Origin: Alicyclobacillus contaminans DSM 17975
GTDB lineage: Bacteria > Bacillota > Bacilli > Alicyclobacillales > Alicyclobacillaceae
Direction: 5' to 3'
Assembly (NCBI RefSeq): GCF_000429525.1
Contig: NZ_AUCA01000015.1
Span: 1 to 64,000, forward strand
DNA length: 64,000 nucleotides
The translations under genes and the position numbers were made by a program. This document shows positions 1 to 64,000 of this stretch, piece by piece; the first letter of the stretch is position 1, and each line of letters begins with the position of its first letter. Below the pieces are notes generated by a model that worked only from the letters and a program-made list of their open reading frames with translations, was not told where the DNA came from and did no database searches.

Positions 1-30
1 GCAGGAGTGAGCAGACACCCACGAACCGGG

Positions 31-147
31 TCTGGTGGCGATAGCGGAGGGGAAACACGCGTACCCATCCCGAACACGACCGTTAAGACCTCCAGCGCCG
101 AGGATACTTGGGGCGGGAGCCCCTGGGAACGTAGGACGCTGCCAGGC
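31..147 (+). rRNA. rrf: 5S ribosomal RNA
   Basis: The stretch matches bacterial 5S rRNA: it opens with TCTGGTGGCGATAGCGG, has the conserved CCCGAACACG and TTAAG loop segments and CAGCGCC, and closes with GTAGGACGCTGCCAGG. The 5' TCTGGTGGC can pair with the 3' GCTGCCAGG to form helix I. A strong terminator follows within 12 nt, so this is the end of an rRNA operon whose 16S and 23S genes lie left of the window. The first 30 nt are the 23S-5S spacer. Confidence 0.95.
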
Positions 148-158
148 GAAGGAACATG

Positions 159-190
159 AGCCCAACAGGTCATCTCCTGTTGGGCTTTTT
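159..190 (+). terminator. rRNA operon terminator
   Basis: AGCCCAACAGG and CCTGTTGGGCT form an 11-bp perfect stem with a six-base loop, followed by TTTTT. It ends the rRNA operon. Confidence 0.93.
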
Positions 191-316
191 GTGTTCTGCC
201 CGGCATTGGAAGAACGGGTCCAACGACCCATAACTGACGTGCCAATCCGCCCGCATCCGCCGTGCCGCTACTCCGTGCAGAATGTCGTACCTGCCGAACA
301 CACATAGTGAAAAGGA

Positions 317-348
317 AGACTGGCGCCAGCGTATTGCTGCGCCAGTCT
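317..348 (-). terminator. Terminator of the MFS exporter gene
   Basis: AGACTGGCGC and GCGCCAGTCT form a 10-bp stem. On the minus strand the hairpin is followed by TTCCTTTTC. It lies just past the stop of the leftward exporter gene. The remaining bases between the rRNA terminator and that gene show nothing else. Confidence 0.75.
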
Positions 349-394
349 CTATACGTGGCCACACAGGTTCCCGTGGCGTCATTTTCGTGCGGCT

Positions 395-2020
395 TCAGTG
401 CTTCAAATCCTGTCGGCGCACGAGAATCATGACCGCGACGAAGCCAACACAGAGGGTGATGGCAGCTGCCCACAGGATGTCCGCCGTGGCGGTCGCAAAA
501 GACGTTTGGGCCAACGCAGATAGTTTGGGAAATAGCGGGTTGTGGATGTACGGATTCGGTTCTCCTCGGAGGCCCGTACTGCCGGCATTGGTACCGGCGG
601 ATTGAATACCCTGGACGATGCTTGCCTTCGCCGAGTCCGACAGGCCCGGCGTTGGCAGCGCTGCGACGCCGTTCTGCACCAAGGTGTCATAACGCTTAGA
701 TAAAAGTGCACTGAGAAACGCGATGCCGAACGCCGATCCGACCTGACGGCAGACGTTGTTTGCCCCCGAGGCCATACCCGCCCGATAAGGCTCCACAGTA
801 CCGACCGCGACGGCAGAGATTGGCGGGTTCACGACACCATTGCCGATGCCAGCAACAATGAATGCGGGGAGCAGCCAGACCCACTCTGACGGAGTCGATA
901 CACCGCCGATACGCGTCATGAGGAGGACGCCCAGTGTGAGCAAGCCCATGCCGGTCGTACCCACTTCGGTCCAATTTTGTCCGTTAGCCGTCCCGCCAGC
1001 GGTGCACCGACAAAAACCAACCCACTCATCGGTAGGAAACGAAGCCCTGTCTCCAGCGTGCTAAAACTGAGACGGTTTTGGAAGAACATCGTAAGGAAGA
1101 AAAACAGTGCATAAAACCCAGCCGACAGGGTGAAACCGGCAATCGCTGCACCCGTAAAGCTCGGATTCTTGAATAGACGAGGATCCAGCATTGGATGTTT
1201 GAGCAAAAGCTCGCCCACGACAAACGCGATCAATGAAACCAGCGCGATACCGAAGAGTGTAAGGATGTAAGGTGACGTCCATCCTTTGTCCGGATGGTTG
1301 ACCAGGATGAATGCAAGCACCAGACAGAACAAGAACATTGTTACGGTGACAAGACCATACAAGTCGATGCTCCTCGGCGCGCGTTCGTCACGCGACTCCG
1401 AAATCGCCCAGAGCGACAATGCAATACCCACGACGCCGATGGGCACGTTAATCCAAAAGATGGACTGCCAGTTCACCTTTTCCACCAAAACGCCGCCAAT
1501 GAGCGGACCAATGGCGGTTGCAAGGCCACTCACGCCCCCCCCAGATGCCAATGGCCGTACCACGTTCACGACCGTGGAACGTCGCCGAGATGATGGCGAG
1601 CGAAAGTGGCGCCATCGCCGAACCGCCGAGCCCCTGTACAGCACGAGCGGCAATCAGCACTGCCGAGTGGGACAGGCCGAACAGGTGAATGTCTCCAGAC
1701 AGAGCGCAAAGGACGGATCCAAGCGAGAACACGCTCAGGCCGCATATGAACACCCGTTTGCGTCCGAAGATGTCACCGAGGCGTCCACAGGTGACCAGCG
1801 CCACTGCGAAGACCAGCGTGTAGGCGTTGACCACCCATTCCAGATCGTCAAACGGTGCAGTGAGATCGCGCTGGATGGTCGGAAGTGCAACATTGACAAT
1901 CGTCACGTCTAGAAGGGCCATGAAAAGACCGAAGCATACGGCGGCCAGCGCCCACCATTGATGTCCTGCCTGATGGTGTCCCGGCTGAACCCATAAATCA
2001 TTACCGGATGCGTGTGACAT
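395..2020 (-). pseudogene. DHA2-family MFS drug exporter, broken by two frameshifts
   Basis: Three overlapping reading frames together make one 14-TM EmrB/QacA-type proton-driven multidrug exporter of about 540 residues, the normal family length. The N-terminal part has MALLDVTIVNVALPTIQ and the motif-A loop GRLGDIFGRKRVF. Frame is lost at a run of eight G on the coding strand (1535-1542); seven would restore IWGGVSGLATAIGPL. It is lost again near 960-962, where one more G would restore KWGTTGMGLL. The two shifts are +1 and -1 and both sit in G runs, which suggests sequencing error or recent mutation. The start has AAGGAGGAG about 10 nt upstream. It lies directly downstream of padR on the same strand, the usual arrangement for a PadR-controlled exporter. 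Confidence 0.85.
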
Positions 2021-2130
2021 TGATATGTACTCCTCCTTGTGTGTAGTTTACAGGGGACGATGAGAGCCGCCCGATTGTCCGAGCCGTGGAGTTTGAGAAT
2101 TCCCGATACGACGAAATCCTAGTCTTTAGC

Positions 2131-2673
2131 TCACGCGCCGCTCGACTCGATATGCACCATCTCGTCTTCTACCCATGCGAGATCCGCGCGAACGATGTGG
2201 ATCCGATGTGCAATAGCCCGTAAGATGTGTGGTCGTTCTCGTTCGCTGATGTCTGGGTGTGATTCAATGAACTGTTGGCGACGCCTAGCCCAATCCAACT
2301 CCTGCTCCAGACATCCGCGATAGTTACGGAGCACCTTGAGCTGAACGTCGGTCGCGACGTAGCCGAATTTCGATAACTTGATGCGGAAGACAATTTCGGC
2401 GTCGGGCCCAGGCTCAATCGGTTGATTCATCAACTCAATGAAGCGTTGTCGGCCTCTGTCCGTGATGGCGTATACCTTACGTGGCCGACCTGTCTGTGCG
2501 CGGTGTTCCTCCGTGCGCTCGCGAATGAATCCTTCCGACGCGAGCTTGCGCAGCGCCGGATAAAGGACACCGAAGCTAACTTGGCGTCCGAGTTGGTTGG
2601 AAAATATAGTTTGCAGGAGGTAGCCGTGCAATGGCTTATCCCAGAGTTCTCCGAGAACGAACAGTTCGTACAC
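2131..2673 (-). CDS. PadR-family transcriptional regulator
   Basis: 180-residue predicted repressor. The N-terminal PadR winged helix covers about residues 1-75 (LWDKPLHGYLLQ, VLYPALRKLASEGFI, GRPRKVYAITDRG); a helical C-terminal dimerisation domain follows (LEQELDWARRRQQFIE), as in the Vir_act_alpha_C type. The frame is open to a TTG at 2688, but GGAGGTGA sits 5 nt before the GTG at 2673, so I chose that. It is upstream of and codirectional with the broken exporter and probably represses that operon and itself. The repeat array at 2715-2774 just upstream is the likely operator. The ligand is unknown. Confidence 0.88.
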   Translation of the reverse strand: MYELFVLGELWDKPLHGYLLQTIFSNQLGRQVSFGVLYPALRKLASEGFIRERTEEHRAQTGRPRKVYAITDRGRQRFIELMNQPIEPGPDAEIVFRIKLSKFGYVATDVQLKVLRNYRGCLEQELDWARRRQQFIESHPDISERERPHILRAIAHRIHIVRADLAWVEDEMVHIESSGA

Positions 2674-2714
2674 ATCCTTCACCTCCAACCGTCACCAAAT
2701 CCGATGTATTCTCT

Positions 2715-2774
2715 GATATATCTCCCTGATATATCTCCCTGATATAACGAAATGATATATCGATACGATATAAC
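2715..2774. promoter_or_regulatory. Five tandem GATATAWC boxes at exact 13-bp spacing (candidate PadR operator)
   Basis: GATATATC or GATATAAC occurs at 2715, 2728, 2741, 2754 and 2767, each exactly 13 bp after the previous one. GATATATC is itself palindromic. The array lies 42 bp upstream of the padR start and would cover its promoter. PadR proteins commonly bind AT-rich palindromes at their own promoter; the assignment to this PadR is inference from position. Confidence 0.7.
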
Positions 2775-2968
2775 TTCGCAAGAAGGTCGACGGTGGGGCA
2801 TTTGTTCACTATCAGAACACTCCCCCTCCAAACGGACTATCTCCGCATTGGTCCATTTGGGTCTGACCCCGTGCAACCGCTTCAGTTACACTGATCACAG
2901 GAACGATGTTGCGCAAACCGTTCGCGCGCACGAAAGAAAATGTCATTGACTTCGGGAGATGAATTCCC

Positions 2969-3457
2969 ATGAAACGCATCCTATATGCGACCGATGGAAG
3001 TATTTCATCACTGAAAGCCGTCAACATGGTCAACCATTTGCTGTGCGCTTGGCCAGATGCGGAACTGCACGTAGTCTATGTATCCGACCCAGGAATGGCG
3101 AGGATGGACGAGATCACCGATACGGAACGGGAGTATGAGGAGCGCAGAGCGCGCGAAATTGAAAAAATGGCCCGTGACGAATGGTTTCGCACCTCGGATC
3201 ACAAAGAACGTATGTACTTTAAACATCTGTATGGCCCCATCGCGCTCACCATTGGGTTGTACGCCGAGGAACACATCATGGATCTCATTGTTTTGGGAAG
3301 TCGAGCACAGGGGCAGCCAGATCCCTTGTTGACCGGCAGCGTGAGCCACGGCGTGTTGTATTGCACACATGTTCCGGTCTTGGTGGTGAAGGACTGGAAC
3401 CCTGCTGAGGGACAGACGCACGATGCGGTGTCTGCCACCCTGAGTCAGGGTGGCTGA
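2969..3457 (+). CDS. Universal stress protein (UspA family)
   Basis: 162-residue soluble UspA-fold protein. It begins MKRILYATDGSISSLKAV, the usual first strand and ATP-loop aspartate (TDGS). The C-terminal part has LIVLGSRAQGQPDPLLTGSVSHGVLYCTHVPVLVV, a variant of the nucleotide-binding motif GSxG(9)GSVS. GGGAGATGA lies about 8 nt before ATG. The central segment after MARMDEITD is longer and more charged than usual. A second usp gene follows 62 nt later, so the two are probably one transcript ending at 3959-3985. ATP binding is inferred from the motif; physiological role unknown. Confidence 0.9.
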   Translation: MKRILYATDGSISSLKAVNMVNHLLCAWPDAELHVVYVSDPGMARMDEITDTEREYEERRAREIEKMARDEWFRTSDHKERMYFKHLYGPIALTIGLYAEEHIMDLIVLGSRAQGQPDPLLTGSVSHGVLYCTHVPVLVVKDWNPAEGQTHDAVSATLSQGG

Positions 3458-3519
3458 GGGCAATCGGGACACTCAACAAATCGGTGGATAGGATGAATAT
3501 GGGGAAAGGATGGAGAAAA

Positions 3520-3942
3520 ATGGACAAGATTCTGTTCGCAACGGATGGATCGGACTCTGCAGCCAAGGCGGGTGAAATGACAAAATCCCTGTTGCGCGCA
3601 TATCCGCAGGCACAACTGATTGTACTGCATGTCATCAAACCACTGCCGCTCGGCGACGGCATGGTTGTCATTCCGGATACCGTGACCACTTATTACGAAA
3701 AGGTCGGAAATGAGATCAAGGAAAACGTGGAGCGGGATTTTGCCGAGTTTGCGCAGCGCATGACCTTCGAACAACGCCTGGGGCAACCGGTGCTGGTCAT
3801 TTGCGACATGGCGAAGGAGGCGCAGGTGGACCTGATTGTTGTCGGATCTCACGGTCGCGGCGCCGTGGACAGACTGCTCATTGGCAGTGTCAGCAACGCC
3901 GTGCTGCATCGAGCACACGTGCCGGTGCTGGTTGTGAAATAA
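3520..3942 (+). CDS. Universal stress protein (UspA family)
   Basis: 140-residue UspA-type protein of canonical length. MDKILFATDGSDSAAKAG carries the first strand and aspartate; LIVVGSHGRGAVDRLLIGSVSNAVLHRAHVPVLVVK is a textbook ATP-binding G-2x-G-9x-GS tail. The frame extends to 3484, but GGGGAAAGGA sits 9 nt before the ATG at 3520 and the family starts there. It pairs with the divergent usp upstream; such pairs often respond to stress or energy limitation. Confidence 0.92.
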   Translation: MDKILFATDGSDSAAKAGEMTKSLLRAYPQAQLIVLHVIKPLPLGDGMVVIPDTVTTYYEKVGNEIKENVERDFAEFAQRMTFEQRLGQPVLVICDMAKEAQVDLIVVGSHGRGAVDRLLIGSVSNAVLHRAHVPVLVVK

Positions 3943-3958
3943 ATGGAGAGCGCCATCA

Positions 3959-3985
3959 GGGGCGCCGGAAGCGGCGCCCCATTTT
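3959..3985 (+). terminator. Terminator of the usp pair
   Basis: GGGGCGCC and GGCGCCCC form an 8-bp stem with a six-base loop, followed by ATTTTAT, 16 nt after the second usp stop. Confidence 0.85.
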
Positions 3986-4027
3986 ATCAATGAATGCATG
4001 GCATCACGCGAGTTTGGGTACCAGGGG

Positions 4028-4118
4028 TTGCACAAAAGAGCGAACATGCTATAATGGTCAATGTAAGTCAAAGTCAAAAATCTTCATCACCAAAAGGTCA
4101 AAGTTCATCAAAGTCAAT
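4028..4118 (+). promoter_or_regulatory. clpE promoter with CtsR-type operator repeats
   Basis: TTGCAC (4028-4033), 16 bp, TATAAT (4050-4055) makes a sigma-A promoter. Directly after the -10, GGTCAAT-GTA-AGTCAAA (4056-4072) matches the CtsR heptad pair RGTCAAA-N3-RGTCAAA with one mismatch. More GTCAA copies follow at 4073, 4097 and 4113. CtsR controls clpE in Bacillus subtilis. The resulting leader is about 200 nt, the rest of which shows no structure I recognise. Confidence 0.82.
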
Positions 4119-4267
4119 TCGTATAGCGAGAAGTTGAGGCGAAAGAAATTGTAGAAAGACATCGGAACCGCAGGCGTGGACAATGTTTGCGTGTCGGTCT
4201 GTGGAACGAGAACGAGAATGAGAAGGCGAAAGACATTGACAAACTTTTGATTGAGGAGGAATGAGTC

Positions 4268-6412
4268 ATGAAATGCGATGTTTGCAAGGTTAACGCTGCT
4301 ACCATCGGCATGCAGGTCCGCGTGAACCAACACGTGCAACGGATGCATCTGTGCGCCGATTGCTACGAACAAATGCGTGCCACATCACCGATTTCCGCAG
4401 GGGCGTTCGGCGGCTTTCCGTTGGAGGAGTGGTTGCAGGGATTTGTCATGGGTATCCCCCAGGAACGGCAACCGTTGACGATGCATCCTGCAGCTCGGAA
4501 TCGGGGCGTTGGCGGCGGTGGTGGATTCTTGGACCAGTTTGGTCGGAATGTGACGGACCTGGCCAAGCAGGGGAAGATCGATCCGGTGATTGGACGCGAC
4601 CGGGAAATTGCCCGGGTGATTGAAATTCTGAATCGTCGAAATAAGAACAACCCCGTGCTGATTGGGGAGCCGGGCGTTGGCAAGACAGCCATTGCAGAGG
4701 GATTGGCGCTGAACATCGTGGAAGGGCGAGTTCCCACCAAACTGCGCGGCAAGCAGGTTTATGTGCTGGATGTGGGCTCGCTGGTTGCGGATACGGGAAT
4801 TCGAGGCCAGTTCGAGGAACGGATGAAGCAGTTGATTGAATCGCTGCAAGCACGTCAGGATGTCATCCTGTTCATCGATGAAATTCACCTGTTGGTCGGC
4901 GCCGGATCGGCCCAGGGATCGATGGATGCCGGAAACCTGTTGAAGCCTGCTTTGGCGCGAGGCGACATTCAGGTGATTGGTGCCACGACCCTGAAAGAAT
5001 ACCGTCAGATTGAGAAGGATGCGGCGCTGGAACGTCGCTTCCAGCCCGTGATGGTGAACGAGCCCTCTGAAGAGGCGGCTGTAAAGATTCTGAAGGGAAT
5101 TCGGGACAAGTACGAGGCATACCACCATGTCTCTTATCCAGACGACGTGCTCAAGGCCTGTGTGCGGTTGTCCCAGCGTTACATTCAGGATCGCTATTTG
5201 CCGGATAAGGCCATCGATCTGTTGGATGAAGCGGGATCGAAGGTGAATCTGCGAACCAACGCGGGGGGAGCAGATGAACTGCGCACCCGTCTGGAGCAGG
5301 TGTTGAAAGCAAAGGACGATGCGACTCGGCGCGAGGCATACGAGGAAGCCGCAAAATTGCGCGACGAGGAACAGCGGCTCCGGGCACAGTTGCAGCAGGT
5401 GCAGACGGAGGGGGTGCGGCCGGTGGTGACCGTGGCGGACATCGAGGCCATCATCGAAGAGAAGACCGGCATCCCGGTACAGGCACTGCAGGCCGATGAA
5501 CAGGCGAAATTGAAAGATCTTGAATCTCGCTTGAATCGCCAAGTGATTGGTCAGCCGGAGGCGGTAAAACAGGTGACGCGGGCTATTCGACGCAGTCGCG
5601 CCGGGTTGAAGGCAAGCACACGGCCCATCGGGTCGTTCCTGTTCGTGGGACCGACCGGCGTGGGTAAAACGGAGTTGGCAAAATGCCTGGCGGAGGCGTT
5701 GTTTGGTACCAAGGATGCGTTGATTCGCCTCGACATGAGTGAGTACATGGAGAAACACAGTGTTTCCAAACTGATTGGTTCTCCGCCGGGATATGTAGGC
5801 TTTGAGGAAGCGGGCCAACTGACGGAACGCGTGCGTCGCAATCCGTACAGCTTGATCCTGGTGGACGAGATCGAGAAGGCGCACCCGGATGTCCAACACA
5901 TCTTTCTGCAGATTATGGATGATGGCCGTCTGACCGACAGTCAAGGGCGGACGGTGAGTTTTAAGGACACAGTCATCATCATGACCAGCAACGCAGGTGC
6001 CGCAGACCGGAAGGTGACCGTCGGGTTTGGAGTCGATGGAAAACAGGCACAGGCGGCTAAGCCGTTTGAGGCGCTGGGTGCGTACTTCAAACCCGAGTTC
6101 TTGAACCGGTTTGACGCGATTGTACCGTTCAACGAGTTGCAGGAAGGGGATTTGATGAAGATTGTCGACCTGTTGCTCGAAGACGTGCGCTCCGGTCTGA
6201 AGGAACGCGGAATTGCCCTGGAGGTCACGGACGCGGCCAAACGGAAGCTGGTTGCTTTGGGGTATCACCCTGCATTTGGCGCACGGCCACTGCGTCGCGC
6301 CGTGCAGAGCCATGTGGAAGATGCGATGGCGGATATCCTGCTCGAACACCCCGACATCCGCGCTTTGACCGTGGACGTGGTGAACGACGAAGTGGTTGTG
6401 CGCTCGAAGTGA
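4268..6412 (+). CDS. clpE: ATP-dependent Clp protease ATPase subunit ClpE
   Basis: 714-residue Hsp100 unfoldase that would feed substrates to ClpP or disaggregate proteins. The N-terminus has a four-cysteine zinc finger (Cys3, Cys6, Cys29, Cys32) and no Clp_N repeats, which distinguishes ClpE from ClpC. AAA-1 has Walker A GEPGVGKT (133-140) and Walker B VILFIDE (about 199-205). A UVR-like coiled segment lies near 350-385. AAA-2 has GPTGVGKT (about 461-468), and a C-terminal D2-small domain ends the protein. GAGGAGG lies 7 nt before ATG. The length fits B. subtilis ClpE (699). CtsR-like boxes at its promoter support heat and misfolding-stress control. It is monocistronic, with a terminator right after. 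Confidence 0.95.
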   Translation: MKCDVCKVNAATIGMQVRVNQHVQRMHLCADCYEQMRATSPISAGAFGGFPLEEWLQGFVMGIPQERQPLTMHPAARNRGVGGGGGFLDQFGRNVTDLAKQGKIDPVIGRDREIARVIEILNRRNKNNPVLIGEPGVGKTAIAEGLALNIVEGRVPTKLRGKQVYVLDVGSLVADTGIRGQFEERMKQLIESLQARQDVILFIDEIHLLVGAGSAQGSMDAGNLLKPALARGDIQVIGATTLKEYRQIEKDAALERRFQPVMVNEPSEEAAVKILKGIRDKYEAYHHVSYPDDVLKACVRLSQRYIQDRYLPDKAIDLLDEAGSKVNLRTNAGGADELRTRLEQVLKAKDDATRREAYEEAAKLRDEEQRLRAQLQQVQTEGVRPVVTVADIEAIIEEKTGIPVQALQADEQAKLKDLESRLNRQVIGQPEAVKQVTRAIRRSRAGLKASTRPIGSFLFVGPTGVGKTELAKCLAEALFGTKDALIRLDMSEYMEKHSVSKLIGSPPGYVGFEEAGQLTERVRRNPYSLILVDEIEKAHPDVQHIFLQIMDDGRLTDSQGRTVSFKDTVIIMTSNAGAADRKVTVGFGVDGKQAQAAKPFEALGAYFKPEFLNRFDAIVPFNELQEGDLMKIVDLLLEDVRSGLKERGIALEVTDAAKRKLVALGYHPAFGARPLRRAVQSHVEDAMADILLEHPDIRALTVDVVNDEVVVRSK

Positions 6413-6466
6413 TGCGACCAGTGGACGCGGCGTTCATAAATTCTTTCTCGTTTTCGGTAACCCAAG

Positions 6467-6500
6467 CGGGGATTGCTGATTCAAACAGCAATCCCCGTTT
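6467..6500 (+). terminator. clpE terminator
   Basis: CGGGGATTGCTG and CAGCAATCCCCG form a 12-bp perfect stem, followed by TTTTCTC. It lies between convergent genes and may also stop the leftward gene. Confidence 0.92.
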
Positions 6501-6503
6501 TCT

Positions 6504-7016
6504 CTATATCCAGTCGCTGGAATTGTCGCCGTTGTATCCGTCGTAATTGTCGTTTCGGTCATCGTAGCCGAAGTCGTCCGGACGGTAGTCGACGGTGTCG
6601 AACGGATTGCTTTCTGTCGGTGGGACGAAATCAGGGCCGGCATTCCCCGGATATCCTCCATAGTCCATCACCTGTCGCTGCAGCGCGTCAATTTCTTGTT
6701 GTTGGAGAATGTTCTGCTGCATCAGTTCGTCCAACATTCGTTGATCATCGAGACTGTTGAAGTAGTCGTACTGCGCAGCATCGATTCGTCCCTGCTCCAG
6801 CAGCCACGTCAACAGCGCCCCCGCGGCCATTCCACCCAAAAACGTGCCAGCGCCGCCAAACCGCGACTCAAACGAATCATACTCCGGTTGGTATGTCGGC
6901 GCGTCATAGTACCCCGGTCGTACGTCAGGACGAGGGTTGCTCCAACGGCGGCCTCGTTGGCCAATCAACACCACAAGCAGGATGACAATGACAACCAGCA
7001 GCACGTACGTCAACAT
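6504..7016 (-). CDS. Hypothetical membrane-anchored protein, Asp/Asn/Tyr-rich tail
   Basis: 170 residues, not recognised. One N-terminal TM helix (about 2-19, LTYVLLVVIVILLVVLIG) is followed by basic residues, a Pro/Tyr-rich linker, and a Gly-rich hydrophobic stretch (about 54-72, GTFLGGMAAGALLTWLL) that may be a second TM helix. Then comes a short coiled-coil-like part (MLDELMQQNILQQQEIDALQRQV) and an acidic tail rich in D, N, Y and P. The frame runs open to 7211, but GGAGGG lies 4 nt before the ATG at 7016 and the TM helix follows at once. It resembles small Bacilli membrane proteins of unknown role. The terminator lies right past its stop. Confidence 0.65.
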   Translation of the reverse strand: MLTYVLLVVIVILLVVLIGQRGRRWSNPRPDVRPGYYDAPTYQPEYDSFESRFGGAGTFLGGMAAGALLTWLLEQGRIDAAQYDYFNSLDDQRMLDELMQQNILQQQEIDALQRQVMDYGGYPGNAGPDFVPPTESNPFDTVDYRPDDFGYDDRNDNYDGYNGDNSSDWI

Positions 7017-7149
7017 CAGACCCTCCATTTCCATCCGCCGGGATGATGTCCATTCCACAGTTCGCGTTTCACACAAGGATATCCCCATCATAGCAGAGGC
7101 ATGCGCCCGATGGCAGGATGGATGAGCAGAATTCCTGTGACAACGACGA

Positions 7150-7231
7150 TTGAAAGCGTTATCAAAATGCAGTACGCTTGTTGTACGTAATTTTATATAC
7201 GAACGTGTCATTCAAATATGAACTGCAGTTC
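7150..7231 (+). promoter_or_regulatory. Candidate promoter and palindrome upstream of the hydroxyacyl-CoA dehydrogenase gene
   Basis: TTGAAA (7150-7155), 17 bp, TACGCT (7173-7178) is a plausible promoter. GAACTGCAGTTC at 7220-7231 is a perfect 12-bp palindrome downstream of it and could be an operator. The IclR-type gene two positions downstream is a possible regulator. Tentative. Confidence 0.4.
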
Positions 7232-7272
7232 GTAGTGGGCAATCCCGCACGAACACAGGGGGAGTGAGTGGA

Positions 7273-8136
7273 ATGCGGGTGAACAACATCGCGGTGATTG
7301 GCGCAGGCGTCATGGGACGGGGCATCGCGTACGCTGCGGCGGTGGGCGGCTTTCGAGTGGCCTTGCAGGATATCTCGCAGGCAGCTTTGCAAAGTGCGCT
7401 GGCAGACATTGAACAGAACCTGGCGCAGGCGGTGGCGCGTCAGAAGCTGACCGAGGCGGATGTCCGTGCTGCCATGGCCAGAATGGAGACCACCACATCG
7501 CTGGAACAAGCGGCTTCGAACGCGGATCTGGTCATTGAGGCGGTGCTCGAGAAGATGGAGTTGAAGGTGGCTGTGTTTCAGCAACTGGATGCCCACTGTC
7601 CGCCGCACACAGTGCTCGCCACCAACACTTCGACCATGAGTCCCACGGAAATCGGGGCCGCCACGAAGCGAGCCGACAAAACCATCGCCATGCACTTCTT
7701 CAATCCCGTACCTAAGATGAAGTTGGTGGAAATTGTACGGGGCCTCGACACATCGGACGAAACGTATGCCGTTGCGCGATCCGTGGCGGAACAAATGGGC
7801 AAGGAAACCGTGGAGGTGAACGAGTTTCCGGGGTTTGTCACCAGCCGCATCAGTTGTCTGGTGGGGAATGAGGCCATGCGCATGCTGCAGGAGGGGGTGG
7901 CCTCTGCGGCGGATATCGACAAAGCCATCAAGCTTGGGTTGAATTATCCCATGGGGCCATTGGAATTGGCCGATCTGGTAGGATTGGACACTCGACTGCG
8001 AAACATGCAATACTTACATGAAAAGCTCGGAGAGACCTACCGGCCGGCGCCGATTTTGGAGAAATACGTCAAGGCGGGGCGCTTGGGGCGCAAGGTGGGA
8101 CGCGGCTTTTACGATTACACAGCGCCGAAGGCGTGA
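7273..8136 (+). CDS. 3-hydroxyacyl-CoA (3-hydroxybutyryl-CoA) dehydrogenase
   Basis: 287-residue NAD-dependent enzyme oxidising (S)-3-hydroxyacyl-CoA to 3-oxoacyl-CoA, as in beta-oxidation or the butanoate pathway. Rossmann motif IGAGVMGRGIA lies at 9-19; the NTSTMSP loop and HFFNPVPKMKLVEIV carry the catalytic His-Glu region; the C-terminal dimer domain has GPLELADLVGLD and GRKVGRGFYDY. Length matches the short Hbd/MmgB class (about 285), not the fused FadB class. A GTG at 7264 is in frame, but AGGGGGAG is 8 nt before the ATG at 7273. An IclR regulator follows 51 nt later, probably cotranscribed. Confidence 0.92.
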   Translation: MRVNNIAVIGAGVMGRGIAYAAAVGGFRVALQDISQAALQSALADIEQNLAQAVARQKLTEADVRAAMARMETTTSLEQAASNADLVIEAVLEKMELKVAVFQQLDAHCPPHTVLATNTSTMSPTEIGAATKRADKTIAMHFFNPVPKMKLVEIVRGLDTSDETYAVARSVAEQMGKETVEVNEFPGFVTSRISCLVGNEAMRMLQEGVASAADIDKAIKLGLNYPMGPLELADLVGLDTRLRNMQYLHEKLGETYRPAPILEKYVKAGRLGRKVGRGFYDYTAPKA

Positions 8137-8187
8137 TTTCCGGCCGCGTACTTGATTTTGTGGTGTGCTGCGTGTGGAGGGGTATGG

Positions 8188-8988
8188 ATGGAATATCACG
8201 TGCCGTCAGTTGCACTGGCCATGCGCGTGCTGAAATTGCTCAGCCGCTTCAAATACAGGCGGTGTTCGCTGAAGGAGATTTCCGATTTGCTGCAAGCGAA
8301 CCCAACCACCTGTCTGCGCGTACTGCGGACGCTGGCGCGCGAGGATTTTGTTCGGTTCCATCCGGAGACCAAGAAATACAGCCTTGGTCCTTACCTGATT
8401 CCACTGGGAAACCGAGCGATGGAATTGAATGACGCGGTGGCCCTTTTTCTCTCCGAACTGCGCAGGGTCGCCAACGCCACCGAATTCACCACGGTGTTGA
8501 TTGAGCGACTGCAGGACAATCATTTGATTTACATCGGATCCGAGGAAGCCCCCAATGACGATGTGAAGATATCGGTTTCCATTGGTCAACAGTTTTCCAT
8601 TGGCAGCGTTGCGTTCGGGCGCTGTTTCCTGGCCTACGATGACGAGGCCGCGTGGCGCAAACTCGCCGATGACGGTCTGCTTCGGGAAGTGCAGTCTCCG
8701 GACGATTTGGAGAAGCTGGCCAGTCGATTGCAGACCATTCGGAATCAGGGGTACGAGGTGTCCCATGGGGATTTCACGCCAGGGATTTCATCGTTCTCTG
8801 CGCCGATTTTCGACAAGAAGGGGAACGTTGAGTTCGTCCTGGCCTGTCTGGCGGTCACCTCTCAGGTGACGCCGTCTCAAGCCGAGCGAGCGGTGAACGT
8901 ATTGGTGGAAACCACCCGCAGACTGTCGGAGTGGAATGGGTGGCAGGCGGCCCGTCGCGCCATCCCGGATGCTTCGGAAAATCCCTGA
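8188..8988 (+). CDS. IclR-family transcriptional regulator
   Basis: 266 residues. The N-terminal winged helix (about 6-65) has ALAMRVLKLLSRF, SLKEISDLLQANPTTCLRVLRTL and KKYSLGPYLIPLG, the IclR signature. The C-terminal effector domain (about 80-250) includes FTTVLIERLQDNHLIYIGS, IGSVAFGRCFLAY and GYEVSHGDFTPGISSFSAPIFD. GGAGGGG lies 5 nt before the ATG at 8188; an upstream in-frame ATG at 8152 lacks a ribosome site. Placement behind the hydroxyacyl-CoA dehydrogenase suggests control of that step; the effector is unknown. Confidence 0.9.
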   Translation: MEYHVPSVALAMRVLKLLSRFKYRRCSLKEISDLLQANPTTCLRVLRTLAREDFVRFHPETKKYSLGPYLIPLGNRAMELNDAVALFLSELRRVANATEFTTVLIERLQDNHLIYIGSEEAPNDDVKISVSIGQQFSIGSVAFGRCFLAYDDEAAWRKLADDGLLREVQSPDDLEKLASRLQTIRNQGYEVSHGDFTPGISSFSAPIFDKKGNVEFVLACLAVTSQVTPSQAERAVNVLVETTRRLSEWNGWQAARRAIPDASENP

Positions 8989-9060
8989 GCCGTTCGCACG
9001 CCACCCTCATAACCCCTTGGCCTCTATCGAATTCTATGGTATCTATCAGACATGTGCGTG

Positions 9061-9093
9061 CCATTCGTGGCGGTCTCGACCGCGCACGAATGG
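9061..9093 (+). other. Long GC-rich hairpin between iclR-type and mltG-like genes
   Basis: CCATTCGTG-GCGGTC and GACCGC-G-CACGAATGG can pair over 15 bp with a TC loop and one bulged G. No T run follows, so it is not a classical terminator. It could be a transcript-end stabiliser, a leader structure of the next gene, or a Rho-type site. The rest of the 145-bp gap shows nothing further. Confidence 0.6.
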
Positions 9094-9154
9094 CTGAACC
9101 GCGTTCATCCACAGATGATGAATGACGTAGCGAATGAAGAAAAGGTGGCGCGAA

Positions 9155-9946
9155 GTGCTGGCATATCATGTAACGACCCATCCATTGTTGAAATCGGTGA
9201 TCCACCGCTCGTTTTCTCATGCCATCAAGGAACTCGGACTTCCGGATTATCCGGAAGCTGCATTTGTGCAGGAACTGAAACCGTTCCTCCAATCGCCCGG
9301 CAGTCTGTTTGAGGACACGGAACCTGAGCACAGAGCATTGTGGCAAGCCCTGCACCGTGGGGAGGTGTTCGCGACTCACACGCGGGACAATGGCGAAACG
9401 TTTGTATTCTACGTGCGCCTTGCGTTAGGGGTTCGCCGAATGGACGTGCGGCTCTTGTGCCGCCAGCGACAATGGCAGCTTGAAGCCGTCACGGCAATGT
9501 TCACGGCCCCGGCCTGGAAGACACCGTGGATTCGCAACACGGCGCTGGCTGCGGCGATGGTTTGTGCCGTGCTGGTGGGGTATGTCCTGCATCGGCCAGG
9601 CGAACGGGTGGTGCAACAGCCCGTTGTGATTCGCACGGCTGCGTCGAACGCTGCGCCTGCGGCAAACACGACCAAAGCCTCCAATACGCCGTCGAACACA
9701 ACATCTGGAGCCACCGAAGTGCGGACGGCCAAGACGATGACTTTCACACTGCAACCGGGCATGTCTTTGTACCATCTGTCCAAGTACTTGCAGAGTGAGC
9801 ACTTGGTCGACAATGCCATTTCGTTCGATATGCTGATGAAGAAAACAGGGGTTGACAAGGATGTACACCCCGGAACGTACAAGTTTCGGACCGGGATGAC
9901 GGAGAATGAAATCTTACAGGTGCTGAAACAGGGGCCCGCGCATTGA
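9155..9946 (+). CDS. Membrane protein with MltG/YceG LysM-like domain, no catalytic domain
   Basis: 263 residues. A soluble N-terminal half of about 130 residues that I do not recognise is followed by one TM helix (NTALAAAMVCAVLVGYVL, about 132-150). Next comes a Thr/Ala/Asn-rich linker, and then a C-terminal segment of about 65 residues (MTFTLQPGMSLYHLSKYLQ ... HPGTYKFRTGMTENEILQVL). That segment resembles the LysM-like subdomain of the endolytic transglycosylase MltG; the catalytic domain with its glutamate is absent. The frame opens at ATG 9134, but AAGGTGG lies 6 nt before the GTG at 9155. The stop codon sits in the loop of the terminator at 9934. Likely an envelope protein facing the wall; function unknown. 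Confidence 0.7.
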   Translation: MLAYHVTTHPLLKSVIHRSFSHAIKELGLPDYPEAAFVQELKPFLQSPGSLFEDTEPEHRALWQALHRGEVFATHTRDNGETFVFYVRLALGVRRMDVRLLCRQRQWQLEAVTAMFTAPAWKTPWIRNTALAAAMVCAVLVGYVLHRPGERVVQQPVVIRTAASNAAPAANTTKASNTPSNTTSGATEVRTAKTMTFTLQPGMSLYHLSKYLQSEHLVDNAISFDMLMKKTGVDKDVHPGTYKFRTGMTENEILQVLKQGPAH

Positions 9947-9957
9947 CGCGGGCTTTT
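9934..9957 (+). terminator. Terminator overlapping the stop codon of the mltG-like gene
   Basis: GCCCGCG and CGCGGGC form a 7-bp stem around CATTGA, followed by TTTTT. The TGA stop lies in the loop. Confidence 0.88.
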
Positions 9958-9964
9958 TCATCCT

Positions 9965-10414
9965 TCAGGAAGACAGCGGCTTTTGCATGGCAATGTGCGG
10001 AATCCCCGCTTCCTCGAACGGAAATCCTTCAGAGATGTAGCCCATCTGTTCGTAAAACCGCTGTGCGTGACACTGGGCATTGAGCCGCAATTCCCGGTAG
10101 CCTCGACTGCGGGCCTCCGCTTCAACGGCCATCATCAGCAGTTTGCCGATGCCAACGCCGCGGTGGGAAGCCAGTACGGCAACCCGCTCCACCTTGCCCG
10201 TGGCCGATGCTGAATAAGGACGCATGCGAGCCGTCCCAACGGCCGCGCCGTCGGCATCCCACGCAATCCAGTGCACGGTCTCTGGATGGTGATCGAATTC
10301 GTCCAACTCCAGTGTTTCCGGCACATTTTGCTCCTCCACAAAGACGCGTCGGCGTACTTCAAACGCTTTATCCAATTGCGATGGCGCACAGATTCCAATC
10401 CGTACGTTCCCCAA
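9965..10414 (-). CDS. GNAT-family N-acetyltransferase
   Basis: 149-residue acetyl-CoA-dependent acyltransferase. AFEVRRRVFVEEQNVP is the typical start of the YjcF/ElaA-like group. ERVAVLASHRGVGIGKLLM is motif A with the pantetheine loop (RGVGIG), and AQCHAQRFYEQMGYISEG is the C-terminal motif. The frame extends to ATG 10501, but no ribosome site is visible there. The TTG at 10414 has AAAGGAAG about 11 nt upstream and fits the family start; this choice is uncertain. The substrate cannot be told from sequence. It is divergent from the glucan synthase gene. Confidence 0.82.
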   Translation of the reverse strand: MGNVRIGICAPSQLDKAFEVRRRVFVEEQNVPETLELDEFDHHPETVHWIAWDADGAAVGTARMRPYSASATGKVERVAVLASHRGVGIGKLLMMAVEAEARSRGYRELRLNAQCHAQRFYEQMGYISEGFPFEEAGIPHIAMQKPLSS

Positions 10415-10569
10415 GGCATCTCGCTTCCTTTCGTCGGTGGTAGGCTTTCGTTCTGCACAAGTATAGCTCATAAATCGGGGGCATTCTGGGGATATTTTCA
10501 TATGCTACCCATTTGCCGGACACCACGTCATGTGCTGCCACACCGGTGTACCGTGCTGAGGAGGCCCCT

Positions 10570-13500
10570 ATGATTCTAAACACTGAGCAATTGCAAGCGC
10601 GTGCACGTGCGTTGGCTTTGACGCATGACACGGCATCCGCACGCCGTCCCGAGGGGCGGTTTTTGCCTCGCTTTCGAGCGGATGTGGATAGCTTGCACCA
10701 GTTTGCAGTTGAACTGACTCGCCACAAATCCATCTGCGTGCAGCCAGCGGAAGACTGGCTGTTGGATCACATTGCGTTTCTGGAAACCCAGGCGCACGTT
10801 GTGATGCGCGAACTGCCGCGAAACGTGCTGCGGTTGCTGCCCCGCCTCCAAGGGAGCGGTGCTCCGCGCGTGTATGCTCTTTGTGACGCGTATCTGGAAG
10901 CGGTCGACGGCCGTTACGATCCAGCGACGTTGACGCGGTTCCTTCAGGCGTACCAACAGGTCAGTGTGCTGAAGACGATAGAGTGCTGGGTTCTTCCCAG
11001 CGCTATGCGCGTGGCCATCATTCGACAGTTGGCCGCGGTCATGCGTGTGGTTCGTCACCACCATCAAACCTGCGAGCGGATTCACACTCTGTTGACCTCC
11101 GCGCGGTCCAGGAGCCTGACGTCGGAAGATATTCGCGGCTTGCTCGAAGACAGCATCGGGGGGCGGGAGCTCACAGCAACGGAAGTTGTGCACTGGGTGC
11201 GCCATTTGAGCGAGTGGAATGCGGATATCAAGACGGTGAGAGAATGGCTCATCGCTCATGTTGAGAACGGCATGCACAGCCTCGAGCAGATGGTCTCATA
11301 CGAGCGCGAACTCCAAGCGGATCAACAGGTGATGTGCGGCAATCTGGTGCGCAGTTTGCACGCGTTGGAGCGCCACCCGTGGCGGCAGACCTTCATCGCC
11401 ATCAGTGAGGTGGAGCAGAGACTGTTGCAGGATGCGACCGGCGATTATGAGCGGATGGATATGGAGAGCCGCGACGTTCTACGTCAGCGCGTGGTCCGGG
11501 TGGCTCAGCAGCTGCGCGTGCCTGAGACGCTGGTTGCGGAGACCGCGGTCCGGCTGGCCAAGCGGGAGTGGGATTTGGTGAACGACACCCAGACGGACAT
11601 TCCTCGCTCCGCCTGTCTCGCATTCTATCTCTTGCATCCGGAAGGCCTGCGGGCTTTGCGTGGGGCCATACGCGAGCAGACGCGTCCGCGTCCGCTGCCT
11701 CGATGGGTGTTTCGCAGACACCCGCTCGCCTCCTATCTGACCGGCCTGGCTCTGCTGTTCGCGGCGGGCCTCATCGCCGTTGGGACAGTGGTGGGGCGAA
11801 GCGGCGTTGCATCGCCGTGGGCTTGGGTTGCGGTGCTGCTCGCCATCGCCATTCCGGTCAGTGAGTGGGCGGTGACGGTGGCGCACAGTTGGATTGAACA
11901 TCGCTGCCGACCGACGCCATTGCTCCGCTACGACTTTTCTGAAGAACTGCCCGACGACGCGAAAACGTTGGTGGTGGTACCGGTTCTGTGGTCGAGCATC
12001 GCGGAGGTGGACGAGGTGATGGAGACACTTCGCGTCCACTACCTCGCAAACCGTCAGCGGAATATCCACTTCGCCGTTCTGTCCGATTTTCCAGATGCAC
12101 CCACCGCCGAACACCCGGAGGACGCCGAACTGGTAGAGCACGCGGTGGCAGTTGTGAATGACTTGCGTAGAGAATACGGCGCGGACACGTTCTTTCTGTT
12201 TCACCGGGCGCGTCGGCACAATGCAGCGGACAACGTGTACATGGGGTGGGAACGCAAACGCGGAAAGTTGGTCGAATTGGCCGAATACCTGGCCGGAAAG
12301 CGGGAAACCAGTTTTGAGACCGTGGTCGGAGAGGAGTCGGTCCTTCCCCAGATTCGCTATATCCTCACGGTGGATGCGGACACCAAGCTGCCCATAGGGG
12401 TGGTGGGCAGACTTGCCGGAACCATTCATCTGCCGTACAACCGACCTCGGTTGAACGCCTCCGGGACGCGGGTGGTGGCCGGATACGGGGTGATTCAACC
12501 GCGTGTCGGCGCGAGTTATGCGTCCGTCCAAGCGTCGCGCTTCGCGGCGTTGTGGGCGGGACAACCCGGGGTCGATCCGTACGCATTCGCCGTCTCCAAC
12601 CCGTATCAGGACTGGTTTGACCAGGCGGTGTTCGTCGGCAAAGGAATTTTCGATGTGGCTGTGTTCCGGCGGGTGCTGGCGGATCGGATTCCGGACAACC
12701 AGGTTCTGAGCCACGATGTCCTCGAGGGCGGGTTTTTGCGCGCAGGGCTCGCCTCCGACATCGAGGTGGTGGAGGCCCATCCGGAGACCATCTACGCCTA
12801 TCAGCGCCGGCAGCATCGCTGGGTGCGCGGAGACTGGCAGCTGCTGCGCTGGCTGGGACGCGTGTGTCCCAATCGCGCGGGCGAGCGGCAGTTGAACGAC
12901 CTGTGCGGCATTGCTCGGTGGCACATTGTGGATCACTGCCGGCGGAGTCTGCTGCATCCGGCCCTGTTTGTGGTATCCGCGCTGGGGGCGGGGTGGCTGC
13001 CCGGCTCTCCTGCAGCGTGGGAGGGACTTGTGCTGCTGACTCTGTTCTTGCCCGCTCTCCGCGCCGCCGTTCTGTCGGTCGGCGGCCGACAGCGCGGTCG
13101 AGACGTGGTGGTGGCGACGGCGCAATGCTTGGTGCAGGCGCTCGTCTTGCCGTTCACTGCCGTGCTGCAGGTGGACGCGGTGGCCAGATCGCTGTATCGG
13201 ATGGGGGTGAGCCACCGTCGTCTATTGGAATGGGTGCCATCCGCACACACCGACAGAGAGGCGAACGGTGGGCGCGTCTTCGTCTACGAACCCGCCGGCT
13301 ACGCCGCCGCGTTGGCGTGGGTCGCAGCGGCCTTTGCGAGTGGGACCCAAACTGGGCGTGCTTCGGCTGTCCTCGCGCTGGGGCTGTGGTTGGCGGCCAG
13401 GCCGGTTGCGCGTTGGCTCGGGCGGCCGCGGCGGCACCCGAAGCGGCCGTGGCTGCAGCAGGCGGAACCCAATCTGCGCGGGCTGGCCGAAAAAATCTGG

Positions 13501-16500
13501 GCGTACTACAACCACTATGTCACCGAAGCGGATCTCTGGCTGCCGCCGGACAACGTCCAGTACCACCCGCGGGAAACGGTGGCGCACAGGACGTCGCCCA
13601 CCAACATCGGGCTCTACCTGGCCTGTGTCGTGGCGGCGTGGGACCTTGGGATGATTGATGCGGCCGACATGCTCGACCGGCTCGAGCGGACACTGAAGAC
13701 GGTGGCATCGCTCGAAAAGTGGCACGGCCACCTGTATAACTGGTACGACACGCAGACCGGGCGGCCCTTGCCGCCCAGGTACGTATCCACCGTGGATTCT
13801 GGAAATCTGGTCACGTGTCTGATGGTCGTGCACGAGGCCCTGCGCGGCTGCGGTGAACGCTATCCGCAGTGGGCGATCAGGGTGACGGCGCTGCGGGAAA
13901 CGGTGGACCAATTGGTCACCGCGACCGATTTCCGGCCGCTCTACAATGCGGACGAGCGACTGTTGTCACTCGGGCACCACGTGGATGCGGAGCGGAAGGA
14001 CGACATTCTCTACGACCTGCTGGCGTCGGAGGCGCGTCAGGCGAGCTTTGTCGCGATTGCCCTCGGTCAGGTCCCCGTGACGCACTGGTTTACGCTGGCC
14101 CGAACCATGACGCGCGTGGCGCGTTGGAAAACGCTCCTATCCTGGTCGGGCACGATGTTTGAATATCTGATGCCGAGCCTGGTGATGCGAACGTATCCCG
14201 GAACCATCTGGGCCGAGACGTACGAAGGCGTCATTCACCGCCAGCGCGCCTTTGCCGAACGCAACGGCGTGCCCTTCGGCATTTCCGAAAGCGGTTACTA
14301 TGCGTTCGACTACCAGCACAATTACCAATACCGCGCTTTTGGCGTTCCCGGCCTCGGCTTAGACAGGGGCTTGGAGCAGCAGTTGGTTACCGCGCCGTAC
14401 GCCGCTCTGCTGGCTCTACCCTTTGCGGGCGAGGTGGCGCTGGAGGCGCTCCGGAAGTACGAGCGGTTGGGCGCCATGGGCCCGTACGGATACTACGAAG
14501 CGGTCGACTTTACGAAACGCCGCCTGCCGCCCGGCAGCCGCCATGAGGTGGTGAAGAGTTTCATGGCGCATCATCAGGGCATGGGTCTTCTGGCCATCGC
14601 CAATTTGCTGTGCGACGAAAGCATCATCCGCCGCTTTCACGCCCATCCCAACGTGCGGGCGGCGGAGCTGTTGCTGCAGGAACGCGCGCCGACACGTGTG
14701 TCGTGGACGGTGCAAACCGCCCATCGCGACGCCAAGCCTCCGGCGTTCGACGCGCACCGGCACACCGGAACCCGCACGTTTCACGCGCCAACGCCGCTGC
14801 CGGAAGTCAACGTGCTGTCCAACGGCCGCATCACCAGTGTGCTGACGCAGGACGGCACCGGGATGCTGCTCTGGAACGGGGCGTCCGTGACCCGCTGGCG
14901 AGAGGATGCTGCCATGGATCGAAGCGGCATCGCGGTGTACATCCACAATCCGCTGACCGACGAAACCTGGAGCCCGGCGCGCTATCCGTGCGCATCGGCA
15001 GACACGGATTGGAACGTGCAGTTTCGGCTGGATAAAACTTGTTATGAAACGTTGCAGAACGGTGTGGAAAGTCGGTACGAGGTGGCCGTGTCCCCCCACC
15101 TGGACGCCGAGGTGCGGAGACTGAAGTTGATCAACCGCAGCCAGGCGACCAAAACGTTGGAAGTGACGTCGTATTTGGAACTGGCGCTCGCTCCGCAGTC
15201 GACGGACAGCGCACATCCGGCGTTCAGCAAGCTGTTTGTCCAGACACAGTACGAGCGTTCGCACGAGTGCCTGCTTGCCAAGCGCCGTCCGCGCGACGCC
15301 GAGGAGAAGGAGCGCTGGGCCGGACACTCCGTGCTCGTTGATGGTCCGGTGGTTGGGGACGTGGAGTACGAGACGGACAGAGCCGCATTCATCGGCCGCG
15401 GAGCGGAGTTGGCGGCGCCCCGCGGCTTGCAGGGAAAACTGCAGGGAACGGTAGGTTCTGTCGCCGATCCCGCCTTGGTTGTGCGCCGCGGCATTCACCT
15501 GCCGCCCGGCGCGGAGGCGGTGGTATATTTTGTCACCGGACTTGGCGCGTCTCGCGATGAGGTGCTCCACGCGATGGAGCAGCTTTGCGAACCCGCCCAG
15601 CTGGACGCGGTGTTCGACCATGCCTGGGTGCGAGCGCAGATGGATCTCCGGCACCTGGGATTGTCTGCCGAAGAGGCGGCGGAGGCGCAGATGTTCGCCG
15701 GTCGATGGCTGTATCAGGCCACCATGCCGCGCGCCCGGAGGGAGGCGGTGAGGCGAAACCTGCTCGGCGTGTCTGCGCTCTGGCCGCTCGGCATCAGCGG
15801 CGATGCGCCCATCGCCGTGGTTCAGTTCGAGCATGCCGCGGACTTTCCATTCTTGGCGCGGGTGACGCGGATGCACCAGTATCTGTGCGGGCTCGGACTC
15901 CCACTGGACCTGGTGGTGCTCGACGACACCGGCGGTGGCTATCTGGACGTGTGGATGCACCGCCTTCAGGATGAGCTGGCCATGCACGGAGTGGCAAACA
16001 TGCAGCGGGTGACGGCCGTCCAAAGGGATCGATTGTCCGACGCGGAACTCACCTTGCTGCGGGCGACGGCGCGCGTGTGGCTGCGCGCTGGCGGCCCCAG
16101 CCTGGCGGCGCAGTTGAGCGTCCCCGCCGAGGATTGGCCGACGCTCGCCACCGCACCGGAGCTGGTGGCGGCGCATTCGCCAGCCCGGGGGTTGCCTGCT
16201 GCCTTGGCGTCCGGCGCCGAATTCGCCAACGGCTATGGCGGGTTCGTGGAAGGCGGCCGGGCGTATCAGATCTTGGTGCAGCCGGGCAAACAGCCACCGC
16301 GTCCCTGGACGAACGTATTGGCGAATCCCCACTTTGGAACCCTCGTCACGGAGCTTGGAACAGGCTACACATGGTGGAAGAACGCGCGAGAGTGCAAGGT
16401 GACGCCCTGGACCAACGACCCGGTGCTCGATCCGCCCGGAGAAGCGGTGTACCTGCAGGACACACAGACCGGTGAAGCGTGGTCGGCCGCGCCGAAGCCG

Positions 16501-18666
16501 GCGGGACAAAACCGGCGCTACCGGGTGACGCATGGCTTCGGATACACGCGAGTGGAACAACTGGACGGCGACATCACGCACGCCATGGAGACGGTGGTTC
16601 CCTTGGATCACCCCGTCAAATTGACACGTCTGCACCTGCGCAATCAGAGCGGGGTGACGCGGCGCATCGCCATCACGTATTTCGCCGATTGGGTGATTGG
16701 CGTGGACCGGGAAGCGCAATCTCCATTTGTGGTGACGGAGTGGGATGATGACTGCCGCACGCTGCTCGCCTGGAACACCTACCAGCAGGCGTTTCGGGAC
16801 GCGGTGGCCTTTCTTCACGTCGCTCCGCAGGTGGAGGGGCAGGTGGCTGCCGACTGTGTGAACTGGTCGTGGACGGGAGACAGGATGGCGTTCTTTGGCC
16901 GCGGCGGCAGTCATCAACGGCCGGCTGCCCTCGCCTATCCGGAGTTGCCGCGAAAGGCCGGGTGCTTCGCCAACGCCTGCGGCGCCGTACAGGTGGTGGT
17001 GGAGATCCCGGCTGGGGCCGAGACCACCGTCATGCTTTTGCTCGGCTGCACGTCGTCGCGCGCGGAGGTGAAGTGGCTGGTGGAAAAGTACCGGCACGCC
17101 GGACTGTACGCGCTGGCACGGCGGGACGTGGATGCGTACTGGAACAAAATCTGCGGTCAGGTTCAGGTGCAAACCCCGGACAGGGCGATGGATGTCCTGC
17201 TCAACGGCTGGCTGTTGTACCAGGCGCTGGCCTGCCGGTTGTGGGCGAGAACCGCGGTTTACCAGGCGGGGGGCGCGTTCGGTTTTCGCGATCAGTTGCA
17301 GGACTCGCTCAGCTTGCTTCACGCGGATCCGGACATCGCCAGAGCGCAAATCCTGCGCAACGCGGCGCATCAGTACGAAGAAGGCGATGTTCAACACTGG
17401 TGGCACGAAGAGACGGGCAAAGGGATTCGCACACGGTATTCCGATGACCTCTTGTGGCTGCCGTACGCCGTTTCCCGTTACGTGGAGCACACCGGAGACA
17501 CCGGCCTATTGGACGAGCGTGTACCGTATCTGCACAGTGAACCGCTGAAGCCGGACGAAACGGAGCGGTACGAGGATACGGTGGTTTCCACCGAAACCGG
17601 CACGGTTCTGGACCATTGTCTGCGCGCCATCCGCCGTGCGTGCTCCTTCGGCGAACACGGACTGCCGCACATGGGAATTGGCGACTGGAACGACGGGATG
17701 AACCAGGTCGGCGCCCGCGGCCGCGGGGAGAGCGTGTGGCTGGGGTGGTTCCTGCTCGACGTGCTGAACCGATTCACCCATTTCCCGGCGGGGGTGCTGC
17801 CCGAGGCGGACGTGGCGGCGTTCAAACAGACGGCCGAGCGTCTCCAGCGCAATTTGAACGAATTCGCGTGGGACGGCGCCTGGTTCCGCCGCGCGTACAC
17901 CGATGCTGGAACGTGGCTCGGCAGCATCCAGGACAGGGAATGCCGCATCGATGCCATCGCCCAGTCCTGGTCGGTGTTGTCCCAAGGGACTTCCGAAGAA
18001 CGCCAGCGGCGGGCCATGCGTTCCTTTGAACGGGAATTGGTCGATCCGCACCTCCGCGTGGCTCGCCTCCTCACCCCGGCGTTTGATGAGACAATGCCGA
18101 GCCCCGGCTACATCCAGGGCTATCCTCCTGGCATTCGGGAGAACGGCGGGCAGTACACGCACGGGGTGATCTGGAGCATCGCGGCGTGGGCCATGTTGGG
18201 CGCGCGGGACAAGGCGCACGCGTTGTTCCAGTTGCTCAATCCCATCACACACACGCAGTCGGAGCGGGATGTGGCGCAATTCGGCAACGAACCGTACGTG
18301 ATGACGGCAGACATCTACACCGCGCCGCCGCACGAAGGGCGGGGAGGATGGTCCTGGTACACGGGCGCGGCCGGGTGGATGTATCAAGTGGGGCTTGAAT
18401 CTGTGCTCGGGGTGACCCGTCGCGGCCATCGTTTGCGCATTCGCCCCTGCGTGCCGGAGTCGTGGGCGTCGTTTCAGGTAAGGTATCGATTTGGTGCCAC
18501 GGTGTATGAGATCACGGTTCACTGTCAACCGTCCGAGGACGCGCCCCGCTGGGTGGTGGACGGCGTGGCCATGACCGGGCAGGATGAACTGGAATTGGTG
18601 AACGACGGCAAGATCCATACGGTGGAGGTCAATGCACCGGCAGCACCTTTGGAAACGGTCGGATAA
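10570..18666 (+). CDS. Cyclic beta-1,2-glucan synthase (NdvB/ChvB-type, GT84-GH94)
   Basis: Giant 2698-residue membrane enzyme predicted to polymerise UDP-glucose into beta-1,2-glucan and cyclise it. A GT84 module (about 470-790) has VDADTKLPIG near 602, SHDVLEGG, and QRRQHRWVRGDWQ near 746, the Q/RxxRW motif. TM segments lie near 387-440, 795-845 and 905-955. A glycoamylase-like domain spans about 977-1375 (WAYYNHYVTEADLWLP, GISESGYYAFDYQHNYQY). Beta-sandwich GH94-type modules and an (alpha/alpha) barrel follow, with catalytic IGDWNDGMNQVG near 2370. Length fits the family (about 2800). GAGGAGG lies 5 nt before ATG; the frame is open to 10513. No ndvA-type exporter is adjacent, though an ABC-2 exporter operon follows. 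Such synthases are best known from Rhizobiales. Confidence 0.9.
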   Translation: MILNTEQLQARARALALTHDTASARRPEGRFLPRFRADVDSLHQFAVELTRHKSICVQPAEDWLLDHIAFLETQAHVVMRELPRNVLRLLPRLQGSGAPRVYALCDAYLEAVDGRYDPATLTRFLQAYQQVSVLKTIECWVLPSAMRVAIIRQLAAVMRVVRHHHQTCERIHTLLTSARSRSLTSEDIRGLLEDSIGGRELTATEVVHWVRHLSEWNADIKTVREWLIAHVENGMHSLEQMVSYERELQADQQVMCGNLVRSLHALERHPWRQTFIAISEVEQRLLQDATGDYERMDMESRDVLRQRVVRVAQQLRVPETLVAETAVRLAKREWDLVNDTQTDIPRSACLAFYLLHPEGLRALRGAIREQTRPRPLPRWVFRRHPLASYLTGLALLFAAGLIAVGTVVGRSGVASPWAWVAVLLAIAIPVSEWAVTVAHSWIEHRCRPTPLLRYDFSEELPDDAKTLVVVPVLWSSIAEVDEVMETLRVHYLANRQRNIHFAVLSDFPDAPTAEHPEDAELVEHAVAVVNDLRREYGADTFFLFHRARRHNAADNVYMGWERKRGKLVELAEYLAGKRETSFETVVGEESVLPQIRYILTVDADTKLPIGVVGRLAGTIHLPYNRPRLNASGTRVVAGYGVIQPRVGASYASVQASRFAALWAGQPGVDPYAFAVSNPYQDWFDQAVFVGKGIFDVAVFRRVLADRIPDNQVLSHDVLEGGFLRAGLASDIEVVEAHPETIYAYQRRQHRWVRGDWQLLRWLGRVCPNRAGERQLNDLCGIARWHIVDHCRRSLLHPALFVVSALGAGWLPGSPAAWEGLVLLTLFLPALRAAVLSVGGRQRGRDVVVATAQCLVQALVLPFTAVLQVDAVARSLYRMGVSHRRLLEWVPSAHTDREANGGRVFVYEPAGYAAALAWVAAAFASGTQTGRASAVLALGLWLAARPVARWLGRPRRHPKRPWLQQAEPNLRGLAEKIWAYYNHYVTEADLWLPPDNVQYHPRETVAHRTSPTNIGLYLACVVAAWDLGMIDAADMLDRLERTLKTVASLEKWHGHLYNWYDTQTGRPLPPRYVSTVDSGNLVTCLMVVHEALRGCGERYPQWAIRVTALRETVDQLVTATDFRPLYNADERLLSLGHHVDAERKDDILYDLLASEARQASFVAIALGQVPVTHWFTLARTMTRVARWKTLLSWSGTMFEYLMPSLVMRTYPGTIWAETYEGVIHRQRAFAERNGVPFGISESGYYAFDYQHNYQYRAFGVPGLGLDRGLEQQLVTAPYAALLALPFAGEVALEALRKYERLGAMGPYGYYEAVDFTKRRLPPGSRHEVVKSFMAHHQGMGLLAIANLLCDESIIRRFHAHPNVRAAELLLQERAPTRVSWTVQTAHRDAKPPAFDAHRHTGTRTFHAPTPLPEVNVLSNGRITSVLTQDGTGMLLWNGASVTRWREDAAMDRSGIAVYIHNPLTDETWSPARYPCASADTDWNVQFRLDKTCYETLQNGVESRYEVAVSPHLDAEVRRLKLINRSQATKTLEVTSYLELALAPQSTDSAHPAFSKLFVQTQYERSHECLLAKRRPRDAEEKERWAGHSVLVDGPVVGDVEYETDRAAFIGRGAELAAPRGLQGKLQGTVGSVADPALVVRRGIHLPPGAEAVVYFVTGLGASRDEVLHAMEQLCEPAQLDAVFDHAWVRAQMDLRHLGLSAEEAAEAQMFAGRWLYQATMPRARREAVRRNLLGVSALWPLGISGDAPIAVVQFEHAADFPFLARVTRMHQYLCGLGLPLDLVVLDDTGGGYLDVWMHRLQDELAMHGVANMQRVTAVQRDRLSDAELTLLRATARVWLRAGGPSLAAQLSVPAEDWPTLATAPELVAAHSPARGLPAALASGAEFANGYGGFVEGGRAYQILVQPGKQPPRPWTNVLANPHFGTLVTELGTGYTWWKNARECKVTPWTNDPVLDPPGEAVYLQDTQTGEAWSAAPKPAGQNRRYRVTHGFGYTRVEQLDGDITHAMETVVPLDHPVKLTRLHLRNQSGVTRRIAITYFADWVIGVDREAQSPFVVTEWDDDCRTLLAWNTYQQAFRDAVAFLHVAPQVEGQVAADCVNWSWTGDRMAFFGRGGSHQRPAALAYPELPRKAGCFANACGAVQVVVEIPAGAETTVMLLLGCTSSRAEVKWLVEKYRHAGLYALARRDVDAYWNKICGQVQVQTPDRAMDVLLNGWLLYQALACRLWARTAVYQAGGAFGFRDQLQDSLSLLHADPDIARAQILRNAAHQYEEGDVQHWWHEETGKGIRTRYSDDLLWLPYAVSRYVEHTGDTGLLDERVPYLHSEPLKPDETERYEDTVVSTETGTVLDHCLRAIRRACSFGEHGLPHMGIGDWNDGMNQVGARGRGESVWLGWFLLDVLNRFTHFPAGVLPEADVAAFKQTAERLQRNLNEFAWDGAWFRRAYTDAGTWLGSIQDRECRIDAIAQSWSVLSQGTSEERQRRAMRSFERELVDPHLRVARLLTPAFDETMPSPGYIQGYPPGIRENGGQYTHGVIWSIAAWAMLGARDKAHALFQLLNPITHTQSERDVAQFGNEPYVMTADIYTAPPHEGRGGWSWYTGAAGWMYQVGLESVLGVTRRGHRLRIRPCVPESWASFQVRYRFGATVYEITVHCQPSEDAPRWVVDGVAMTGQDELELVNDGKIHTVEVNAPAAPLETVG

Positions 18667-18684
18667 CCGCGTATCAACCAGGAC

Positions 18685-18731
18685 AGAGGCTGTCCCTCGG
18701 TGTCTGGGCACCGGTGGACCAGCCTCTTTTC
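18685..18731 (+). terminator. Terminator of the glucan synthase gene
   Basis: AGAGGCTG-TCC pairs with GGAC-CAGCCTCT, and CGGTG/CACCG makes an inner hairpin; TTTT follows. Confidence 0.85.
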
Positions 18732-18784
18732 GGCTGCACACGTCCTTTACTTTCCAGTTCGATTGAAGTACGGTGGTCTTGTGT

Positions 18785-18800
18785 GAGTGATTACTCACTC
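18785..18800. promoter_or_regulatory. Candidate TetR-family operator
   Basis: GAGTGA-TTAC-TCACTC is a perfect 6-bp-arm palindrome 20 bp upstream of the ABC ATPase start. It resembles TetR-family operators of the type TGAATGA-n4-TCATTCA. The operon's own TetR gene (20679) is the obvious candidate to bind it. Confidence 0.65.
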
Positions 18801-18820
18801 TTATTCTGGAGGTGATGCGA

Positions 18821-19567
18821 ATGACCCATGGGACTGCGGCCAAGGGGCAGACGGCCATCCGTGTGGCGCAGGTGCACAAGTCGTTCGGCAGAAAGCACGT
18901 GTTGCGGGACATCACGCTCACGGTGGAGTCCGGGGAAATTTTCGGTTTGCTGGGACCGTCCGGATCGGGCAAAACGACATTGGTGAAGTTGATTGCAGGA
19001 TTGGACGATGCGACCTCCGGCGAGGTGGAGGTGGCAGGCGTGCGCATGCCGAGCCTTGGCATGTTGAGCAAGATTGGCTACATGGCTCAATCGGATGCGC
19101 TGTACACGGAACTGACGGCCAAGGAGAACCTGGCGTTTTTCGCGTCGTTGTACGGGCTGTCGGGCGTGCAACGGGCGAAGCGAATGGCCGAGGTGATGGA
19201 GCTGGTGAACCTGTCCGATGCCATGAATGGGGTGGTGTCGGCGTACTCCGGGGGCATGAAGCGGCGGCTGTCGCTCGCCATCGCGCTGCTGCACCAACCG
19301 GGAATCCTGATTCTGGATGAACCGACGGTGGGGATTGATCCCGTCCTGCGCAAGGCGGTCTGGGACGAATTGAAGCGGATGAGCGAGGCGGGAACCACCA
19401 TTCTGGTCACGACGCACGTGATGGACGAAGCGGAAAAATGCCATCGCCTGGGATTGATCCGCAATGGCGTTGTGATGGCGGTCGGCACGCCGGAGCAATT
19501 GAAGCAGGACACCGGAGCCGGCAGTGTGGAGGAAGCCTTCCTTGTGTACGGAGGTGGCGAACAATGA
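18821..19567 (+). CDS. ABC transporter ATP-binding protein (ABC-2 exporter)
   Basis: 248-residue cytoplasmic ATPase of a DrrA/NatA-like ABC-2 exporter. Walker A GPSGSGKTT, the MAQSDALYTELTAKENL Q-loop region, signature YSGGMKRRLSLAIAL, Walker B ILILDEPTVGID and the H-loop VTTHVMDEAEKC are all intact. GGAGGTGA lies 5 nt before the ATG at 18821; GTG 18812 and ATG 18815 are too close to it. It overlaps the permease gene by 4 nt (ATGA), so they are translationally coupled. First gene of ATPase-permease-TetR; substrate unknown, drug or lipid export possible. Confidence 0.92.
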   Translation: MTHGTAAKGQTAIRVAQVHKSFGRKHVLRDITLTVESGEIFGLLGPSGSGKTTLVKLIAGLDDATSGEVEVAGVRMPSLGMLSKIGYMAQSDALYTELTAKENLAFFASLYGLSGVQRAKRMAEVMELVNLSDAMNGVVSAYSGGMKRRLSLAIALLHQPGILILDEPTVGIDPVLRKAVWDELKRMSEAGTTILVTTHVMDEAEKCHRLGLIRNGVVMAVGTPEQLKQDTGAGSVEEAFLVYGGGEQ

Positions 19568-20595
19568 GGCTTGGTGCGTTGATTCTGCGCATTGTCCGTC
19601 AATTCTGGCACGACAAGCGTACGCTGGGGCTGATGTTCATTGCGCCGCTCCTGGTTCTGTGGCTTGTGTCGCTGGTATTCAACGGAAACGCCTATCATCC
19701 ACACGTGGGCACAGTTCAGCTGCCGGCGCAGTGGACGGCCCAGCTCTCCCGCGCGGGTGCTGACGTGTCCACCTATGATACGGCTGCGGCGGCGGAGTCC
19801 GCGCTGAAATCGCATGAATTGGACGCCTATGTAGCGTGGAGTTCGGGAACGCTGCAGGTGAGACTGGAAGGCAGCGATCCGTCCATCAACAAATCGGTGC
19901 TGCTGTTGCTGCAACAGGCGCTGTCCACCCATGCGGCGCCCGTCGGCGGGGTTCCGACGTCGGTCATCACGTATCTGTACGGATCGGCCGACATGTCCAC
20001 GTTCGATGGCGTGGGTCCGGTATTGATTGGGGTATTCGCATTTTTCTTCGTCTTCTTGATTGCCGGGATTGCCTTTTTGCGGGAACGGACGAGCGGAACC
20101 CTGGAGCGGTTGATGGCGACGCCGCTTCGGCGCTGGGAAATGGTGCTCGGATATGTGATTGGGTTCGGCATTTTCACCACCCTTCAGTCGGCGGTCCTGA
20201 CCGCGTTTGCCGTCTACGGCCTCGGGCTGATGATGAACGGCCAGTTGGTGCTGCTGTTGCTGGTCACGCTGCTGTTGTCCATGACCGCATTGACTCTGGG
20301 GACGCTGCTGTCGTCGTTTGCGAACTCGGAGTTTCAAATGATGCAGTTCATTCCTTTGGTGATTGTGCCGCAAATCTTCCTGTCCGGGTTGTTCAACATG
20401 GACAACATGGCGGTGTGGCTGCGCTGGCTCGGCAAGATGATGCCGTTGTCCTACGCTGCCGATGCGCTGCGGGACGTGATGATCCGCGGGCGAGGTCTCA
20501 CGGACATTTATCCGGATCTCCTGATGCTGCTCGCGTTTTCGCTGGTGTTCATGGTGGCCAACACCATTTCGTTGCGGAAGTACCGAAGAGTTTAG
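19564..20595 (+). CDS. ABC-2 type transporter permease
   Basis: 343-residue membrane protein with ABC2_membrane_3-like layout. One TM helix lies near 22-40 (LGLMFIAPLLVLWLVSLVF). An extracytoplasmic segment of about 120 residues follows, then five TM helices from about 155 to 335, with the ABC-2 signature GTLERLMATPLRRWEMVLGY between the first two. The frame is open further left, but the ATG at 19564 overlaps the ATPase stop and starts a normal permease. It forms the pore of the exporter with the upstream ATPase. Confidence 0.9.
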   Translation: MRLGALILRIVRQFWHDKRTLGLMFIAPLLVLWLVSLVFNGNAYHPHVGTVQLPAQWTAQLSRAGADVSTYDTAAAAESALKSHELDAYVAWSSGTLQVRLEGSDPSINKSVLLLLQQALSTHAAPVGGVPTSVITYLYGSADMSTFDGVGPVLIGVFAFFFVFLIAGIAFLRERTSGTLERLMATPLRRWEMVLGYVIGFGIFTTLQSAVLTAFAVYGLGLMMNGQLVLLLLVTLLLSMTALTLGTLLSSFANSEFQMMQFIPLVIVPQIFLSGLFNMDNMAVWLRWLGKMMPLSYAADALRDVMIRGRGLTDIYPDLLMLLAFSLVFMVANTISLRKYRRV

Positions 20596-20678
20596 TATCG
20601 TGATATGGAATGGGCGCGGTGGCGGGCCAATTTTCCGCAGGCCGCGCTCAGCATTTCAATTCAGAGAGGTGCGGACAC

Positions 20679-21338
20679 GTGGCGGATCAGGTGGAACAAT
20701 GGGTCGCGGAACTGCTTCGGCTGAGCGACGAGGACGAGAAGTTCACCGAGAAGCAGTTGAAGATTGTGCAGGCAGCCATTGAGATGTTTTCCGAGAAGGG
20801 GTACGCTGCCACGTCCACCAGTGAAATCGCGCAGCGCGCGGGTGTGGCGGAAGGGACCATATTCCGGCACTACAAGACGAAAAAGGATCTGTTGGTGTCC
20901 ATCGTCGCTCCCGTGATGTCCAAGTTGGTCGCGCCGTTTGTCCTGCGCGATTTTTACGAGGTGCTGGATTCGAACTACGTCCGCTACGAGGACTTTGTTC
21001 GAGCGCTCTTGCAGAATCGCTTGGAATTCGCGAAAAAGTACTTTCCCATTTTGAAAATCATGATCCACGAAATCCCCTTTCAACCGGAACTGCAATCGCA
21101 GTTCAAGGAACACGTCGGCAAACAGGTCATCGAACGCATCCGTGTCATCGTGGAGCGGTTTCAGGCACAGGGGCAGATTGTGGACATGCCGCCGTATACC
21201 GTGATGCGGTTGACCGCTTCGACCGTGATTGGCTATTTGTTCGCCCGCTTCTTCCTGGTGCCCGAGCTGGATTGGGATGACCCACAGGAAATGGAGTACA
21301 CCGTCCGCTTCATCATGCAGGGTCTGCGGCCGTCCTGA
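20679..21338 (+). CDS. TetR-family transcriptional regulator
   Basis: 219 residues. The N-terminal helix-turn-helix (about 25-70) has IVQAAIEMFSEKGYAATSTSEIAQRAGVAEGTIFRHYKTKKDLL, a textbook TetR signature. The C-terminal domain (LEFAKKYFPILKIMIHEIPFQPEL ... VERFQAQGQIVDM) is the ligand and dimer part. Start chosen at GTG 20679 with AGAGAGGTG about 7 nt upstream. Third gene of the exporter operon, so it likely represses it through the palindrome at 18785. An upstream in-frame start at 20610 would add 23 residues without a ribosome site. Confidence 0.92.
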   Translation: MADQVEQWVAELLRLSDEDEKFTEKQLKIVQAAIEMFSEKGYAATSTSEIAQRAGVAEGTIFRHYKTKKDLLVSIVAPVMSKLVAPFVLRDFYEVLDSNYVRYEDFVRALLQNRLEFAKKYFPILKIMIHEIPFQPELQSQFKEHVGKQVIERIRVIVERFQAQGQIVDMPPYTVMRLTASTVIGYLFARFFLVPELDWDDPQEMEYTVRFIMQGLRPS

Positions 21339-21431
21339 TGAAGCCATGCGGATACCGCTCGAGAACTTCTCCCCTCCCTGTCCGCCCGCATAGGTCCGTT
21401 TCCAATTTGGAGATGCACGAATGTAGAGTGA

Positions 21432-21468
21432 ATGTTCGTGCCGAGAAAACGAACATACCATTTTCTCG
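21432..21468 (+). other. Two overlapping, mutually exclusive inverted repeats
   Basis: ATGTTCGT (21432-21439) pairs with ACGAACAT (21449-21456), and CGAGAAAA (21442-21449) pairs with TTTTCTCG (21461-21468). The two stems share bases, so only one can form at a time. They lie between tetR and the two-component promoter. They may be a terminator variant for the exporter operon or a protein site. The rest of the 248-bp gap holds the promoter listed next and nothing else seen. Confidence 0.6.
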
Positions 21469-21489
21469 ATTTGCGCAGTCAATGCAAGG

Positions 21490-21521
21490 TTGAAACAGTT
21501 TTGAAGTAGACCGGGTATACT
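21490..21521 (+). promoter_or_regulatory. Promoter of the two-component operon with 11-bp-spaced TTGA direct repeats
   Basis: TTGAAA at 21490 and TTGAAG at 21501 are direct repeats 11 bp apart, and TATACT (-10) is at 21516-21521. No consensus -35 lies at 17 bp, so activation by a bound OmpR-type regulator is likely. The same arrangement recurs at 23469. Confidence 0.68.
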
Positions 21522-21586
21522 GAGTGACAAGGACAGGCCTCCACCCAATGCGGATGGCCGGCGCAGCGGCGGAAGGAGGGGTGCCG

Positions 21587-22267
21587 GTGAGAGTGTTGGT
21601 GGTGGAAGACGACGCTCATCTCGCCCGCGCATTAACGGAGCTTCTGCAAAAGCACGAATTTGAAGTGGACCATACGGATACGGTGTTCAACGCCATTGAT
21701 TTGGCCATGACCAGCGCGCATGACTGCATGGTGGTGGACGTCATGCTGCCGGATGGCGATGGCATGGAGTTCGTGGCGAAACTGCGGGAACTGGGGATTC
21801 ACACCCCGATTCTGATGTTGACCGCGCGTAACGCGCCCGAAGACCGAGTCCACGGACTGAATGCTGGTGCCGATGATTATTTGGGGAAACCGTTCAACGC
21901 CAGTGAGTTCATCGCGCGTATTGAGGCATTGATCCGGCGTGCCGCTGGATACACCGCCATTGATGTCATCACGCTTGGCCAGGCGGCGCTGCACAGAAAT
22001 TCACGCACCTTGTCCTATCACGGCCAGCACCTGGAACTGTCCAGCAAGGAGTTTTTGCTGTTGGAGTGCTTGATGCGCCACCCTAATCAGGTGTTGTCGC
22101 GAGATCAGTTGATATACCACGTGTGGGGGCCGGAGGCGGAACTGGCCGACAATGCGCTGGACACGTATGTGTACTTTCTGCGCAAGAAGTGCGCGCAGTT
22201 GGGGATCAAAAATATTATCAAAACCGTGCGGGGCCAAGGTTATATGATACACCCCAATCCTAGGTGA
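21587..22267 (+). CDS. OmpR/PhoB-family response regulator
   Basis: 226 residues. The receiver domain (1-115) has the acidic pocket E7/D8/D9, phosphoacceptor D51 (VVDVMLPDGDG), T79 and K101 (LGKPF). The C-terminal winged helix (about 128-224) has LELSSKEFLLLECLMRHPNQVLSRDQL and IIKTVRGQGYMIH. AAGGAGGGG lies 5 nt before the GTG at 21587. The kinase gene begins at the stop codon. The repeats before both this gene and 23599 are the likely binding sites. Confidence 0.93.
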   Translation: MRVLVVEDDAHLARALTELLQKHEFEVDHTDTVFNAIDLAMTSAHDCMVVDVMLPDGDGMEFVAKLRELGIHTPILMLTARNAPEDRVHGLNAGADDYLGKPFNASEFIARIEALIRRAAGYTAIDVITLGQAALHRNSRTLSYHGQHLELSSKEFLLLECLMRHPNQVLSRDQLIYHVWGPEAELADNALDTYVYFLRKKCAQLGIKNIIKTVRGQGYMIHPNPR

Positions 22268-22272
22268 GCGGG

Positions 22273-23442
22273 ATGCTGAAGCGATTTTACCTGCAGATTT
22301 CCTCGTTGATGATTCTCGGAACCGTGGTGCTGCTCGCCTGCTTCGGCGGGTTTGTGTACTTCGAACTGCAACGATACCTGCGCTTTGTATCAGAAGTAAG
22401 CCTCCGCTCCGAATACATGGAAGTTCATGACCGGTTGATGGAACCTGGAGCGTTGCCGGACATCTGGTCCCAGTTGGATACCTCGGACGACCAGGGAATG
22501 AGCATGTACGTGCTGATTCACACGGCTCACGCCGACTACATATCGCCTCATTCGCCGATTTCTTCCGAAGATATGTTGGCGCACGCGGAAGATGGCCACT
22601 ACACCACCATGATGGTGGGGGACTCGCCTTACCGCATGTTTGCGAAAACGTTCACCCAGGCGGGGCAGCGCGTACTGGTGGTGACCTGTGAGTCCACGGC
22701 GCAGGCGCACGAGACGTTGGAACATGTCCGAGATGTGCTCCTGTCTCTGGGGGTGGCGGGGATTTTGTGCGCCGTTTTGTTTCACCTCTGGATTGCTCGA
22801 AAGGCACTCATCCCGGCGCAAAAAACCTGGCAGGCGCATCAGGAAATGTTGGCGGAGATCTCCCATGAATTGCAGACCCCGCTGGCGACCATGAGCGCCA
22901 TTGTCAGCACCCATGTCGCGGATTCGGCCGTTCGAGAGGATTTGAGCCGAGAAATCCAGGAAGCCGCCAATCTTGTCAAGGACATTTTGTATCTCTCGCG
23001 GCTGAACGCCGAACCGTTCGAGGTGCCGCTGCAACCGGTGGCTGTGTCCGATCTGACGGAAGAGGTGATTGATCGATTCCAGCCGCTGCTGCAGCAGCGC
23101 CATATCGAGTTGGCCGGACATGCGCAGCCGGGATTGTTCGTGATGTCCACGCCGGAGATGTGGACGCGCCTCATCAGTGTCGTGTGCAAAAATTTGGCGG
23201 ATCATGCGGAGGCGGGGAGTCAGGCGACGTGGTCTCTTACGGCATGGGCTGCGACGGTGCAATTTCGATTGCGCAATCGCAGTCGCAAGGGCATCGGGGA
23301 GGCGCCGGCAGACGCCACCCGCGGCTTTGGCATGAAAATTGCCCGTCGCATTCTGCAGGAGATGCGTGGCCGGATGGACATTGAGCGGGACGGTCCATGG
23401 GTGATTACGACGGTGACGGTGCCGCGAAAGGTGAAGCTGTGA
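22273..23442 (+). CDS. Sensor histidine kinase with degenerate ATPase domain
   Basis: 389 residues. TM1 is near 10-30, an extracytoplasmic sensor of about 120 residues follows, and TM2 is near 155-174 (LLSLGVAGILCAVLFHLWIA). HisKA has H198 in EISHELQTPLATM. In the ATPase part the N box is CKNLADHA and a G2-like GFGMKIARRIL is present. The usual DxGxG G1 motif is replaced by LRNRSRKGIG. A GTG at 22264 overlaps the regulator stop; AGGTGA lies 6 nt before the ATG at 22273, which I prefer. It partners the response regulator at 21587. The signal is unknown; the downstream flavin/haem genes suggest envelope redox state. Confidence 0.85.
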   Translation: MLKRFYLQISSLMILGTVVLLACFGGFVYFELQRYLRFVSEVSLRSEYMEVHDRLMEPGALPDIWSQLDTSDDQGMSMYVLIHTAHADYISPHSPISSEDMLAHAEDGHYTTMMVGDSPYRMFAKTFTQAGQRVLVVTCESTAQAHETLEHVRDVLLSLGVAGILCAVLFHLWIARKALIPAQKTWQAHQEMLAEISHELQTPLATMSAIVSTHVADSAVREDLSREIQEAANLVKDILYLSRLNAEPFEVPLQPVAVSDLTEEVIDRFQPLLQQRHIELAGHAQPGLFVMSTPEMWTRLISVVCKNLADHAEAGSQATWSLTAWAATVQFRLRNRSRKGIGEAPADATRGFGMKIARRILQEMRGRMDIERDGPWVITTVTVPRKVKL

Positions 23443-23468
23443 TGTCCTACCAGGCCGCTTGGATCGGC

Positions 23469-23500
23469 TTGAGATGGTTTTGAGGTTTCACCGCTATGCT
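23469..23500 (+). promoter_or_regulatory. Promoter of the PGB-apbE-haem operon, matching the two-component promoter
   Basis: TTGAGA (23469) and TTGAGG (23480) are 11 bp apart with TATGCT at 23495-23500. The second TTGA starts 15 bp before the -10, exactly as at 21501/21516. Over the first 18 bases the two sites share 14 positions. The same response regulator probably drives both. Confidence 0.68.
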
Positions 23501-23598
23501 GGTCGCTGAACGGGAGTGATTTGAATTCATGACCAGCTTGTATCACCTGTTTGAAGTCCGTTTGATGGATGGGATGTAGGGTTACGGAGAGGAGGCTG

Positions 23599-24201
23599 AT
23601 GAACGTGCCGACGGTGGAAGAGAAACAATTGGCCCGCCAGCGGCGGGAGCGCAAGCTTCGCCTGTGGTTGACCACCCTGTCCTGGGGGACGCCGGTGGTT
23701 GCCTTCGGTTCCCTGTTCTCCCTTTGGCATCAGATCGCATCCGCGTCGACCGGTCATCGCACAGCCACTTCGACCACGGCGGCAGTGCCGCAGAAAGTGA
23801 CGGGAACCCGTCACGACGTTGCGCAAACCATGACCTCGTCGAAGCCGTCGTCCCCGCTTCATACGAGTGGCACTGCGAATAAGATTTTGTATCAAATCGG
23901 ATCCCACGGCCAGGGCGTCAGCGCCATTCAGGCATGGCTGTCCAAACTCGGGTACTTTCACCATGTCGTGACCCAGACATACGGCAGCGTGACCGCGGCG
24001 GCTGTCCGAGCGTTTCAGGCGGACCACGGCTTGTCGGCGACCGGAGCGGTGGACCAGAAGACGTGGAACGCCCTGCGGAACGCCGCCGGACAAGCCGGTG
24101 CCAGTTCCGTCACCTCCGCGGCGCCATCGTCCAGCGGCAATTTCGGAAGTGCCGAGCCGAGTCAGCAATCGGTTCCGGTGATTGTTTCGTCCGGGTCGTG
24201 A
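23599..24201 (+). CDS. Membrane-anchored peptidoglycan-binding domain protein
   Basis: 200 residues. A short basic cytoplasmic N-terminus (RQRRERKLR) precedes one TM helix (about 23-45, LWLTTLSWGTPVVAFGSLFSLW). A Ser/Thr-rich linker follows. The PG_binding_1 domain covers about 98-160 (IGSHGQGVSAIQAWLSKLGYF, AVRAFQADHGLSATGAVDQKTWNAL), and the tail is Ser-rich. GAGAGGAGG lies 4 nt before the ATG. It is the first gene of an operon with apbE (9 nt downstream) and a haem membrane protein. It probably tethers the system to the cell wall. It has no recognisable FMN-attachment motif. Confidence 0.82.
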   Translation: MNVPTVEEKQLARQRRERKLRLWLTTLSWGTPVVAFGSLFSLWHQIASASTGHRTATSTTAAVPQKVTGTRHDVAQTMTSSKPSSPLHTSGTANKILYQIGSHGQGVSAIQAWLSKLGYFHHVVTQTYGSVTAAAVRAFQADHGLSATGAVDQKTWNALRNAAGQAGASSVTSAAPSSSGNFGSAEPSQQSVPVIVSSGS

Positions 24202-24209
24202 CGGCTGCC

Positions 24210-25124
24210 ATGAATCGTCTGCGATTTCGAGCCATGGGAACCGATGTGGAGATGCTGGTGGCGGACGGCGCACCCGTGGAGGCGGATGGCGCATTGCAGT
24301 GTGCGAGGGACGAAATGGAGCGATTGGAGGCGATGCTGTCGCGATTTCGCCAGGATAGCGACGTCAGCCGGATCAACGCCGCGCCTGGACAGTGGGTGAC
24401 GGTGCGTGAAGAGACTGTGCGCGTTCTCGAACTGGCCAAACAAGCGTTTGACGAGACGGAGGGCCTGTTCAATCCATGCCTTGGTCAGGTGTTGGAGCAT
24501 ATTGGATATGACGTTTCGTTTGAACAGGTGGAGGGGCGACCCGTCGTGCGTCTGAACTCGTCGCATCCGTACGAGGCTCCGACCACCTGTCCGTTTGAAA
24601 TCAATCCGTCCCAACACAGGGTCCTGCTTCATCCCGGCTATAAGTTGGACCTCGGAGGGATTGCAAAAGGTTGGATTGTGCAGCGGTCGGCGTTGGTCCT
24701 GGAGCAGTGGGGCATGCGGAACTTCCTGGTGAGCGCCGGCGGGGACTTGGTCTGCCGCGGCTCGAACGGGGAACGGCCGTGGTGCGTGGGGATTGCCAAT
24801 CCGTTCGGCGGTGAGGGAGACAATGTGCTCATGCTGGACGTGACCGACATGGCCGTCGCCACGAGCGGAACGTACCGTCGACGCTGGTCGTTCCACGGGA
24901 CGCCGGTTCACCACCTGATTCACCCGTATTTCGGCGTGCCGGCGGCCTCGGACGTGGTTTCCTGTTCCGCGCTCCACCCCGATTTGGTGCGCGCGGAGGT
25001 GCTCGCAAAAGTGGGCTTGCTGCTCGGTGCGGATGCGGGCAGGCAATGGCTGCAAAAGCGCGCTGTCGGTGGCTTTGTGCTGGTCCTGAAATCAGGGGAG
25101 GTGGTGCATGCATGGAACTCCTGA
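24210..25124 (+). CDS. apbE: ApbE-family FAD:protein FMN transferase
   Basis: 304-residue enzyme of the family that cleaves FAD and links FMN covalently to Thr/Ser of target proteins, usually outside the membrane. Motifs: RFRAMGTDVEM, LEAMLSRFRQDSDVSRIN, LDLGGIAKGW (FAD binding), LVSAGGDLVCRG, and VATSGTYRRRW with HHLIHP (metal and FAD site). No signal peptide or lipobox is visible at this start, which is unusual for secreted ApbE. The frame is open to 23934, but that region is the upstream gene. The downstream membrane gene overlaps its end by 13 nt. No classical flavinylation target is in the operon. Confidence 0.88.
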   Translation: MNRLRFRAMGTDVEMLVADGAPVEADGALQCARDEMERLEAMLSRFRQDSDVSRINAAPGQWVTVREETVRVLELAKQAFDETEGLFNPCLGQVLEHIGYDVSFEQVEGRPVVRLNSSHPYEAPTTCPFEINPSQHRVLLHPGYKLDLGGIAKGWIVQRSALVLEQWGMRNFLVSAGGDLVCRGSNGERPWCVGIANPFGGEGDNVLMLDVTDMAVATSGTYRRRWSFHGTPVHHLIHPYFGVPAASDVVSCSALHPDLVRAEVLAKVGLLLGADAGRQWLQKRAVGGFVLVLKSGEVVHAWNS

Positions 25125-25774
25125 ACGAACGTCAACGCGTTCCGTTTGCGTTTGTCTGGGTCATGACCGTTCTCTTGCTCGCCGGTTCATTCGTAGCGCT
25201 GCACCTCGCCGCCCCGGGGCAGGCCACGGCCAACAAGTTCTATTGGTACATGGCCAGAGCGGCCGGATTCACGTCGTACGGAATGCTGTCTCTGGCCGTG
25301 CTGCTTGGTCTGTCCACCAGCTGCGCATTCTGGGACAGGTGGCGGCTGCGCAAGCTGATGACGCAGATGCACCAGTACGCTGCGCTGCTTGTGCTTCCCT
25401 TTTTATTGTTTCACCTGTTCGGATTGTATCAGGACACGTCCGTGCCATTTGGGCTGGTCGGCCTGTTGGTTGCATTCACGGCCAAGTACCGACCGCTTTT
25501 CACCGGTTTCGGCGTCCTGGCATTGTACGGCTGGGTGGTGCTGGTGATCTCGTCGTACATTCGGGAGCGAATGTCTGTAAAAGTATGGCGTTGGATTCAC
25601 TACTCGTCCATGCCGATGTTCATCCTTGTGACGCTGCACGGCCTGTTCACCGGCTCGGACAGCGCCTCGTTGTGGGCGGCGGTGGTGTACCTGATTCCCA
25701 TCGCCCTGTTTCTCCTTCTGGTGGCAAGGCGGTTTCTGCCGACCCGCCCGGTGCACAAACCGAGCCGGACATAG
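25112..25774 (+). CDS. Ferric-reductase-like haem-binding membrane protein
   Basis: 220 residues with about six TM helices. Two histidine pairs in neighbouring helices, HQYAALLVLPFLLFH (13 residues between) and HYSSMPMFILVTLH (12 between), are the bis-haem pattern of the ferric reductase/YedZ-MsrQ domain. There is no C-terminal FAD/NADPH module, so electrons would have to come from another carrier. GGGGAGGTG lies 8 nt before the ATG at 25112, which is inside the end of apbE. Adjacent ApbE suggests a transmembrane electron path ending in a flavinylated protein; the acceptor is unknown. Confidence 0.85.
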   Translation: MELLNERQRVPFAFVWVMTVLLLAGSFVALHLAAPGQATANKFYWYMARAAGFTSYGMLSLAVLLGLSTSCAFWDRWRLRKLMTQMHQYAALLVLPFLLFHLFGLYQDTSVPFGLVGLLVAFTAKYRPLFTGFGVLALYGWVVLVISSYIRERMSVKVWRWIHYSSMPMFILVTLHGLFTGSDSASLWAAVVYLIPIALFLLLVARRFLPTRPVHKPSRT

Positions 25775-25790
25775 TAAGGCGAGGCGGATC

Positions 25791-27527
25791 TTATTGCAGA
25801 TGCCGTTCCATGGCGTCCTGCATCACCTGCAGCTTGGTTTCGCACTCCGTTTCGTTGACGCCGCGGGCGGCCAGATAGACTTTGATCTTCGGCTCCGTGC
25901 CGGATGGCCGAATGGCCATCCAACTCTCATCTTCAAAAATATATTTGAGGACGTTCGAGCGCGGCAGAGAGAGCGGATCGACCGCGTCCTGCCCACTCCT
26001 TTTGCCGAGGGTCCGTCGCTCCGAGGTTAGGTAGTCCTCCACAGCGGAGAGGTTCAGGTCCGGCACCGTCGGCACTTGTTTTCGCAATCCGTCCATGACC
26101 CGTTCCACTTCCTTCGCGCCTTCGCCCGCATTCAGCGGAACCGTGACCAATCGTTCGGCAAACCACCCGTGGCGCGCAAACAGATGGTGCAGCGCGTCGA
26201 TGAGGGTCGCTCCCCGCCGTTTATACCAGGCGGCCATGTCGGCGATGGCCAGACAGGCTTGCACCGCGTCCTTGTCCCGGACTATCGGCGAGATCAAATA
26301 TCCATAACTCTCTTCAAAGCCAAACAGGAACGTGTGGGCGCCGGTCTGTTCGTACACGGTGGCTCCGTGGCCAATGTATTTGAACCCGGTGAGCACGTTC
26401 TCAGCGGCCACACCATAGCTGGCCGCAATCACCGCCCCCAGGTCCGACGTTACCACCGTTTTGAATACAACGCCGTTGGCCGGCAGCGTCCTCGTCTCCT
26501 TTCGCCGGGAGAGCAGAAAGTCGATGAGCAGGGCGCCAACCTGGTTGCCGCTCAACAACTCGTACGTGCCATGCCGGGTTCGAACGGCGATGCCCGCTCG
26601 ATCCGAGTCCGGATCGGTTCCGAGGACCAGGTCCGCATCCCGTGCACGGGCGGCTTCGATGCCGAGGCGGAGGGCGCTGTGCTCCTCGGGATTGGGACTT
26701 TTCACCGTGGGGAAATCACCGTCCGGCTGTTCCTGTTCTGCAACCACATGCACGTGTTTGTAACCGGCCTGCTCGAGCGCCTGTCGCACCGGCCGGTTTC
26801 CGGCGCCATGCAGCGGCGTGTAGACCACGGTCAAATTCCGCCGGTCCTCGGACGTCACGGCGGGACTTGCGACGGATTGTACGACCGACCGGACGTAGCG
26901 TTCGGTCAGGGCATTGTCCCACCATTGGAATAATCCCTTCTGTTCTGCGTCTGCCAAGGGCAGCGTGGGCAGGGCAAACACATCTTCCTGCTGCATCATC
27001 AGCTCGTGGATCCGGTTCGTATCCTCAGGCAGCAGTTGATACCCCGCTGGACCGTACGCCTTATAGCCATTGTATTGCGGAGGGTTGTGACTGGCCGTAA
27101 TCATGATGCCGCCAGCGGCCCGAAGGTGGCGAATGGCAAACGACACCTCCGGCGTCGGACACAGAACGGGCGCCACCATCGCGCGAATGCCGAGGGCCGC
27201 GAGCGTCAATCCGGCTTCCTGTGCAAAGGTTCGGGAGTGGTGCCGGCAGTCGTAACCGATGGCGACGCCCCGGGTTTTGGCATCCGCGACGGTTTGCATC
27301 AGAAACTGCGCCAGCGCGAATGTGGCACGGCGAATCGTGAAAATGTTGAGCCGATTGGGGCCAACGCCCATCAAACCGCGCATGCCACCGGTGCCGAATT
27401 CCAAAGTTTTCCCAAAGCAGTCGTTGACAGCATCCGGATTACCCTTCAAGTGTTCCAGCTCGTTCCGTACATCGTCGGGCAGCTGTGCATGGTTCAGCCA
27501 CGTTTCGAACTCTCGCTGTGCGTCCAC
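25791..27527 (-). CDS. pgcA: Phosphoglucomutase/phosphomannomutase (PgcA-type)
   Basis: 578-residue alpha-D-phosphohexomutase interconverting glucose 6- and 1-phosphate for UDP-glucose and envelope glycans. LEFGTGGMRGLMG begins domain I; the catalytic serine is in TASHNPPQYNGYK; DPDSDRAG is the Mg loop; GFEESYGYL binds sugar; AIRPSGTEPKIKVY holds the phosphate. The frame opens at 27572, but AAGGAG lies 8 nt before the GTG at 27527, and this start aligns with B. subtilis PgcA (581 aa). It converges tightly (16 nt) with the haem protein gene. Its product pathway would supply UDP-glucose to the glucan synthase. Confidence 0.93.
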   Translation of the reverse strand: MDAQREFETWLNHAQLPDDVRNELEHLKGNPDAVNDCFGKTLEFGTGGMRGLMGVGPNRLNIFTIRRATFALAQFLMQTVADAKTRGVAIGYDCRHHSRTFAQEAGLTLAALGIRAMVAPVLCPTPEVSFAIRHLRAAGGIMITASHNPPQYNGYKAYGPAGYQLLPEDTNRIHELMMQQEDVFALPTLPLADAEQKGLFQWWDNALTERYVRSVVQSVASPAVTSEDRRNLTVVYTPLHGAGNRPVRQALEQAGYKHVHVVAEQEQPDGDFPTVKSPNPEEHSALRLGIEAARARDADLVLGTDPDSDRAGIAVRTRHGTYELLSGNQVGALLIDFLLSRRKETRTLPANGVVFKTVVTSDLGAVIAASYGVAAENVLTGFKYIGHGATVYEQTGAHTFLFGFEESYGYLISPIVRDKDAVQACLAIADMAAWYKRRGATLIDALHHLFARHGWFAERLVTVPLNAGEGAKEVERVMDGLRKQVPTVPDLNLSAVEDYLTSERRTLGKRSGQDAVDPLSLPRSNVLKYIFEDESWMAIRPSGTEPKIKVYLAARGVNETECETKLQVMQDAMERHLQ

Positions 27528-27632
27528 AAATTCGACTCCTTGCTGTGAAATTTGTCCATCGGATGTCTGCATCCCTTCATGCTGTATTCTGTGTCAATCT
27601 GGAACAGATATCCATGTGTGGTTGGGCGGTGA

Positions 27633-27706
27633 TTGACGGCGCTTACATAAGCGTCTTACAATAAAATCATAATTCTTATTTGTAACAGTATTTCATATAT
27701 GAAATA
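27633..27706 (+). promoter_or_regulatory. Acyl-CoA dehydrogenase promoter with two palindromic operators
   Basis: TTGACG (27633-27638), 18 bp, TACAAT (27657-27662) is a good promoter. CGCTTA-CA-TAAGCG (27640-27653) sits inside the spacer. A perfect 18-bp palindrome, TATTTCATATATGAAATA, lies at 27689-27706, downstream of the start site. A repressor bound at either would block RNA polymerase; no regulator gene is adjacent. No other feature is visible in the 250-bp divergent gap. Confidence 0.7.
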
Positions 27707-27784
27707 TTAGGGGTGGCGCATGGACGCCCGGGGGGGAATGCGTTCCCTCGTCCGATGATGACGCGGAGAAATGGAGGCGTGACG

Positions 27785-28936
27785 ATGAATTTTGAGCTGC
27801 CGGAAGAAGTACTGCAGATGAAAGACATTGTCCGAGATTTTGTGGAGAACGAGGTCGAACCGCTCGCCATGCAAATTGAAGAGGAAAATTGTGTACCGGA
27901 TGCATTGCTGGAGCGGTCGAAGGCGCTGGGACTGTTTGGTCTGAGCATTCCGGAGGAATACGGCGGCATGGGACTCAGCATGCTCGGAAAGTGCGCGATA
28001 TACGAGGAACTGGGCAAGACCATCAATGGGTACACAACGATTCTCGGCGCGCACAACGGTATTGGTTCCGTGGGGATTGTGGAGCTGTCCAATGAAGAAC
28101 AGCGGCGGCGGTACCTGCCAAAGATGGCCACCGGCGAATGGATTGGGGCGTTCGCGTTGACGGAGCCGCAGGCCGGGTCGAACGCGGCAGCACTCCGGAC
28201 GACGGCGGTGAAGAAGGGCGATCGATACATTCTGAACGGACAAAAGATTTACATCACCAATGCACCGATTGCTCATGTGTTCACCGTGATGGCGGTGACA
28301 GATCCTGCGAAGGGGCCCAAGGGAATCACGTCGTTCATTGTCGAGCGGAATTTCAAGGGTTTTCAGATGGGCAAGGTGGAGAAAAAGATGGGATTGCACG
28401 GGTCGCACACGGCGCAGCTGTATTTCGAGGATATGGAGGTACCGGAAGAAAACGTGCTGGGACAAGAGGGCCAGGGCTACGTCAACGCACTGAAAATTCT
28501 GGCCAACGGGCGAGCTGGTCTGGCCGCACGGTGTCTCGGCTCTTGCCAGTATCTGCTCGACCGCTCGGTGCGCTACGCGCTCGAACGCGAGCAGTTTGGC
28601 AAGCCCATCTTTGAACAACAGATTATTCAACATTATTTGTCCGAGATGGCCGTGGAGATTGAGACACTGCGCTGGCTCACGTATCGCGTGGCGTGGATGA
28701 CAGACCAGGGCATGAATGTGGTGAAAGAGGCGGCCATGTTGAAGCTGTACGGCTCCGAGGTGTACAACCGGATTGCCGACAAGGCTGTGCAGATTCACGG
28801 GGGTGTCGGGTACATTGCGGAGTATCCCATTGAACGGTTCTACCGAGACGCGCGCATCACGCGCATCTACGAGGGAACGTCTGAGATTCAGAAAAACATC
28901 ATTGCGGCGCAGTTGAAAAAGGAATACACCCGTTGA
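27785..28936 (+). CDS. Acyl-CoA dehydrogenase
   Basis: 383-residue FAD flavoenzyme catalysing alpha,beta-dehydrogenation of acyl-CoA, first step of beta-oxidation. N-terminal helices have YGGMGLSML. The middle beta-domain has FALTEPQAGSNAAALRTTAV (FAD-binding). The C-terminal domain has GRAGLAARCLGSCQYLLDRS, QIHGGVGYIAEYPIERFYRDARI and YEGTSEIQ, whose Glu is the catalytic base in the short-chain class. GGAGG lies 7 nt before the ATG; the in-frame upstream start at 27713 has none. Monocistronic; the following gene has its own promoter. Short/branched-chain substrate is likely but not proven. Confidence 0.93.
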   Translation: MNFELPEEVLQMKDIVRDFVENEVEPLAMQIEEENCVPDALLERSKALGLFGLSIPEEYGGMGLSMLGKCAIYEELGKTINGYTTILGAHNGIGSVGIVELSNEEQRRRYLPKMATGEWIGAFALTEPQAGSNAAALRTTAVKKGDRYILNGQKIYITNAPIAHVFTVMAVTDPAKGPKGITSFIVERNFKGFQMGKVEKKMGLHGSHTAQLYFEDMEVPEENVLGQEGQGYVNALKILANGRAGLAARCLGSCQYLLDRSVRYALEREQFGKPIFEQQIIQHYLSEMAVEIETLRWLTYRVAWMTDQGMNVVKEAAMLKLYGSEVYNRIADKAVQIHGGVGYIAEYPIERFYRDARITRIYEGTSEIQKNIIAAQLKKEYTR

Positions 28937-28963
28937 CAGCGCCGGCGGGAGGTTCCATGGCCC

Positions 28964-28991
28964 TTGCACAATGAATTGTTTCGGCTATAAT
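28964..28991 (+). promoter_or_regulatory. Promoter of the DMT transporter gene
   Basis: TTGCAC (28964-28969), 16 bp, TATAAT (28986-28991). The predicted start site near 28998 rules out the longest ORF start (28971). Confidence 0.75.
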
Positions 28992-29045
28992 ACGTTTCGT
29001 TCCATGAAACAGACAGCCGGGACAGGTCGTGGGGGTGTGTGGAAA

Positions 29046-29969
29046 GTGGCTGGATTGTCGCGAACCAAATCTGCCTGGATGATTGCGGCGTTGGTGTTGA
29101 TTTGGGGGTTGAGTTGGCCCATATACAAGGTGGCGTTGATGGATACACCACCCGTATTGTTTGCCGGCATGCGCTGTTTCCTCGGAGGCATCTTCATGCT
29201 GATGTTGGCTCTGCCGCGGTGGCATGCGCTGCGCTGGCGGCAATGTTGGCGCGTGTATGTGATTTCGGGCGTGTTTAACGCCGTTCTGTTTTTTGCGCTG
29301 CAGACCATCGGGCTGCAATATCTCCCGTCCGGTCTGTTCTCGGTGATTGTGTACCTGCAGCCGGTGCTGGTGGGACTGCTCGCCTGGATGTGGCTCGGTG
29401 AGCCGATGACGGTGCTGAAATTGATTGGGCTCGTGCTTGGATTTCTCGGTGTGGCCTGCATCAGCGCGGAGAGTCTGAGTGGGCACCTGTCTGTTGCAGG
29501 CATTCTGTTTGCGCTGGGATCTGCCATCAGTTGGGCGTTGGGGGCCGTTTACGTCAAGAAAGTGGGGGACCGGGTGGACGGTCTGTGGTTGGTCGCCGTG
29601 CAGTTTACTTGGGGTGGATTGGCGACCACGTTGTACGGACTCCTCACAGAACGCTGGTCGGACATCCAATTTGCGCACGGGCAGTACTGGTTCGGCCTGG
29701 CGTACGGCGCGCTGCTCGGCGTTTCGGCGGCTTGGCTGTTGTATTTCCGATTGGTGCAGGCGGGCGATGCGAGCAAAGTGGCCTCCTTCACTTTTCTCGT
29801 TCCGCTGTTGTCAGTGGTCACTGGCACACTGGCACTGCACGAACCCATCACGGTCAACCTGCTGGTGGGCATCGTGCTAATTGTCGCCAGCATCTACTTG
29901 GTCAATCGGCGAACCAGGCCGAAGCACCGCACGCCCGTGGCCGGTCTGGAGGGGTCGTCCAAAGTCTGA
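29046..29969 (+). CDS. EamA/DMT-superfamily permease
   Basis: 307-residue drug/metabolite exporter with ten TM helices and two EamA repeats: the first has WGLSWPIYKVALMDTPPVLFAG near the start, the second ISWALGAVYVKKVGDR near the middle. Loop signatures WLGEPMTVLKLIGLVLGFLGV and LALHEPITVNLLVGIVLIV end each half. The start is uncertain: ATG 29004 is only a few nt after the predicted transcription start, and GTG 29037 or 29046 follow GGGGGTG. I use 29046. Substrate unknown; the family exports amino acids and other metabolites. Confidence 0.88.
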   Translation: MAGLSRTKSAWMIAALVLIWGLSWPIYKVALMDTPPVLFAGMRCFLGGIFMLMLALPRWHALRWRQCWRVYVISGVFNAVLFFALQTIGLQYLPSGLFSVIVYLQPVLVGLLAWMWLGEPMTVLKLIGLVLGFLGVACISAESLSGHLSVAGILFALGSAISWALGAVYVKKVGDRVDGLWLVAVQFTWGGLATTLYGLLTERWSDIQFAHGQYWFGLAYGALLGVSAAWLLYFRLVQAGDASKVASFTFLVPLLSVVTGTLALHEPITVNLLVGIVLIVASIYLVNRRTRPKHRTPVAGLEGSSKV

Positions 29970-30069
29970 TGGTGGCTGGCAAGATGTCCGTTGCCAACGC
30001 ATAGGTTGACCCGGGAAGCACATACTTCAACTGCGATACCGAATCTTTTGTTGGCAAGGAGTTGATGAT

Positions 30070-30906
30070 GTGCAGACGTATCGCGGTGGAAGTACGCTTT
30101 CCCAGTTCGGCAGCCAGCCGCAGAATGTGGTGAGCCAGATTCAACAGGATTTGCGCGGCGGCCAAGGTCAAGTCGGGTATCCGGCGCAGGGATTTTCCGG
30201 ATCGACCTTGTCCCAGTTTGGGACAAACCCGCAGGTGGTTCAATCCCACATCCGCCAGGATCTGGCCCCTTCGTACGGACAACCCATGGTGTCCGCCCCG
30301 CAGGGCCCCCCGGTGGGGGCTGGCCAAATGATGCAACAGTTTGCCAGCCATCCGCAGGCCATTCAGCAACAGATTCGCGAAGACTTGGGACAGGGCTACG
30401 CGAGCAACGTGCAGTACGGCGGGGCGTATGGCAATACGCTGTCGCAGTTTGGCACGAATCCGCAGGTGGTGCAGCAACAGATCCAGCAGGATTTGGGCTA
30501 TGGCCAGTATGCCGGCGCCGCACAAGCGCAGGCGGCGTACGGTCCTGCACAGAGTTTCTCCGGTTCCACCCTGTCGCAGTTCGGCAGCCATCCACAGGCC
30601 ATCCAGCAACAGATTCGCAGTGATCTCGGCTATGGAGCGGCACCGTACGGCCAGGGACAGGCAAGCTACGGTCAGGCACAGGGGTATGCTGGACAAACTT
30701 TGTCGCAATTCGGCACCCATCCGCAGCTGGTGCAGCAGCAGATCCGCAATGACCTCAGCAACGCAGCGGGCCAAGGTCAGGCGGCGTATGGGCAAGGTTA
30801 CGCAACCGGCACGCTATCCCAGTTCGGCAGCAACCCGCAGGCGGTTCAACAACAGATCCAGCAGGATTTGTCCCAAGCCCGCGGAAACTTCAATCAGTTT
30901 TCATGA
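30070..30906 (+). CDS. Seven-repeat Gln/Gly/Ala-rich protein of unknown function
   Basis: 278 residues made of seven copies of a 21-residue unit close to TLSQFGSNPQAVQQQIQQDL, at about residues 8-28, 45-65, 85-106, 122-142, 166-186, 209-229 and 247-267. They are joined by 16-24-residue linkers rich in G, Y, A, Q, S and P. The unit looks like a turn (FGxxPQ) followed by an amphipathic helix. There is no signal peptide, TM helix or cysteine. GCAAGGAG lies 8 nt before the GTG at 30070; nearby ATGs are out of frame. A strong terminator follows. I do not recognise a family. A coat, surface or condensate-forming structural protein is a guess from composition. Confidence 0.78.
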   Translation: MQTYRGGSTLSQFGSQPQNVVSQIQQDLRGGQGQVGYPAQGFSGSTLSQFGTNPQVVQSHIRQDLAPSYGQPMVSAPQGPPVGAGQMMQQFASHPQAIQQQIREDLGQGYASNVQYGGAYGNTLSQFGTNPQVVQQQIQQDLGYGQYAGAAQAQAAYGPAQSFSGSTLSQFGSHPQAIQQQIRSDLGYGAAPYGQGQASYGQAQGYAGQTLSQFGTHPQLVQQQIRNDLSNAAGQGQAAYGQGYATGTLSQFGSNPQAVQQQIQQDLSQARGNFNQFS

Positions 30907-30922
30907 GTCGTGCGTCCTGTCT

Positions 30923-30952
30923 CAGCCCCCGCTCTGACGCGAGCGGGGGCTG
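30923..30952 (+). terminator. Terminator hairpin of the repeat-protein gene
   Basis: CAGCCCCCGCTC and GAGCGGGGGCTG form a 12-bp perfect stem with a six-base loop; only a short T tract follows. Confidence 0.72.
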
Positions 30953-31150
30953 TTGCGCATGATGCCGATGGAAGGCGCCTGAACGCGCTGGAAGGAGGTC
31001 AGCCCATTTCTACCGGCTTGTCCGCCGTTGTGCTCGTCGCCTCGTTGTCCTTCGCATTTTATAATGAGAGGGACAGAACTCGGAATGATTCGTCATTTTG
31101 GGGCTGGCAGCGAACGCCACCCGAACGGCGGGGGCACATGACAGGAGGCG

Positions 31151-32680
31151 ATGCAGTTGCAACGGAAAGTACTGTTCGCGACAGGAGATGTGGTGCCAAA
31201 CAATGGGAACGGTTACTATCCTGCCGACATTCGGCGACTGTACAACATTCCGGCAGACCTGGACGGCGCGGGTCAAACGATAGGCATCCTTGAATTTTCT
31301 AATGGCTACAGTCTCCGCGACGCTCATCAATTCTGGTCGCTGCACGGCATCGCGCGCCCGCGACTCACCTTCGTCAGTGTGGATGGCACCCGTAATGACG
31401 GGGGAATCAACCCGGACGACGAAGAAGCCTCTCTGGACTTGCAGTGGGCCGGCGCCGTCGCACCGAAGGCCCACCTCATTGTATACGAGGCGAACGCTGG
31501 ACGTACGTATGACGAGTTCGCCCAGGCGCTCATTCGAACGCTGCGCTACATTCTTCGCGATACGGTTCATCAACCTTCTGTCCTCTCCATATCCTACGGC
31601 GACGCGGAAACAAATTTCGCTCCCCAGTCGCTGACGGAAATTTCCGACCTGGTGGAACAACTGAGCGCGCGGGGCGTCACCGTCTGTATCGCATCCGGGG
31701 ATCAGGGAGCGTACGGGATGCACAACCTCCGCGGCCCCTTGACTCCCCACGCGGACGCACCGGCCACCGTACCCGCCGCGGTGGCCGTGGGCGGCACCTC
31801 CCTGCAGCCCGACGGCACTGAGACCGCGTGGACCTACAACGGTCCGGACAACGGAGGCGCGACGGGCGGCGGGTTCAGCGCGGTCTTTGGGCGCACGCCA
31901 TATCAGGCCGCTCTGCACCTGGTGACACGCGGGATTCCAGATGTCGCTCTGAATGCCGATCCGGCCACCGGCTATCAGATCGTTTTTCATGGGAAACCCG
32001 CAGTGGTAGGGGGGACGTCGGTCGCATGTCCGGTGTTGGCTGCCATCATCGCGCTCGCCAACCAACGGCGGGCCCAGCGTGGCCGGCAGCCTTTGGCCCA
32101 TGTCACAGAGCTTCTGTACCGGTCTCCCGCCTCTGCGGGCTACCGCGACGTGACGGTGGGAAACAATACGTACAATGGGGTTCCTGGCTTCAGCGCCGGC
32201 CCCGGTTGGGATGCCTGCACCGGTTGGGGCAGCGTGGACGCCACCGCATTCATCAACTACTTGGCCGCGGCGGAAGACGTGATGGATCCTTCGGTTGGGA
32301 CTGCAACACCATCATCCGTCACGGCGGCGCATCCGGTGATTCATATCTCTGCCATCATTCGAACCGTCGAACCGGATGAGACCACACACGGTGCATCTCA
32401 TCATCATTTGCTTGTGACTGTGGAGAATGTACTCCAGGCGCGCGGCGTATCGGCGAATGATATTCCCGCCGAGCTGTTTTGCGCCATTCGCTACGGGGAT
32501 TCGCTGGGGCTGCCAAGGCCCATTCCGGATTTGGCGCCGGGCCAGCCGATGGAACTGCAGGGGGAATTCGTGGCGGTCAATCGCATCTACCCGTCGATTG
32601 GCAACCCGGGCGACGCCGTGTTGCATTTCACGCACCATCCTGTGGGATTTGTCATCTATCACGGCGTGCGATACGAATAA
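31151..32680 (+). CDS. S53 (sedolisin/kumamolisin-like) peptidase lacking pro-domain
   Basis: 509-residue serine-carboxyl peptidase. Catalytic residues align with kumamolisin: E92 and D96 (EEASLDLQWAG), oxyanion D184 (ASGDQGA) and S290 (VVGGTSVACP). The Ca site is in the YRDVTVGNN and GPGWDACTGWGS region. Mature-domain strands begin at once (YPADIRRLYNIPADLDGAGQTIGILE). The roughly 190-residue activation pro-domain and any signal peptide are absent. A 120-residue C-terminal extension (about 390-509) is not part of the catalytic fold. AGGAGG is only 2 nt before the ATG; the in-frame TTG at 31157 (8 nt) may be the true start. Probably active inside the cell or dependent on another partner. Confidence 0.88.
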   Translation: MQLQRKVLFATGDVVPNNGNGYYPADIRRLYNIPADLDGAGQTIGILEFSNGYSLRDAHQFWSLHGIARPRLTFVSVDGTRNDGGINPDDEEASLDLQWAGAVAPKAHLIVYEANAGRTYDEFAQALIRTLRYILRDTVHQPSVLSISYGDAETNFAPQSLTEISDLVEQLSARGVTVCIASGDQGAYGMHNLRGPLTPHADAPATVPAAVAVGGTSLQPDGTETAWTYNGPDNGGATGGGFSAVFGRTPYQAALHLVTRGIPDVALNADPATGYQIVFHGKPAVVGGTSVACPVLAAIIALANQRRAQRGRQPLAHVTELLYRSPASAGYRDVTVGNNTYNGVPGFSAGPGWDACTGWGSVDATAFINYLAAAEDVMDPSVGTATPSSVTAAHPVIHISAIIRTVEPDETTHGASHHHLLVTVENVLQARGVSANDIPAELFCAIRYGDSLGLPRPIPDLAPGQPMELQGEFVAVNRIYPSIGNPGDAVLHFTHHPVGFVIYHGVRYE

Positions 32681-32699
32681 ACGGACTTTCAGAACAGCC

Positions 32700-32727
32700 T
32701 GGCACCGCCGCTGCGGCGACGGTGCCA
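32700..32727. terminator. Hairpin between convergent S53 and ABC genes
   Basis: TGGCACCG and CGGTGCCA form an 8-bp stem enclosing an inner CCGC-TG-CGG stem. No T run; it probably acts in both directions. Confidence 0.55.
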
Positions 32728-32733
32728 GTAGCA

Positions 32734-33525
32734 TCACAGAACGTGCACCCACGGTCTACCGCTTTGCCACACCACGTCGACCGTGAGGTCCAGTGCTTCG
32801 GACAGTATGGAAGCGGTGAGCACATCGAACTTTCGCCCCTGCGCCAGGACCCGGCCATCCTTCAGCACTAGCGCGTGCGTGTAGAACGGCAGGACTTCTT
32901 CGGGATGGTGCGTCACGTACAGCAGTGTCGGTGCATCAGGTGCTGCAGCCCGCTGTTCGAGAGCGGACAACAGCCGTTCCCGCGCGCGAATATCCAGGCC
33001 CGTGCACGGTTCGTCGAGCACCAACAGGTCGGGGTGGGCCATCCACGCCCTGGCGAGCAGCACGCGCTGGCGTTCGCCCTGGGACAACGTGTGAAAAGGC
33101 TGCGCCGCTAGTTCTCCTGCTTGAAACGCGTCGAGCATCGCCAGCGCCTCGTTGAGGTCGGCCGCCGACGGCTGCTGCCAGAGTCCGATGGACGCGTATT
33201 TGCCCCCCACAACAATCCGGACGGCCGTTTCACCCGGATGGGACTCCACCAGCGTATCTGCGGTGGCCACGCTGACCCAACCTATGCGTTTTCGCACGTC
33301 CTGAATGTTCGTGTGACCATACCGTTCTCCGAGTACCTGAACCTGCCCGCGGGTCGGCCACAGGTAGCCATTCAGCACATTCAACAGCGTCGACTTGCCG
33401 GCGCCGTTCGCTCCGATGACCGCCCAATGTTGCCCTCGCTCCACCCGCCAGTTGATGTCATTCAGAATCGCTTTTCCATTTCGCTGGACGGTGACCTGAT
33501 TCACATGGATGATGGTGGATTGCAT
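32734..33525 (-). CDS. ABC transporter ATP-binding protein (YlmA-like)
   Basis: 263-residue lone ATPase. Walker A GANGAGKSTLL, Q-loop region VSVATADTLVES, signature LSQGERQRVLLARAW, Walker B LLVLDEPCTGLD and H-loop VTHHPEEV are intact. Sequence flavour (HWAVIGANGAGKSTLLNVLNGYLWPTRGQV) is that of the ModF/YlmA group, which has no known permease partner and lacks a clear transport role. Start at ATG 33525 with GGGGATAGG about 7 nt upstream; the frame is open to 33576. No permease is adjacent. Confidence 0.87.
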   Translation of the reverse strand: MQSTIIHVNQVTVQRNGKAILNDINWRVERGQHWAVIGANGAGKSTLLNVLNGYLWPTRGQVQVLGERYGHTNIQDVRKRIGWVSVATADTLVESHPGETAVRIVVGGKYASIGLWQQPSAADLNEALAMLDAFQAGELAAQPFHTLSQGERQRVLLARAWMAHPDLLVLDEPCTGLDIRARERLLSALEQRAAAPDAPTLLYVTHHPEEVLPFYTHALVLKDGRVLAQGRKFDVLTASILSEALDLTVDVVWQSGRPWVHVL

Positions 33526-33640
33526 GGCAGAACCTATCCCCTTCCTCGTCCCGCACGGGCGGCGTCGCATTGCCACTCATTGTAGCGAACAATGGACGCC
33601 TGGGGAACCCGCCACGTGCGGATGGGACGGCGAGAAAGCG

Positions 33641-35014
33641 CTAGCCGCGCGACCACAGTTGCTCAATCTGCTCCAGTGTCTTCTCCTTGGTCTCCGGAAC
33701 GACGCCTATTGTGAACAGGAATGTAAGGACCGACATCACCGCAAACACCCAGAATGTGAGCGCTGCACCAATGCCCGTGAGCAGGACCGGGAACGTCTGG
33801 GATACCAGGTAGTCCGCCGCCCAGAGCGCGAGAGACGCGATGGCCGTGGCGCGGCCGCGGATGTGCGTCGGGAAAATCTCGGAAATGACGACCCAGACAA
33901 CGGGCCCGAGAGACATGGCGAACGATGCCACGAACAGCAGAATGAAGATGAGCACCAGGTAGCCTTGAATGTGCCCTGTGTGGAACGCGAATCCGACCAC
34001 AATCAGGCAGATGGTCATACAGCCGGATCCGACCAACAACAGTACTTTACGGCCGACCCGGTCAATCAGCCACAGCGCCACCAGCGTGAACAACAGATTG
34101 ACTGCGCCGACCAGAATCGTTTGAATCAGCGACGCGTTCTGTCCCGCGCCGGTCTGCTTAAAAATTTCAGGCGCGTAGTACATGACGGCGTTGATGCCTG
34201 TGACCTGTTGGAAGATGGAGAGGATCACGCCAACCCATAGCGCCCTGCGGAATCCGGGACGGAACAGCTGACGCAAACGCCCCGTTTCGGTGGCGATGGC
34301 CTGTTTGATGTCATCCAGCTCGCGCTTGGCCTGGGTGGATCCGTTGACGCGCAGAAGAATATAGAATGCCTGCGACTCATGGCCTTGTTTCAGCAGCCAG
34401 CGCGGGCTTTCCGGGACGAAGGCGAGCAACACCAAGAACACGATGCCCGGTACCAGTCCCAATCCGAACATCCAACGCCAGCCGGTGTGAATATCCCATT
34501 CGGTGCCTCCGAGACTGGCTACGCCGGCGTCCACAAAGTAAATGGCGGAAATGCCGATGACCACAGCCAATTGGTACAGGGATACCAGTCTGCCGCGGTG
34601 TCGGAACGGCGCAATTTCAGAAATGTACAATGGCGACAGCGTCGATGCGATGCCCACGCCAATGCCGCCCACAATGCGCGCAATGGTGAACCAGGTCACG
34701 CTGCCCGCTGTGGCGGACGCAATCGCTCCCAATGAAAAGAGGATGGCGGACAGCATCAAAATGCGTTTGCGGCCGAACCGGTCGCTGAGAAATCCTGAAC
34801 ACGCTGCGCCGATGATGGCGCCGACGATGAGGCTGGAGACCGTCCAGCCCTGCATGAACGGTGTCAGGTGAAACAGTTGCTGCATGAACCCGATGGCGCC
34901 GGAGATGACCGCTGTATCGTAGCCGAACAGCAGTCCCCCCACCGCCGCCACCAGGGAGGTGAGGACGACAAACCCTACGTCCACGCGGTCCGAGCTGTGC
35001 ACAGTCTTTGCCAA
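33641..35014 (-). CDS. Sugar porter family MFS transporter
   Basis: 457-residue, 12-TM proton symporter or facilitator for sugars. Diagnostic motifs: GFLSDRFGRKRIL (loop 2-3), PESPRWLLKQG (after TM6), QQVTGINAVMYYAPEIF (TM7, sugar-binding QQ..N), IDRVGRKVLLL, RGRATAIASLALWAADYLVSQTFP and the C-terminal VPETKEKTLEQIEQLW. These match the XylE/AraE/GLUT type. The long frame to 35185 is not needed: AAAGGAGAG lies 8 nt before the TTG at 35014, where the protein proper starts. Substrate (glucose, xylose, arabinose or inositol) cannot be told. Upstream lies the thioesterase gene with a hairpin between. Confidence 0.92.
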   Translation of the reverse strand: MAKTVHSSDRVDVGFVVLTSLVAAVGGLLFGYDTAVISGAIGFMQQLFHLTPFMQGWTVSSLIVGAIIGAACSGFLSDRFGRKRILMLSAILFSLGAIASATAGSVTWFTIARIVGGIGVGIASTLSPLYISEIAPFRHRGRLVSLYQLAVVIGISAIYFVDAGVASLGGTEWDIHTGWRWMFGLGLVPGIVFLVLLAFVPESPRWLLKQGHESQAFYILLRVNGSTQAKRELDDIKQAIATETGRLRQLFRPGFRRALWVGVILSIFQQVTGINAVMYYAPEIFKQTGAGQNASLIQTILVGAVNLLFTLVALWLIDRVGRKVLLLVGSGCMTICLIVVGFAFHTGHIQGYLVLIFILLFVASFAMSLGPVVWVVISEIFPTHIRGRATAIASLALWAADYLVSQTFPVLLTGIGAALTFWVFAVMSVLTFLFTIGVVPETKEKTLEQIEQLWSRG

Positions 35015-35160
35015 GTCTGATTCTCTCCTTTGATTGTCTTGAAGGGTGACGCATCCACCGCGAGAAGCGGCTGGCCGGTTGCTGCAGGTTCGTGTACGCA
35101 GGTTCGCCGTTCCCGTTTGTCTCTTCGAGTCACTGCGCCTCCTGCGGTGCGGGAAAGCGC

Positions 35161-35192
35161 GACCAGCGTGTCCGGCAGCGGACACGCTGGTC
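35161..35192. terminator. Hairpin downstream of the thioesterase gene
   Basis: GACCAGCGTGTCC and GGACACGCTGGTC form a 13-bp perfect stem with a six-base loop, 14 bp past the thioesterase stop on the minus strand. No clear T tract. Confidence 0.65.
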
Positions 35193-35206
35193 AGATGGCA
35201 TCGCGC

Positions 35207-35731
35207 TCAGATCATGGTCTCGTCCCAGAACTTGTCCACTTTCAGATGGGCGGCCAACGCTTGGCTTTCCGCGCGGTGCCGCTTGCGCAGTTCAGCGCGG
35301 ACCGGCGCGGTTTCATACAGTTTCTTCTCTTCATCCGTTTCCGGGATGACCTTGGGGACGGGGGTGGGTTTCCCCTCATCGTCCAGGGCCACAAATGTCA
35401 AGAATGCGGTGGCGGCGATGCGCCGTTCACCGGTTTTCAGATTCTCGGCAACCACCTTTACAAACACTTCCATCGAACTTCTTCCGGTCCATGTCACATA
35501 GGACGACAGACACACCGAGTCCGACTTGCCAATGGGTGTGAGAAAGTCCACGGAATCGGTGGACGCCGTGACCACCTCGGTTCTGGCGTGCCGGGAAGCA
35601 GAGATGGAGGCGATGTCGTCGATGTATGCCATCAATTTACCGCCGAAGAGGGTGTCGTGATCATTGAAATCCGATGGGAATACCCGACTGATTTTCACAC
35701 ATCGGGATTCCTTGCACTTTTTCGCTTCCAA
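35207..35731 (-). CDS. Acyl-CoA thioesterase (hotdog fold, YkhA/BFIT type)
   Basis: 174 residues, hydrolyses acyl-CoA to free acid and CoA. The hotdog signature FPSDFNDHDTLFGGKLMAYIDDIASISASRH carries the Asn and Asp catalytic positions. The rest (VDFLTPIGKSDSVCLSSYVTWTGRSSMEVFV, ATAFLTFVALDDEGKP) matches the cytosolic acyl-CoA hydrolase group. AAGGAGGTGA lies 7 nt before the TTG at 35731; the frame is open to 35869 without a better start. Divergent from the bmrC-like gene. Confidence 0.9.
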   Translation of the reverse strand: MEAKKCKESRCVKISRVFPSDFNDHDTLFGGKLMAYIDDIASISASRHARTEVVTASTDSVDFLTPIGKSDSVCLSSYVTWTGRSSMEVFVKVVAENLKTGERRIAATAFLTFVALDDEGKPTPVPKVIPETDEEKKLYETAPVRAELRKRHRAESQALAAHLKVDKFWDETMI

Positions 35732-35897
35732 GGCAGGTTCACCTCCTTCTGTCGGCCGTGTTGATAACCTGGACATGGGTCCGTGTGAACTGGTATGACA
35801 GACCACGCCATAGCCATTATACCTGGGACCTTCACGGCATCCAAAATCTGCGCATGCGGGTTCTTTCACACGCTCCCGATGCGCTTTGTTGTGCGAA

Positions 35898-35926
35898 TTG
35901 ACAGTCTTCCTGGGCAGTGCTACAGT
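35898..35926 (+). promoter_or_regulatory. Promoter of the BmrC/BmrD-like operon
   Basis: TTGACA (35898-35903), 17 bp, TACAGT (35921-35926). The start site near 35933 leaves a leader of under 20 nt, too short for a bmrB-type leader peptide attenuator. The rest of the divergent gap shows nothing else. Confidence 0.8.
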
Positions 35927-35949
35927 GGTGAATCCGGAGGTTGACTGGC

Positions 35950-37740
35950 ATGTTCAGCGTATTGGGCAAGCTGCTCTGGTTTTTTCGCCAACATTCGCGG
36001 CGATACTCGATTGCCCTCGGTTTGCTGTTCATTTTGAATTTCGTGGAAGTCGCGCCCCCAAAATTGGTGGGGAACGTAATCGATGCGATGAATCAGGGGA
36101 CCCTGACCCCTTCCAAACTGTTTGTGATGCTGGCCCTTTACGCGTTGTTGGCAGCAGCTTCCTACAGCATGGGATTCACCTGGCAGTATCAGTTGTACGG
36201 AGGCAGCTATCTGCTTCAACGCACGTTTCGATTGCGCCTCGTTCAACATTTTTTGCGCATGACGGCCCCGTTTTTTGAGTGCCACCGCTCCGGCGACCTG
36301 ATGGCGCTGGCCACCAACGATGTGACAGCAGTTTCGCAAACTGTCGGTTTTGGCATGATGACGCTCGTCGACGCCACCACCTATTCCGCCACCATCCTCC
36401 TGACCATGGGCATGTTGATCAGTTGGAAGCTCACCTTGCTTTCCCTATTGCCCATGCCGGTCATTGCGGTTGCGGTAACAAAGTACGGTTCGATGGTGCA
36501 CCGCCGTTTCACGCTGGCCCAGGACGCGTTCGGCAGCATGAACAACGGCGTGCTGGAGACCATCTCGGGGATTCGCGTGCTGCGCGCTTACGTACAGGAA
36601 CGCCGAGCGTTCGCCCACTTTCAGGAAATCGCGGACGATGTGTACCAAAAGAATGTGGCGGTCGCAAAAATCGATGCAATGTTCGAACCCACCATCAAGC
36701 TGTTGGTCGGCATCAGCTATTTGATTGGACTCGGATACGGCACGGACATGGTTTTTCACAGTCAATTGACGCTCGGTGAATTGACGGCGTTCAACGTGTA
36801 TCTCGGGATGCTCATCTGGCCCATGCTGGCGATTGGCGAACTGATGAACACGATGCAGCGCGGCAATGCGTCTCTGGACCGGATTGAGCAGACCTTGGCG
36901 TACCCGCCCGATGTGACAGAGGCACCGACCCCGGTGTCCGTGTCCGCGCCGGATTCGATAGTTTTTCGCCACGTCACCTTCCGATACCCGTTGGCCGCCC
37001 ACGACAGCCTGCGGGACGTGTCCGTGCATCTCCGGCGCGGTCAGACCCTCGGCGTGGTGGGCCGGACCGGCAGTGGCAAGTCGACGCTGCTCAAGCAGTT
37101 GTTGCGGGAATATCCGTTGGGGGATGGCGAGATCTTGTTGGGCGGCGTGCCCATTGAGCAGATTCCCCTGGACCAATTGCGGAACTGGTTGGGGTATGTT
37201 CCGCAGGAAGCGATGTTGTTCTCGCGAACGGTCGCCGACAATGTCCGTTTTGCCGCACCAAACGCACCGCTCAAGGACGTGCTGGCGGCGCTCTGGATGG
37301 CCGGATTTCGCGAGGATTTGGCGATGCTGCCGAACGGCGTGGACACGCTGGTCGGTGAGCGTGGTGTGTCTTTGTCCGGCGGACAAAAACAGCGCATCGC
37401 GCTCGCCCGGGCTCTCATCAAGGATCCGGAAATCCTCATTCTGGACGACGCCTTGTCCGCGGTGGACGCGCGCACGGAGGCACATATTTTGATGCAACTT
37501 CGCGCCTGTCGCAAAGGCCGAACCACCCTCATCGCGTCCCATCGCCTGTCGGCCGTGGAGCACGCGGATTGGATCATCGTGTTGGACGATGGCCGGGTGG
37601 TGGAAGAAGGGCCCCACGTTCACTTGGTCGGCGCGGGCGGCTGGTATCAGGCGCAGTACGAACGGCAGCAGGTGGAGCAAGCCATGGCGTCCGATTTGGA
37701 ATCAGGGGATGTTGAGCGAGAAGGCGGGGATGGCGAATGA
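35950..37740 (+). CDS. bmrC: Heterodimeric ABC multidrug exporter subunit, BmrC-like
   Basis: 596-residue half-transporter: six TM helices (1-310), then a nucleotide-binding domain. Walker A is GRTGSGKST, the Q loop VPQEAMLFS, signature LSGGQKQRIALARAL. Walker B is ILILDDALSAVDA, with Asp in place of the catalytic Glu, as in B. subtilis BmrC, so this contributes the degenerate ATP site. GGAGG lies 9 nt before the ATG at 35950; a TTG at 35941 is too close. The stop overlaps the start of the partner gene (ATGA). Length near B. subtilis YheI/BmrC (585). Confidence 0.9.
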   Translation: MFSVLGKLLWFFRQHSRRYSIALGLLFILNFVEVAPPKLVGNVIDAMNQGTLTPSKLFVMLALYALLAAASYSMGFTWQYQLYGGSYLLQRTFRLRLVQHFLRMTAPFFECHRSGDLMALATNDVTAVSQTVGFGMMTLVDATTYSATILLTMGMLISWKLTLLSLLPMPVIAVAVTKYGSMVHRRFTLAQDAFGSMNNGVLETISGIRVLRAYVQERRAFAHFQEIADDVYQKNVAVAKIDAMFEPTIKLLVGISYLIGLGYGTDMVFHSQLTLGELTAFNVYLGMLIWPMLAIGELMNTMQRGNASLDRIEQTLAYPPDVTEAPTPVSVSAPDSIVFRHVTFRYPLAAHDSLRDVSVHLRRGQTLGVVGRTGSGKSTLLKQLLREYPLGDGEILLGGVPIEQIPLDQLRNWLGYVPQEAMLFSRTVADNVRFAAPNAPLKDVLAALWMAGFREDLAMLPNGVDTLVGERGVSLSGGQKQRIALARALIKDPEILILDDALSAVDARTEAHILMQLRACRKGRTTLIASHRLSAVEHADWIIVLDDGRVVEEGPHVHLVGAGGWYQAQYERQQVEQAMASDLESGDVEREGGDGE

Positions 37741-39776
37741 CGGTGGGCCGGCGCTTGTTCAAGTACGCGTGGCTGTACAAAGGGGCGTTGTTGGGCGCGC
37801 TGCTCATGCTCGTGGTTGCTGTGGGATCTGAGTTGTGCGGTCCTTTCATCGCCAAGACCATGATTGACCGGCACATTCTTGGCATTGAACAGCCATGGTA
37901 CCGGACCACCGCCGAGACTCAGGGGGCGGTGCTTTACCACGGGCAGTTTTACGTTCGAGCGGATCGGTTGCAGCCGGGGCAGGCGCACGGTCCAGAGGTC
38001 CACATTCTGCAGGTCGGCCGCTCGTTTTACTTCATCCCATCCGCGCTTCCGTTTGACGGCGTGCGCGTGCTGAACGGGACACAGTTGACCATCACCCACG
38101 GCTCACAGCATGTGACGGTGCAGGCGGTGCCATTGACGCGCGGCGAACTCCTGGCCTTTTATCGGCCGGATGTGCCGGCGCTCTGGCAACTGGCGGGACT
38201 GTACCTCGCCCTGCTGGCGATTTCATCTTTATTCACGTATGGACAGCAATGGCTGTTTCAGGTCGCAGCAAACCGAATCTTACAGCGCATGCGTCTCGAC
38301 GTTTTTGCCCACATTCAATGCGTTCCCATCGCTTACTTTGACCGGACACCCGCAGGCAAAGTGGTGTCGCGAATCACGAATGACACCGAAACCATCCGGG
38401 ATTTGTTCGTGACGGTGCTGGCCAACATCTGCTCCAGCGTCATCTATATGGCGGGGATCTACTTCGCATTGTTCCTGCTGGATGCGGTGATGGCGTGCAT
38501 CTGCCTGTTGCTCGTGCCGTTGCTGATGCTCTGGATTTGGGCCTATCGGCGCTACGCGGTGCGCGTCAATCAACGCATCCGCGCCCTCGTGGCCGATATC
38601 AACGCGATGATTCACGAAATGGTTCAAGGCATGCCGGTCATCCACGCGTTCCACCGCGAGGAGGCGGTGCGCGCGGAGTTTGAATCGCTGAACGACCGGC
38701 AGTTCCTGGAACAGAATCGGCTGCTGCGGGTCAATTCCGCCACCGGTTTCAACCTGGCCGGCGCGTTGCGCAACGTCTTCTTCCTCGCGTTGCTGTCGTA
38801 CTTCGGCTGGCGGTCGCTGCACCTTTCCACCGTCATCTCGTTCGGCGCCCTGTACGCATTCATCGATTGTCTGACGCGGCTGTTTCAACCCGTGGTTCAG
38901 GTTGTGAATCAGCTGGCGAACCTGGAGCAGTCCCGCGTTTCCGCCGAACGCGTCTTTGAACTGTTGGATGAGCCCGGAGAACCCCTGGTGGACGCCGACG
39001 CAGTGCCCCGTTTCCGCGGAGATATCGAGTTTGACCAGGTGCACTTCTCCTATGACGGAAAGCACGAAGTTCTCAAGGGGATCTCATTCACAGCGCGACA
39101 GGGTCAGACGGTGGCCATCGTGGGTCACACCGGATCGGGCAAGAGTTCCATCATGAACCTGCTGTTTCGCTTTTACAATCCGCAATCCGGGACCATCCGG
39201 TTGGACGGCGTGGACATCACCACCCTGCCGCGTCAACAGGTCCGCCGCAACCTGGGCATTGTCCTGCAGGATCCATTTCTGTTCACCGGCACCGTCGCCG
39301 ACAACGTGAGCCTCGGCGATCCGCGGATCACCCGGGAACGGGTGCAATGGGCGCTGGCCGAGTTGGGGGCGGATCAGGTGCTGGCACACCTGCCGGGCGG
39401 CTTGGATGCACCCGTGCTCGAGCAGGGCAGAACGCTGTCGGCGGGGCAGCGGCAGCTGATCTCCTTCGCCCGGGCGCTGGCGTTTGACCCAGCCGTCCTG
39501 GTCTTGGATGAAGCGACGTCCAGCATCGACACCGAAACGGAGGCCGCCATTCAAGCTGCGCTCGATGTGCTGAAGCGGGGGAGAACCACGCTCATCATCG
39601 CGCATCGACTGTCCACCATTCGCCACGCGGATGTCATTCTGGTGTTAGACCGGGGCGTGATTGTGGAACGGGGCAGCCATGAAGAGCTGATGGCGCGGCG
39701 GGGGCGGTACTACCAGATGTATCAATTGCAGCATAGTTTGCTGCCGGAAACCAGCGCATCCTCTCACCGCGCATAA
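37737..39776 (+). CDS. bmrD: Heterodimeric ABC multidrug exporter subunit, BmrD-like
   Basis: 679-residue half-transporter (BmrD/YheH is 673). TM1 is followed by an extracellular insert of about 110 residues (about 45-150), a BmrD hallmark, then TM2-6. The nucleotide-binding domain has Walker A GHTGSGKSS, the Q loop VLQDPFLFTG and Walker B VLVLDEATSSIDTETE with the catalytic Glu. Its signature is LSAGQRQLISFARAL, Ala replacing the first Gly of LSGGQ. So this subunit supplies the active Glu while BmrC supplies the intact signature. Translationally coupled to the upstream gene. Confidence 0.92.
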   Translation: MTVGRRLFKYAWLYKGALLGALLMLVVAVGSELCGPFIAKTMIDRHILGIEQPWYRTTAETQGAVLYHGQFYVRADRLQPGQAHGPEVHILQVGRSFYFIPSALPFDGVRVLNGTQLTITHGSQHVTVQAVPLTRGELLAFYRPDVPALWQLAGLYLALLAISSLFTYGQQWLFQVAANRILQRMRLDVFAHIQCVPIAYFDRTPAGKVVSRITNDTETIRDLFVTVLANICSSVIYMAGIYFALFLLDAVMACICLLLVPLLMLWIWAYRRYAVRVNQRIRALVADINAMIHEMVQGMPVIHAFHREEAVRAEFESLNDRQFLEQNRLLRVNSATGFNLAGALRNVFFLALLSYFGWRSLHLSTVISFGALYAFIDCLTRLFQPVVQVVNQLANLEQSRVSAERVFELLDEPGEPLVDADAVPRFRGDIEFDQVHFSYDGKHEVLKGISFTARQGQTVAIVGHTGSGKSSIMNLLFRFYNPQSGTIRLDGVDITTLPRQQVRRNLGIVLQDPFLFTGTVADNVSLGDPRITRERVQWALAELGADQVLAHLPGGLDAPVLEQGRTLSAGQRQLISFARALAFDPAVLVLDEATSSIDTETEAAIQAALDVLKRGRTTLIIAHRLSTIRHADVILVLDRGVIVERGSHEELMARRGRYYQMYQLQHSLLPETSASSHRA

Positions 39777-39828
39777 ATCCGCGTCCGGACTCTTAAGCTA
39801 TGGGGAGCACCGCGAGGGGGGAAGGGTC

Positions 39829-40365
39829 GTGGATTGGTTCAACAAACTGCAGGCGTATTTTCCCGAACATGAAATGAAAGACGAAGGACAGATGCGCGAG
39901 TTGCTCTCGCACCACAGTGCGTACCGCAAGTGGGAGACTGACCAATTCGTGGTCACCTACGCCGAATTTCCTGACTTTCTGTTCATCGATTATCTGCTCG
40001 TCTATCCGGGGACGCGGGGACACGGTGTGGGGAGCCAGATACTGAATCGGTTCAAGCAAAAGGGAAAGACCATCGTACTTGAAGTGGAGCCGGCAGATGC
40101 GGAGGATAAAGACACCCTGCGGCGCGTCCGATTCTATGAGCGTAACGGCTTTCATCGGGCCAATCATATTGAGTACACGCGATCTGACGACGACGGCACT
40201 TCGTTTACCATGGACGTCTACTACTGGTCGCCGAACGAAGTCTCAGAACGCACCATCTTGCGACATATGTCCACGGTCTGTCGGGAGATTCACAATTTCC
40301 GGGCGCTCAAGTACTACGGCCGGGTGGTGGCCGATCCGGAAGAAGTGCTGAACTGGGTGCAATAA
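39829..40365 (+). CDS. GNAT-family acetyltransferase, YjbC-like
   Basis: 178 residues. DWFNKLQAYFPEHEMK and LLSHHSAYRKWETDQFVV open like B. subtilis YjbC, a stress-linked GNAT protein next to spx. Motif A is DYLLVYPGTRGHGVGSQILNRF with the acetyl-CoA loop RGHGVG; LEVEPADAEDKDTLRRVRFYERNGF is the distal motif; MDVYYWSPNEVSERTIL is typical for the subgroup. GAGGGGGGAAGGG lies upstream of the GTG at 39829. It follows bmrD by 52 nt and may be in its transcript. Substrate unknown. Confidence 0.87.
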   Translation: MDWFNKLQAYFPEHEMKDEGQMRELLSHHSAYRKWETDQFVVTYAEFPDFLFIDYLLVYPGTRGHGVGSQILNRFKQKGKTIVLEVEPADAEDKDTLRRVRFYERNGFHRANHIEYTRSDDDGTSFTMDVYYWSPNEVSERTILRHMSTVCREIHNFRALKYYGRVVADPEEVLNWVQ

Positions 40366-40382
40366 CAAAGCGGCAGGTGGAA

Positions 40383-40403
40383 CGGCGAACGGTCCGTTCG
40401 CCG
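40383..40403. terminator. Short hairpin between yjbC-like and DUF4395 genes
   Basis: CGGCGAAC and GTTCGCCG pair over 8 bp with a five-base loop between convergent genes; no T tract. Confidence 0.45.
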
Positions 40404-40418
40404 CTCCCCGCATGGGGT

Positions 40419-40847
40419 TCAGGACGTCCGCGTCCGGCGGCGGTGGCGGTATTGCGTCCACTGGTAGCGAATGAAACAGCCCACGCAGAAGCCGAGGATG
40501 GCGACGAACGCGGCCGCAGCCACCAGCGCCGTGAACACGACGGCGACAACGGTCCAGTGAAGAAGATACCCGAGCCAACCAAGGGCCAGACAAATGACAG
40601 CAATCCACTGATTGAACTGTTGCTGGTCTCGGTCTTCCGGGATATAGGATGACAGCGGCTTGCGGAGAAACAGCCGCGCCACCCGCATGATGGGATGAAA
40701 TCCGGTGAACAGGCCCATCAGGCCGGCGACCAGTGGAATGAGCAAGAACCAGTGGATGCCGGTCAACCATGTGGCGACGACGGCAAGCACAATCACCCAT
40801 TGGTTGGTTCGCACCAACGGACGAGGAATGGACGAAGCGCGTGCCAT
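40419..40847 (-). CDS. DUF4395 family membrane protein
   Basis: 142 residues with four hydrophobic helices in two hairpins. RPLVRTNQWVIVLAVVATWLTG, GLFTGFHPIMRVARLFLRKPL and RDQQQFNQWIAVICLALGWLGYLLHW are the DUF4395 pattern. AAGGTGTGA lies 5 nt before the ATG at 40847. Function unknown; relatives in some genomes sit by thioredoxin-like proteins, but not here. Confidence 0.8.
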   Translation of the reverse strand: MARASSIPRPLVRTNQWVIVLAVVATWLTGIHWFLLIPLVAGLMGLFTGFHPIMRVARLFLRKPLSSYIPEDRDQQQFNQWIAVICLALGWLGYLLHWTVVAVVFTALVAAAAFVAILGFCVGCFIRYQWTQYRHRRRTRTS

Positions 40848-41015
40848 TGAAATCACACCTTTTCATATCGGTATATAAGAATATTACCTGAACATGGCGG
40901 GGATGGAAAGCTGGAATTTCTGCGATGGACGTGGATTCGTAGAACTGTGGCCTCTGTTCCTCTATAATGTACGTTGAACTGTGCGATCAACGATTGAGGA
41001 ACAGGAGGCCTCCCG

Positions 41016-41387
41016 ATGATTCGAGTGCGATTCGTGAGTATTCCCGTCCGCGACCAGGAGCGGTCGCTGGAATTCTATCGGGATGCATTGGGGTTTCAGG
41101 TGGTAACCGACCAACCTTTCGGCAACGGACAGCGGTGGATTGAACTACAGCCGCCGGGTTCGGATACGCTCGTGGTGCTGTTCACGCCGCCAGGGCAAGA
41201 GGATAGGATTGGCGGTTTTCAAAATGTCTCGTTCACCGCGGACAATATCGAAGAAACCTGCAAAGTGTTGGAAGAGCGCGGGGTGCGCTTCATCAAGCCG
41301 CTCACCAGGGCGAACTGGGGCGGAATGGAAGCCATCTTCGCCGATCCGGACGGAAACACGTTTGTCCTGGCCAGCCCGGATGATTGA
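41016..41387 (+). CDS. VOC-family (glyoxalase/bleomycin resistance) protein
   Basis: 123 residues, one vicinal-oxygen-chelate domain: VRFVSIPVRDQERSLEFYRDALGFQVV, then NVSFTADNIEETCKVLEERGVRF and WGGMEAIFADPDGNTFVLASP. The FADPDGNxF motif carries the C-terminal metal-ligand position. The first strand has Ser rather than His, so metal binding is doubtful for the monomer. An AGGAGG ribosome site precedes the ATG; TATAAT at 40963 gives a likely -10. Reaction unknown. Confidence 0.88.
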   Translation: MIRVRFVSIPVRDQERSLEFYRDALGFQVVTDQPFGNGQRWIELQPPGSDTLVVLFTPPGQEDRIGGFQNVSFTADNIEETCKVLEERGVRFIKPLTRANWGGMEAIFADPDGNTFVLASPDD

Positions 41388-41411
41388 ATGACCGAATCCC
41401 ATCGGGCAGGC

Positions 41412-41440
41412 GCCATCCCATCACGATGGGTGGCTTCACC
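41412..41440 (+). terminator. Terminator after the VOC gene
   Basis: GCCATCCCAT pairs with ATGGGTGGC with one bulge; TTCACCTTTC follows. Confidence 0.6.
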
Positions 41441-41533
41441 TTTCACACCATCTGTCACTTGCCAAACGATACAATCCTTGCTTCCGCTGGAGGGGTTGCG
41501 TCCGGCGGCCCGTGACCGAGGAGAGGCTGCAGA

Positions 41534-42478
41534 GTGCTTTTGAATCAGTTCATCCAGGATAACCGCGATATGTTAAAAATGTTGTTCAGCAATATTCCGG
41601 ATCTACTTGTTCTCATGGAATATGGTGGAGACGGAAAATTTAGGTATATCCTGGTGAACGCTTCCGCGATGAAAGCCGCAAGCCTGCCACCGGATGTCTA
41701 CGGAAAAACCATGGATGAGGTGCTTGAGCCGCAGAGGGCGGAGTTGCTGAACGCGTACTATCGAGAGGCAGCGACCACCAAACAGGTCATTTCATATGTG
41801 GAAGATTTCAACGGGGTATATGGGGAGACGGTGCTGTCTCCGATTGTGGACGATCGCGGCCGTTGTACGCACGTCCTGGCCATTACCCGGGATATCACGT
41901 CCAGGGAACTCCATCAACGGCAGTTGGCGCATCTCGCATACCACGACCCACTCACCGGGTTGGCCAATCGCCGCCACCTGTTGGACAGTCTCATCACGCT
42001 GGAGGCAGGTGCCAAGGAACGATCGTGCTTGTTGGCGGTGTTTTACATGGACTGTGATATTTTCAAGTCCATCAACGACGCATTCGGGCATGGCATCGGC
42101 GACGATTTTCTGGTCGCCCTCTCGCGGCGCTTGAAGAACTGTCTGCGGCAGGCGGACATTCTGTGCCGGATTGGCGGGGACGAATTTGTCGCCATATCGG
42201 CGGTCGAGCATGAGGACCAGGCCATCCGCATCAGTGAACGGGTGCTGCAAAGCATGCGCCGCCCATGGACGTTTGGCGACGCTTCATTTGAAGCGTCCAT
42301 CAGTGTCGGGATTGCAATGTATCCCACGGACGGGCCGGATTTGGAGCGCGTCATTCAGCGCGCGGATACGGCACTGCAGGCGGCGAAAAACACCGGCGGC
42401 GGCCGATACGTCATGTATCGGCAGCTCCGAAACACAGCCGCATCCGTTCCGGAGACGAGGCGGACAGACGATGTGTGA
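41534..42478 (+). CDS. PAS-GGDEF diguanylate cyclase
   Basis: 314 residues, no TM helix. A PAS-like sensor (about 10-125) is linked by an ITSRELHQRQLAHLAYHDPLTGLANRRHLL hinge to a GGDEF domain (about 140-300). The active loop IGGDEFVAIS is canonical, so it should make c-di-GMP from two GTP. RQAD lies five residues before GGDEF and is the RxxD inhibitory site. YMDCDIFKSINDAFGHGIGDDFL has the metal Asp. GAGGAGAGG lies 7 nt before the GTG at 41534. No EAL domain; cytoplasmic. Confidence 0.92.
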   Translation: MLLNQFIQDNRDMLKMLFSNIPDLLVLMEYGGDGKFRYILVNASAMKAASLPPDVYGKTMDEVLEPQRAELLNAYYREAATTKQVISYVEDFNGVYGETVLSPIVDDRGRCTHVLAITRDITSRELHQRQLAHLAYHDPLTGLANRRHLLDSLITLEAGAKERSCLLAVFYMDCDIFKSINDAFGHGIGDDFLVALSRRLKNCLRQADILCRIGGDEFVAISAVEHEDQAIRISERVLQSMRRPWTFGDASFEASISVGIAMYPTDGPDLERVIQRADTALQAAKNTGGGRYVMYRQLRNTAASVPETRRTDDV

Positions 42479-42546
42479 GTGGTGGACTCAGAGGCAGTGG
42501 TGCAACCGATGTCACAGAGTGATTTTGTCATAGAAAGGAAACCGTG

Positions 42547-43497
42547 ATGAAGCCAATTCTATTACGAGCCTTCGACGAGGCGGACGTTCCTTCGCTGCGC
42601 GCGCTGTTGCATTCCGTATGGGGGGATGACAGCAGCGTGCGTCACTATTACCGGTTCGGCCCTGTGGAACGGGAGGCGTCCTCCGATGTTCCGGCCCGGA
42701 CGACGGTGGCAGATGTGTCCGGGGTGGTGGTTGGGGTTGCTTCCGTTTGGCGGGATTCGATGCATCCGAACCGCCTTCGCTGTGGTGTGATGGTGCATCC
42801 CGCCTATCGCCACAAGGGATTGGGTCGACAATTGGCCGCGTGTCTGGAAGAACTCAATCCGGAAGCGTTGCCGCTGTCCACATCGCTGTGGGCACACAAA
42901 GCGGAAGGCCGGACGGCCCGGTTTCTCCATGCACTCGGTTTCCACCAAGTCCAGGCCAAATACATCGGGCAGTTGTCTGTGCGCGATGTGGACGTGGAGG
43001 CGTTCCGGCCCTTGATGGAATGGGTGAAGGAGGCCGGATACACGGTTCACTCCCTGGCGGATTATCTGGAGCGGAGCGCGGACAGGCTGGCGTTGGCCGA
43101 ACTGTTTCGCGAGGTGTATACAGCGTCCCATCGGCACGACCCGCCGGCGGACATGGCGTTGGTGGACTGGTTGGCGCTGCTACAGGAGAATGCGGTGCCG
43201 GATGGCAGCCTGGTGGTGCAATGCAACGGGGTGCCGGTTGCCGTGGCGCTGTTGCACAACGGGATCCAACAGTCCATGGAACTGGGATGGCGTGGCGTCG
43301 CCGCTGCTCACGCGCCCGCGAAACGGCAGCTTCTCCTGGCCGTGACACTGGCCCAGATCTCCTATGCAGCGGCGAATGGGGCGCGGCGCGTGACACTGGA
43401 GGCCGCATCGACGGACGCGGGGAGCATGACGGTGCTGGACGAGCTGCCGTTTGCGGCGACGCCGGGCTGGTTGACGTTTCACAACGACCCGGCGTGA
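42547..43497 (+). CDS. Tandem GNAT-domain acetyltransferase
   Basis: 316 residues. The N-terminal GNAT domain (about 5-150) has VVVGVASVWRDS and CGVMVHPAYRHKGLGRQLAACLEEL with the acetyl-CoA loop HKGLGR. The C-terminal half is a second, weaker GNAT-like domain with GVAAAHAPAKRQLLLAV where RGxGxA would be. The usual reading is one catalytic and one degenerate domain. AAAGGA lies 7 nt before the ATG at 42547; GTG 42544 is also in frame. Convergent with the MFS gene. Substrate unknown. Confidence 0.82.
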   Translation: MKPILLRAFDEADVPSLRALLHSVWGDDSSVRHYYRFGPVEREASSDVPARTTVADVSGVVVGVASVWRDSMHPNRLRCGVMVHPAYRHKGLGRQLAACLEELNPEALPLSTSLWAHKAEGRTARFLHALGFHQVQAKYIGQLSVRDVDVEAFRPLMEWVKEAGYTVHSLADYLERSADRLALAELFREVYTASHRHDPPADMALVDWLALLQENAVPDGSLVVQCNGVPVAVALLHNGIQQSMELGWRGVAAAHAPAKRQLLLAVTLAQISYAAANGARRVTLEAASTDAGSMTVLDELPFAATPGWLTFHNDPA

Positions 43498-43537
43498 TCC
43501 GGCCATTCGACGCGATATTTTGCCCGCCTTGGTCCCA

Positions 43538-44941
43538 TCATGTGCCGAGGCGCTTCTTTGGAATTCTCCAACTCATCCAGAGGACGCACAGACCAAGCAA
43601 GGTCAGCACGCCACCGAGGGAGTGCACTTCCGCCGTGTTAAGGTGGTTGCCAAACAACACACCGAGCAGCAAGGTGGACAGGATGGTGCCCATGTAGCGG
43701 GAGGTTTGAAACAATCCGGACGCGGCGCTGATGATTTGTTGCGGCGTCACCTGAAACAGCGCGGTTTGCAGGCCGACGTTGTTGAATCCATTGCTCAGTC
43801 CGAGGATGGACAGGTTCACGCACAACCACCACACGGGGGCGTGAGCTCGCAGGACAAGGAACAAGCTGGATCCCACCGTCATGCAGAGCCCGGCCAACAG
43901 CAGCGGCGGTCGAGAGCCGGAGGCCGCCACCCAACGCCCGGCGATGGGAGCGATGATGACGCCAAAGCCAGCGACGCAGAGCATGATTAGTCCGGTGTCC
44001 TGCGGGGTGAAGTGCCTGACCTCCTGCAGATACGTAGGCATGCCAAAAAAGATGGAGTAGAAGATTGTGTTGACGGTGACGAACTGAATCAATACCCATG
44101 CGAAAGCGGGATTTTGCCGAAACATCCGAAGGTTGATGAACGGCGTATGTGCGGTAAGCTCCCGCCAAACAAAGGCGGCGATGGCCAGCACGGCCGCTCC
44201 GGCAGCCCACCACAGCGGATGGTCGGTGACGGACAACAGAAAGACGAGCGACAGCACAATGCTGAGCGTGAACAGAGTGATGCCCTCCAGATCCAACTGC
44301 TGCAACGCTTCGCGCAAGGGTGTGCGCTCCCCGGTGCCGCGGCGCCCATCGTTGGGCAACATGCAGACACCGAGCGTGAAACTGCCGAGGATGAACGGGA
44401 AATTGATCCAGAATATCGTCGGCCAGTCTCCCCAATGCATCAGCAGCCCGCCAATGGATGGCCCGAATGCCGCCGCACCGGAGGAAAACACAGCCAAAAA
44501 TGCCAGGGACTGAGCCTGTCCGTCCGTGATGTATTTGCGCACAATGCCCATACCGGCTGGGTAGATGGCGCCGCTGCCGAACGATTGAATCAGGCGCAGC
44601 ACAATCAGCCACGTGAACGACGGTGCAAACGGTGCGGAGGCGGATGAGACGGCCACCAACAGCAAACCTGCGAGAAACACGCGTTTGCGGCCGAACGTGT
44701 CCGCCAGTTTGCCCATCACGGGTTGGGCGATGGCACTGGCCAAATAGTAGGTGGAGATGAGCCACGACGCGCTGGTGAAATTCAACTGAAAGGCGTGTTC
44801 AAGGCGGTTCAGGGCCACTGAAATCATGGATGAATTGAGGGGATTGAGCAGGACGCCGAGCGCGATGGCGATGAGGAGCCAGCGGCGGTGACGGATGGGA
44901 TGCTGTTGGGTGATCGTTCCGAAATCTGTGTCATCTGGCAC
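43538..44941 (-). CDS. MFS transporter, DHA2-type multidrug exporter
   Basis: 467 residues, 12-14 TM helices. NSSMISVALNRLEHAF in TM1, QPVMGKLADTFGRKRVFLAGL (motif A) and LIQSFGSGAIYPAGMGIV with SSGAAAFGPSIGGLLMHWGDWPTIFWINFPF (motif C region) fit EmrB/QacA proton antiporters. AAGGAGGT lies 8 nt before the GTG at 44941; the frame runs to 44986. Intact, unlike the related exporter at 395-2020. Drug or metabolite specificity unknown. Confidence 0.9.
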   Translation of the reverse strand: MPDDTDFGTITQQHPIRHRRWLLIAIALGVLLNPLNSSMISVALNRLEHAFQLNFTSASWLISTYYLASAIAQPVMGKLADTFGRKRVFLAGLLLVAVSSASAPFAPSFTWLIVLRLIQSFGSGAIYPAGMGIVRKYITDGQAQSLAFLAVFSSGAAAFGPSIGGLLMHWGDWPTIFWINFPFILGSFTLGVCMLPNDGRRGTGERTPLREALQQLDLEGITLFTLSIVLSLVFLLSVTDHPLWWAAGAAVLAIAAFVWRELTAHTPFINLRMFRQNPAFAWVLIQFVTVNTIFYSIFFGMPTYLQEVRHFTPQDTGLIMLCVAGFGVIIAPIAGRWVAASGSRPPLLLAGLCMTVGSSLFLVLRAHAPVWWLCVNLSILGLSNGFNNVGLQTALFQVTPQQIISAASGLFQTSRYMGTILSTLLLGVLFGNHLNTAEVHSLGGVLTLLGLCVLWMSWRIPKKRLGT

Positions 44942-45041
44942 GAAACCAGACCTCCTTCCCCCCATGGTCTGTGTTAAGATGCACATTAGATTATATCTTT
45001 GTCGATGAATGCAAGTCGAATCGAACAGGCGGGGTGCAATC

Positions 45042-46208
45042 GTGGAAGGACTGCAAAGATACCTGCGTGAAATGGATTACGCCATCGTGGCCCTCGTCGG
45101 CATCCTGCTGGCGTACAGCTGCGTGGCGATTGCAGGCGTGCATAATCCGCTGATGCCGAGCCACGCGTGGCTCAAACAGTTGGTGGTCGGCATCCTCGGT
45201 CTCGTGGTGATGTTCCTGACCGCGTTCTACGACTACCGCTTGCTGCGCCGCATCCATTGGTGGGTGTACGGCGTGACGACGGTATTGTTGATTGTGGTCT
45301 TCGCATTTCCTGCCGTGAACTACGCCCACTCTTGGATCAATCTGAAGGTGACAACGTTTCAGCCGTCCGAATTTGCCAAGCTGGCCCTCATCATCAGCAC
45401 GGCGGCGCTGATGGCCAATGTGGATGAGAGTGAACTGCCGGACTATCGGCTGCGCACCTCGTGGCCGTTTTGGGCAGTGCTCATTCCCCCTTTCGTTCTC
45501 ACCTTGAAGGAGCCGGCGTTGGGACAGGCGCTTGTGATGGTTTCCATTTCTCTCATCATGTTCACCACGTTCACGAAACGCACTTGGTTCGTGGTGTCTT
45601 GTGTGGTCGTGCTGATGTTCGGCATTGTGCTTGTGACGGTTCCCATGTTTTATGCGCAGGAGGCCGCCACGTTTGTCCATAAGGTGCTGATCCCGCACCA
45701 TCTGTTGAAAGGTTACCAGGGAGAGCGGATCTTGGCCTGGCTCGACCCTTCATACAATCTGTCGAGCAGCGGGTTCAATGTTCATCAGGCGCAGATGGCC
45801 ATCGGTTCCGGACAGATGTTCGGCGAGGGCGCGCTCAATGGGCTGCTGTCGCTGCATTCGGGTGTTCCGAATGAATGGACGGACTATATTTTCAGTTCCG
45901 TGGGCGAACAGTTCGGGTTTGTCGGATCGGCCGGGTTGATTCTCTGTTTTCTGGCGCTGATCTACCGGCTGACGCGCATTGCCCGCAGTGCCACCGATAC
46001 ATTTGGACTGTACATGGTGGTGGGGATATTGGGAATGTTTTCGTTTCAGGTGTTTGAGAACGTCGGCATGGACATGTACCTGAGCCCGTCGACGGGCATT
46101 ACGTTGCCGTTCATCAGCTACGGCGGAAGTTCGCTGCTGGCGAATTTCATCGCGGTGGGCATCGCGCTCAGCGTGTCCCTTCGGTACAAGCCGCTGCGAT
46201 TCAACTGA
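45042..46208 (+). CDS. SEDS-family peptidoglycan glycosyltransferase (RodA/FtsW/SpoVE-like)
   Basis: 388 residues with about ten TM helices. SEDS polymerases join lipid II into glycan strands with a class B PBP. Conserved parts: SWINLKVTTFQPSEFAKLALI, GERILAWLDP, ALNGLLSLHSGVPNEWTDYIFSSVGEQFGF with the essential Asp, NVGMDMYLSPSTGITLPFISYGGSSLLANFIAVGI. It is RodA-like by length. The start is uncertain: ATG 45009 has no ribosome site, GTG 45042 has GGGGTG about 5 nt upstream. No PBP is adjacent; an L,D-transpeptidase gene follows on the same strand. Confidence 0.9.
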   Translation: MEGLQRYLREMDYAIVALVGILLAYSCVAIAGVHNPLMPSHAWLKQLVVGILGLVVMFLTAFYDYRLLRRIHWWVYGVTTVLLIVVFAFPAVNYAHSWINLKVTTFQPSEFAKLALIISTAALMANVDESELPDYRLRTSWPFWAVLIPPFVLTLKEPALGQALVMVSISLIMFTTFTKRTWFVVSCVVVLMFGIVLVTVPMFYAQEAATFVHKVLIPHHLLKGYQGERILAWLDPSYNLSSSGFNVHQAQMAIGSGQMFGEGALNGLLSLHSGVPNEWTDYIFSSVGEQFGFVGSAGLILCFLALIYRLTRIARSATDTFGLYMVVGILGMFSFQVFENVGMDMYLSPSTGITLPFISYGGSSLLANFIAVGIALSVSLRYKPLRFN

Positions 46209-46323
46209 GATCCTTTGGTCCTACCACCTGAAGCGCCGCCCGGGCGGTCAGGAGCGTCTAGCTTTGATGAAGCCGCTGTGACCGTTCCCGCGGCGTCGGT
46301 TGTTGGACATGCTCGCTCCGCAT

Positions 46324-46357
46324 ATCGTTTCCCTGAACGGGTGCGATGGCGGTTTTT
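46324..46357 (+). terminator. Possible terminator between SEDS and L,D-transpeptidase genes
   Basis: An imperfect stem ATCG-n3-CCC / GGG-n2-CGAT is followed by GGCGG and seven T. Earlier in the gap CCGCCCGGGCGG (46238) is a GC-rich palindrome. Tentative. Confidence 0.4.
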
Positions 46358-46408
46358 TTCATGGGTTTTCACTGCGTCCACCCGCAGACGCAGGGGAGTG
46401 AGCCGAGG

Positions 46409-47242
46409 ATGGTGCAGGCAAGCCGCTTCTTGCGCTTGACCACGCCGGATATGCGGGGGCCGGACGTGATGGCGGTGCAGCGTCGCCTCATCGCGCTCGG
46501 AGTGCTGTCCGGTGGATTTGACGGGGAGTACAATTCACAGACCCGCGCGGCGGTCATCGCGTTTCAACGGGCTTCCGGCATCCGGGCGGATGGCATCGTA
46601 GGTCCCGAGACGTGGATGGCGCTCGGATTGGACCAGGTTGCGTGGGGGGGAGGGCAGTACCGTCTGGCGGTCGACACCACGAGCAACCTGCTGTCCGTGT
46701 ATCAGAACGGCCGTCTGACTGACACCTATCCGGTTACCGTCGGGAAGCCGTCCACGCCCACTCCGGTCGGCGACTGGGTGATCATCGAAAAAACAGAAAA
46801 TCCAGGAGGACCTTTCGGAGCGCGGTGGATGCGGCTGTCCGTGCCCAATGGCGGGTACGCCATCCACGGAACGGATAATCCGGCCACCATTGGGCAGTCT
46901 GTGTCCCACGGCTGCATTCGAATGCGAAACGAGGACGTTGTGCGCGTGTACAGAATGGTCCCGCTAGGAACGATGGTGACGGTGACCGGACAGGTGTTCA
47001 CTACACGGCTGCTGCATCGCTACGTGACGCCGGGCCCAGATGTGCAGAGCCTGCAGCAGATGATGAAGACACTCGGTTTCTATCGTGGTGCTGTGACCGG
47101 CAGCTATGACGCGGCCACCGAAGCGGCGGTGCGCGCCTTTCAGTCCGCGTACGGTTTGGCGGCGGACGGCATGGTCGGGCCGGATACGGCGGTGGCCGTA
47201 CAGGCCCAGTACGACATCCGGATTGGGGATACCAACCCGTGA
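46409..47242 (+). CDS. L,D-transpeptidase flanked by two peptidoglycan-binding domains
   Basis: 277 residues: PG_binding_1 (about 15-72, AFQRASGIRADGIVGPETW), YkuD catalytic domain (about 85-195) with H153 in IHGTDNP and SHGCIRM (H167, C169), and a second PG_binding_1 (about 208-265, AFQSAYGLAADGMVGPDT). YkuD enzymes make 3-3 cross-links or attach proteins to the wall. No signal peptide or TM helix is visible from any start, so export is unexplained, as for spore-associated YkuD. The frame reaches ATG 46346, but that lies at the possible terminator; ATG 46409 has AGGGGAG about 11 nt upstream. Convergent with the next gene. Confidence 0.87.
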   Translation: MVQASRFLRLTTPDMRGPDVMAVQRRLIALGVLSGGFDGEYNSQTRAAVIAFQRASGIRADGIVGPETWMALGLDQVAWGGGQYRLAVDTTSNLLSVYQNGRLTDTYPVTVGKPSTPTPVGDWVIIEKTENPGGPFGARWMRLSVPNGGYAIHGTDNPATIGQSVSHGCIRMRNEDVVRVYRMVPLGTMVTVTGQVFTTRLLHRYVTPGPDVQSLQQMMKTLGFYRGAVTGSYDAATEAAVRAFQSAYGLAADGMVGPDTAVAVQAQYDIRIGDTNP

Positions 47243-47270
47243 CCGTCCAACCTCGGCGCAGCGCGCGGCT

Positions 47271-48251
47271 TCAGGTGACCTTCAGCACAATTTTGCCCAC
47301 ATTCGCGTTGGATTCCATGTAGGCGTGCGCAGCGGCCGCTTCATGCCAGTCGAAGACGCGGTCTATCACCGGTTGCAACCGTCCGTCGGCAAAACGCGGC
47401 AGTGCAAACGCCGCGAATTCCTGGGTCAGGCGAATTTTGTCGGCTACACTGCGCGATCGCAGCGCCGTGCCGATGACTTGCAGGCGCCGACTCAACAGGG
47501 TGCCGAGGTTCACCGAAGCGTTCACACCACCGAGGGTGCCGATGATCATCAGTCGGCCGTCCATCGCGAGCGATCTGATATTTTGTTCAAAGTACGGTGC
47601 ACCGACGAAGTCCAGAATGATGTCGACGCCGTGCCCCTCGGTGATTTCCTTCAGCCACGGGGCAAATGGCCCATCGTGATAGTTCCATCCAGCCTGTGCG
47701 CCAAGGGCCAAGCAGCGCTTGATTTTGTCTGCACTGCCCGCAGTCGCGAAGGAGACGGCGCCCGCCTCTCGAATCAGTTGAATCGCAGCGGTACCAACGC
47801 CGCTGGCGCCTGCGTGGACGAGGACGCGCTGCCCCGCGCGGAGTCCGCCCAACCAGAATAGATTCAGATAAGCGGTCAGGAACACTTCCGGGATGGCCGC
47901 CGCCTCTTCGAAGCGAAACGAATCCGGAATGCGCATCGCCATCTCCGCTGGAATCGCCGCGTATTCCGCATAACCGCCCCCGGGCAGCAGCGCAAATACC
48001 CGGTCTCCGACCTGCCAACCGGCGCACGCACTGCCCACTGCCACCACTTCCCCGGCCATTTCCAATCCGAGAATCTCGGATGCGCCCGGCGGAGGCGGAT
48101 ACAATCCACGCCGCTGCAACAGGTCCGCCCGGTTGAGCGCCGTAGCACGAACTCGCACCAGCAATTCGTTCGGTCCATGTTGCGGCGCCTCCGCTTCGCC
48201 GAGCGTGAGCACTTCCGGGCCGCCGGTTCCATTCATGACAACCGCACGCAT
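47271..48251 (-). CDS. NAD(P)H:quinone oxidoreductase (zinc-free MDR, PIG3/QOR-like)
   Basis: 326-residue medium-chain reductase. GroES-like N-terminal domain (LVRVRATALNRADLLQRRGLYPPPPGASEILGLEMAGEV) is followed by a Rossmann domain with VLVHAGASGVGTAAIQLIREAG. The structural and catalytic zinc Cys are absent, as in quinone oxidoreductases. AAGGAGG lies 7 nt before the ATG at 48251; ATG 48257 is too close. Reduces quinones or enones with NADPH; exact substrate unknown. Divergent from pepF. Confidence 0.9.
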   Translation of the reverse strand: MRAVVMNGTGGPEVLTLGEAEAPQHGPNELLVRVRATALNRADLLQRRGLYPPPPGASEILGLEMAGEVVAVGSACAGWQVGDRVFALLPGGGYAEYAAIPAEMAMRIPDSFRFEEAAAIPEVFLTAYLNLFWLGGLRAGQRVLVHAGASGVGTAAIQLIREAGAVSFATAGSADKIKRCLALGAQAGWNYHDGPFAPWLKEITEGHGVDIILDFVGAPYFEQNIRSLAMDGRLMIIGTLGGVNASVNLGTLLSRRLQVIGTALRSRSVADKIRLTQEFAAFALPRFADGRLQPVIDRVFDWHEAAAAHAYMESNANVGKIVLKVT

Positions 48252-48402
48252 GATCATGCCTCCTTTTTCTTCATTGTAACGTGTCTGGAATTGCACACCA
48301 AACCTGCCCACGGTCGGACGGAGTGTTCTCATTCTCCTCCCTGCGCGGTATACTGGAATTGATTCGGAATTCGAAATATACCCGTGAAAGGGGGCGACGC
48401 GA

Positions 48403-49927
48403 GTGACAAAGCGGGTGCGGCGTGAGGAGGTCCCCGAGGCACTGACGTGGAATCTCGCTGACCTGTTCCCTTCGGAGGCGGAATGGTTGGCAGAATTAAC
48501 CACCATCGAGGCGGATGTCCGACAGGTGACGCAATACCAGGGGCGTCTTGGGGAGTCCGCGGAGGTCTTGGAGCGGTGTCTCACCGCCCGGGAAGCGCTT
48601 CAGGGGCGATTGAGCCGTGCCCAGACTTGGGCTTCGCTGCGCCAGTCCGCGGATAGCACCAACCCTGTGAACCAGGCCAATGCCGCAAAGGTCGACACTT
48701 TGGCCGCGCGGATTTCCGCCGAACTGGCCTTCGTCCCATCGGAAATTTTGAGTCTTCCCACCGGAACCATTCGCCAATTTCTCAATGACGAACGGTTGCG
48801 GGACTTCCGAGTTTTCCTGGAAGACCTTCTCGCGAAAAAACCGCACACCCTCTCTCCGGAAACCGAGCGCGTATTGGCCGCCCTCAGCAGCGTTCATGCC
48901 GCCCCCTATCTCATTTATCAACGCAGCAAGCTGTCCGATATGGCGTTTGCCTCCGTTGTGGATGCCAAGGGAGAAGAGCATCCGGTTTCCTTCGCCCTCT
49001 ACGAAGACCATTACGAGTTGTCTTCGGACACGGACCTGCGGCGTCGAGCGTTCGCGTCGTTCACGGCGACGCTTCGCCGGTACCAGCATACCTTTGCAGC
49101 CACGCTCGCCACAGAAGTCAACAAGCAGGTGACTTTGGCCAAGCAGCGCCGCTATGGATCTGTGACGGAGATGCTGTTGCAGCCGCAGAAAGTGACCCTG
49201 GAGATGTACCACAGCATTTTGGATGTCATCCAGCAGGAACTGGCGCCGCATATGCAGCGGTACGCGGCCCTTCGCAAACGCGTTCTTGGGCTGGACACGC
49301 TGCACTTCTGCGACCTCAAGTCCCCGCTTCAACCGGATTTTCACCCGAAGACCACGGTGCAGCAGGCGTCCGAAATGATTCTCGACGCATTCACGGTGCT
49401 GGGGGATGAATATCGAGAGATCTTGCGCACCGCGCTCACCCAGCGCTGGGTTGACTACGCGGACAACATCGGCAAATCGACCGGTGCCTTCTGCTCCAGT
49501 CCATACGGCGCCCATCCATACATTTTGATCACCTGGACGGATACGGTTCGGGGTGCGTTCGTGTTGGCACATGAATTGGGACACGCGGGACATTTCGCGT
49601 TGGCCCAACGCCATCAGCGACTCATCAACGCTCGTCCCTCCACCTATTTTGTGGAAGCCCCGTCCACGCTCAATGAATTGCTGTTGTTCCAGTATGTCTA
49701 TCGGCAGGCGAACGATGTGAAGATGCGGCAGTGGGCTATTCAGCAGGTGCTGGGTACGTATTACCACAATTTTGTGACGCATTTGCTGGAAGGGGAGTTG
49801 CGGCACCATGACCCCACTGGAATTGACGAATCACGCGGGGGTCGACATGACGAAGCGGGACGCCATCCGCCAGGCGGTGGCGCACGTTGGCAGATTGGTG
49901 GACGAGTTGGAGACCAGTTTCGCCTGA
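48403..49927 (+). pseudogene. pepF: Oligoendopeptidase F (PepF, M3B), internal deletion near the C-terminus
   Basis: The first 466 residues are a normal M3 zinc oligopeptidase: helical N-terminus, AHELGHAGH near residue 388 (HExxH) and FVEAPSTLNELL with the third ligand. After THLLEGEL (about 49800) the frame goes to unrelated residues until 49998. In the +1 frame from about 49802 the normal PepF end appears: GTMTPLELTNHAGVDM, then IRQAVAHVGRLVDELETSF, stop at 49927. About 90 codons are missing, including the HYYxGLYPYTYAAG catalytic Tyr/His segment, and frame is lost. The product should be inactive. Family length is about 600. Start GTG with AAAGGGGG about 10 nt upstream; TATACT at 48349 is a likely -10. 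Confidence 0.87.
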
Positions 49928-49977
49928 GACTCACATCCGCTGGGCGGCGCGATCTCTACGCCGCTCAAATCCCTCAA

Positions 49978-50005
49978 CCAAAAATCTCAAGAGACTGATT
50001 TTTGG
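49978..50005 (+). terminator. Terminator after pepF
   Basis: CCAAAAATC and GATTTTTGG form a 9-bp stem with a 10-base loop. Confidence 0.7.
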
Positions 50006-50014
50006 GAGAATAAC

Positions 50015-50044
50015 TTGTGGCACCGAACGAACGCGGCGTATAAT
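50015..50044 (+). promoter_or_regulatory. Promoter of the acyl-CoA synthetase gene
   Basis: TTGTGG (50015-50020), 18 bp, TATAAT (50039-50044), about 100 nt upstream of the start codon. Confidence 0.65.
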
Positions 50045-50151
50045 GTCTTGAAAGCGCAATCATTCGCAGCGTGTGCAATGGGGCAAACATCGTCCAGGTG
50101 CGCCGACGGATTAAGATAGGCCAACGATGTGAGGGAGTGAAGGGGAAGATG

Positions 50152-51771
50152 ATGGATTATCCACTGTTGTTAAAATCCATACTGTACCGCGCAGTCACTG
50201 TATTTCCGGACAAGGAGATTGTTTCCAGAGATTACTCCGGGGTGTTCCGGTACACCTACCGAGACCTGCAGCAACGCGTGTGCCGACTGGCCAACGCCCT
50301 TGCCGCGCTGGGGGTGAAGCCGGGAGAACGCGTGGCGTCCTTCGCGTGGAACCATCACCGTCATCTGGAGCTGTATTTTGCGGTTCCCTGTTCCCAGCGG
50401 ATTCTACACACGGTGAACATTCGCCTGTTTCGGGAACAGCTGATTTACACCATCAATCACGCCGAAGACTTGGTGGTTTTCGTGGACGAAGACCTGGCTC
50501 CGGTGATGGCGGATATTGCCAGCGAACTGAAAACGGTTCGCCATTATGTCGTCATGACGGACAAACCGGAACTTCCGGACCTCGGTCTGCCCAACGCCCT
50601 CCATTATGAAACACTGCTGGCCGGTGCGAGCCCAGAGTTCTCCTTTCCAGAATTCGACGAAAAAACGCCCGCCATCATCAGCTATACATCCGCGACCACT
50701 GGAGATCCCAAAGGAGTCGTCTACACGCATCGAGGGCTGTTTCTGCACTGTCTCGCATGTCTCGCCGGGGAACTCGGCGTGGACGAGGACGATGTCACCA
50801 TGCCCATCGTTCCGATGTTTCACGTCAACGCCTGGGGACGTCCGTACGTGGACACCTGGGCCGGCTGTAAACAGGTGTATCCAGGCGCACGGCCGACGCC
50901 GGAGGTGTTGTGCGACCTCATCACGAACGAGCGGGTGACGTTCAGCGCGGGTGTACCGACGGTGTGGATGGGCGTGCTCCAGCATGTGCTGTCTCATCCT
51001 GGACAGTACGACTTCAGCCATGTCCGCTATTTGATGTCCGGCGGATCGGCATTGCCCGCCTCGCTCACGCAGGCGTATCAAGAAAAGTTGGGCGTGCGGT
51101 TGTACCAGGGGTACGGCCAGACGGAAACGTCGCCGGTCACGTTCATCAACGTGCCCAAGTCCAAGTACAAAGATTTGCAGGGGCCGGAGTTGTACCGGTT
51201 GCGCGCGAAGACCGGACTGTTGCTGCCGTGCCTGGAGATGCGCGTGGTCAATGCCGACGGCAAAGAGGTGGCGCACGACGGCAAAGAAATGGGCGAGTTG
51301 CTGCTGCGCGGGCCGTGGATCATCGATGAATACTACAAGCTGCCCGAGAAAAGCCAGGAGGCCTTTGTCGACGGGTGGTTCCGGACCGGGGATATTGCCA
51401 CGGTCGATCCGGACGGCTACCTGCAGGTTGTGGACAGGACGCGCGACCTCATCAAGAGCGGAGGTGAATGGATCTCCTCGGTCGACCTCGAGAACGCCAT
51501 CATGGGCCACCCCGCAGTGGCGGAGGCGGCGGTGATTGCGATTCAACATCCGAAGTGGCAGGAACGGCCGTTGGCCTGTGTGGCCTTGAAGCCGGAGTTT
51601 CGCGGCAGGGTGACGAAGGAAGAACTGCTGGCGTACCTCTCCGACAGAGTGGCCAAGTGGTGGCTTCCGGACGACGTCATTTTCATTGACGAGGTACCCA
51701 AGACGAGCGTCGGCAAGTTCTCGAAGAAGACCCTTCGCGAACAGTATGAACAAGGGCAACTCACATCCTGA
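50152..51771 (+). CDS. Acyl-CoA synthetase (AMP-forming, medium/long-chain type)
   Basis: 539-residue ANL enzyme activating fatty acids with ATP and CoA through an acyl-AMP. AMP-binding loop [33 protein letters not shown], acid-pocket [52 protein letters not shown], and the catalytic Lys in [14 protein letters not shown]. It looks like the AlkK/medium-chain subgroup. The frame opens at 50071, but AAGGGG lies 6 nt before the ATG at 50152. It precedes a MaoC/MaoC/FabG set in the same direction, consistent with acyl-CoA metabolism. Confidence 0.93.
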
Positions 51772-51820
51772 CCATCGCGACATGGCCCTGTTGCTTCACT
51801 CGTTGGACAAAGGTGGGGCT

Positions 51821-51864
51821 CTGACCCGCCTCGATGGTGTATGATAGAATCGACCAATCGGTCG
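51821..51864 (+). promoter_or_regulatory. Promoter and TetR-like operator of the maoC-fabG operon
   Basis: CTGACC (51821-51826), 18 bp, TAGAAT (51845-51850) is a weak promoter. CGACC-AATC-GGTCG at 51851-51864 is a palindrome directly after the -10, where a repressor would block initiation. The motif has the look of TetR-family operators; no regulator gene is adjacent. Confidence 0.55.
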
Positions 51865-51893
51865 GTAGAGATGTGTGAAAAGGAGGAGTGGCT

Positions 51894-52334
51894 GTGCCGC
51901 TTCAGGACTTCGAACCGTTTGTTGGCCGCTCGTCCTCGCCGGTGCGCAATGAGGTGGAGCGCGGTGCGATTCGGAAGTTTGCCGACGCCATCGGGGATCC
52001 GAATCCCGTGTACCGGGATGTCGAGGCGGCGGGTGGACGCCTGATTGCGCCACCGACGTTCAGCCGGACGTTTGACTATGGGCGCATCCCCGACCTTCCC
52101 CTGCCATCGGCGGGACTCATTCACGGCGAGCAGATGTTCGAGTACTTTCGACCCATTTACTCAGGGGACGTGCTCTACTGCACCTCCACCCTGCGCGAGG
52201 TGCGGGAACGCAATGGGCGGCTGGGAACCATGATTTTTCTAGTATTTGACAACACGGCGGTGGATGAAACGGGAGAATTGGTGGTTCGTGAAACACTGAC
52301 CGTCATCTGTCGGGAAGGGGGGCTTTCCGCGTGA
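51894..52334 (+). CDS. MaoC-like dehydratase subunit, HadA/MaoC-N type
   Basis: 146-residue hotdog protein. VERGAIRKFADAIGDPNPVYRD is the N-terminal MaoC (FAS1 DH) signature. The catalytic Asp-His pair is incomplete: GDPNPVY has Tyr where the partner gene has His. In mycobacterial HadAB this type is the substrate-binding subunit for (3R)-hydroxyacyl dehydration. AGGAGG lies 7 nt before the GTG at 51894; GTG 51888 is only 1 nt away. The stop overlaps the next start (GTGA), indicating a coupled heterodimer. Confidence 0.87.
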   Translation: MPLQDFEPFVGRSSSPVRNEVERGAIRKFADAIGDPNPVYRDVEAAGGRLIAPPTFSRTFDYGRIPDLPLPSAGLIHGEQMFEYFRPIYSGDVLYCTSTLREVRERNGRLGTMIFLVFDNTAVDETGELVVRETLTVICREGGLSA

Positions 52335-52744
52335 CGCGCAAACGGTTCGCCGTAGGCGACAAATTGGGTCCGCTGGTGAAGCCGCCCGTCACCAAGACGC
52401 AATTGGTGAAGTATTCGGGGGCATCCGGGGATTTCAACCCCATTCACACCGTGGACGAGTTCGCGAGAGAAGCCGGCCTTGGCGGCGTGATTGCTCACGG
52501 CATGCTGACCATGGCGTTCGTCGGCCAACTGCTGACGGACACGGTCGGAGCGATGGGCGCGCTGAAAACGTTCGGTGTCCGCTTCCGCGAAATGGTCCGT
52601 CCAGGGGACGTGTTGGTGTGCGAGGGGACGGTCACCGAGGTGGAGGAGCGCGACGGCCTCCAATATGTGACCTGCGAAGTCACCGCCACGGTCCAACAGG
52701 ATGGGCGCTTGGCGGTGGCGGGAACAGCCGTGTTCACCGTCTGA
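52331..52744 (+). CDS. MaoC-like (R)-3-hydroxyacyl dehydratase, catalytic subunit (HadB-type)
   Basis: 137-residue hotdog enzyme. YSGASGDFNPIHTVDEFAREAGLGGVIAHGMLTMAFV is the hydratase-2 motif with catalytic Asp and His. It hydrates or dehydrates (R)-3-hydroxyacyl thioesters. It pairs with the overlapping upstream subunit. The FabG-like reductase follows 68 nt on, so the pair plus reductase could interconvert 3-oxo-, 3-hydroxy- and enoyl-thioesters. Confidence 0.9.
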   Translation: MTRKRFAVGDKLGPLVKPPVTKTQLVKYSGASGDFNPIHTVDEFAREAGLGGVIAHGMLTMAFVGQLLTDTVGAMGALKTFGVRFREMVRPGDVLVCEGTVTEVEERDGLQYVTCEVTATVQQDGRLAVAGTAVFTV

Positions 52745-52812
52745 AGCGAGTATATCAGTCGGATCCGTACTTCTCAATACGAAACTGCACAACGGGAGAA
52801 GGAGAGATGCAT

Positions 52813-53574
52813 ATGGCAAACTTGGCGGGCCGGACAGCCATGGTGACCGGCGCGGCGCGGGGCATTGGCGCGGCGACCGCGAAGCGGTTGGCGAGAGACG
52901 GTGCAAAGGTGGCCGTGGTGGACCTGAACGAGGCAGCCTGTGAGGCCGTGGTGGCGGAAATCCGCACTGCGGGTGGCGAGGCGCTGGCGGTCACGTGCAA
53001 TGTGGCGGATGCGGGGCAGGTGGAAGCTGCGGTGGAGAACATCGTTTCCACGTTCGGAAGTCTGGATATTCTTGTGAATAACGCGGGCGTGATCCGGGAT
53101 AACCTGTTGTTCAAGATGACGGACGACGACTGGGACACCGTCATGAATGTGCACCTGCGCGGACACTTTTTGTGCAGCCGCGCCGCACAGCGTCACATGG
53201 TGGCCAACCGGTTCGGCAAAATTGTCAACGTCAGCAGCACATCGGCCCTGGGCAATCGGGGACAGGCCAATTACGCCGCGGCCAAGGCGGGGATTCAAGG
53301 GTTCACGAAAACGCTCGCCATTGAGCTCGGCCAGTTCAATATCAATGTCAACGCGGTGGCCCCCGGCTTTATCGACACCGATATGACGAAACAGACGGCC
53401 GAGCGGATGGGCATCAGCCCGGATGAATTCAAGGCGTACATGGCGAAAGAGATCCCGCTGCGGCGCATCGGCCAACCGGAGGACGTCGCCAACGTGATTG
53501 CGTTTTTGTGCAGTGAGGATGCCAGTTTTGTGTCCGGACAGGTGATTTATGTCGCGGGTGGACCGCGCGGCTGA
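52813..53574 (+). CDS. FabG-like 3-oxoacyl-(ACP/CoA) reductase, SDR family
   Basis: 253-residue short-chain dehydrogenase. TGAARGIGAA (cofactor loop), NNAG, the SS...YAAAK catalytic Ser-Tyr-Lys (NVSSTSALGNRGQANYAAAKAG) and PGFIDTDMT are all intact. VVDLNEA in strand 2 (Asp) suggests NAD(H) preference. AAGGAG lies 8 nt before the ATG at 52813; ATG 52807 is too near. The nearby dehydratase genes suggest action on acyl-CoA; PHB-type acetoacetyl-CoA reduction is an alternative. Confidence 0.92.
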   Translation: MANLAGRTAMVTGAARGIGAATAKRLARDGAKVAVVDLNEAACEAVVAEIRTAGGEALAVTCNVADAGQVEAAVENIVSTFGSLDILVNNAGVIRDNLLFKMTDDDWDTVMNVHLRGHFLCSRAAQRHMVANRFGKIVNVSSTSALGNRGQANYAAAKAGIQGFTKTLAIELGQFNINVNAVAPGFIDTDMTKQTAERMGISPDEFKAYMAKEIPLRRIGQPEDVANVIAFLCSEDASFVSGQVIYVAGGPRG

Positions 53575-53607
53575 GGGCAGACGTCCGGATGGTGAGTGGG
53601 TTCGCGA

Positions 53608-53649
53608 AGCCCGGCTCCCCAACGCACGCGGTTGGGCGGCCGGGCTTTT
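53608..53649 (+). terminator. Terminator of the maoC-fabG operon
   Basis: AGCCCGGC and GCCGGGCT form the outer stem, CCCAAC and GTTGGG an inner one; TTTT follows. It lies between convergent genes. Confidence 0.82.
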
Positions 53650-53654
53650 CCGGT

Positions 53655-55847
53655 TCATCGGCCAGCGGCACGGATGACGACTAGCTGATGCAGGGCGCGT
53701 GTGCATGCGGTGTACAGCAATCGGCGTTCTTCCGGCGCATATGCGTCAGCGTCGCTGACAATCACGGCGTCGAACTCCAATCCCTTGGCGAGATAGGAAG
53801 GCACCACCACCACGCCCGATTGGAACGTGTCCGCGTTCGCCGTTATCAGATGGACAGACCATCGGCTGGAGAGCGCGCGGTGCATGGATTCCGTGTCGCT
53901 GGCGGTCCGACAGATGACAGCGATGGATGCACTCGATGGCTGGAGCGCCTCCACTGCGTCCGCCACAGCCCTGATGCGCTCCGTCACGGGCACCGAGAGG
54001 ACCTGTGGCGCGTCGCCGCCGCGACGAATGGAATCAGCGACGTCGGGTTCACCGAGCACGTCCGCCGCAAAACGGAGAATTTCGGCTGTGGAACGGTAGC
54101 TCTTGTGCAACCGACAAACGGCCGTTTCCCCTGGGCCGAACAGTTCATCGAGGTGGTGGAACTCGTTCGCCGGCATCAGGGGGTGCACCGATTGATGAAG
54201 GTCACCCAGCACGGTGAATCCGGCGCGCGGAAACAGGCGGCGGAGCGCGTCGTACTGCAGCCGCGTGTAGTCCTGGGCTTCGTCCACCAGCACGTGCCGA
54301 ATGTCCTCGCGGTGCACCGGAGGGAGCATCGCGGTGTACAGGTAGAGGATGGGCATTGCGTCCTCGTACGGAATGGGGCCGCCATCCGCGAGGGCGGCCA
54401 CGGTGTGTCGGCGGATTTCCGCCATTTCGGCCGGCAAACCCAAACCCTGGCTCACCGCGGCGAACGTTTCATCCCGCTCAAACAACTGCCGGTACAACCG
54501 CAGTGGAAGCTCCCGCACTTGGCGCTCGAAGTCGGCGCGGAGTTTGTCCGCTTCGCGCTTCGCCTGGCGGCGGCTCATGTCCTGAATCTCATCGTCGGTA
54601 CCGATGTAGTCGGTTCGCGCCATCCACTTCTCGGTCAGGCGCTGTTGCAGCGCGTCAGACCACTTGCGAAGCGCACCGTCCAGTCTGTCCGCCAGATGCT
54701 GAAAACGCGCGGGCATGCGATAACGGGCCAGGGGCCCGTAGAACCATTCCGCCAGCGTTTCTGCGCGCAGCACCACCTTGCCCCGCAGGCGCAGTGGGGC
54801 AAAGGAAATGCCCCGCCGCGACAGGTGTTCCACATAGCGTTGCATGAGTTCGTAGAAAACACGGCTGAACTTGAGTCGAATGCTCTCGGCTTTGATGGCC
54901 GAGACGCCATCCAGTACGGCATCCAGATGCGCATAGAACGATTCCATCGGGATGTCGAGCGCGTAGGCGCGACGCACATAATCCATGAAAGTGGCCGTTT
55001 GGACGTTATCCTCTCCCAACTCCGGCAGGACGTTCGAGATGTAATCCTGAAAAATCGCGTTCGGGGTGAAAAACAGAACCTGCTGAGAGGCGAGAGATTG
55101 CCGACGTACGTACAACAGGTAGGCAATCCGTTGCAGGGCGACAGACGTTTTGCCGCTTCCTGCGGGTCCCTGCACCACGAACACGCGGTGATCGATATTG
55201 CGAATGGCCTGATTCTGCTCCCGTTGGATGCTGGTCACGATGGAGGTCATTCGTTCATCCGCGTGCTTGGCCAGGAGGGATTGAAGCATATCGTCGCCAA
55301 TGTGCACATCGGTGTCGAACATTCCCTCCAGAGTACGGCCCTGGATGCGGTATTGGCGCTTCAGGATCATTTGCCCCGTCTCTTCACCGAGCGGTGTGTT
55401 GACCGAGAACGGCCCCGGGGTTGCATCGTAATACACGCTGGCAATGGGAGCTCGCCAATCGTGCACCAATATTTTCATATTGTTCGGCCGCCGGATGGTG
55501 GCGATGCCCAGATAGAATGTTTCCGGCGACGGCGTATCTTGAAACCGCAGGTCCATGCGGGCGAAGTACGGCCGGCGTTGAATCTGGTTGTAATGCTCCA
55601 CGAGTCGGTCGAACGTCTCGTAGTCCCGCGACTGGTCCGCCAGGTCGGCCACGTGCTGCGCCTGCAGAATACGGATTTCCTCGCTGGCAGCGTCGTGGCC
55701 CACGTTTTCCCACATGTACCGACGATGCTCCAACAAGTCTTGGAAACGCTTTGACGACGCCTGTGTCGCCCTGGCTTTCGCGGCATCGAGGGTGTCCTGC
55801 ACCTGTTCCAGGTAAGCTTGTTCAAAGTTCCATTCCTTCGCGTCCAT
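53655..55847 (-). CDS. helD: HelD-type UvrD-like helicase/ATPase
   Basis: 730-residue SF1 motor of the class that removes stalled RNA polymerase. An N-terminal coiled arm (about 1-80) is followed by YFARMDLRFQD and VHDWRAPIASVYYDA, typical of HelD. Walker A is FVVQGPAGSGKTSVALQRIAYLLY (about 225-248), Walker B is RHVLVDEAQDYTRLQYDAL, motif III is FTVLGDLHQSVHP, and motif VI lies in LLYTACTRALHQLVV. GGAGGTG lies 5 nt before the ATG at 55847; GTG 55853 overlaps that site. B. subtilis HelD (YvgS) is 774 aa. Divergent from the riboswitch transcript. Confidence 0.92.
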   Translation of the reverse strand: MDAKEWNFEQAYLEQVQDTLDAAKARATQASSKRFQDLLEHRRYMWENVGHDAASEEIRILQAQHVADLADQSRDYETFDRLVEHYNQIQRRPYFARMDLRFQDTPSPETFYLGIATIRRPNNMKILVHDWRAPIASVYYDATPGPFSVNTPLGEETGQMILKRQYRIQGRTLEGMFDTDVHIGDDMLQSLLAKHADERMTSIVTSIQREQNQAIRNIDHRVFVVQGPAGSGKTSVALQRIAYLLYVRRQSLASQQVLFFTPNAIFQDYISNVLPELGEDNVQTATFMDYVRRAYALDIPMESFYAHLDAVLDGVSAIKAESIRLKFSRVFYELMQRYVEHLSRRGISFAPLRLRGKVVLRAETLAEWFYGPLARYRMPARFQHLADRLDGALRKWSDALQQRLTEKWMARTDYIGTDDEIQDMSRRQAKREADKLRADFERQVRELPLRLYRQLFERDETFAAVSQGLGLPAEMAEIRRHTVAALADGGPIPYEDAMPILYLYTAMLPPVHREDIRHVLVDEAQDYTRLQYDALRRLFPRAGFTVLGDLHQSVHPLMPANEFHHLDELFGPGETAVCRLHKSYRSTAEILRFAADVLGEPDVADSIRRGGDAPQVLSVPVTERIRAVADAVEALQPSSASIAVICRTASDTESMHRALSSRWSVHLITANADTFQSGVVVVPSYLAKGLEFDAVIVSDADAYAPEERRLLYTACTRALHQLVVIRAAGR

Positions 55848-56020
55848 GGGCACACCTCCGTGCAGACTCGCATCACCTGTGATGCACCGAACCTTATCTT
55901 AACCGAGTCGTTGCATTCCATAAATCCGTCGTTTCTTCATTCACCTGATTCCGCGGTCATTCAGCTCCGCACCGCGCCACACACCGCGCAAAATCAGCGG
56001 AGGCCACGTGGACCTGCGTG

Positions 56021-56049
56021 TTGCACCGCCCACAGTCTTTTGATAAGAT
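56021..56049 (+). promoter_or_regulatory. Promoter of the c-di-AMP riboswitch transcript
   Basis: TTGCAC (56021-56026), 17 bp, TAAGAT (56044-56049); start near 56056, just where the riboswitch begins. The preceding part of the gap after helD has no other feature. Confidence 0.78.
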
Positions 56050-56057
56050 GGTCACAC

Positions 56058-56192
56058 AATCGGATATTCGCGCTGAATCCCGAATGGGAGCGGGGGACCC
56101 ACGACTTCTGGGGTGAATCCGGCCACGGCTGGTAGGGCAGTCTCTCCTGTCCGAATCCGACAGCTAACTTCGTAAGCGTACCATGAGAGCAC
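56058..56192 (+). ncRNA. c-di-AMP riboswitch (ydaO/yuaA type)
   Basis: The aptamer core is unmistakable: CGCTGAAT, then GGGGGACCCA, TGGGGTGAATCC, GGTAGGGC, CTCTCCTGTCCGAATCCGAC, AGCTAACTTCGTAAGCG and closing GAGAG, in the order and spacing of the ydaO-yuaA class. These sense c-di-AMP and usually turn off cell-wall hydrolase or potassium/osmolyte genes. Its own promoter precedes it and a strong terminator follows 30 nt later. No convincing ORF lies in the next 680 nt on this strand, so the regulated gene is missing or is the distant ilvE. Confidence 0.94.
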
Positions 56193-56221
56193 ACTCGTGT
56201 GTGATGTCTGCATAGACCGTG

Positions 56222-56251
56222 AGCCCCTTCAGTGCAACTGTGGGGGCTTTT
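56222..56251 (+). terminator. Riboswitch expression-platform terminator
   Basis: AGCCCC-TT-CAGT pairs with ACTG-T-GGGGGCT around GCA, followed by TTTTG. Confidence 0.9.
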
Positions 56252-56896
56252 GTTCGTCTTCATCCATTCGCTGTATGGCATTGTGAACGATGGGATTGAC
56301 GAATGGAACGAGTCAGCCTATCGTTGATGGCAAATAAACGAACGTAATGGATGAGGTTTGTTATCAAACAAACGATTTTTTAGTCCTATCGCATTCGTTT
56401 TGTAAAACATATTTACACAGAGACGCGGGTGTGAATTCGGGCAGGCGCAGTCGCTGGCTTAGGCATGTCTTTCATCGTTTTTTCACAATTCCTCTCAATT
56501 CTTCTTCACATCGATAGGTAACCGCTTACACGTCAGAATGCTCCGGATTTCATGCAATTCCGTTGTATTGACCTCCATCGTCCGCATCGGTACAATCACA
56601 ACAACAGCTTTTGCAGTCCCCGCCATGGCGCGGAAAACGCCGCTTCGGCATCCCCAGGGATGGCATTCACCGTCTCGTTGGCAGTGAGGGACTGCAAACG
56701 GTGCAGCAGGCTCAGGAGGGTATCTAGGGTTCCGCTGTGATTTCAACACAGGACAAATTGGACCGAGCGATGCCAGCACCCAATCGGTGTACACCGTGAG
56801 GATAAAAGCCTCCGCGGAAGGTTCTGAACCGGAAAGCCCAGATGGCCGTATGGACGGAACTGAATGCAGAGGTCTCTTTATTTCAATTTTAGTAGT
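56252..56896. other. Non-coding stretch between riboswitch and ilv operon
   Basis: No convincing gene. 56330-56420 is markedly AT-rich against the surroundings and contains GTTTGTT-ATCA-AACAAAC then GA and six T (56356-56381), a second possible terminator. A leftward open frame at 56495-56794 (99 codons) has no ribosome site or recognisable homology; its end (AVVVIVPMRTMEVNTTEL) could be a gene remnant. The inverted-repeat element is listed separately. This may be the grave of the gene once controlled by the riboswitch. Confidence 0.6.
56610..56698. repeat. 89-bp inverted-repeat element with inner hairpins
   Basis: TTTGCAGTCCC (56610-56620) and GGGACTGCAAA (56688-56698) are perfect 11-bp inverted repeats. 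Inside, GGCG/CGCC (56627-56641) and CATCCC-CA-GGGATG (56649-56662) form two more hairpins. It could be a structured RNA or a miniature inverted-repeat element; no target duplication is evident. Confidence 0.5.
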
Positions 56897-56902
56897 TATA
56901 AT
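56897..56902 (+). promoter_or_regulatory. -10 element of the ilv-leu operon
   Basis: TATAAT 26 bp before the ilvE start; the -35 (about TCTTTA, 56875) is poor, hinting at activator need. The leader would be about 20 nt, leaving no room for a T-box. Confidence 0.55.
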
Positions 56903-56928
56903 ATTCCGACATCTGAGGAGGACCTGAC

Positions 56929-57831
56929 ATGGGACAATGGATTTTCATGAACGACCAATTCGTTCCTCGCGAGGAAGCCAAAGTTTCCGTGTTTGACCAC
57001 GGATTCTTGTATGGCGACGGGATTTTTGAAGGAATTCGCTCCTATGACTGCAATGTGTTTCGATTGGGTGCTCACGTGGAACGGCTGTACGAGTCCGCCA
57101 AAACGGTGATGTTGAATATGCCCTATTCGCCGAGTGAAATGGAAGACGTGATTGTTCGAACCTTGCAGAAGAACGAATTAGCAAGCGCCTACATTCGTGT
57201 GGTCGTTTCACGCGGCATCGGCAATCTCGGGCTCGATCCGTTCAGTTGCCAACAGCCTCAGGTGATTGTGATTGCGGAGCAGCTCGCGATGTTCCCGAAG
57301 GAGATGTATGAGTCGGGCACCGCGCTGGTGACGGTGCCGACGCGGCGGAACCGTCCGGATGCGCTGAATCCGAAGATCAAATCTCTGAACTATCTCAATA
57401 ACATTCTCATCCGCATCGAGGCTCATCAAGCGGGAGCGTCGGAAGCGCTGACGCTGAACACCGAGGGATATGTGACAGAGGGGTCCGGTGACAACGTGTT
57501 CTTGGTCAAGCGCGGCGTTTTGTACACGCCTCCTTGCTACCTGGGCGCACTGGACGGCATCACGCGGCGCGCGGTCATGGAAGTGGCGGAAAAATCGGGG
57601 TACGTGGTGAAAGAAGAGCCTTTCACGCTGCACGATGTGTACAACGCGGACGAGGTCTTCCTGACCGGTACAGCGGTGGAGATCATGCCGGTGATTCGTG
57701 TGGACAGCCGGCAGATTGGAACGGGGAAACCGGGGCCGCATACGTTCCGGTTGCTGGAAGAGTTCCGCAAGTTGACGAGGACGGACGGTGTGAAATACAC
57801 GCTGAATAACGTGCATGCAGAATTGGCGTAA
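56929..57831 (+). CDS. ilvE: Branched-chain amino acid aminotransferase
   Basis: 300-residue fold-type IV PLP enzyme for the last step of Leu, Ile and Val synthesis. [25 protein letters not shown] starts the family pattern; the PLP lysine is in [30 protein letters not shown] and [13 protein letters not shown] bind cofactor and substrate; [14 protein letters not shown] ends the core. GGAGG lies 7 nt before the ATG. First gene of ilvE-D-B-N-C-leuA, 13 nt before ilvD. Length is normal. Confidence 0.95.
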
Positions 57832-57844
57832 AGGAGTTTTACAG

Positions 57845-59515
57845 ATGCGCAGCGACATGATCAAAAAGGGTGTCGATAGGGCGCCTCACCGAAGTCTGCT
57901 GTATGCCACAGGGCTGGTCAAACCGACGGATTTGCCGAAACCGTTCATCGGGGTCTGTAACTCGTATGTGGATATTGTGCCGGGCCACGTTCATCTCCGC
58001 GAACTGGGCGACGTTGTGAAGCAGGCCATTCGCGAAGCCGGTGGCATTCCGTTCGAATTCAACACCATCGGGGTGGACGACGGCATCGCGATGGGGCACA
58101 TCGGCATGCGATACTCGCTGCCGAGCCGCGAGCTGATTGCCGATGCCGCCGAGACGATGATCCAAGCGCACTGGTTTGACGGCATCTTCTTCATGCCGAA
58201 CTGCGACAAAATCACGCCCGGTATGCTGATGGCGGCCGTTCGTGCTAATGTGCCTGCGGTATTTGTCTCCGGGGGGCCGATGGCGGCGGGCAGGGCCAAG
58301 AACGGTAAACAGCTGTCCCTCACTTCCGTGTTCGAAGGTGTGGGCGGCTACAAATCCGGCCGCATCACGGCGGAGGAGTTGCAGGACATCGAATCCAACG
58401 CGTGTCCGACGTGCGGCAGCTGTAGCGGAATGTTCACCGCCAATTCGATGAACTGCATCATGGAGATGCTGGGAATTGCGCCTCCGGGAAACGGTACTGT
58501 ACTCGCAGTATCCGAACAGCGAAAAGACCTCATTTTTGAAGCCGCACGCCACCTGATGCGCCTCATTGAGCAGGACGTGCGTCCACGCGACATCATCACC
58601 GCCGAAGCCATCGATGACGCGTTTGCTCTCGACATGGCGATGGGCGGCAGCACCAACACGGTCCTGCACCTCCTGGCGATTGCGCACGAGGCGGGCATTG
58701 ACTACAGCCTCGAGCGCATCAACGAGATCGCCAAGCGCGTCCCGTACTTGGCCAAAATCAGCCCGGCCTCGGACTACTCGATTCACGATGTCCACCTGGC
58801 CGGTGGCATCCAGGCCATCATCCACGAACTGTCCCAGATTGACGGGGCCATCCACCCAGATCGAATCACCATCACCGGACGAACCATCGGCGAAAACGCC
58901 GCGAATGCGGAAATCAAGAATCCGGAGGTCATTCGCCCCCGACACAATCCGTACAGCCCTGTCGGCGGACTATCCATTCTCTATGGCAACCTGGCTCCGG
59001 ACGGCGCGGTCATTAAAGTGGGCGCAGTCGATCCGAGCATCAAACGGTTCGAAGGCACCGCCATTGTGTTCGATTCCCAGGACGCCGCGCAGCAGGGCAT
59101 TGACAACGGCAGCGTCCGACCGGGACATGTGGTGGTCATCCGCTACGAAGGGCCGAAGGGCGGCCCGGGAATGCCGGAAATGTTGGCGCCGACGTCGTCC
59201 ATTGTCGGACGGGGACTCGATACGGACGTGGCCCTCATCACGGACGGCCGATTCTCCGGTGCCACGCGGGGCATCTGCGTTGGCCACATCTCGCCGGAAG
59301 CAGCGGAAGGCGGGCCCATCGGTCTGATAGAGGCCGGAGACCGGATTGTGATTGATTTGGAAGCGAGGACGATTGAACTCTGCGTCAGCGACGAGGAACT
59401 GGCGGCGCGTAGAGCGCGGTTCACTCCGCCGGAACCCAAGGTCAATTTCGGCTATTTGAAGCGCTATGCCCAGTTGGTCACTTCGGCCAATACGGGCGGC
59501 GTGTTGAAAGCATAA
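57845..59515 (+). CDS. ilvD: Dihydroxy-acid dehydratase
   Basis: 556-residue Fe-S enzyme dehydrating 2,3-dihydroxy-isovalerate and -methylvalerate to the 2-keto acids. Cluster-binding Cys sit in [28 protein letters not shown] and [51 protein letters not shown] and [19 protein letters not shown] are family signatures. AAGGAG lies 8 nt before the ATG at 57845; an in-frame start at 57815 would overlap ilvE. Full length. Confidence 0.96.
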
Positions 59516-59552
59516 ATGCACAGGGCAAGACGCCCAACGAGGAGGGATGGCG

Positions 59553-61280
59553 ATGCAGACCAATTCCGTCGAAGCGCAGACGGCAGAACGACAGGTGGCG
59601 CACCGCGAGATGACCGGTGCCGCCATGTTGGTGCAGGCGCTCAAAGAAGAGGGGGTGGAGGTCCTGTTCGGATATCCGGGCGGGGCTGTGCTGCCCATCT
59701 ACGACGCGCTCTACGGGTGCGGAATTCGCCACATTCTGACTCGTCATGAGCAGGGTGGCATTCATGCGGCGGAAGGCTATGCGCGCGTGACCGGCAAGGC
59801 TGGGGTGGTGATTGCCACGTCCGGACCGGGGGCCACCAACCTGATCACGGGTATCACAGATGCCATGATGGATTCCCTGCCGCTGGTGGTCATCACCGGC
59901 CAGGTCAGCACGTCCGTGATTGGCTCGGACGCGTTCCAGGAAGCGGCCATCCTGAGCATCACGATGCCTGTCACCAAGCACAATTATCAGGTGCGGCGCG
60001 TGGAAGACCTACCTCGCATCATCAAGGAGGCATTCCACCTCGCCCAAAGTGGGCGCCCGGGACCGGTGTTGATTGACATTCCCAAAGATGTTTCCAACGC
60101 GGTGGGGCTGTTCTCCTACGAAGAGCCCGTGCATCTCCCCGGCTATCAGCCGACGTTTATCCCCAATCGTCTGCAGATTCGAAAGGTTGCAGAAGCAATT
60201 CGGCACGCGGAGAAACCCGTGCTGTTGGCGGGGGCCGGCGTGATTCACGCAGGCGGACACGAGGTGTTGCGGACGTTCGCGGAGCAGGCGCGCATCCCGG
60301 TGGTGAACACCCTGCTCGGGCTGGGCAGCTTCCCGGCAGACCATGAACTGTTCCTCGGCATGGGCGGCATGCACGGCACATACGCAGCCAACATGGCCAT
60401 GTATGAAGCGGATTTGCTCATCAATGTCGGCGCGCGGTTTGATGACCGACTGACGGGCAACTTGGCGCACTTTGCTCCCTCCGCCAAGGTGGTTCACATC
60501 GATATCGATCCGGCCGAGATTGGCAAGAACGTCTTCACCGATATTCCGGTGGTGGGCGATGCTCGGGCGGCGTTGGAGATGTTGTTGGAGGAACTGGCGG
60601 CTCCGAGCTCATCGGAAGCTTGGATTGGATATTTGCAAGGGTTGAGACGGGACTTCCCGCTCTGGTACGAGCGGGCCGGGCAGGTGCTGAAACCACAGTT
60701 CGTGGTGGAATCCATTCACCGGTTGACGAAGGGAGACGCGATTGTGGTCACCGACGTGGGCCAGCACCAGATGTGGGCGGCGCAGTACTACGGAATGAAC
60801 CGGCCCAACCGTTGGGTGACCTCGGGAGGGCTTGGCACCATGGGGTTTGGTTTGCCCGCGGCCATCGGCGCGCAAATCGCCAGCCCGGATTCGACGGTGT
60901 GCGCCATTCTCGGCGACGGCGGCTTCCAAATGACGTTGCAAGAGCTGTCCGTGTTGGTCGATTATCAACTGCCTGTGAAGGTGGTGATTCTGAACAATCA
61001 GGCGCTCGGCATGGTCCGTCAGTGGCAGGAGTTGTTCCACGGTGCGCGCTATTCGGAGTCGCTGCTGTCCAGCTCACCGGACTTCGTCAAACTGGCGGAT
61101 GCGTACGGCATTCCGGGCCGTGTGGTGACGTCGCCGGGCGACGTGGAACGCGTGCTGGCCGAGGCGTTCGCCCATCCGGGGCCCGTGTTGGTGGAGTGCA
61201 GGGTGGCGCCGGATGAAAACGTGTATCCGATGATTGCGCCCGGCAAGGGATTGCACCAGATGGAGGGGGTGAAACCGTGA
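59553..61280 (+). CDS. ilvB: Acetolactate synthase, large (catalytic) subunit
   Basis: 575-residue ThDP enzyme condensing pyruvate with pyruvate or 2-ketobutyrate. The N-terminal domain has the ThDP-activating Glu in [15 protein letters not shown] and [13 protein letters not shown]. The central domain binds FAD ([34 protein letters not shown]). The C-terminal [24 protein letters not shown] holds Mg-ThDP. GGAGGG lies 6 nt before the ATG at 59553; ATG 59547 directly abuts it. The stop overlaps the ilvN start (GTGA). The anabolic type with its regulatory partner gene next door. Confidence 0.96.
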
Positions 61281-61807
61281 TCCGTATCATCACCGTGATT
61301 GTCAACAACAGAACCGGGGTCCTGAATCGCGTGACCGGATTGTTTCTGCGCCGAGGCTTCAACATTCAGAGCATCACGGTGGGAACCACGGAAACCGAGG
61401 AACTGTCGAGAATGACCATTCTCCTCGACGTGGACAGCGAGCGCGATGCTGAACAGGTGATCAAACAGCTGCACAAACAGATTGACGTCATTAAAGTGTC
61501 CGACATTACGGACCAATCCATCATCGCCCGGGAGCTGGTGTTGCTCCGCGTGAACAGCCCGCTGTCGACGCGGGCGGAGATATTCACGCTGATAGAACCG
61601 TTCCGCGCGACCGTGGTGGATGTGACACGGGAGAGCATCACCATTCAGGCGACCGGTCACCCGGACAAGATTGAGGCGTTGGTGAGCCTGCTGCGCCCGT
61701 ACGGCATCAAGGACCTGGCAAGGACCGGCGTCACGGCGTTTCCGCGCGAGACCGATAAAGCGGCGGACGGGAATGCCATCCGGCGGATGCAGTTGCTGCC
61801 GTTGTGA
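61277..61807 (+). CDS. ilvN: Acetolactate synthase, small (regulatory) subunit
   Basis: 176 residues. An N-terminal ACT domain (about 1-75, [35 protein letters not shown]) binds valine for feedback inhibition. The C-terminal ALS_ss_C domain (about 80-160) has [33 protein letters not shown] and [18 protein letters not shown]. The start GTG overlaps the ilvB stop, so the subunits are translationally coupled. Also called ilvH in Bacilli. Confidence 0.95.
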
Positions 61808-61817
61808 GAAAACCTGA

Positions 61818-64000
<2,183 letters not shown>

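Follow-up and report, generated by a model that had tools for sequence, protein, structure and literature searches.

The window analyzed here, a stretch of 64,000 nucleotides from Alicyclobacillus contaminans DSM 17975, includes an ilv operon of five forward-strand genes: ilvE (56929-57831; NCBIfam NF006185 and TIGR01122), ilvD (57845-59515; TIGR00110), ilvB and ilvN, encoding the large and small subunits of acetolactate synthase (59547-61280, TIGR00118, and 61277-61807, TIGR00119), and ilvC (61866-62909; TIGR00465). Divergent from this operon, on the reverse strand, is a gene for a UvrD/HelD-like helicase of 732 amino acids (53655-55853), an ORF that matches the Pfam domains UvrD-helicase and UvrD_C_2. 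The region between ilvE and the helicase gene contains, all on the forward strand, a c-di-AMP riboswitch leader, a spacer, and a second promoter and riboswitch adjoining ilvE.

The aptamer of the c-di-AMP (ydaO/yuaA) riboswitch occupies positions 56061 to 56194. It matches RF00379 with a score of 96.3 bits (gathering score 38, E 1.6e-21) and no non-canonical pairs are marked in the alignment; the only other Rfam match above cut-off in the window is to 5S rRNA. An intrinsic terminator (56221-56254) follows, consisting of a hairpin at 56221-56249 and a TTTTGTT tract. Its folding energy of -18.1 kcal/mol was reached by none of 60 shuffled sequences (fold z -2.67). Upstream of the aptamer lies promoter P1 (56021-56049), which reads TTGCAC-17-TAAGAT. 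The -35 element (56021-56026) is poor, with matches to TTGACA at 3 of 6 positions; the -10 element (56044-56049) is preceded by TG, and the score of the whole was equalled by 12 of 500 mononucleotide shuffles of a 114-nt stretch. Judged by its sequence, P1 is a passable extended -10 promoter. A preliminary description of this DNA had reported a complete aptamer, promoter and terminator with no gene behind them. Aptamer and terminator are as it described them, and its promoter stands as an extended -10 element with a weak -35. Given the aptamer score, the promoter, the terminator and the intact core of the aptamer, the observation of an orphan c-di-AMP leader holds.

The conserved core of the orphan aptamer was compared with those of 68 other aptamers. 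Among these, 37 positions are conserved in 90% or more, and the orphan departs from none of them; such intactness is common, since 46 of all 69 aptamers show it. With its nearest relative, L056, the orphan shares only 60 of 93 variable positions, and the preservation of the core despite this divergence suggests that the aptamer was under selection until recently. An old, decayed leader was rejected in view of the 37 intact positions, though such intactness is common. A mobile element was also considered and rejected, as no direct repeats of length 12 or more surround the c-di-AMP leader, and a hairpin further downstream, at 56605-56703, is present as a single copy in the genome.

In its score far above cut-off, its conserved core and its terminator placed after the aptamer, the orphan resembles other members of the RF00379 class. 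It differs from them in its imperfect antiterminator pairing, described below, and in the stretch of 680 nt after the terminator, which is free of genes. A regulated gene downstream is usual in this class, although the aptamer is not defined by it. The ATG of ilvE, at 56929, lies 735 nt from the aptamer and, as had been noted earlier, 680 nt past the end of the terminator hairpin at 56249. Positions 56255 to 56567 form a spacer without a recognizable gene. It includes two weak terminator-like hairpins ahead of U-tracts, at 56356-56373 (-4.1 kcal) and 56431-56475 (-10.6 kcal), and no strong terminator was found between 56255 and the second riboswitch. None of seven ORFs of 46 to 105 amino acids in and around the interval matched Pfam at E <= 1.

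The rarity of this situation was assessed in a census of 128 c-di-AMP switches. The 41 genomes of the family gave 298 matches, from which the census took all those in G000 and in the sister species (G001) and, for the other genomes, those with the highest scores; genes were predicted by a simple codon-usage caller. Not counted were five duplicates (L059, L156, L167, L173 and L175) and L079, which lacks the core motif. By these gene calls a same-strand gene begins within 600 nt downstream of 126 of the 128 switches, although some calls are short and weak, above all the 58-aa call at L007, and that at L021 lies at exactly 600 nt. Seven switches were flagged, five of them (L165, L199, L208, L217 and L221) only on account of an opposite-strand call; each of these five has a strong same-strand gene at 218 to 480 nt. 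By the census calls, gene-less c-di-AMP switches are thus rare, with two clear cases among the 128, the orphan and L161. To account for such an exception, a loss or a relocation has to be invoked.

L161 (G029:C22:129834-129990, reverse strand) has no convincing same-strand gene and points into the 3' end of a convergent amino-acid ABC operon, which itself starts behind another c-di-AMP switch, L163. Five ATG ORFs of 63 to 124 amino acids are found on the strand of L161 from 716 nt onward, beneath the opposite-strand transporter genes. All 37 core positions are intact in its aptamer. The terminator-like hairpin of L161 is a weak one, at -6.3 kcal. L161 is not close to the orphan by gapped length (157 and 134 nt), and its context differs. 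At L007/L175 (G001:C2:106864-106997, forward strand), a c-di-AMP switch of 117 bits has no strong gene for about 600 to 830 nt; between the switch and an IreB gene further on there are only an ORF of 58 amino acids and a hairpin that precedes a U-tract.

We searched the interval downstream of the orphan for traces of a former target. A set of 517 ORF pieces, taken from the loci of other switches (L002-L024 and L056-L084), scored at best 20.8 bits against positions 56196 to 56935, compared with 27.7 bits against the reversed stretch, and same-strand hits numbered 82 on the real stretch and 79 on the reversed one. A Usp protein used as a query against the interval after the c-di-AMP switch gave nothing at E <= 1. 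A remnant of a known target gene was rejected on these grounds, the reversed stretch having outscored the real one and the Usp query being empty. The claim of the preliminary description that no target gene is present is therefore borne out by the Pfam search, the remnant search and the exceptional position of the orphan in the census. In a tree of 52 aptamers, the orphan joined with L016 (90/94) and then with L056 and L057. L016 and the orphan have no common flank beyond the aptamer and form a long branch that was flagged as unsafe, and no origin from a particular target was drawn from the tree. An unknown protein, designated A, had no match in two genomes of the genus, in a search that carried no positive control there.

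The c-di-AMP regulon as a whole differs strongly between A. contaminans and its sister species. The genome studied here has 6 c-di-AMP switches and that of the sister species 18, and a ProP-type transporter that is led by a switch in the sister species has no close homologue in the genome studied here (best match 31% identity, against 100% for the control).

The stretch that adjoins ilvE can be explained without the c-di-AMP switch, because the operon has its own promoter and riboswitch. Promoter P2 (56568-56596, forward strand) reads TTGACC-17-TACAAT and occurs at the same place in the sister species. Since P2 and the riboswitch described below both lie in the gap and both recur in the sister species, ilvEDBNC possesses a control region of its own. 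That ilvE has its own -10 was proposed in the preliminary description, and the operon does have its own promoter. The element intended there was probably the TATAAT at 56897-56902, as judged from the end coordinate given; the sister species lacks this word, and the alignment places the promoter common to both species at P2. The earlier observation is sound except in where it put the ilv -10, and we regard it as partly confirmed. Upstream of P2, the word GTAACCGCTTACA (56518-56530) resembles the motif of a CcpA cre site and is a candidate for one; similar words occur upstream of ilvE in L026, L029 and L030. Between P2 and the ilv riboswitch, the forward-strand hairpin at 56605-56703 has arms of 16 nt (fold z -1.73) and is absent from the sister species.

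The riboswitch of the ilv leader was missed by the earlier reader, and a default Rfam scan does not show it because it falls under the cut-off. A permissive scan of positions 55850 to 57000 gave a ykkC-class match at 56713-56818 to RF00442 (Guanidine-I), with 43.1 bits and E 3.9e-6, the family cut-off being 63. RF00442 matches in the 41 genomes of the family fall by sequence and neighbors into guanidine-type elements, guanine/PRPP tandems, NUDIX-associated elements and elements preceding ilvE. A purine aptamer stands directly before the RF00442 match in 11 loci of the tandem group, one of them truncated; the elements preceding ilvE are those of the window, G001 and G029. Guanidine-I aptamers are distinguished from ykkC subtype 2 by an adenosine in place of a pyrimidine, and PRPP aptamers by a guanosine, G96 (PMC6031431). 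At the first of these positions, located by eye, all 7 guanidine-type elements have A, whereas C is found in 3 of 3 ilv elements and in 10 of 10 elements from guanine/PRPP tandems. At the place of G96, likewise located by eye in a comparison of 8 PRPP-type rows together with L107 and L111, the ilv elements have no G, reading GCCTC[CT]GCG where the PRPP-type elements read GCCC[AG]G[AG]. A P0 helix closes the ilv aptamer, pairing TCAGGA with TTCTGA in the window and TCAGAA with TTCTGA in G029, and with P0 included the aptamer extends from 56712 to 56829 on the forward strand.

The genes associated with these elements agree with the published neighbors of ppGpp riboswitches, which include branched-chain amino acid genes, glutamate synthases and natA transporters (PMC5912903). 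A search with model R1, built from the three ilvE elements as seeds (that of the window being one of them), was run on 59 genomes of the order; G033 and a second family also proved to have an element preceding ilvE. Of 17 R1 loci inspected, 10 stand before ilvE and 4 before glutamate synthase, and one lies ahead of an ABC gene that by eye is NatA-like; L250 precedes ilvE by coordinates, and L249 runs into a contig end. A terminator that overlaps the 3' strand of aptamer helix P3 follows the element in all three seeds, with energies, for the stretches folded, of -26.7 kcal in the window (56808-56884, forward strand), -38.6 kcal in G001 and -23.4 kcal in G029. From the subtype features, P0, the gene neighbors and the overlapping terminator, we call the element at 56712-56829 a predicted ppGpp riboswitch of ykkC subtype 2a. 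It is like known members in its ykkC core, its P0, its lack of a G at the G96 place and its position before ilvE, and differs in nothing of note beyond the sub-cut-off Guanidine-I score.

The arrangement of a c-di-AMP switch upstream of this ilv leader is not conserved. The ilvE gene and leader of the sister species G001 match Alicyclobacillus pomorum DSM 14955. G001 has the same divergent helD-like and ilvE neighbors and the same ilv leader, with P2 and the ppGpp-type element, but the c-di-AMP switch is absent, and none was found in its 520-nt spacer even at E <= 10. Nor was a c-di-AMP switch found at E <= 0.05 within the stored flanks of 29 other ilvE loci fetched, near ten further ilvE matches among the matches listed, or above cut-off within the available flanks of the 17 ppGpp-model loci. 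The explanations offered in the preliminary description were a decayed target, a free c-di-AMP-binding RNA, or read-through that ties branched-chain amino acid synthesis to c-di-AMP. The absence of a target is supported here, but a conserved link between c-di-AMP and ilv is not, because the sister species keeps the ilv leader and its neighbors without the switch. A possible parallel in G007, where about 680 nt separate a c-di-AMP switch from a guanine/PRPP tandem downstream of it, was considered and rejected, since a Usp gene stands between the two. That locus (G007:C1:672839-674674) carries two c-di-AMP switches, the Usp gene and the guanine/PRPP tandem within about 2 kb of one strand.

Whether the orphan leader can still switch depends in part on its antiterminator. 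As in its RF00379 relatives, a C-rich 5' arm of the terminator faces a G-rich aptamer core. In the relatives an arm of CCCCCG[UC] or similar can pair with a core of [AG]CGGGGGA, which provides a ready antiterminator. In the orphan the arm CCCCUUCA can pair with the core AGCGGGGGA as a candidate antiterminator, but with one mismatch. Among 29 leaders in which arm and core could both be lined up, this pairing (-9.3 kcal) ranks 22nd, with 21 stronger, and it is no better than in shuffled controls. The terminator of the orphan may therefore be nearly constitutive, which we take as suggestive only. Five leaders with a CGGAGG core, of the Usp type or related, are interrupted as well and score slightly below the orphan, so an interrupted pairing is by itself no proof that switching has been lost.

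The chances appear about even that the leader is a ligand-competent c-di-AMP sensor stranded upstream of ilv, predicted to yield a short terminated RNA together with some read-through. P1 would direct synthesis of an RNA of about 200 nt, most of it stopping at the terminator and a still larger share with c-di-AMP bound, while some transcription from P1 would read through into the spacer and the ilv leader. Control of the ilv operon would rest with P2 and the ppGpp riboswitch, open when ppGpp is bound; the direction of each switch, closed by c-di-AMP and opened by ppGpp, is assumed by analogy with known members of the two classes. The gene once led by the c-di-AMP leader would no longer adjoin it, or may never have done so, either through recent loss or because the leader itself moved, and the leader would now have no function under selection. 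This account is favored by the aptamer and terminator themselves, the lack of a remnant, the rarity of orphans, the differing regulons, the ilv leader of the sister species, which has P2 and the ppGpp element but no c-di-AMP switch, and the mismatch in the antiterminator. Against it are the intact aptamer, a promoter and terminator that look intact as well, and the need for a clean loss of a gene without trace. A leftover leader is in our judgment the most likely meaning of this stranded sensor, an additional layer of control being less likely.

Such an additional layer would take the form of a second, lineage-specific ilv promoter gated by c-di-AMP, with transcripts from P1 running about 460 nt to the ppGpp switch and on into ilvEDBNC, so that expression from P1 would require the absence of c-di-AMP AND the presence of ppGpp, on top of transcription from P2. 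We hold this to be unlikely but worth retaining. The aptamer is intact, both switches are on the same strand with no gene between them, and no strong terminator intervenes. In Bacillus subtilis, moreover, low c-di-AMP allows apo-DarB to raise (p)ppGpp through Rel (PMC7900238); because DarB stimulates (p)ppGpp synthesis under these conditions, both gates could open together. The same source reports that (p)ppGpp inhibits c-di-AMP breakdown, which would instead close the first switch. Also against such a gate, P2 stands between the two switches, the c-di-AMP switch is absent from the other ilvE and ppGpp-model loci surveyed, the antiterminator is imperfect, and the two weak hairpins of the spacer precede U-tracts. 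Tandem leaders that combine Na+ with c-di-AMP sensing, or a T box(Leu) with ppGpp sensing, are known (PMC9481103, PMC9337991). The present leader resembles these logic gates (Na+-I/c-di-AMP and T box(Leu)/ppGpp) in that a single operon is preceded on its strand by a pair of aptamers with one terminator apiece. It differs in that P2 lies between the switches and the pair is not conserved; a longer transcript from P1 could nevertheless pass both. A c-di-AMP/ppGpp pair is absent from the Table 2 passage of a review of tandem riboswitches (PMC9481103), within a narrow search of the literature. It is somewhat more doubtful still that the two second messengers act in series, branched-chain amino acid synthesis being raised only when c-di-AMP is low, reflecting the potassium or osmotic state, and ppGpp is high, reflecting starvation; such a circuit would be an RNA counterpart of the DarB-Rel link.

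The terminated transcript of about 200 nt could itself be the product, a stand-alone RNA that buffers c-di-AMP or acts in trans. The promoter and terminator of its own and the conserved core agree with this idea, as does the existence of a second gene-less switch, L161, with an equally intact core. With only 2 clear cases among 128 switches, and with L161 neither closely related to the orphan nor similar to it in context or in the strength of its hairpin, we consider a stand-alone RNA improbable. Still less credit is due to an error of assembly or sequencing that dropped or broke a gene in the interval. The assembly is a draft in 111 contigs, and the species yielded no second genome for comparison, but the interval lies inside a contig of 71 kb, P2 and the ppGpp element follow in register with their counterparts in the sister species, and a coding remnant was not found.

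These results set a real oddity, a gene-less c-di-AMP aptamer that looks to be in working order, apart from an ordinary element that had been missed, the ppGpp riboswitch of the ilv operon. Should the c-di-AMP leader prove to gate ilv, the locus would be a natural RNA circuit for c-di-AMP and ppGpp. A stranded leader would represent a rare snapshot of the loss of a riboswitch regulon, and a warning that aptamer matches alone do not define targets.

The census also revealed two groups of proteins downstream of c-di-AMP switches. An ORF of about 45 to 60 amino acids with the conserved motif xPELPxxxRD[LM]EI follows 31 of the 128 switches (for example L002, L011, L160, L190 and L211), and in 23 of these 31 cases the next gene is rplS, encoding ribosomal protein L19. 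Two members of this group were scanned against Pfam and NCBIfam without a match; the ORF appears to encode a small protein that has escaped annotation and is controlled by c-di-AMP. Two scanned members of the other group likewise had no Pfam or NCBIfam match. This group consists of an unknown protein of about 145 to 197 amino acids with the motif GE[FY]xLA[SA]VVQDSL, which is preceded by a c-di-AMP switch at nine loci (L056, L057, L061, L063-L065, L067, L068 and L070).
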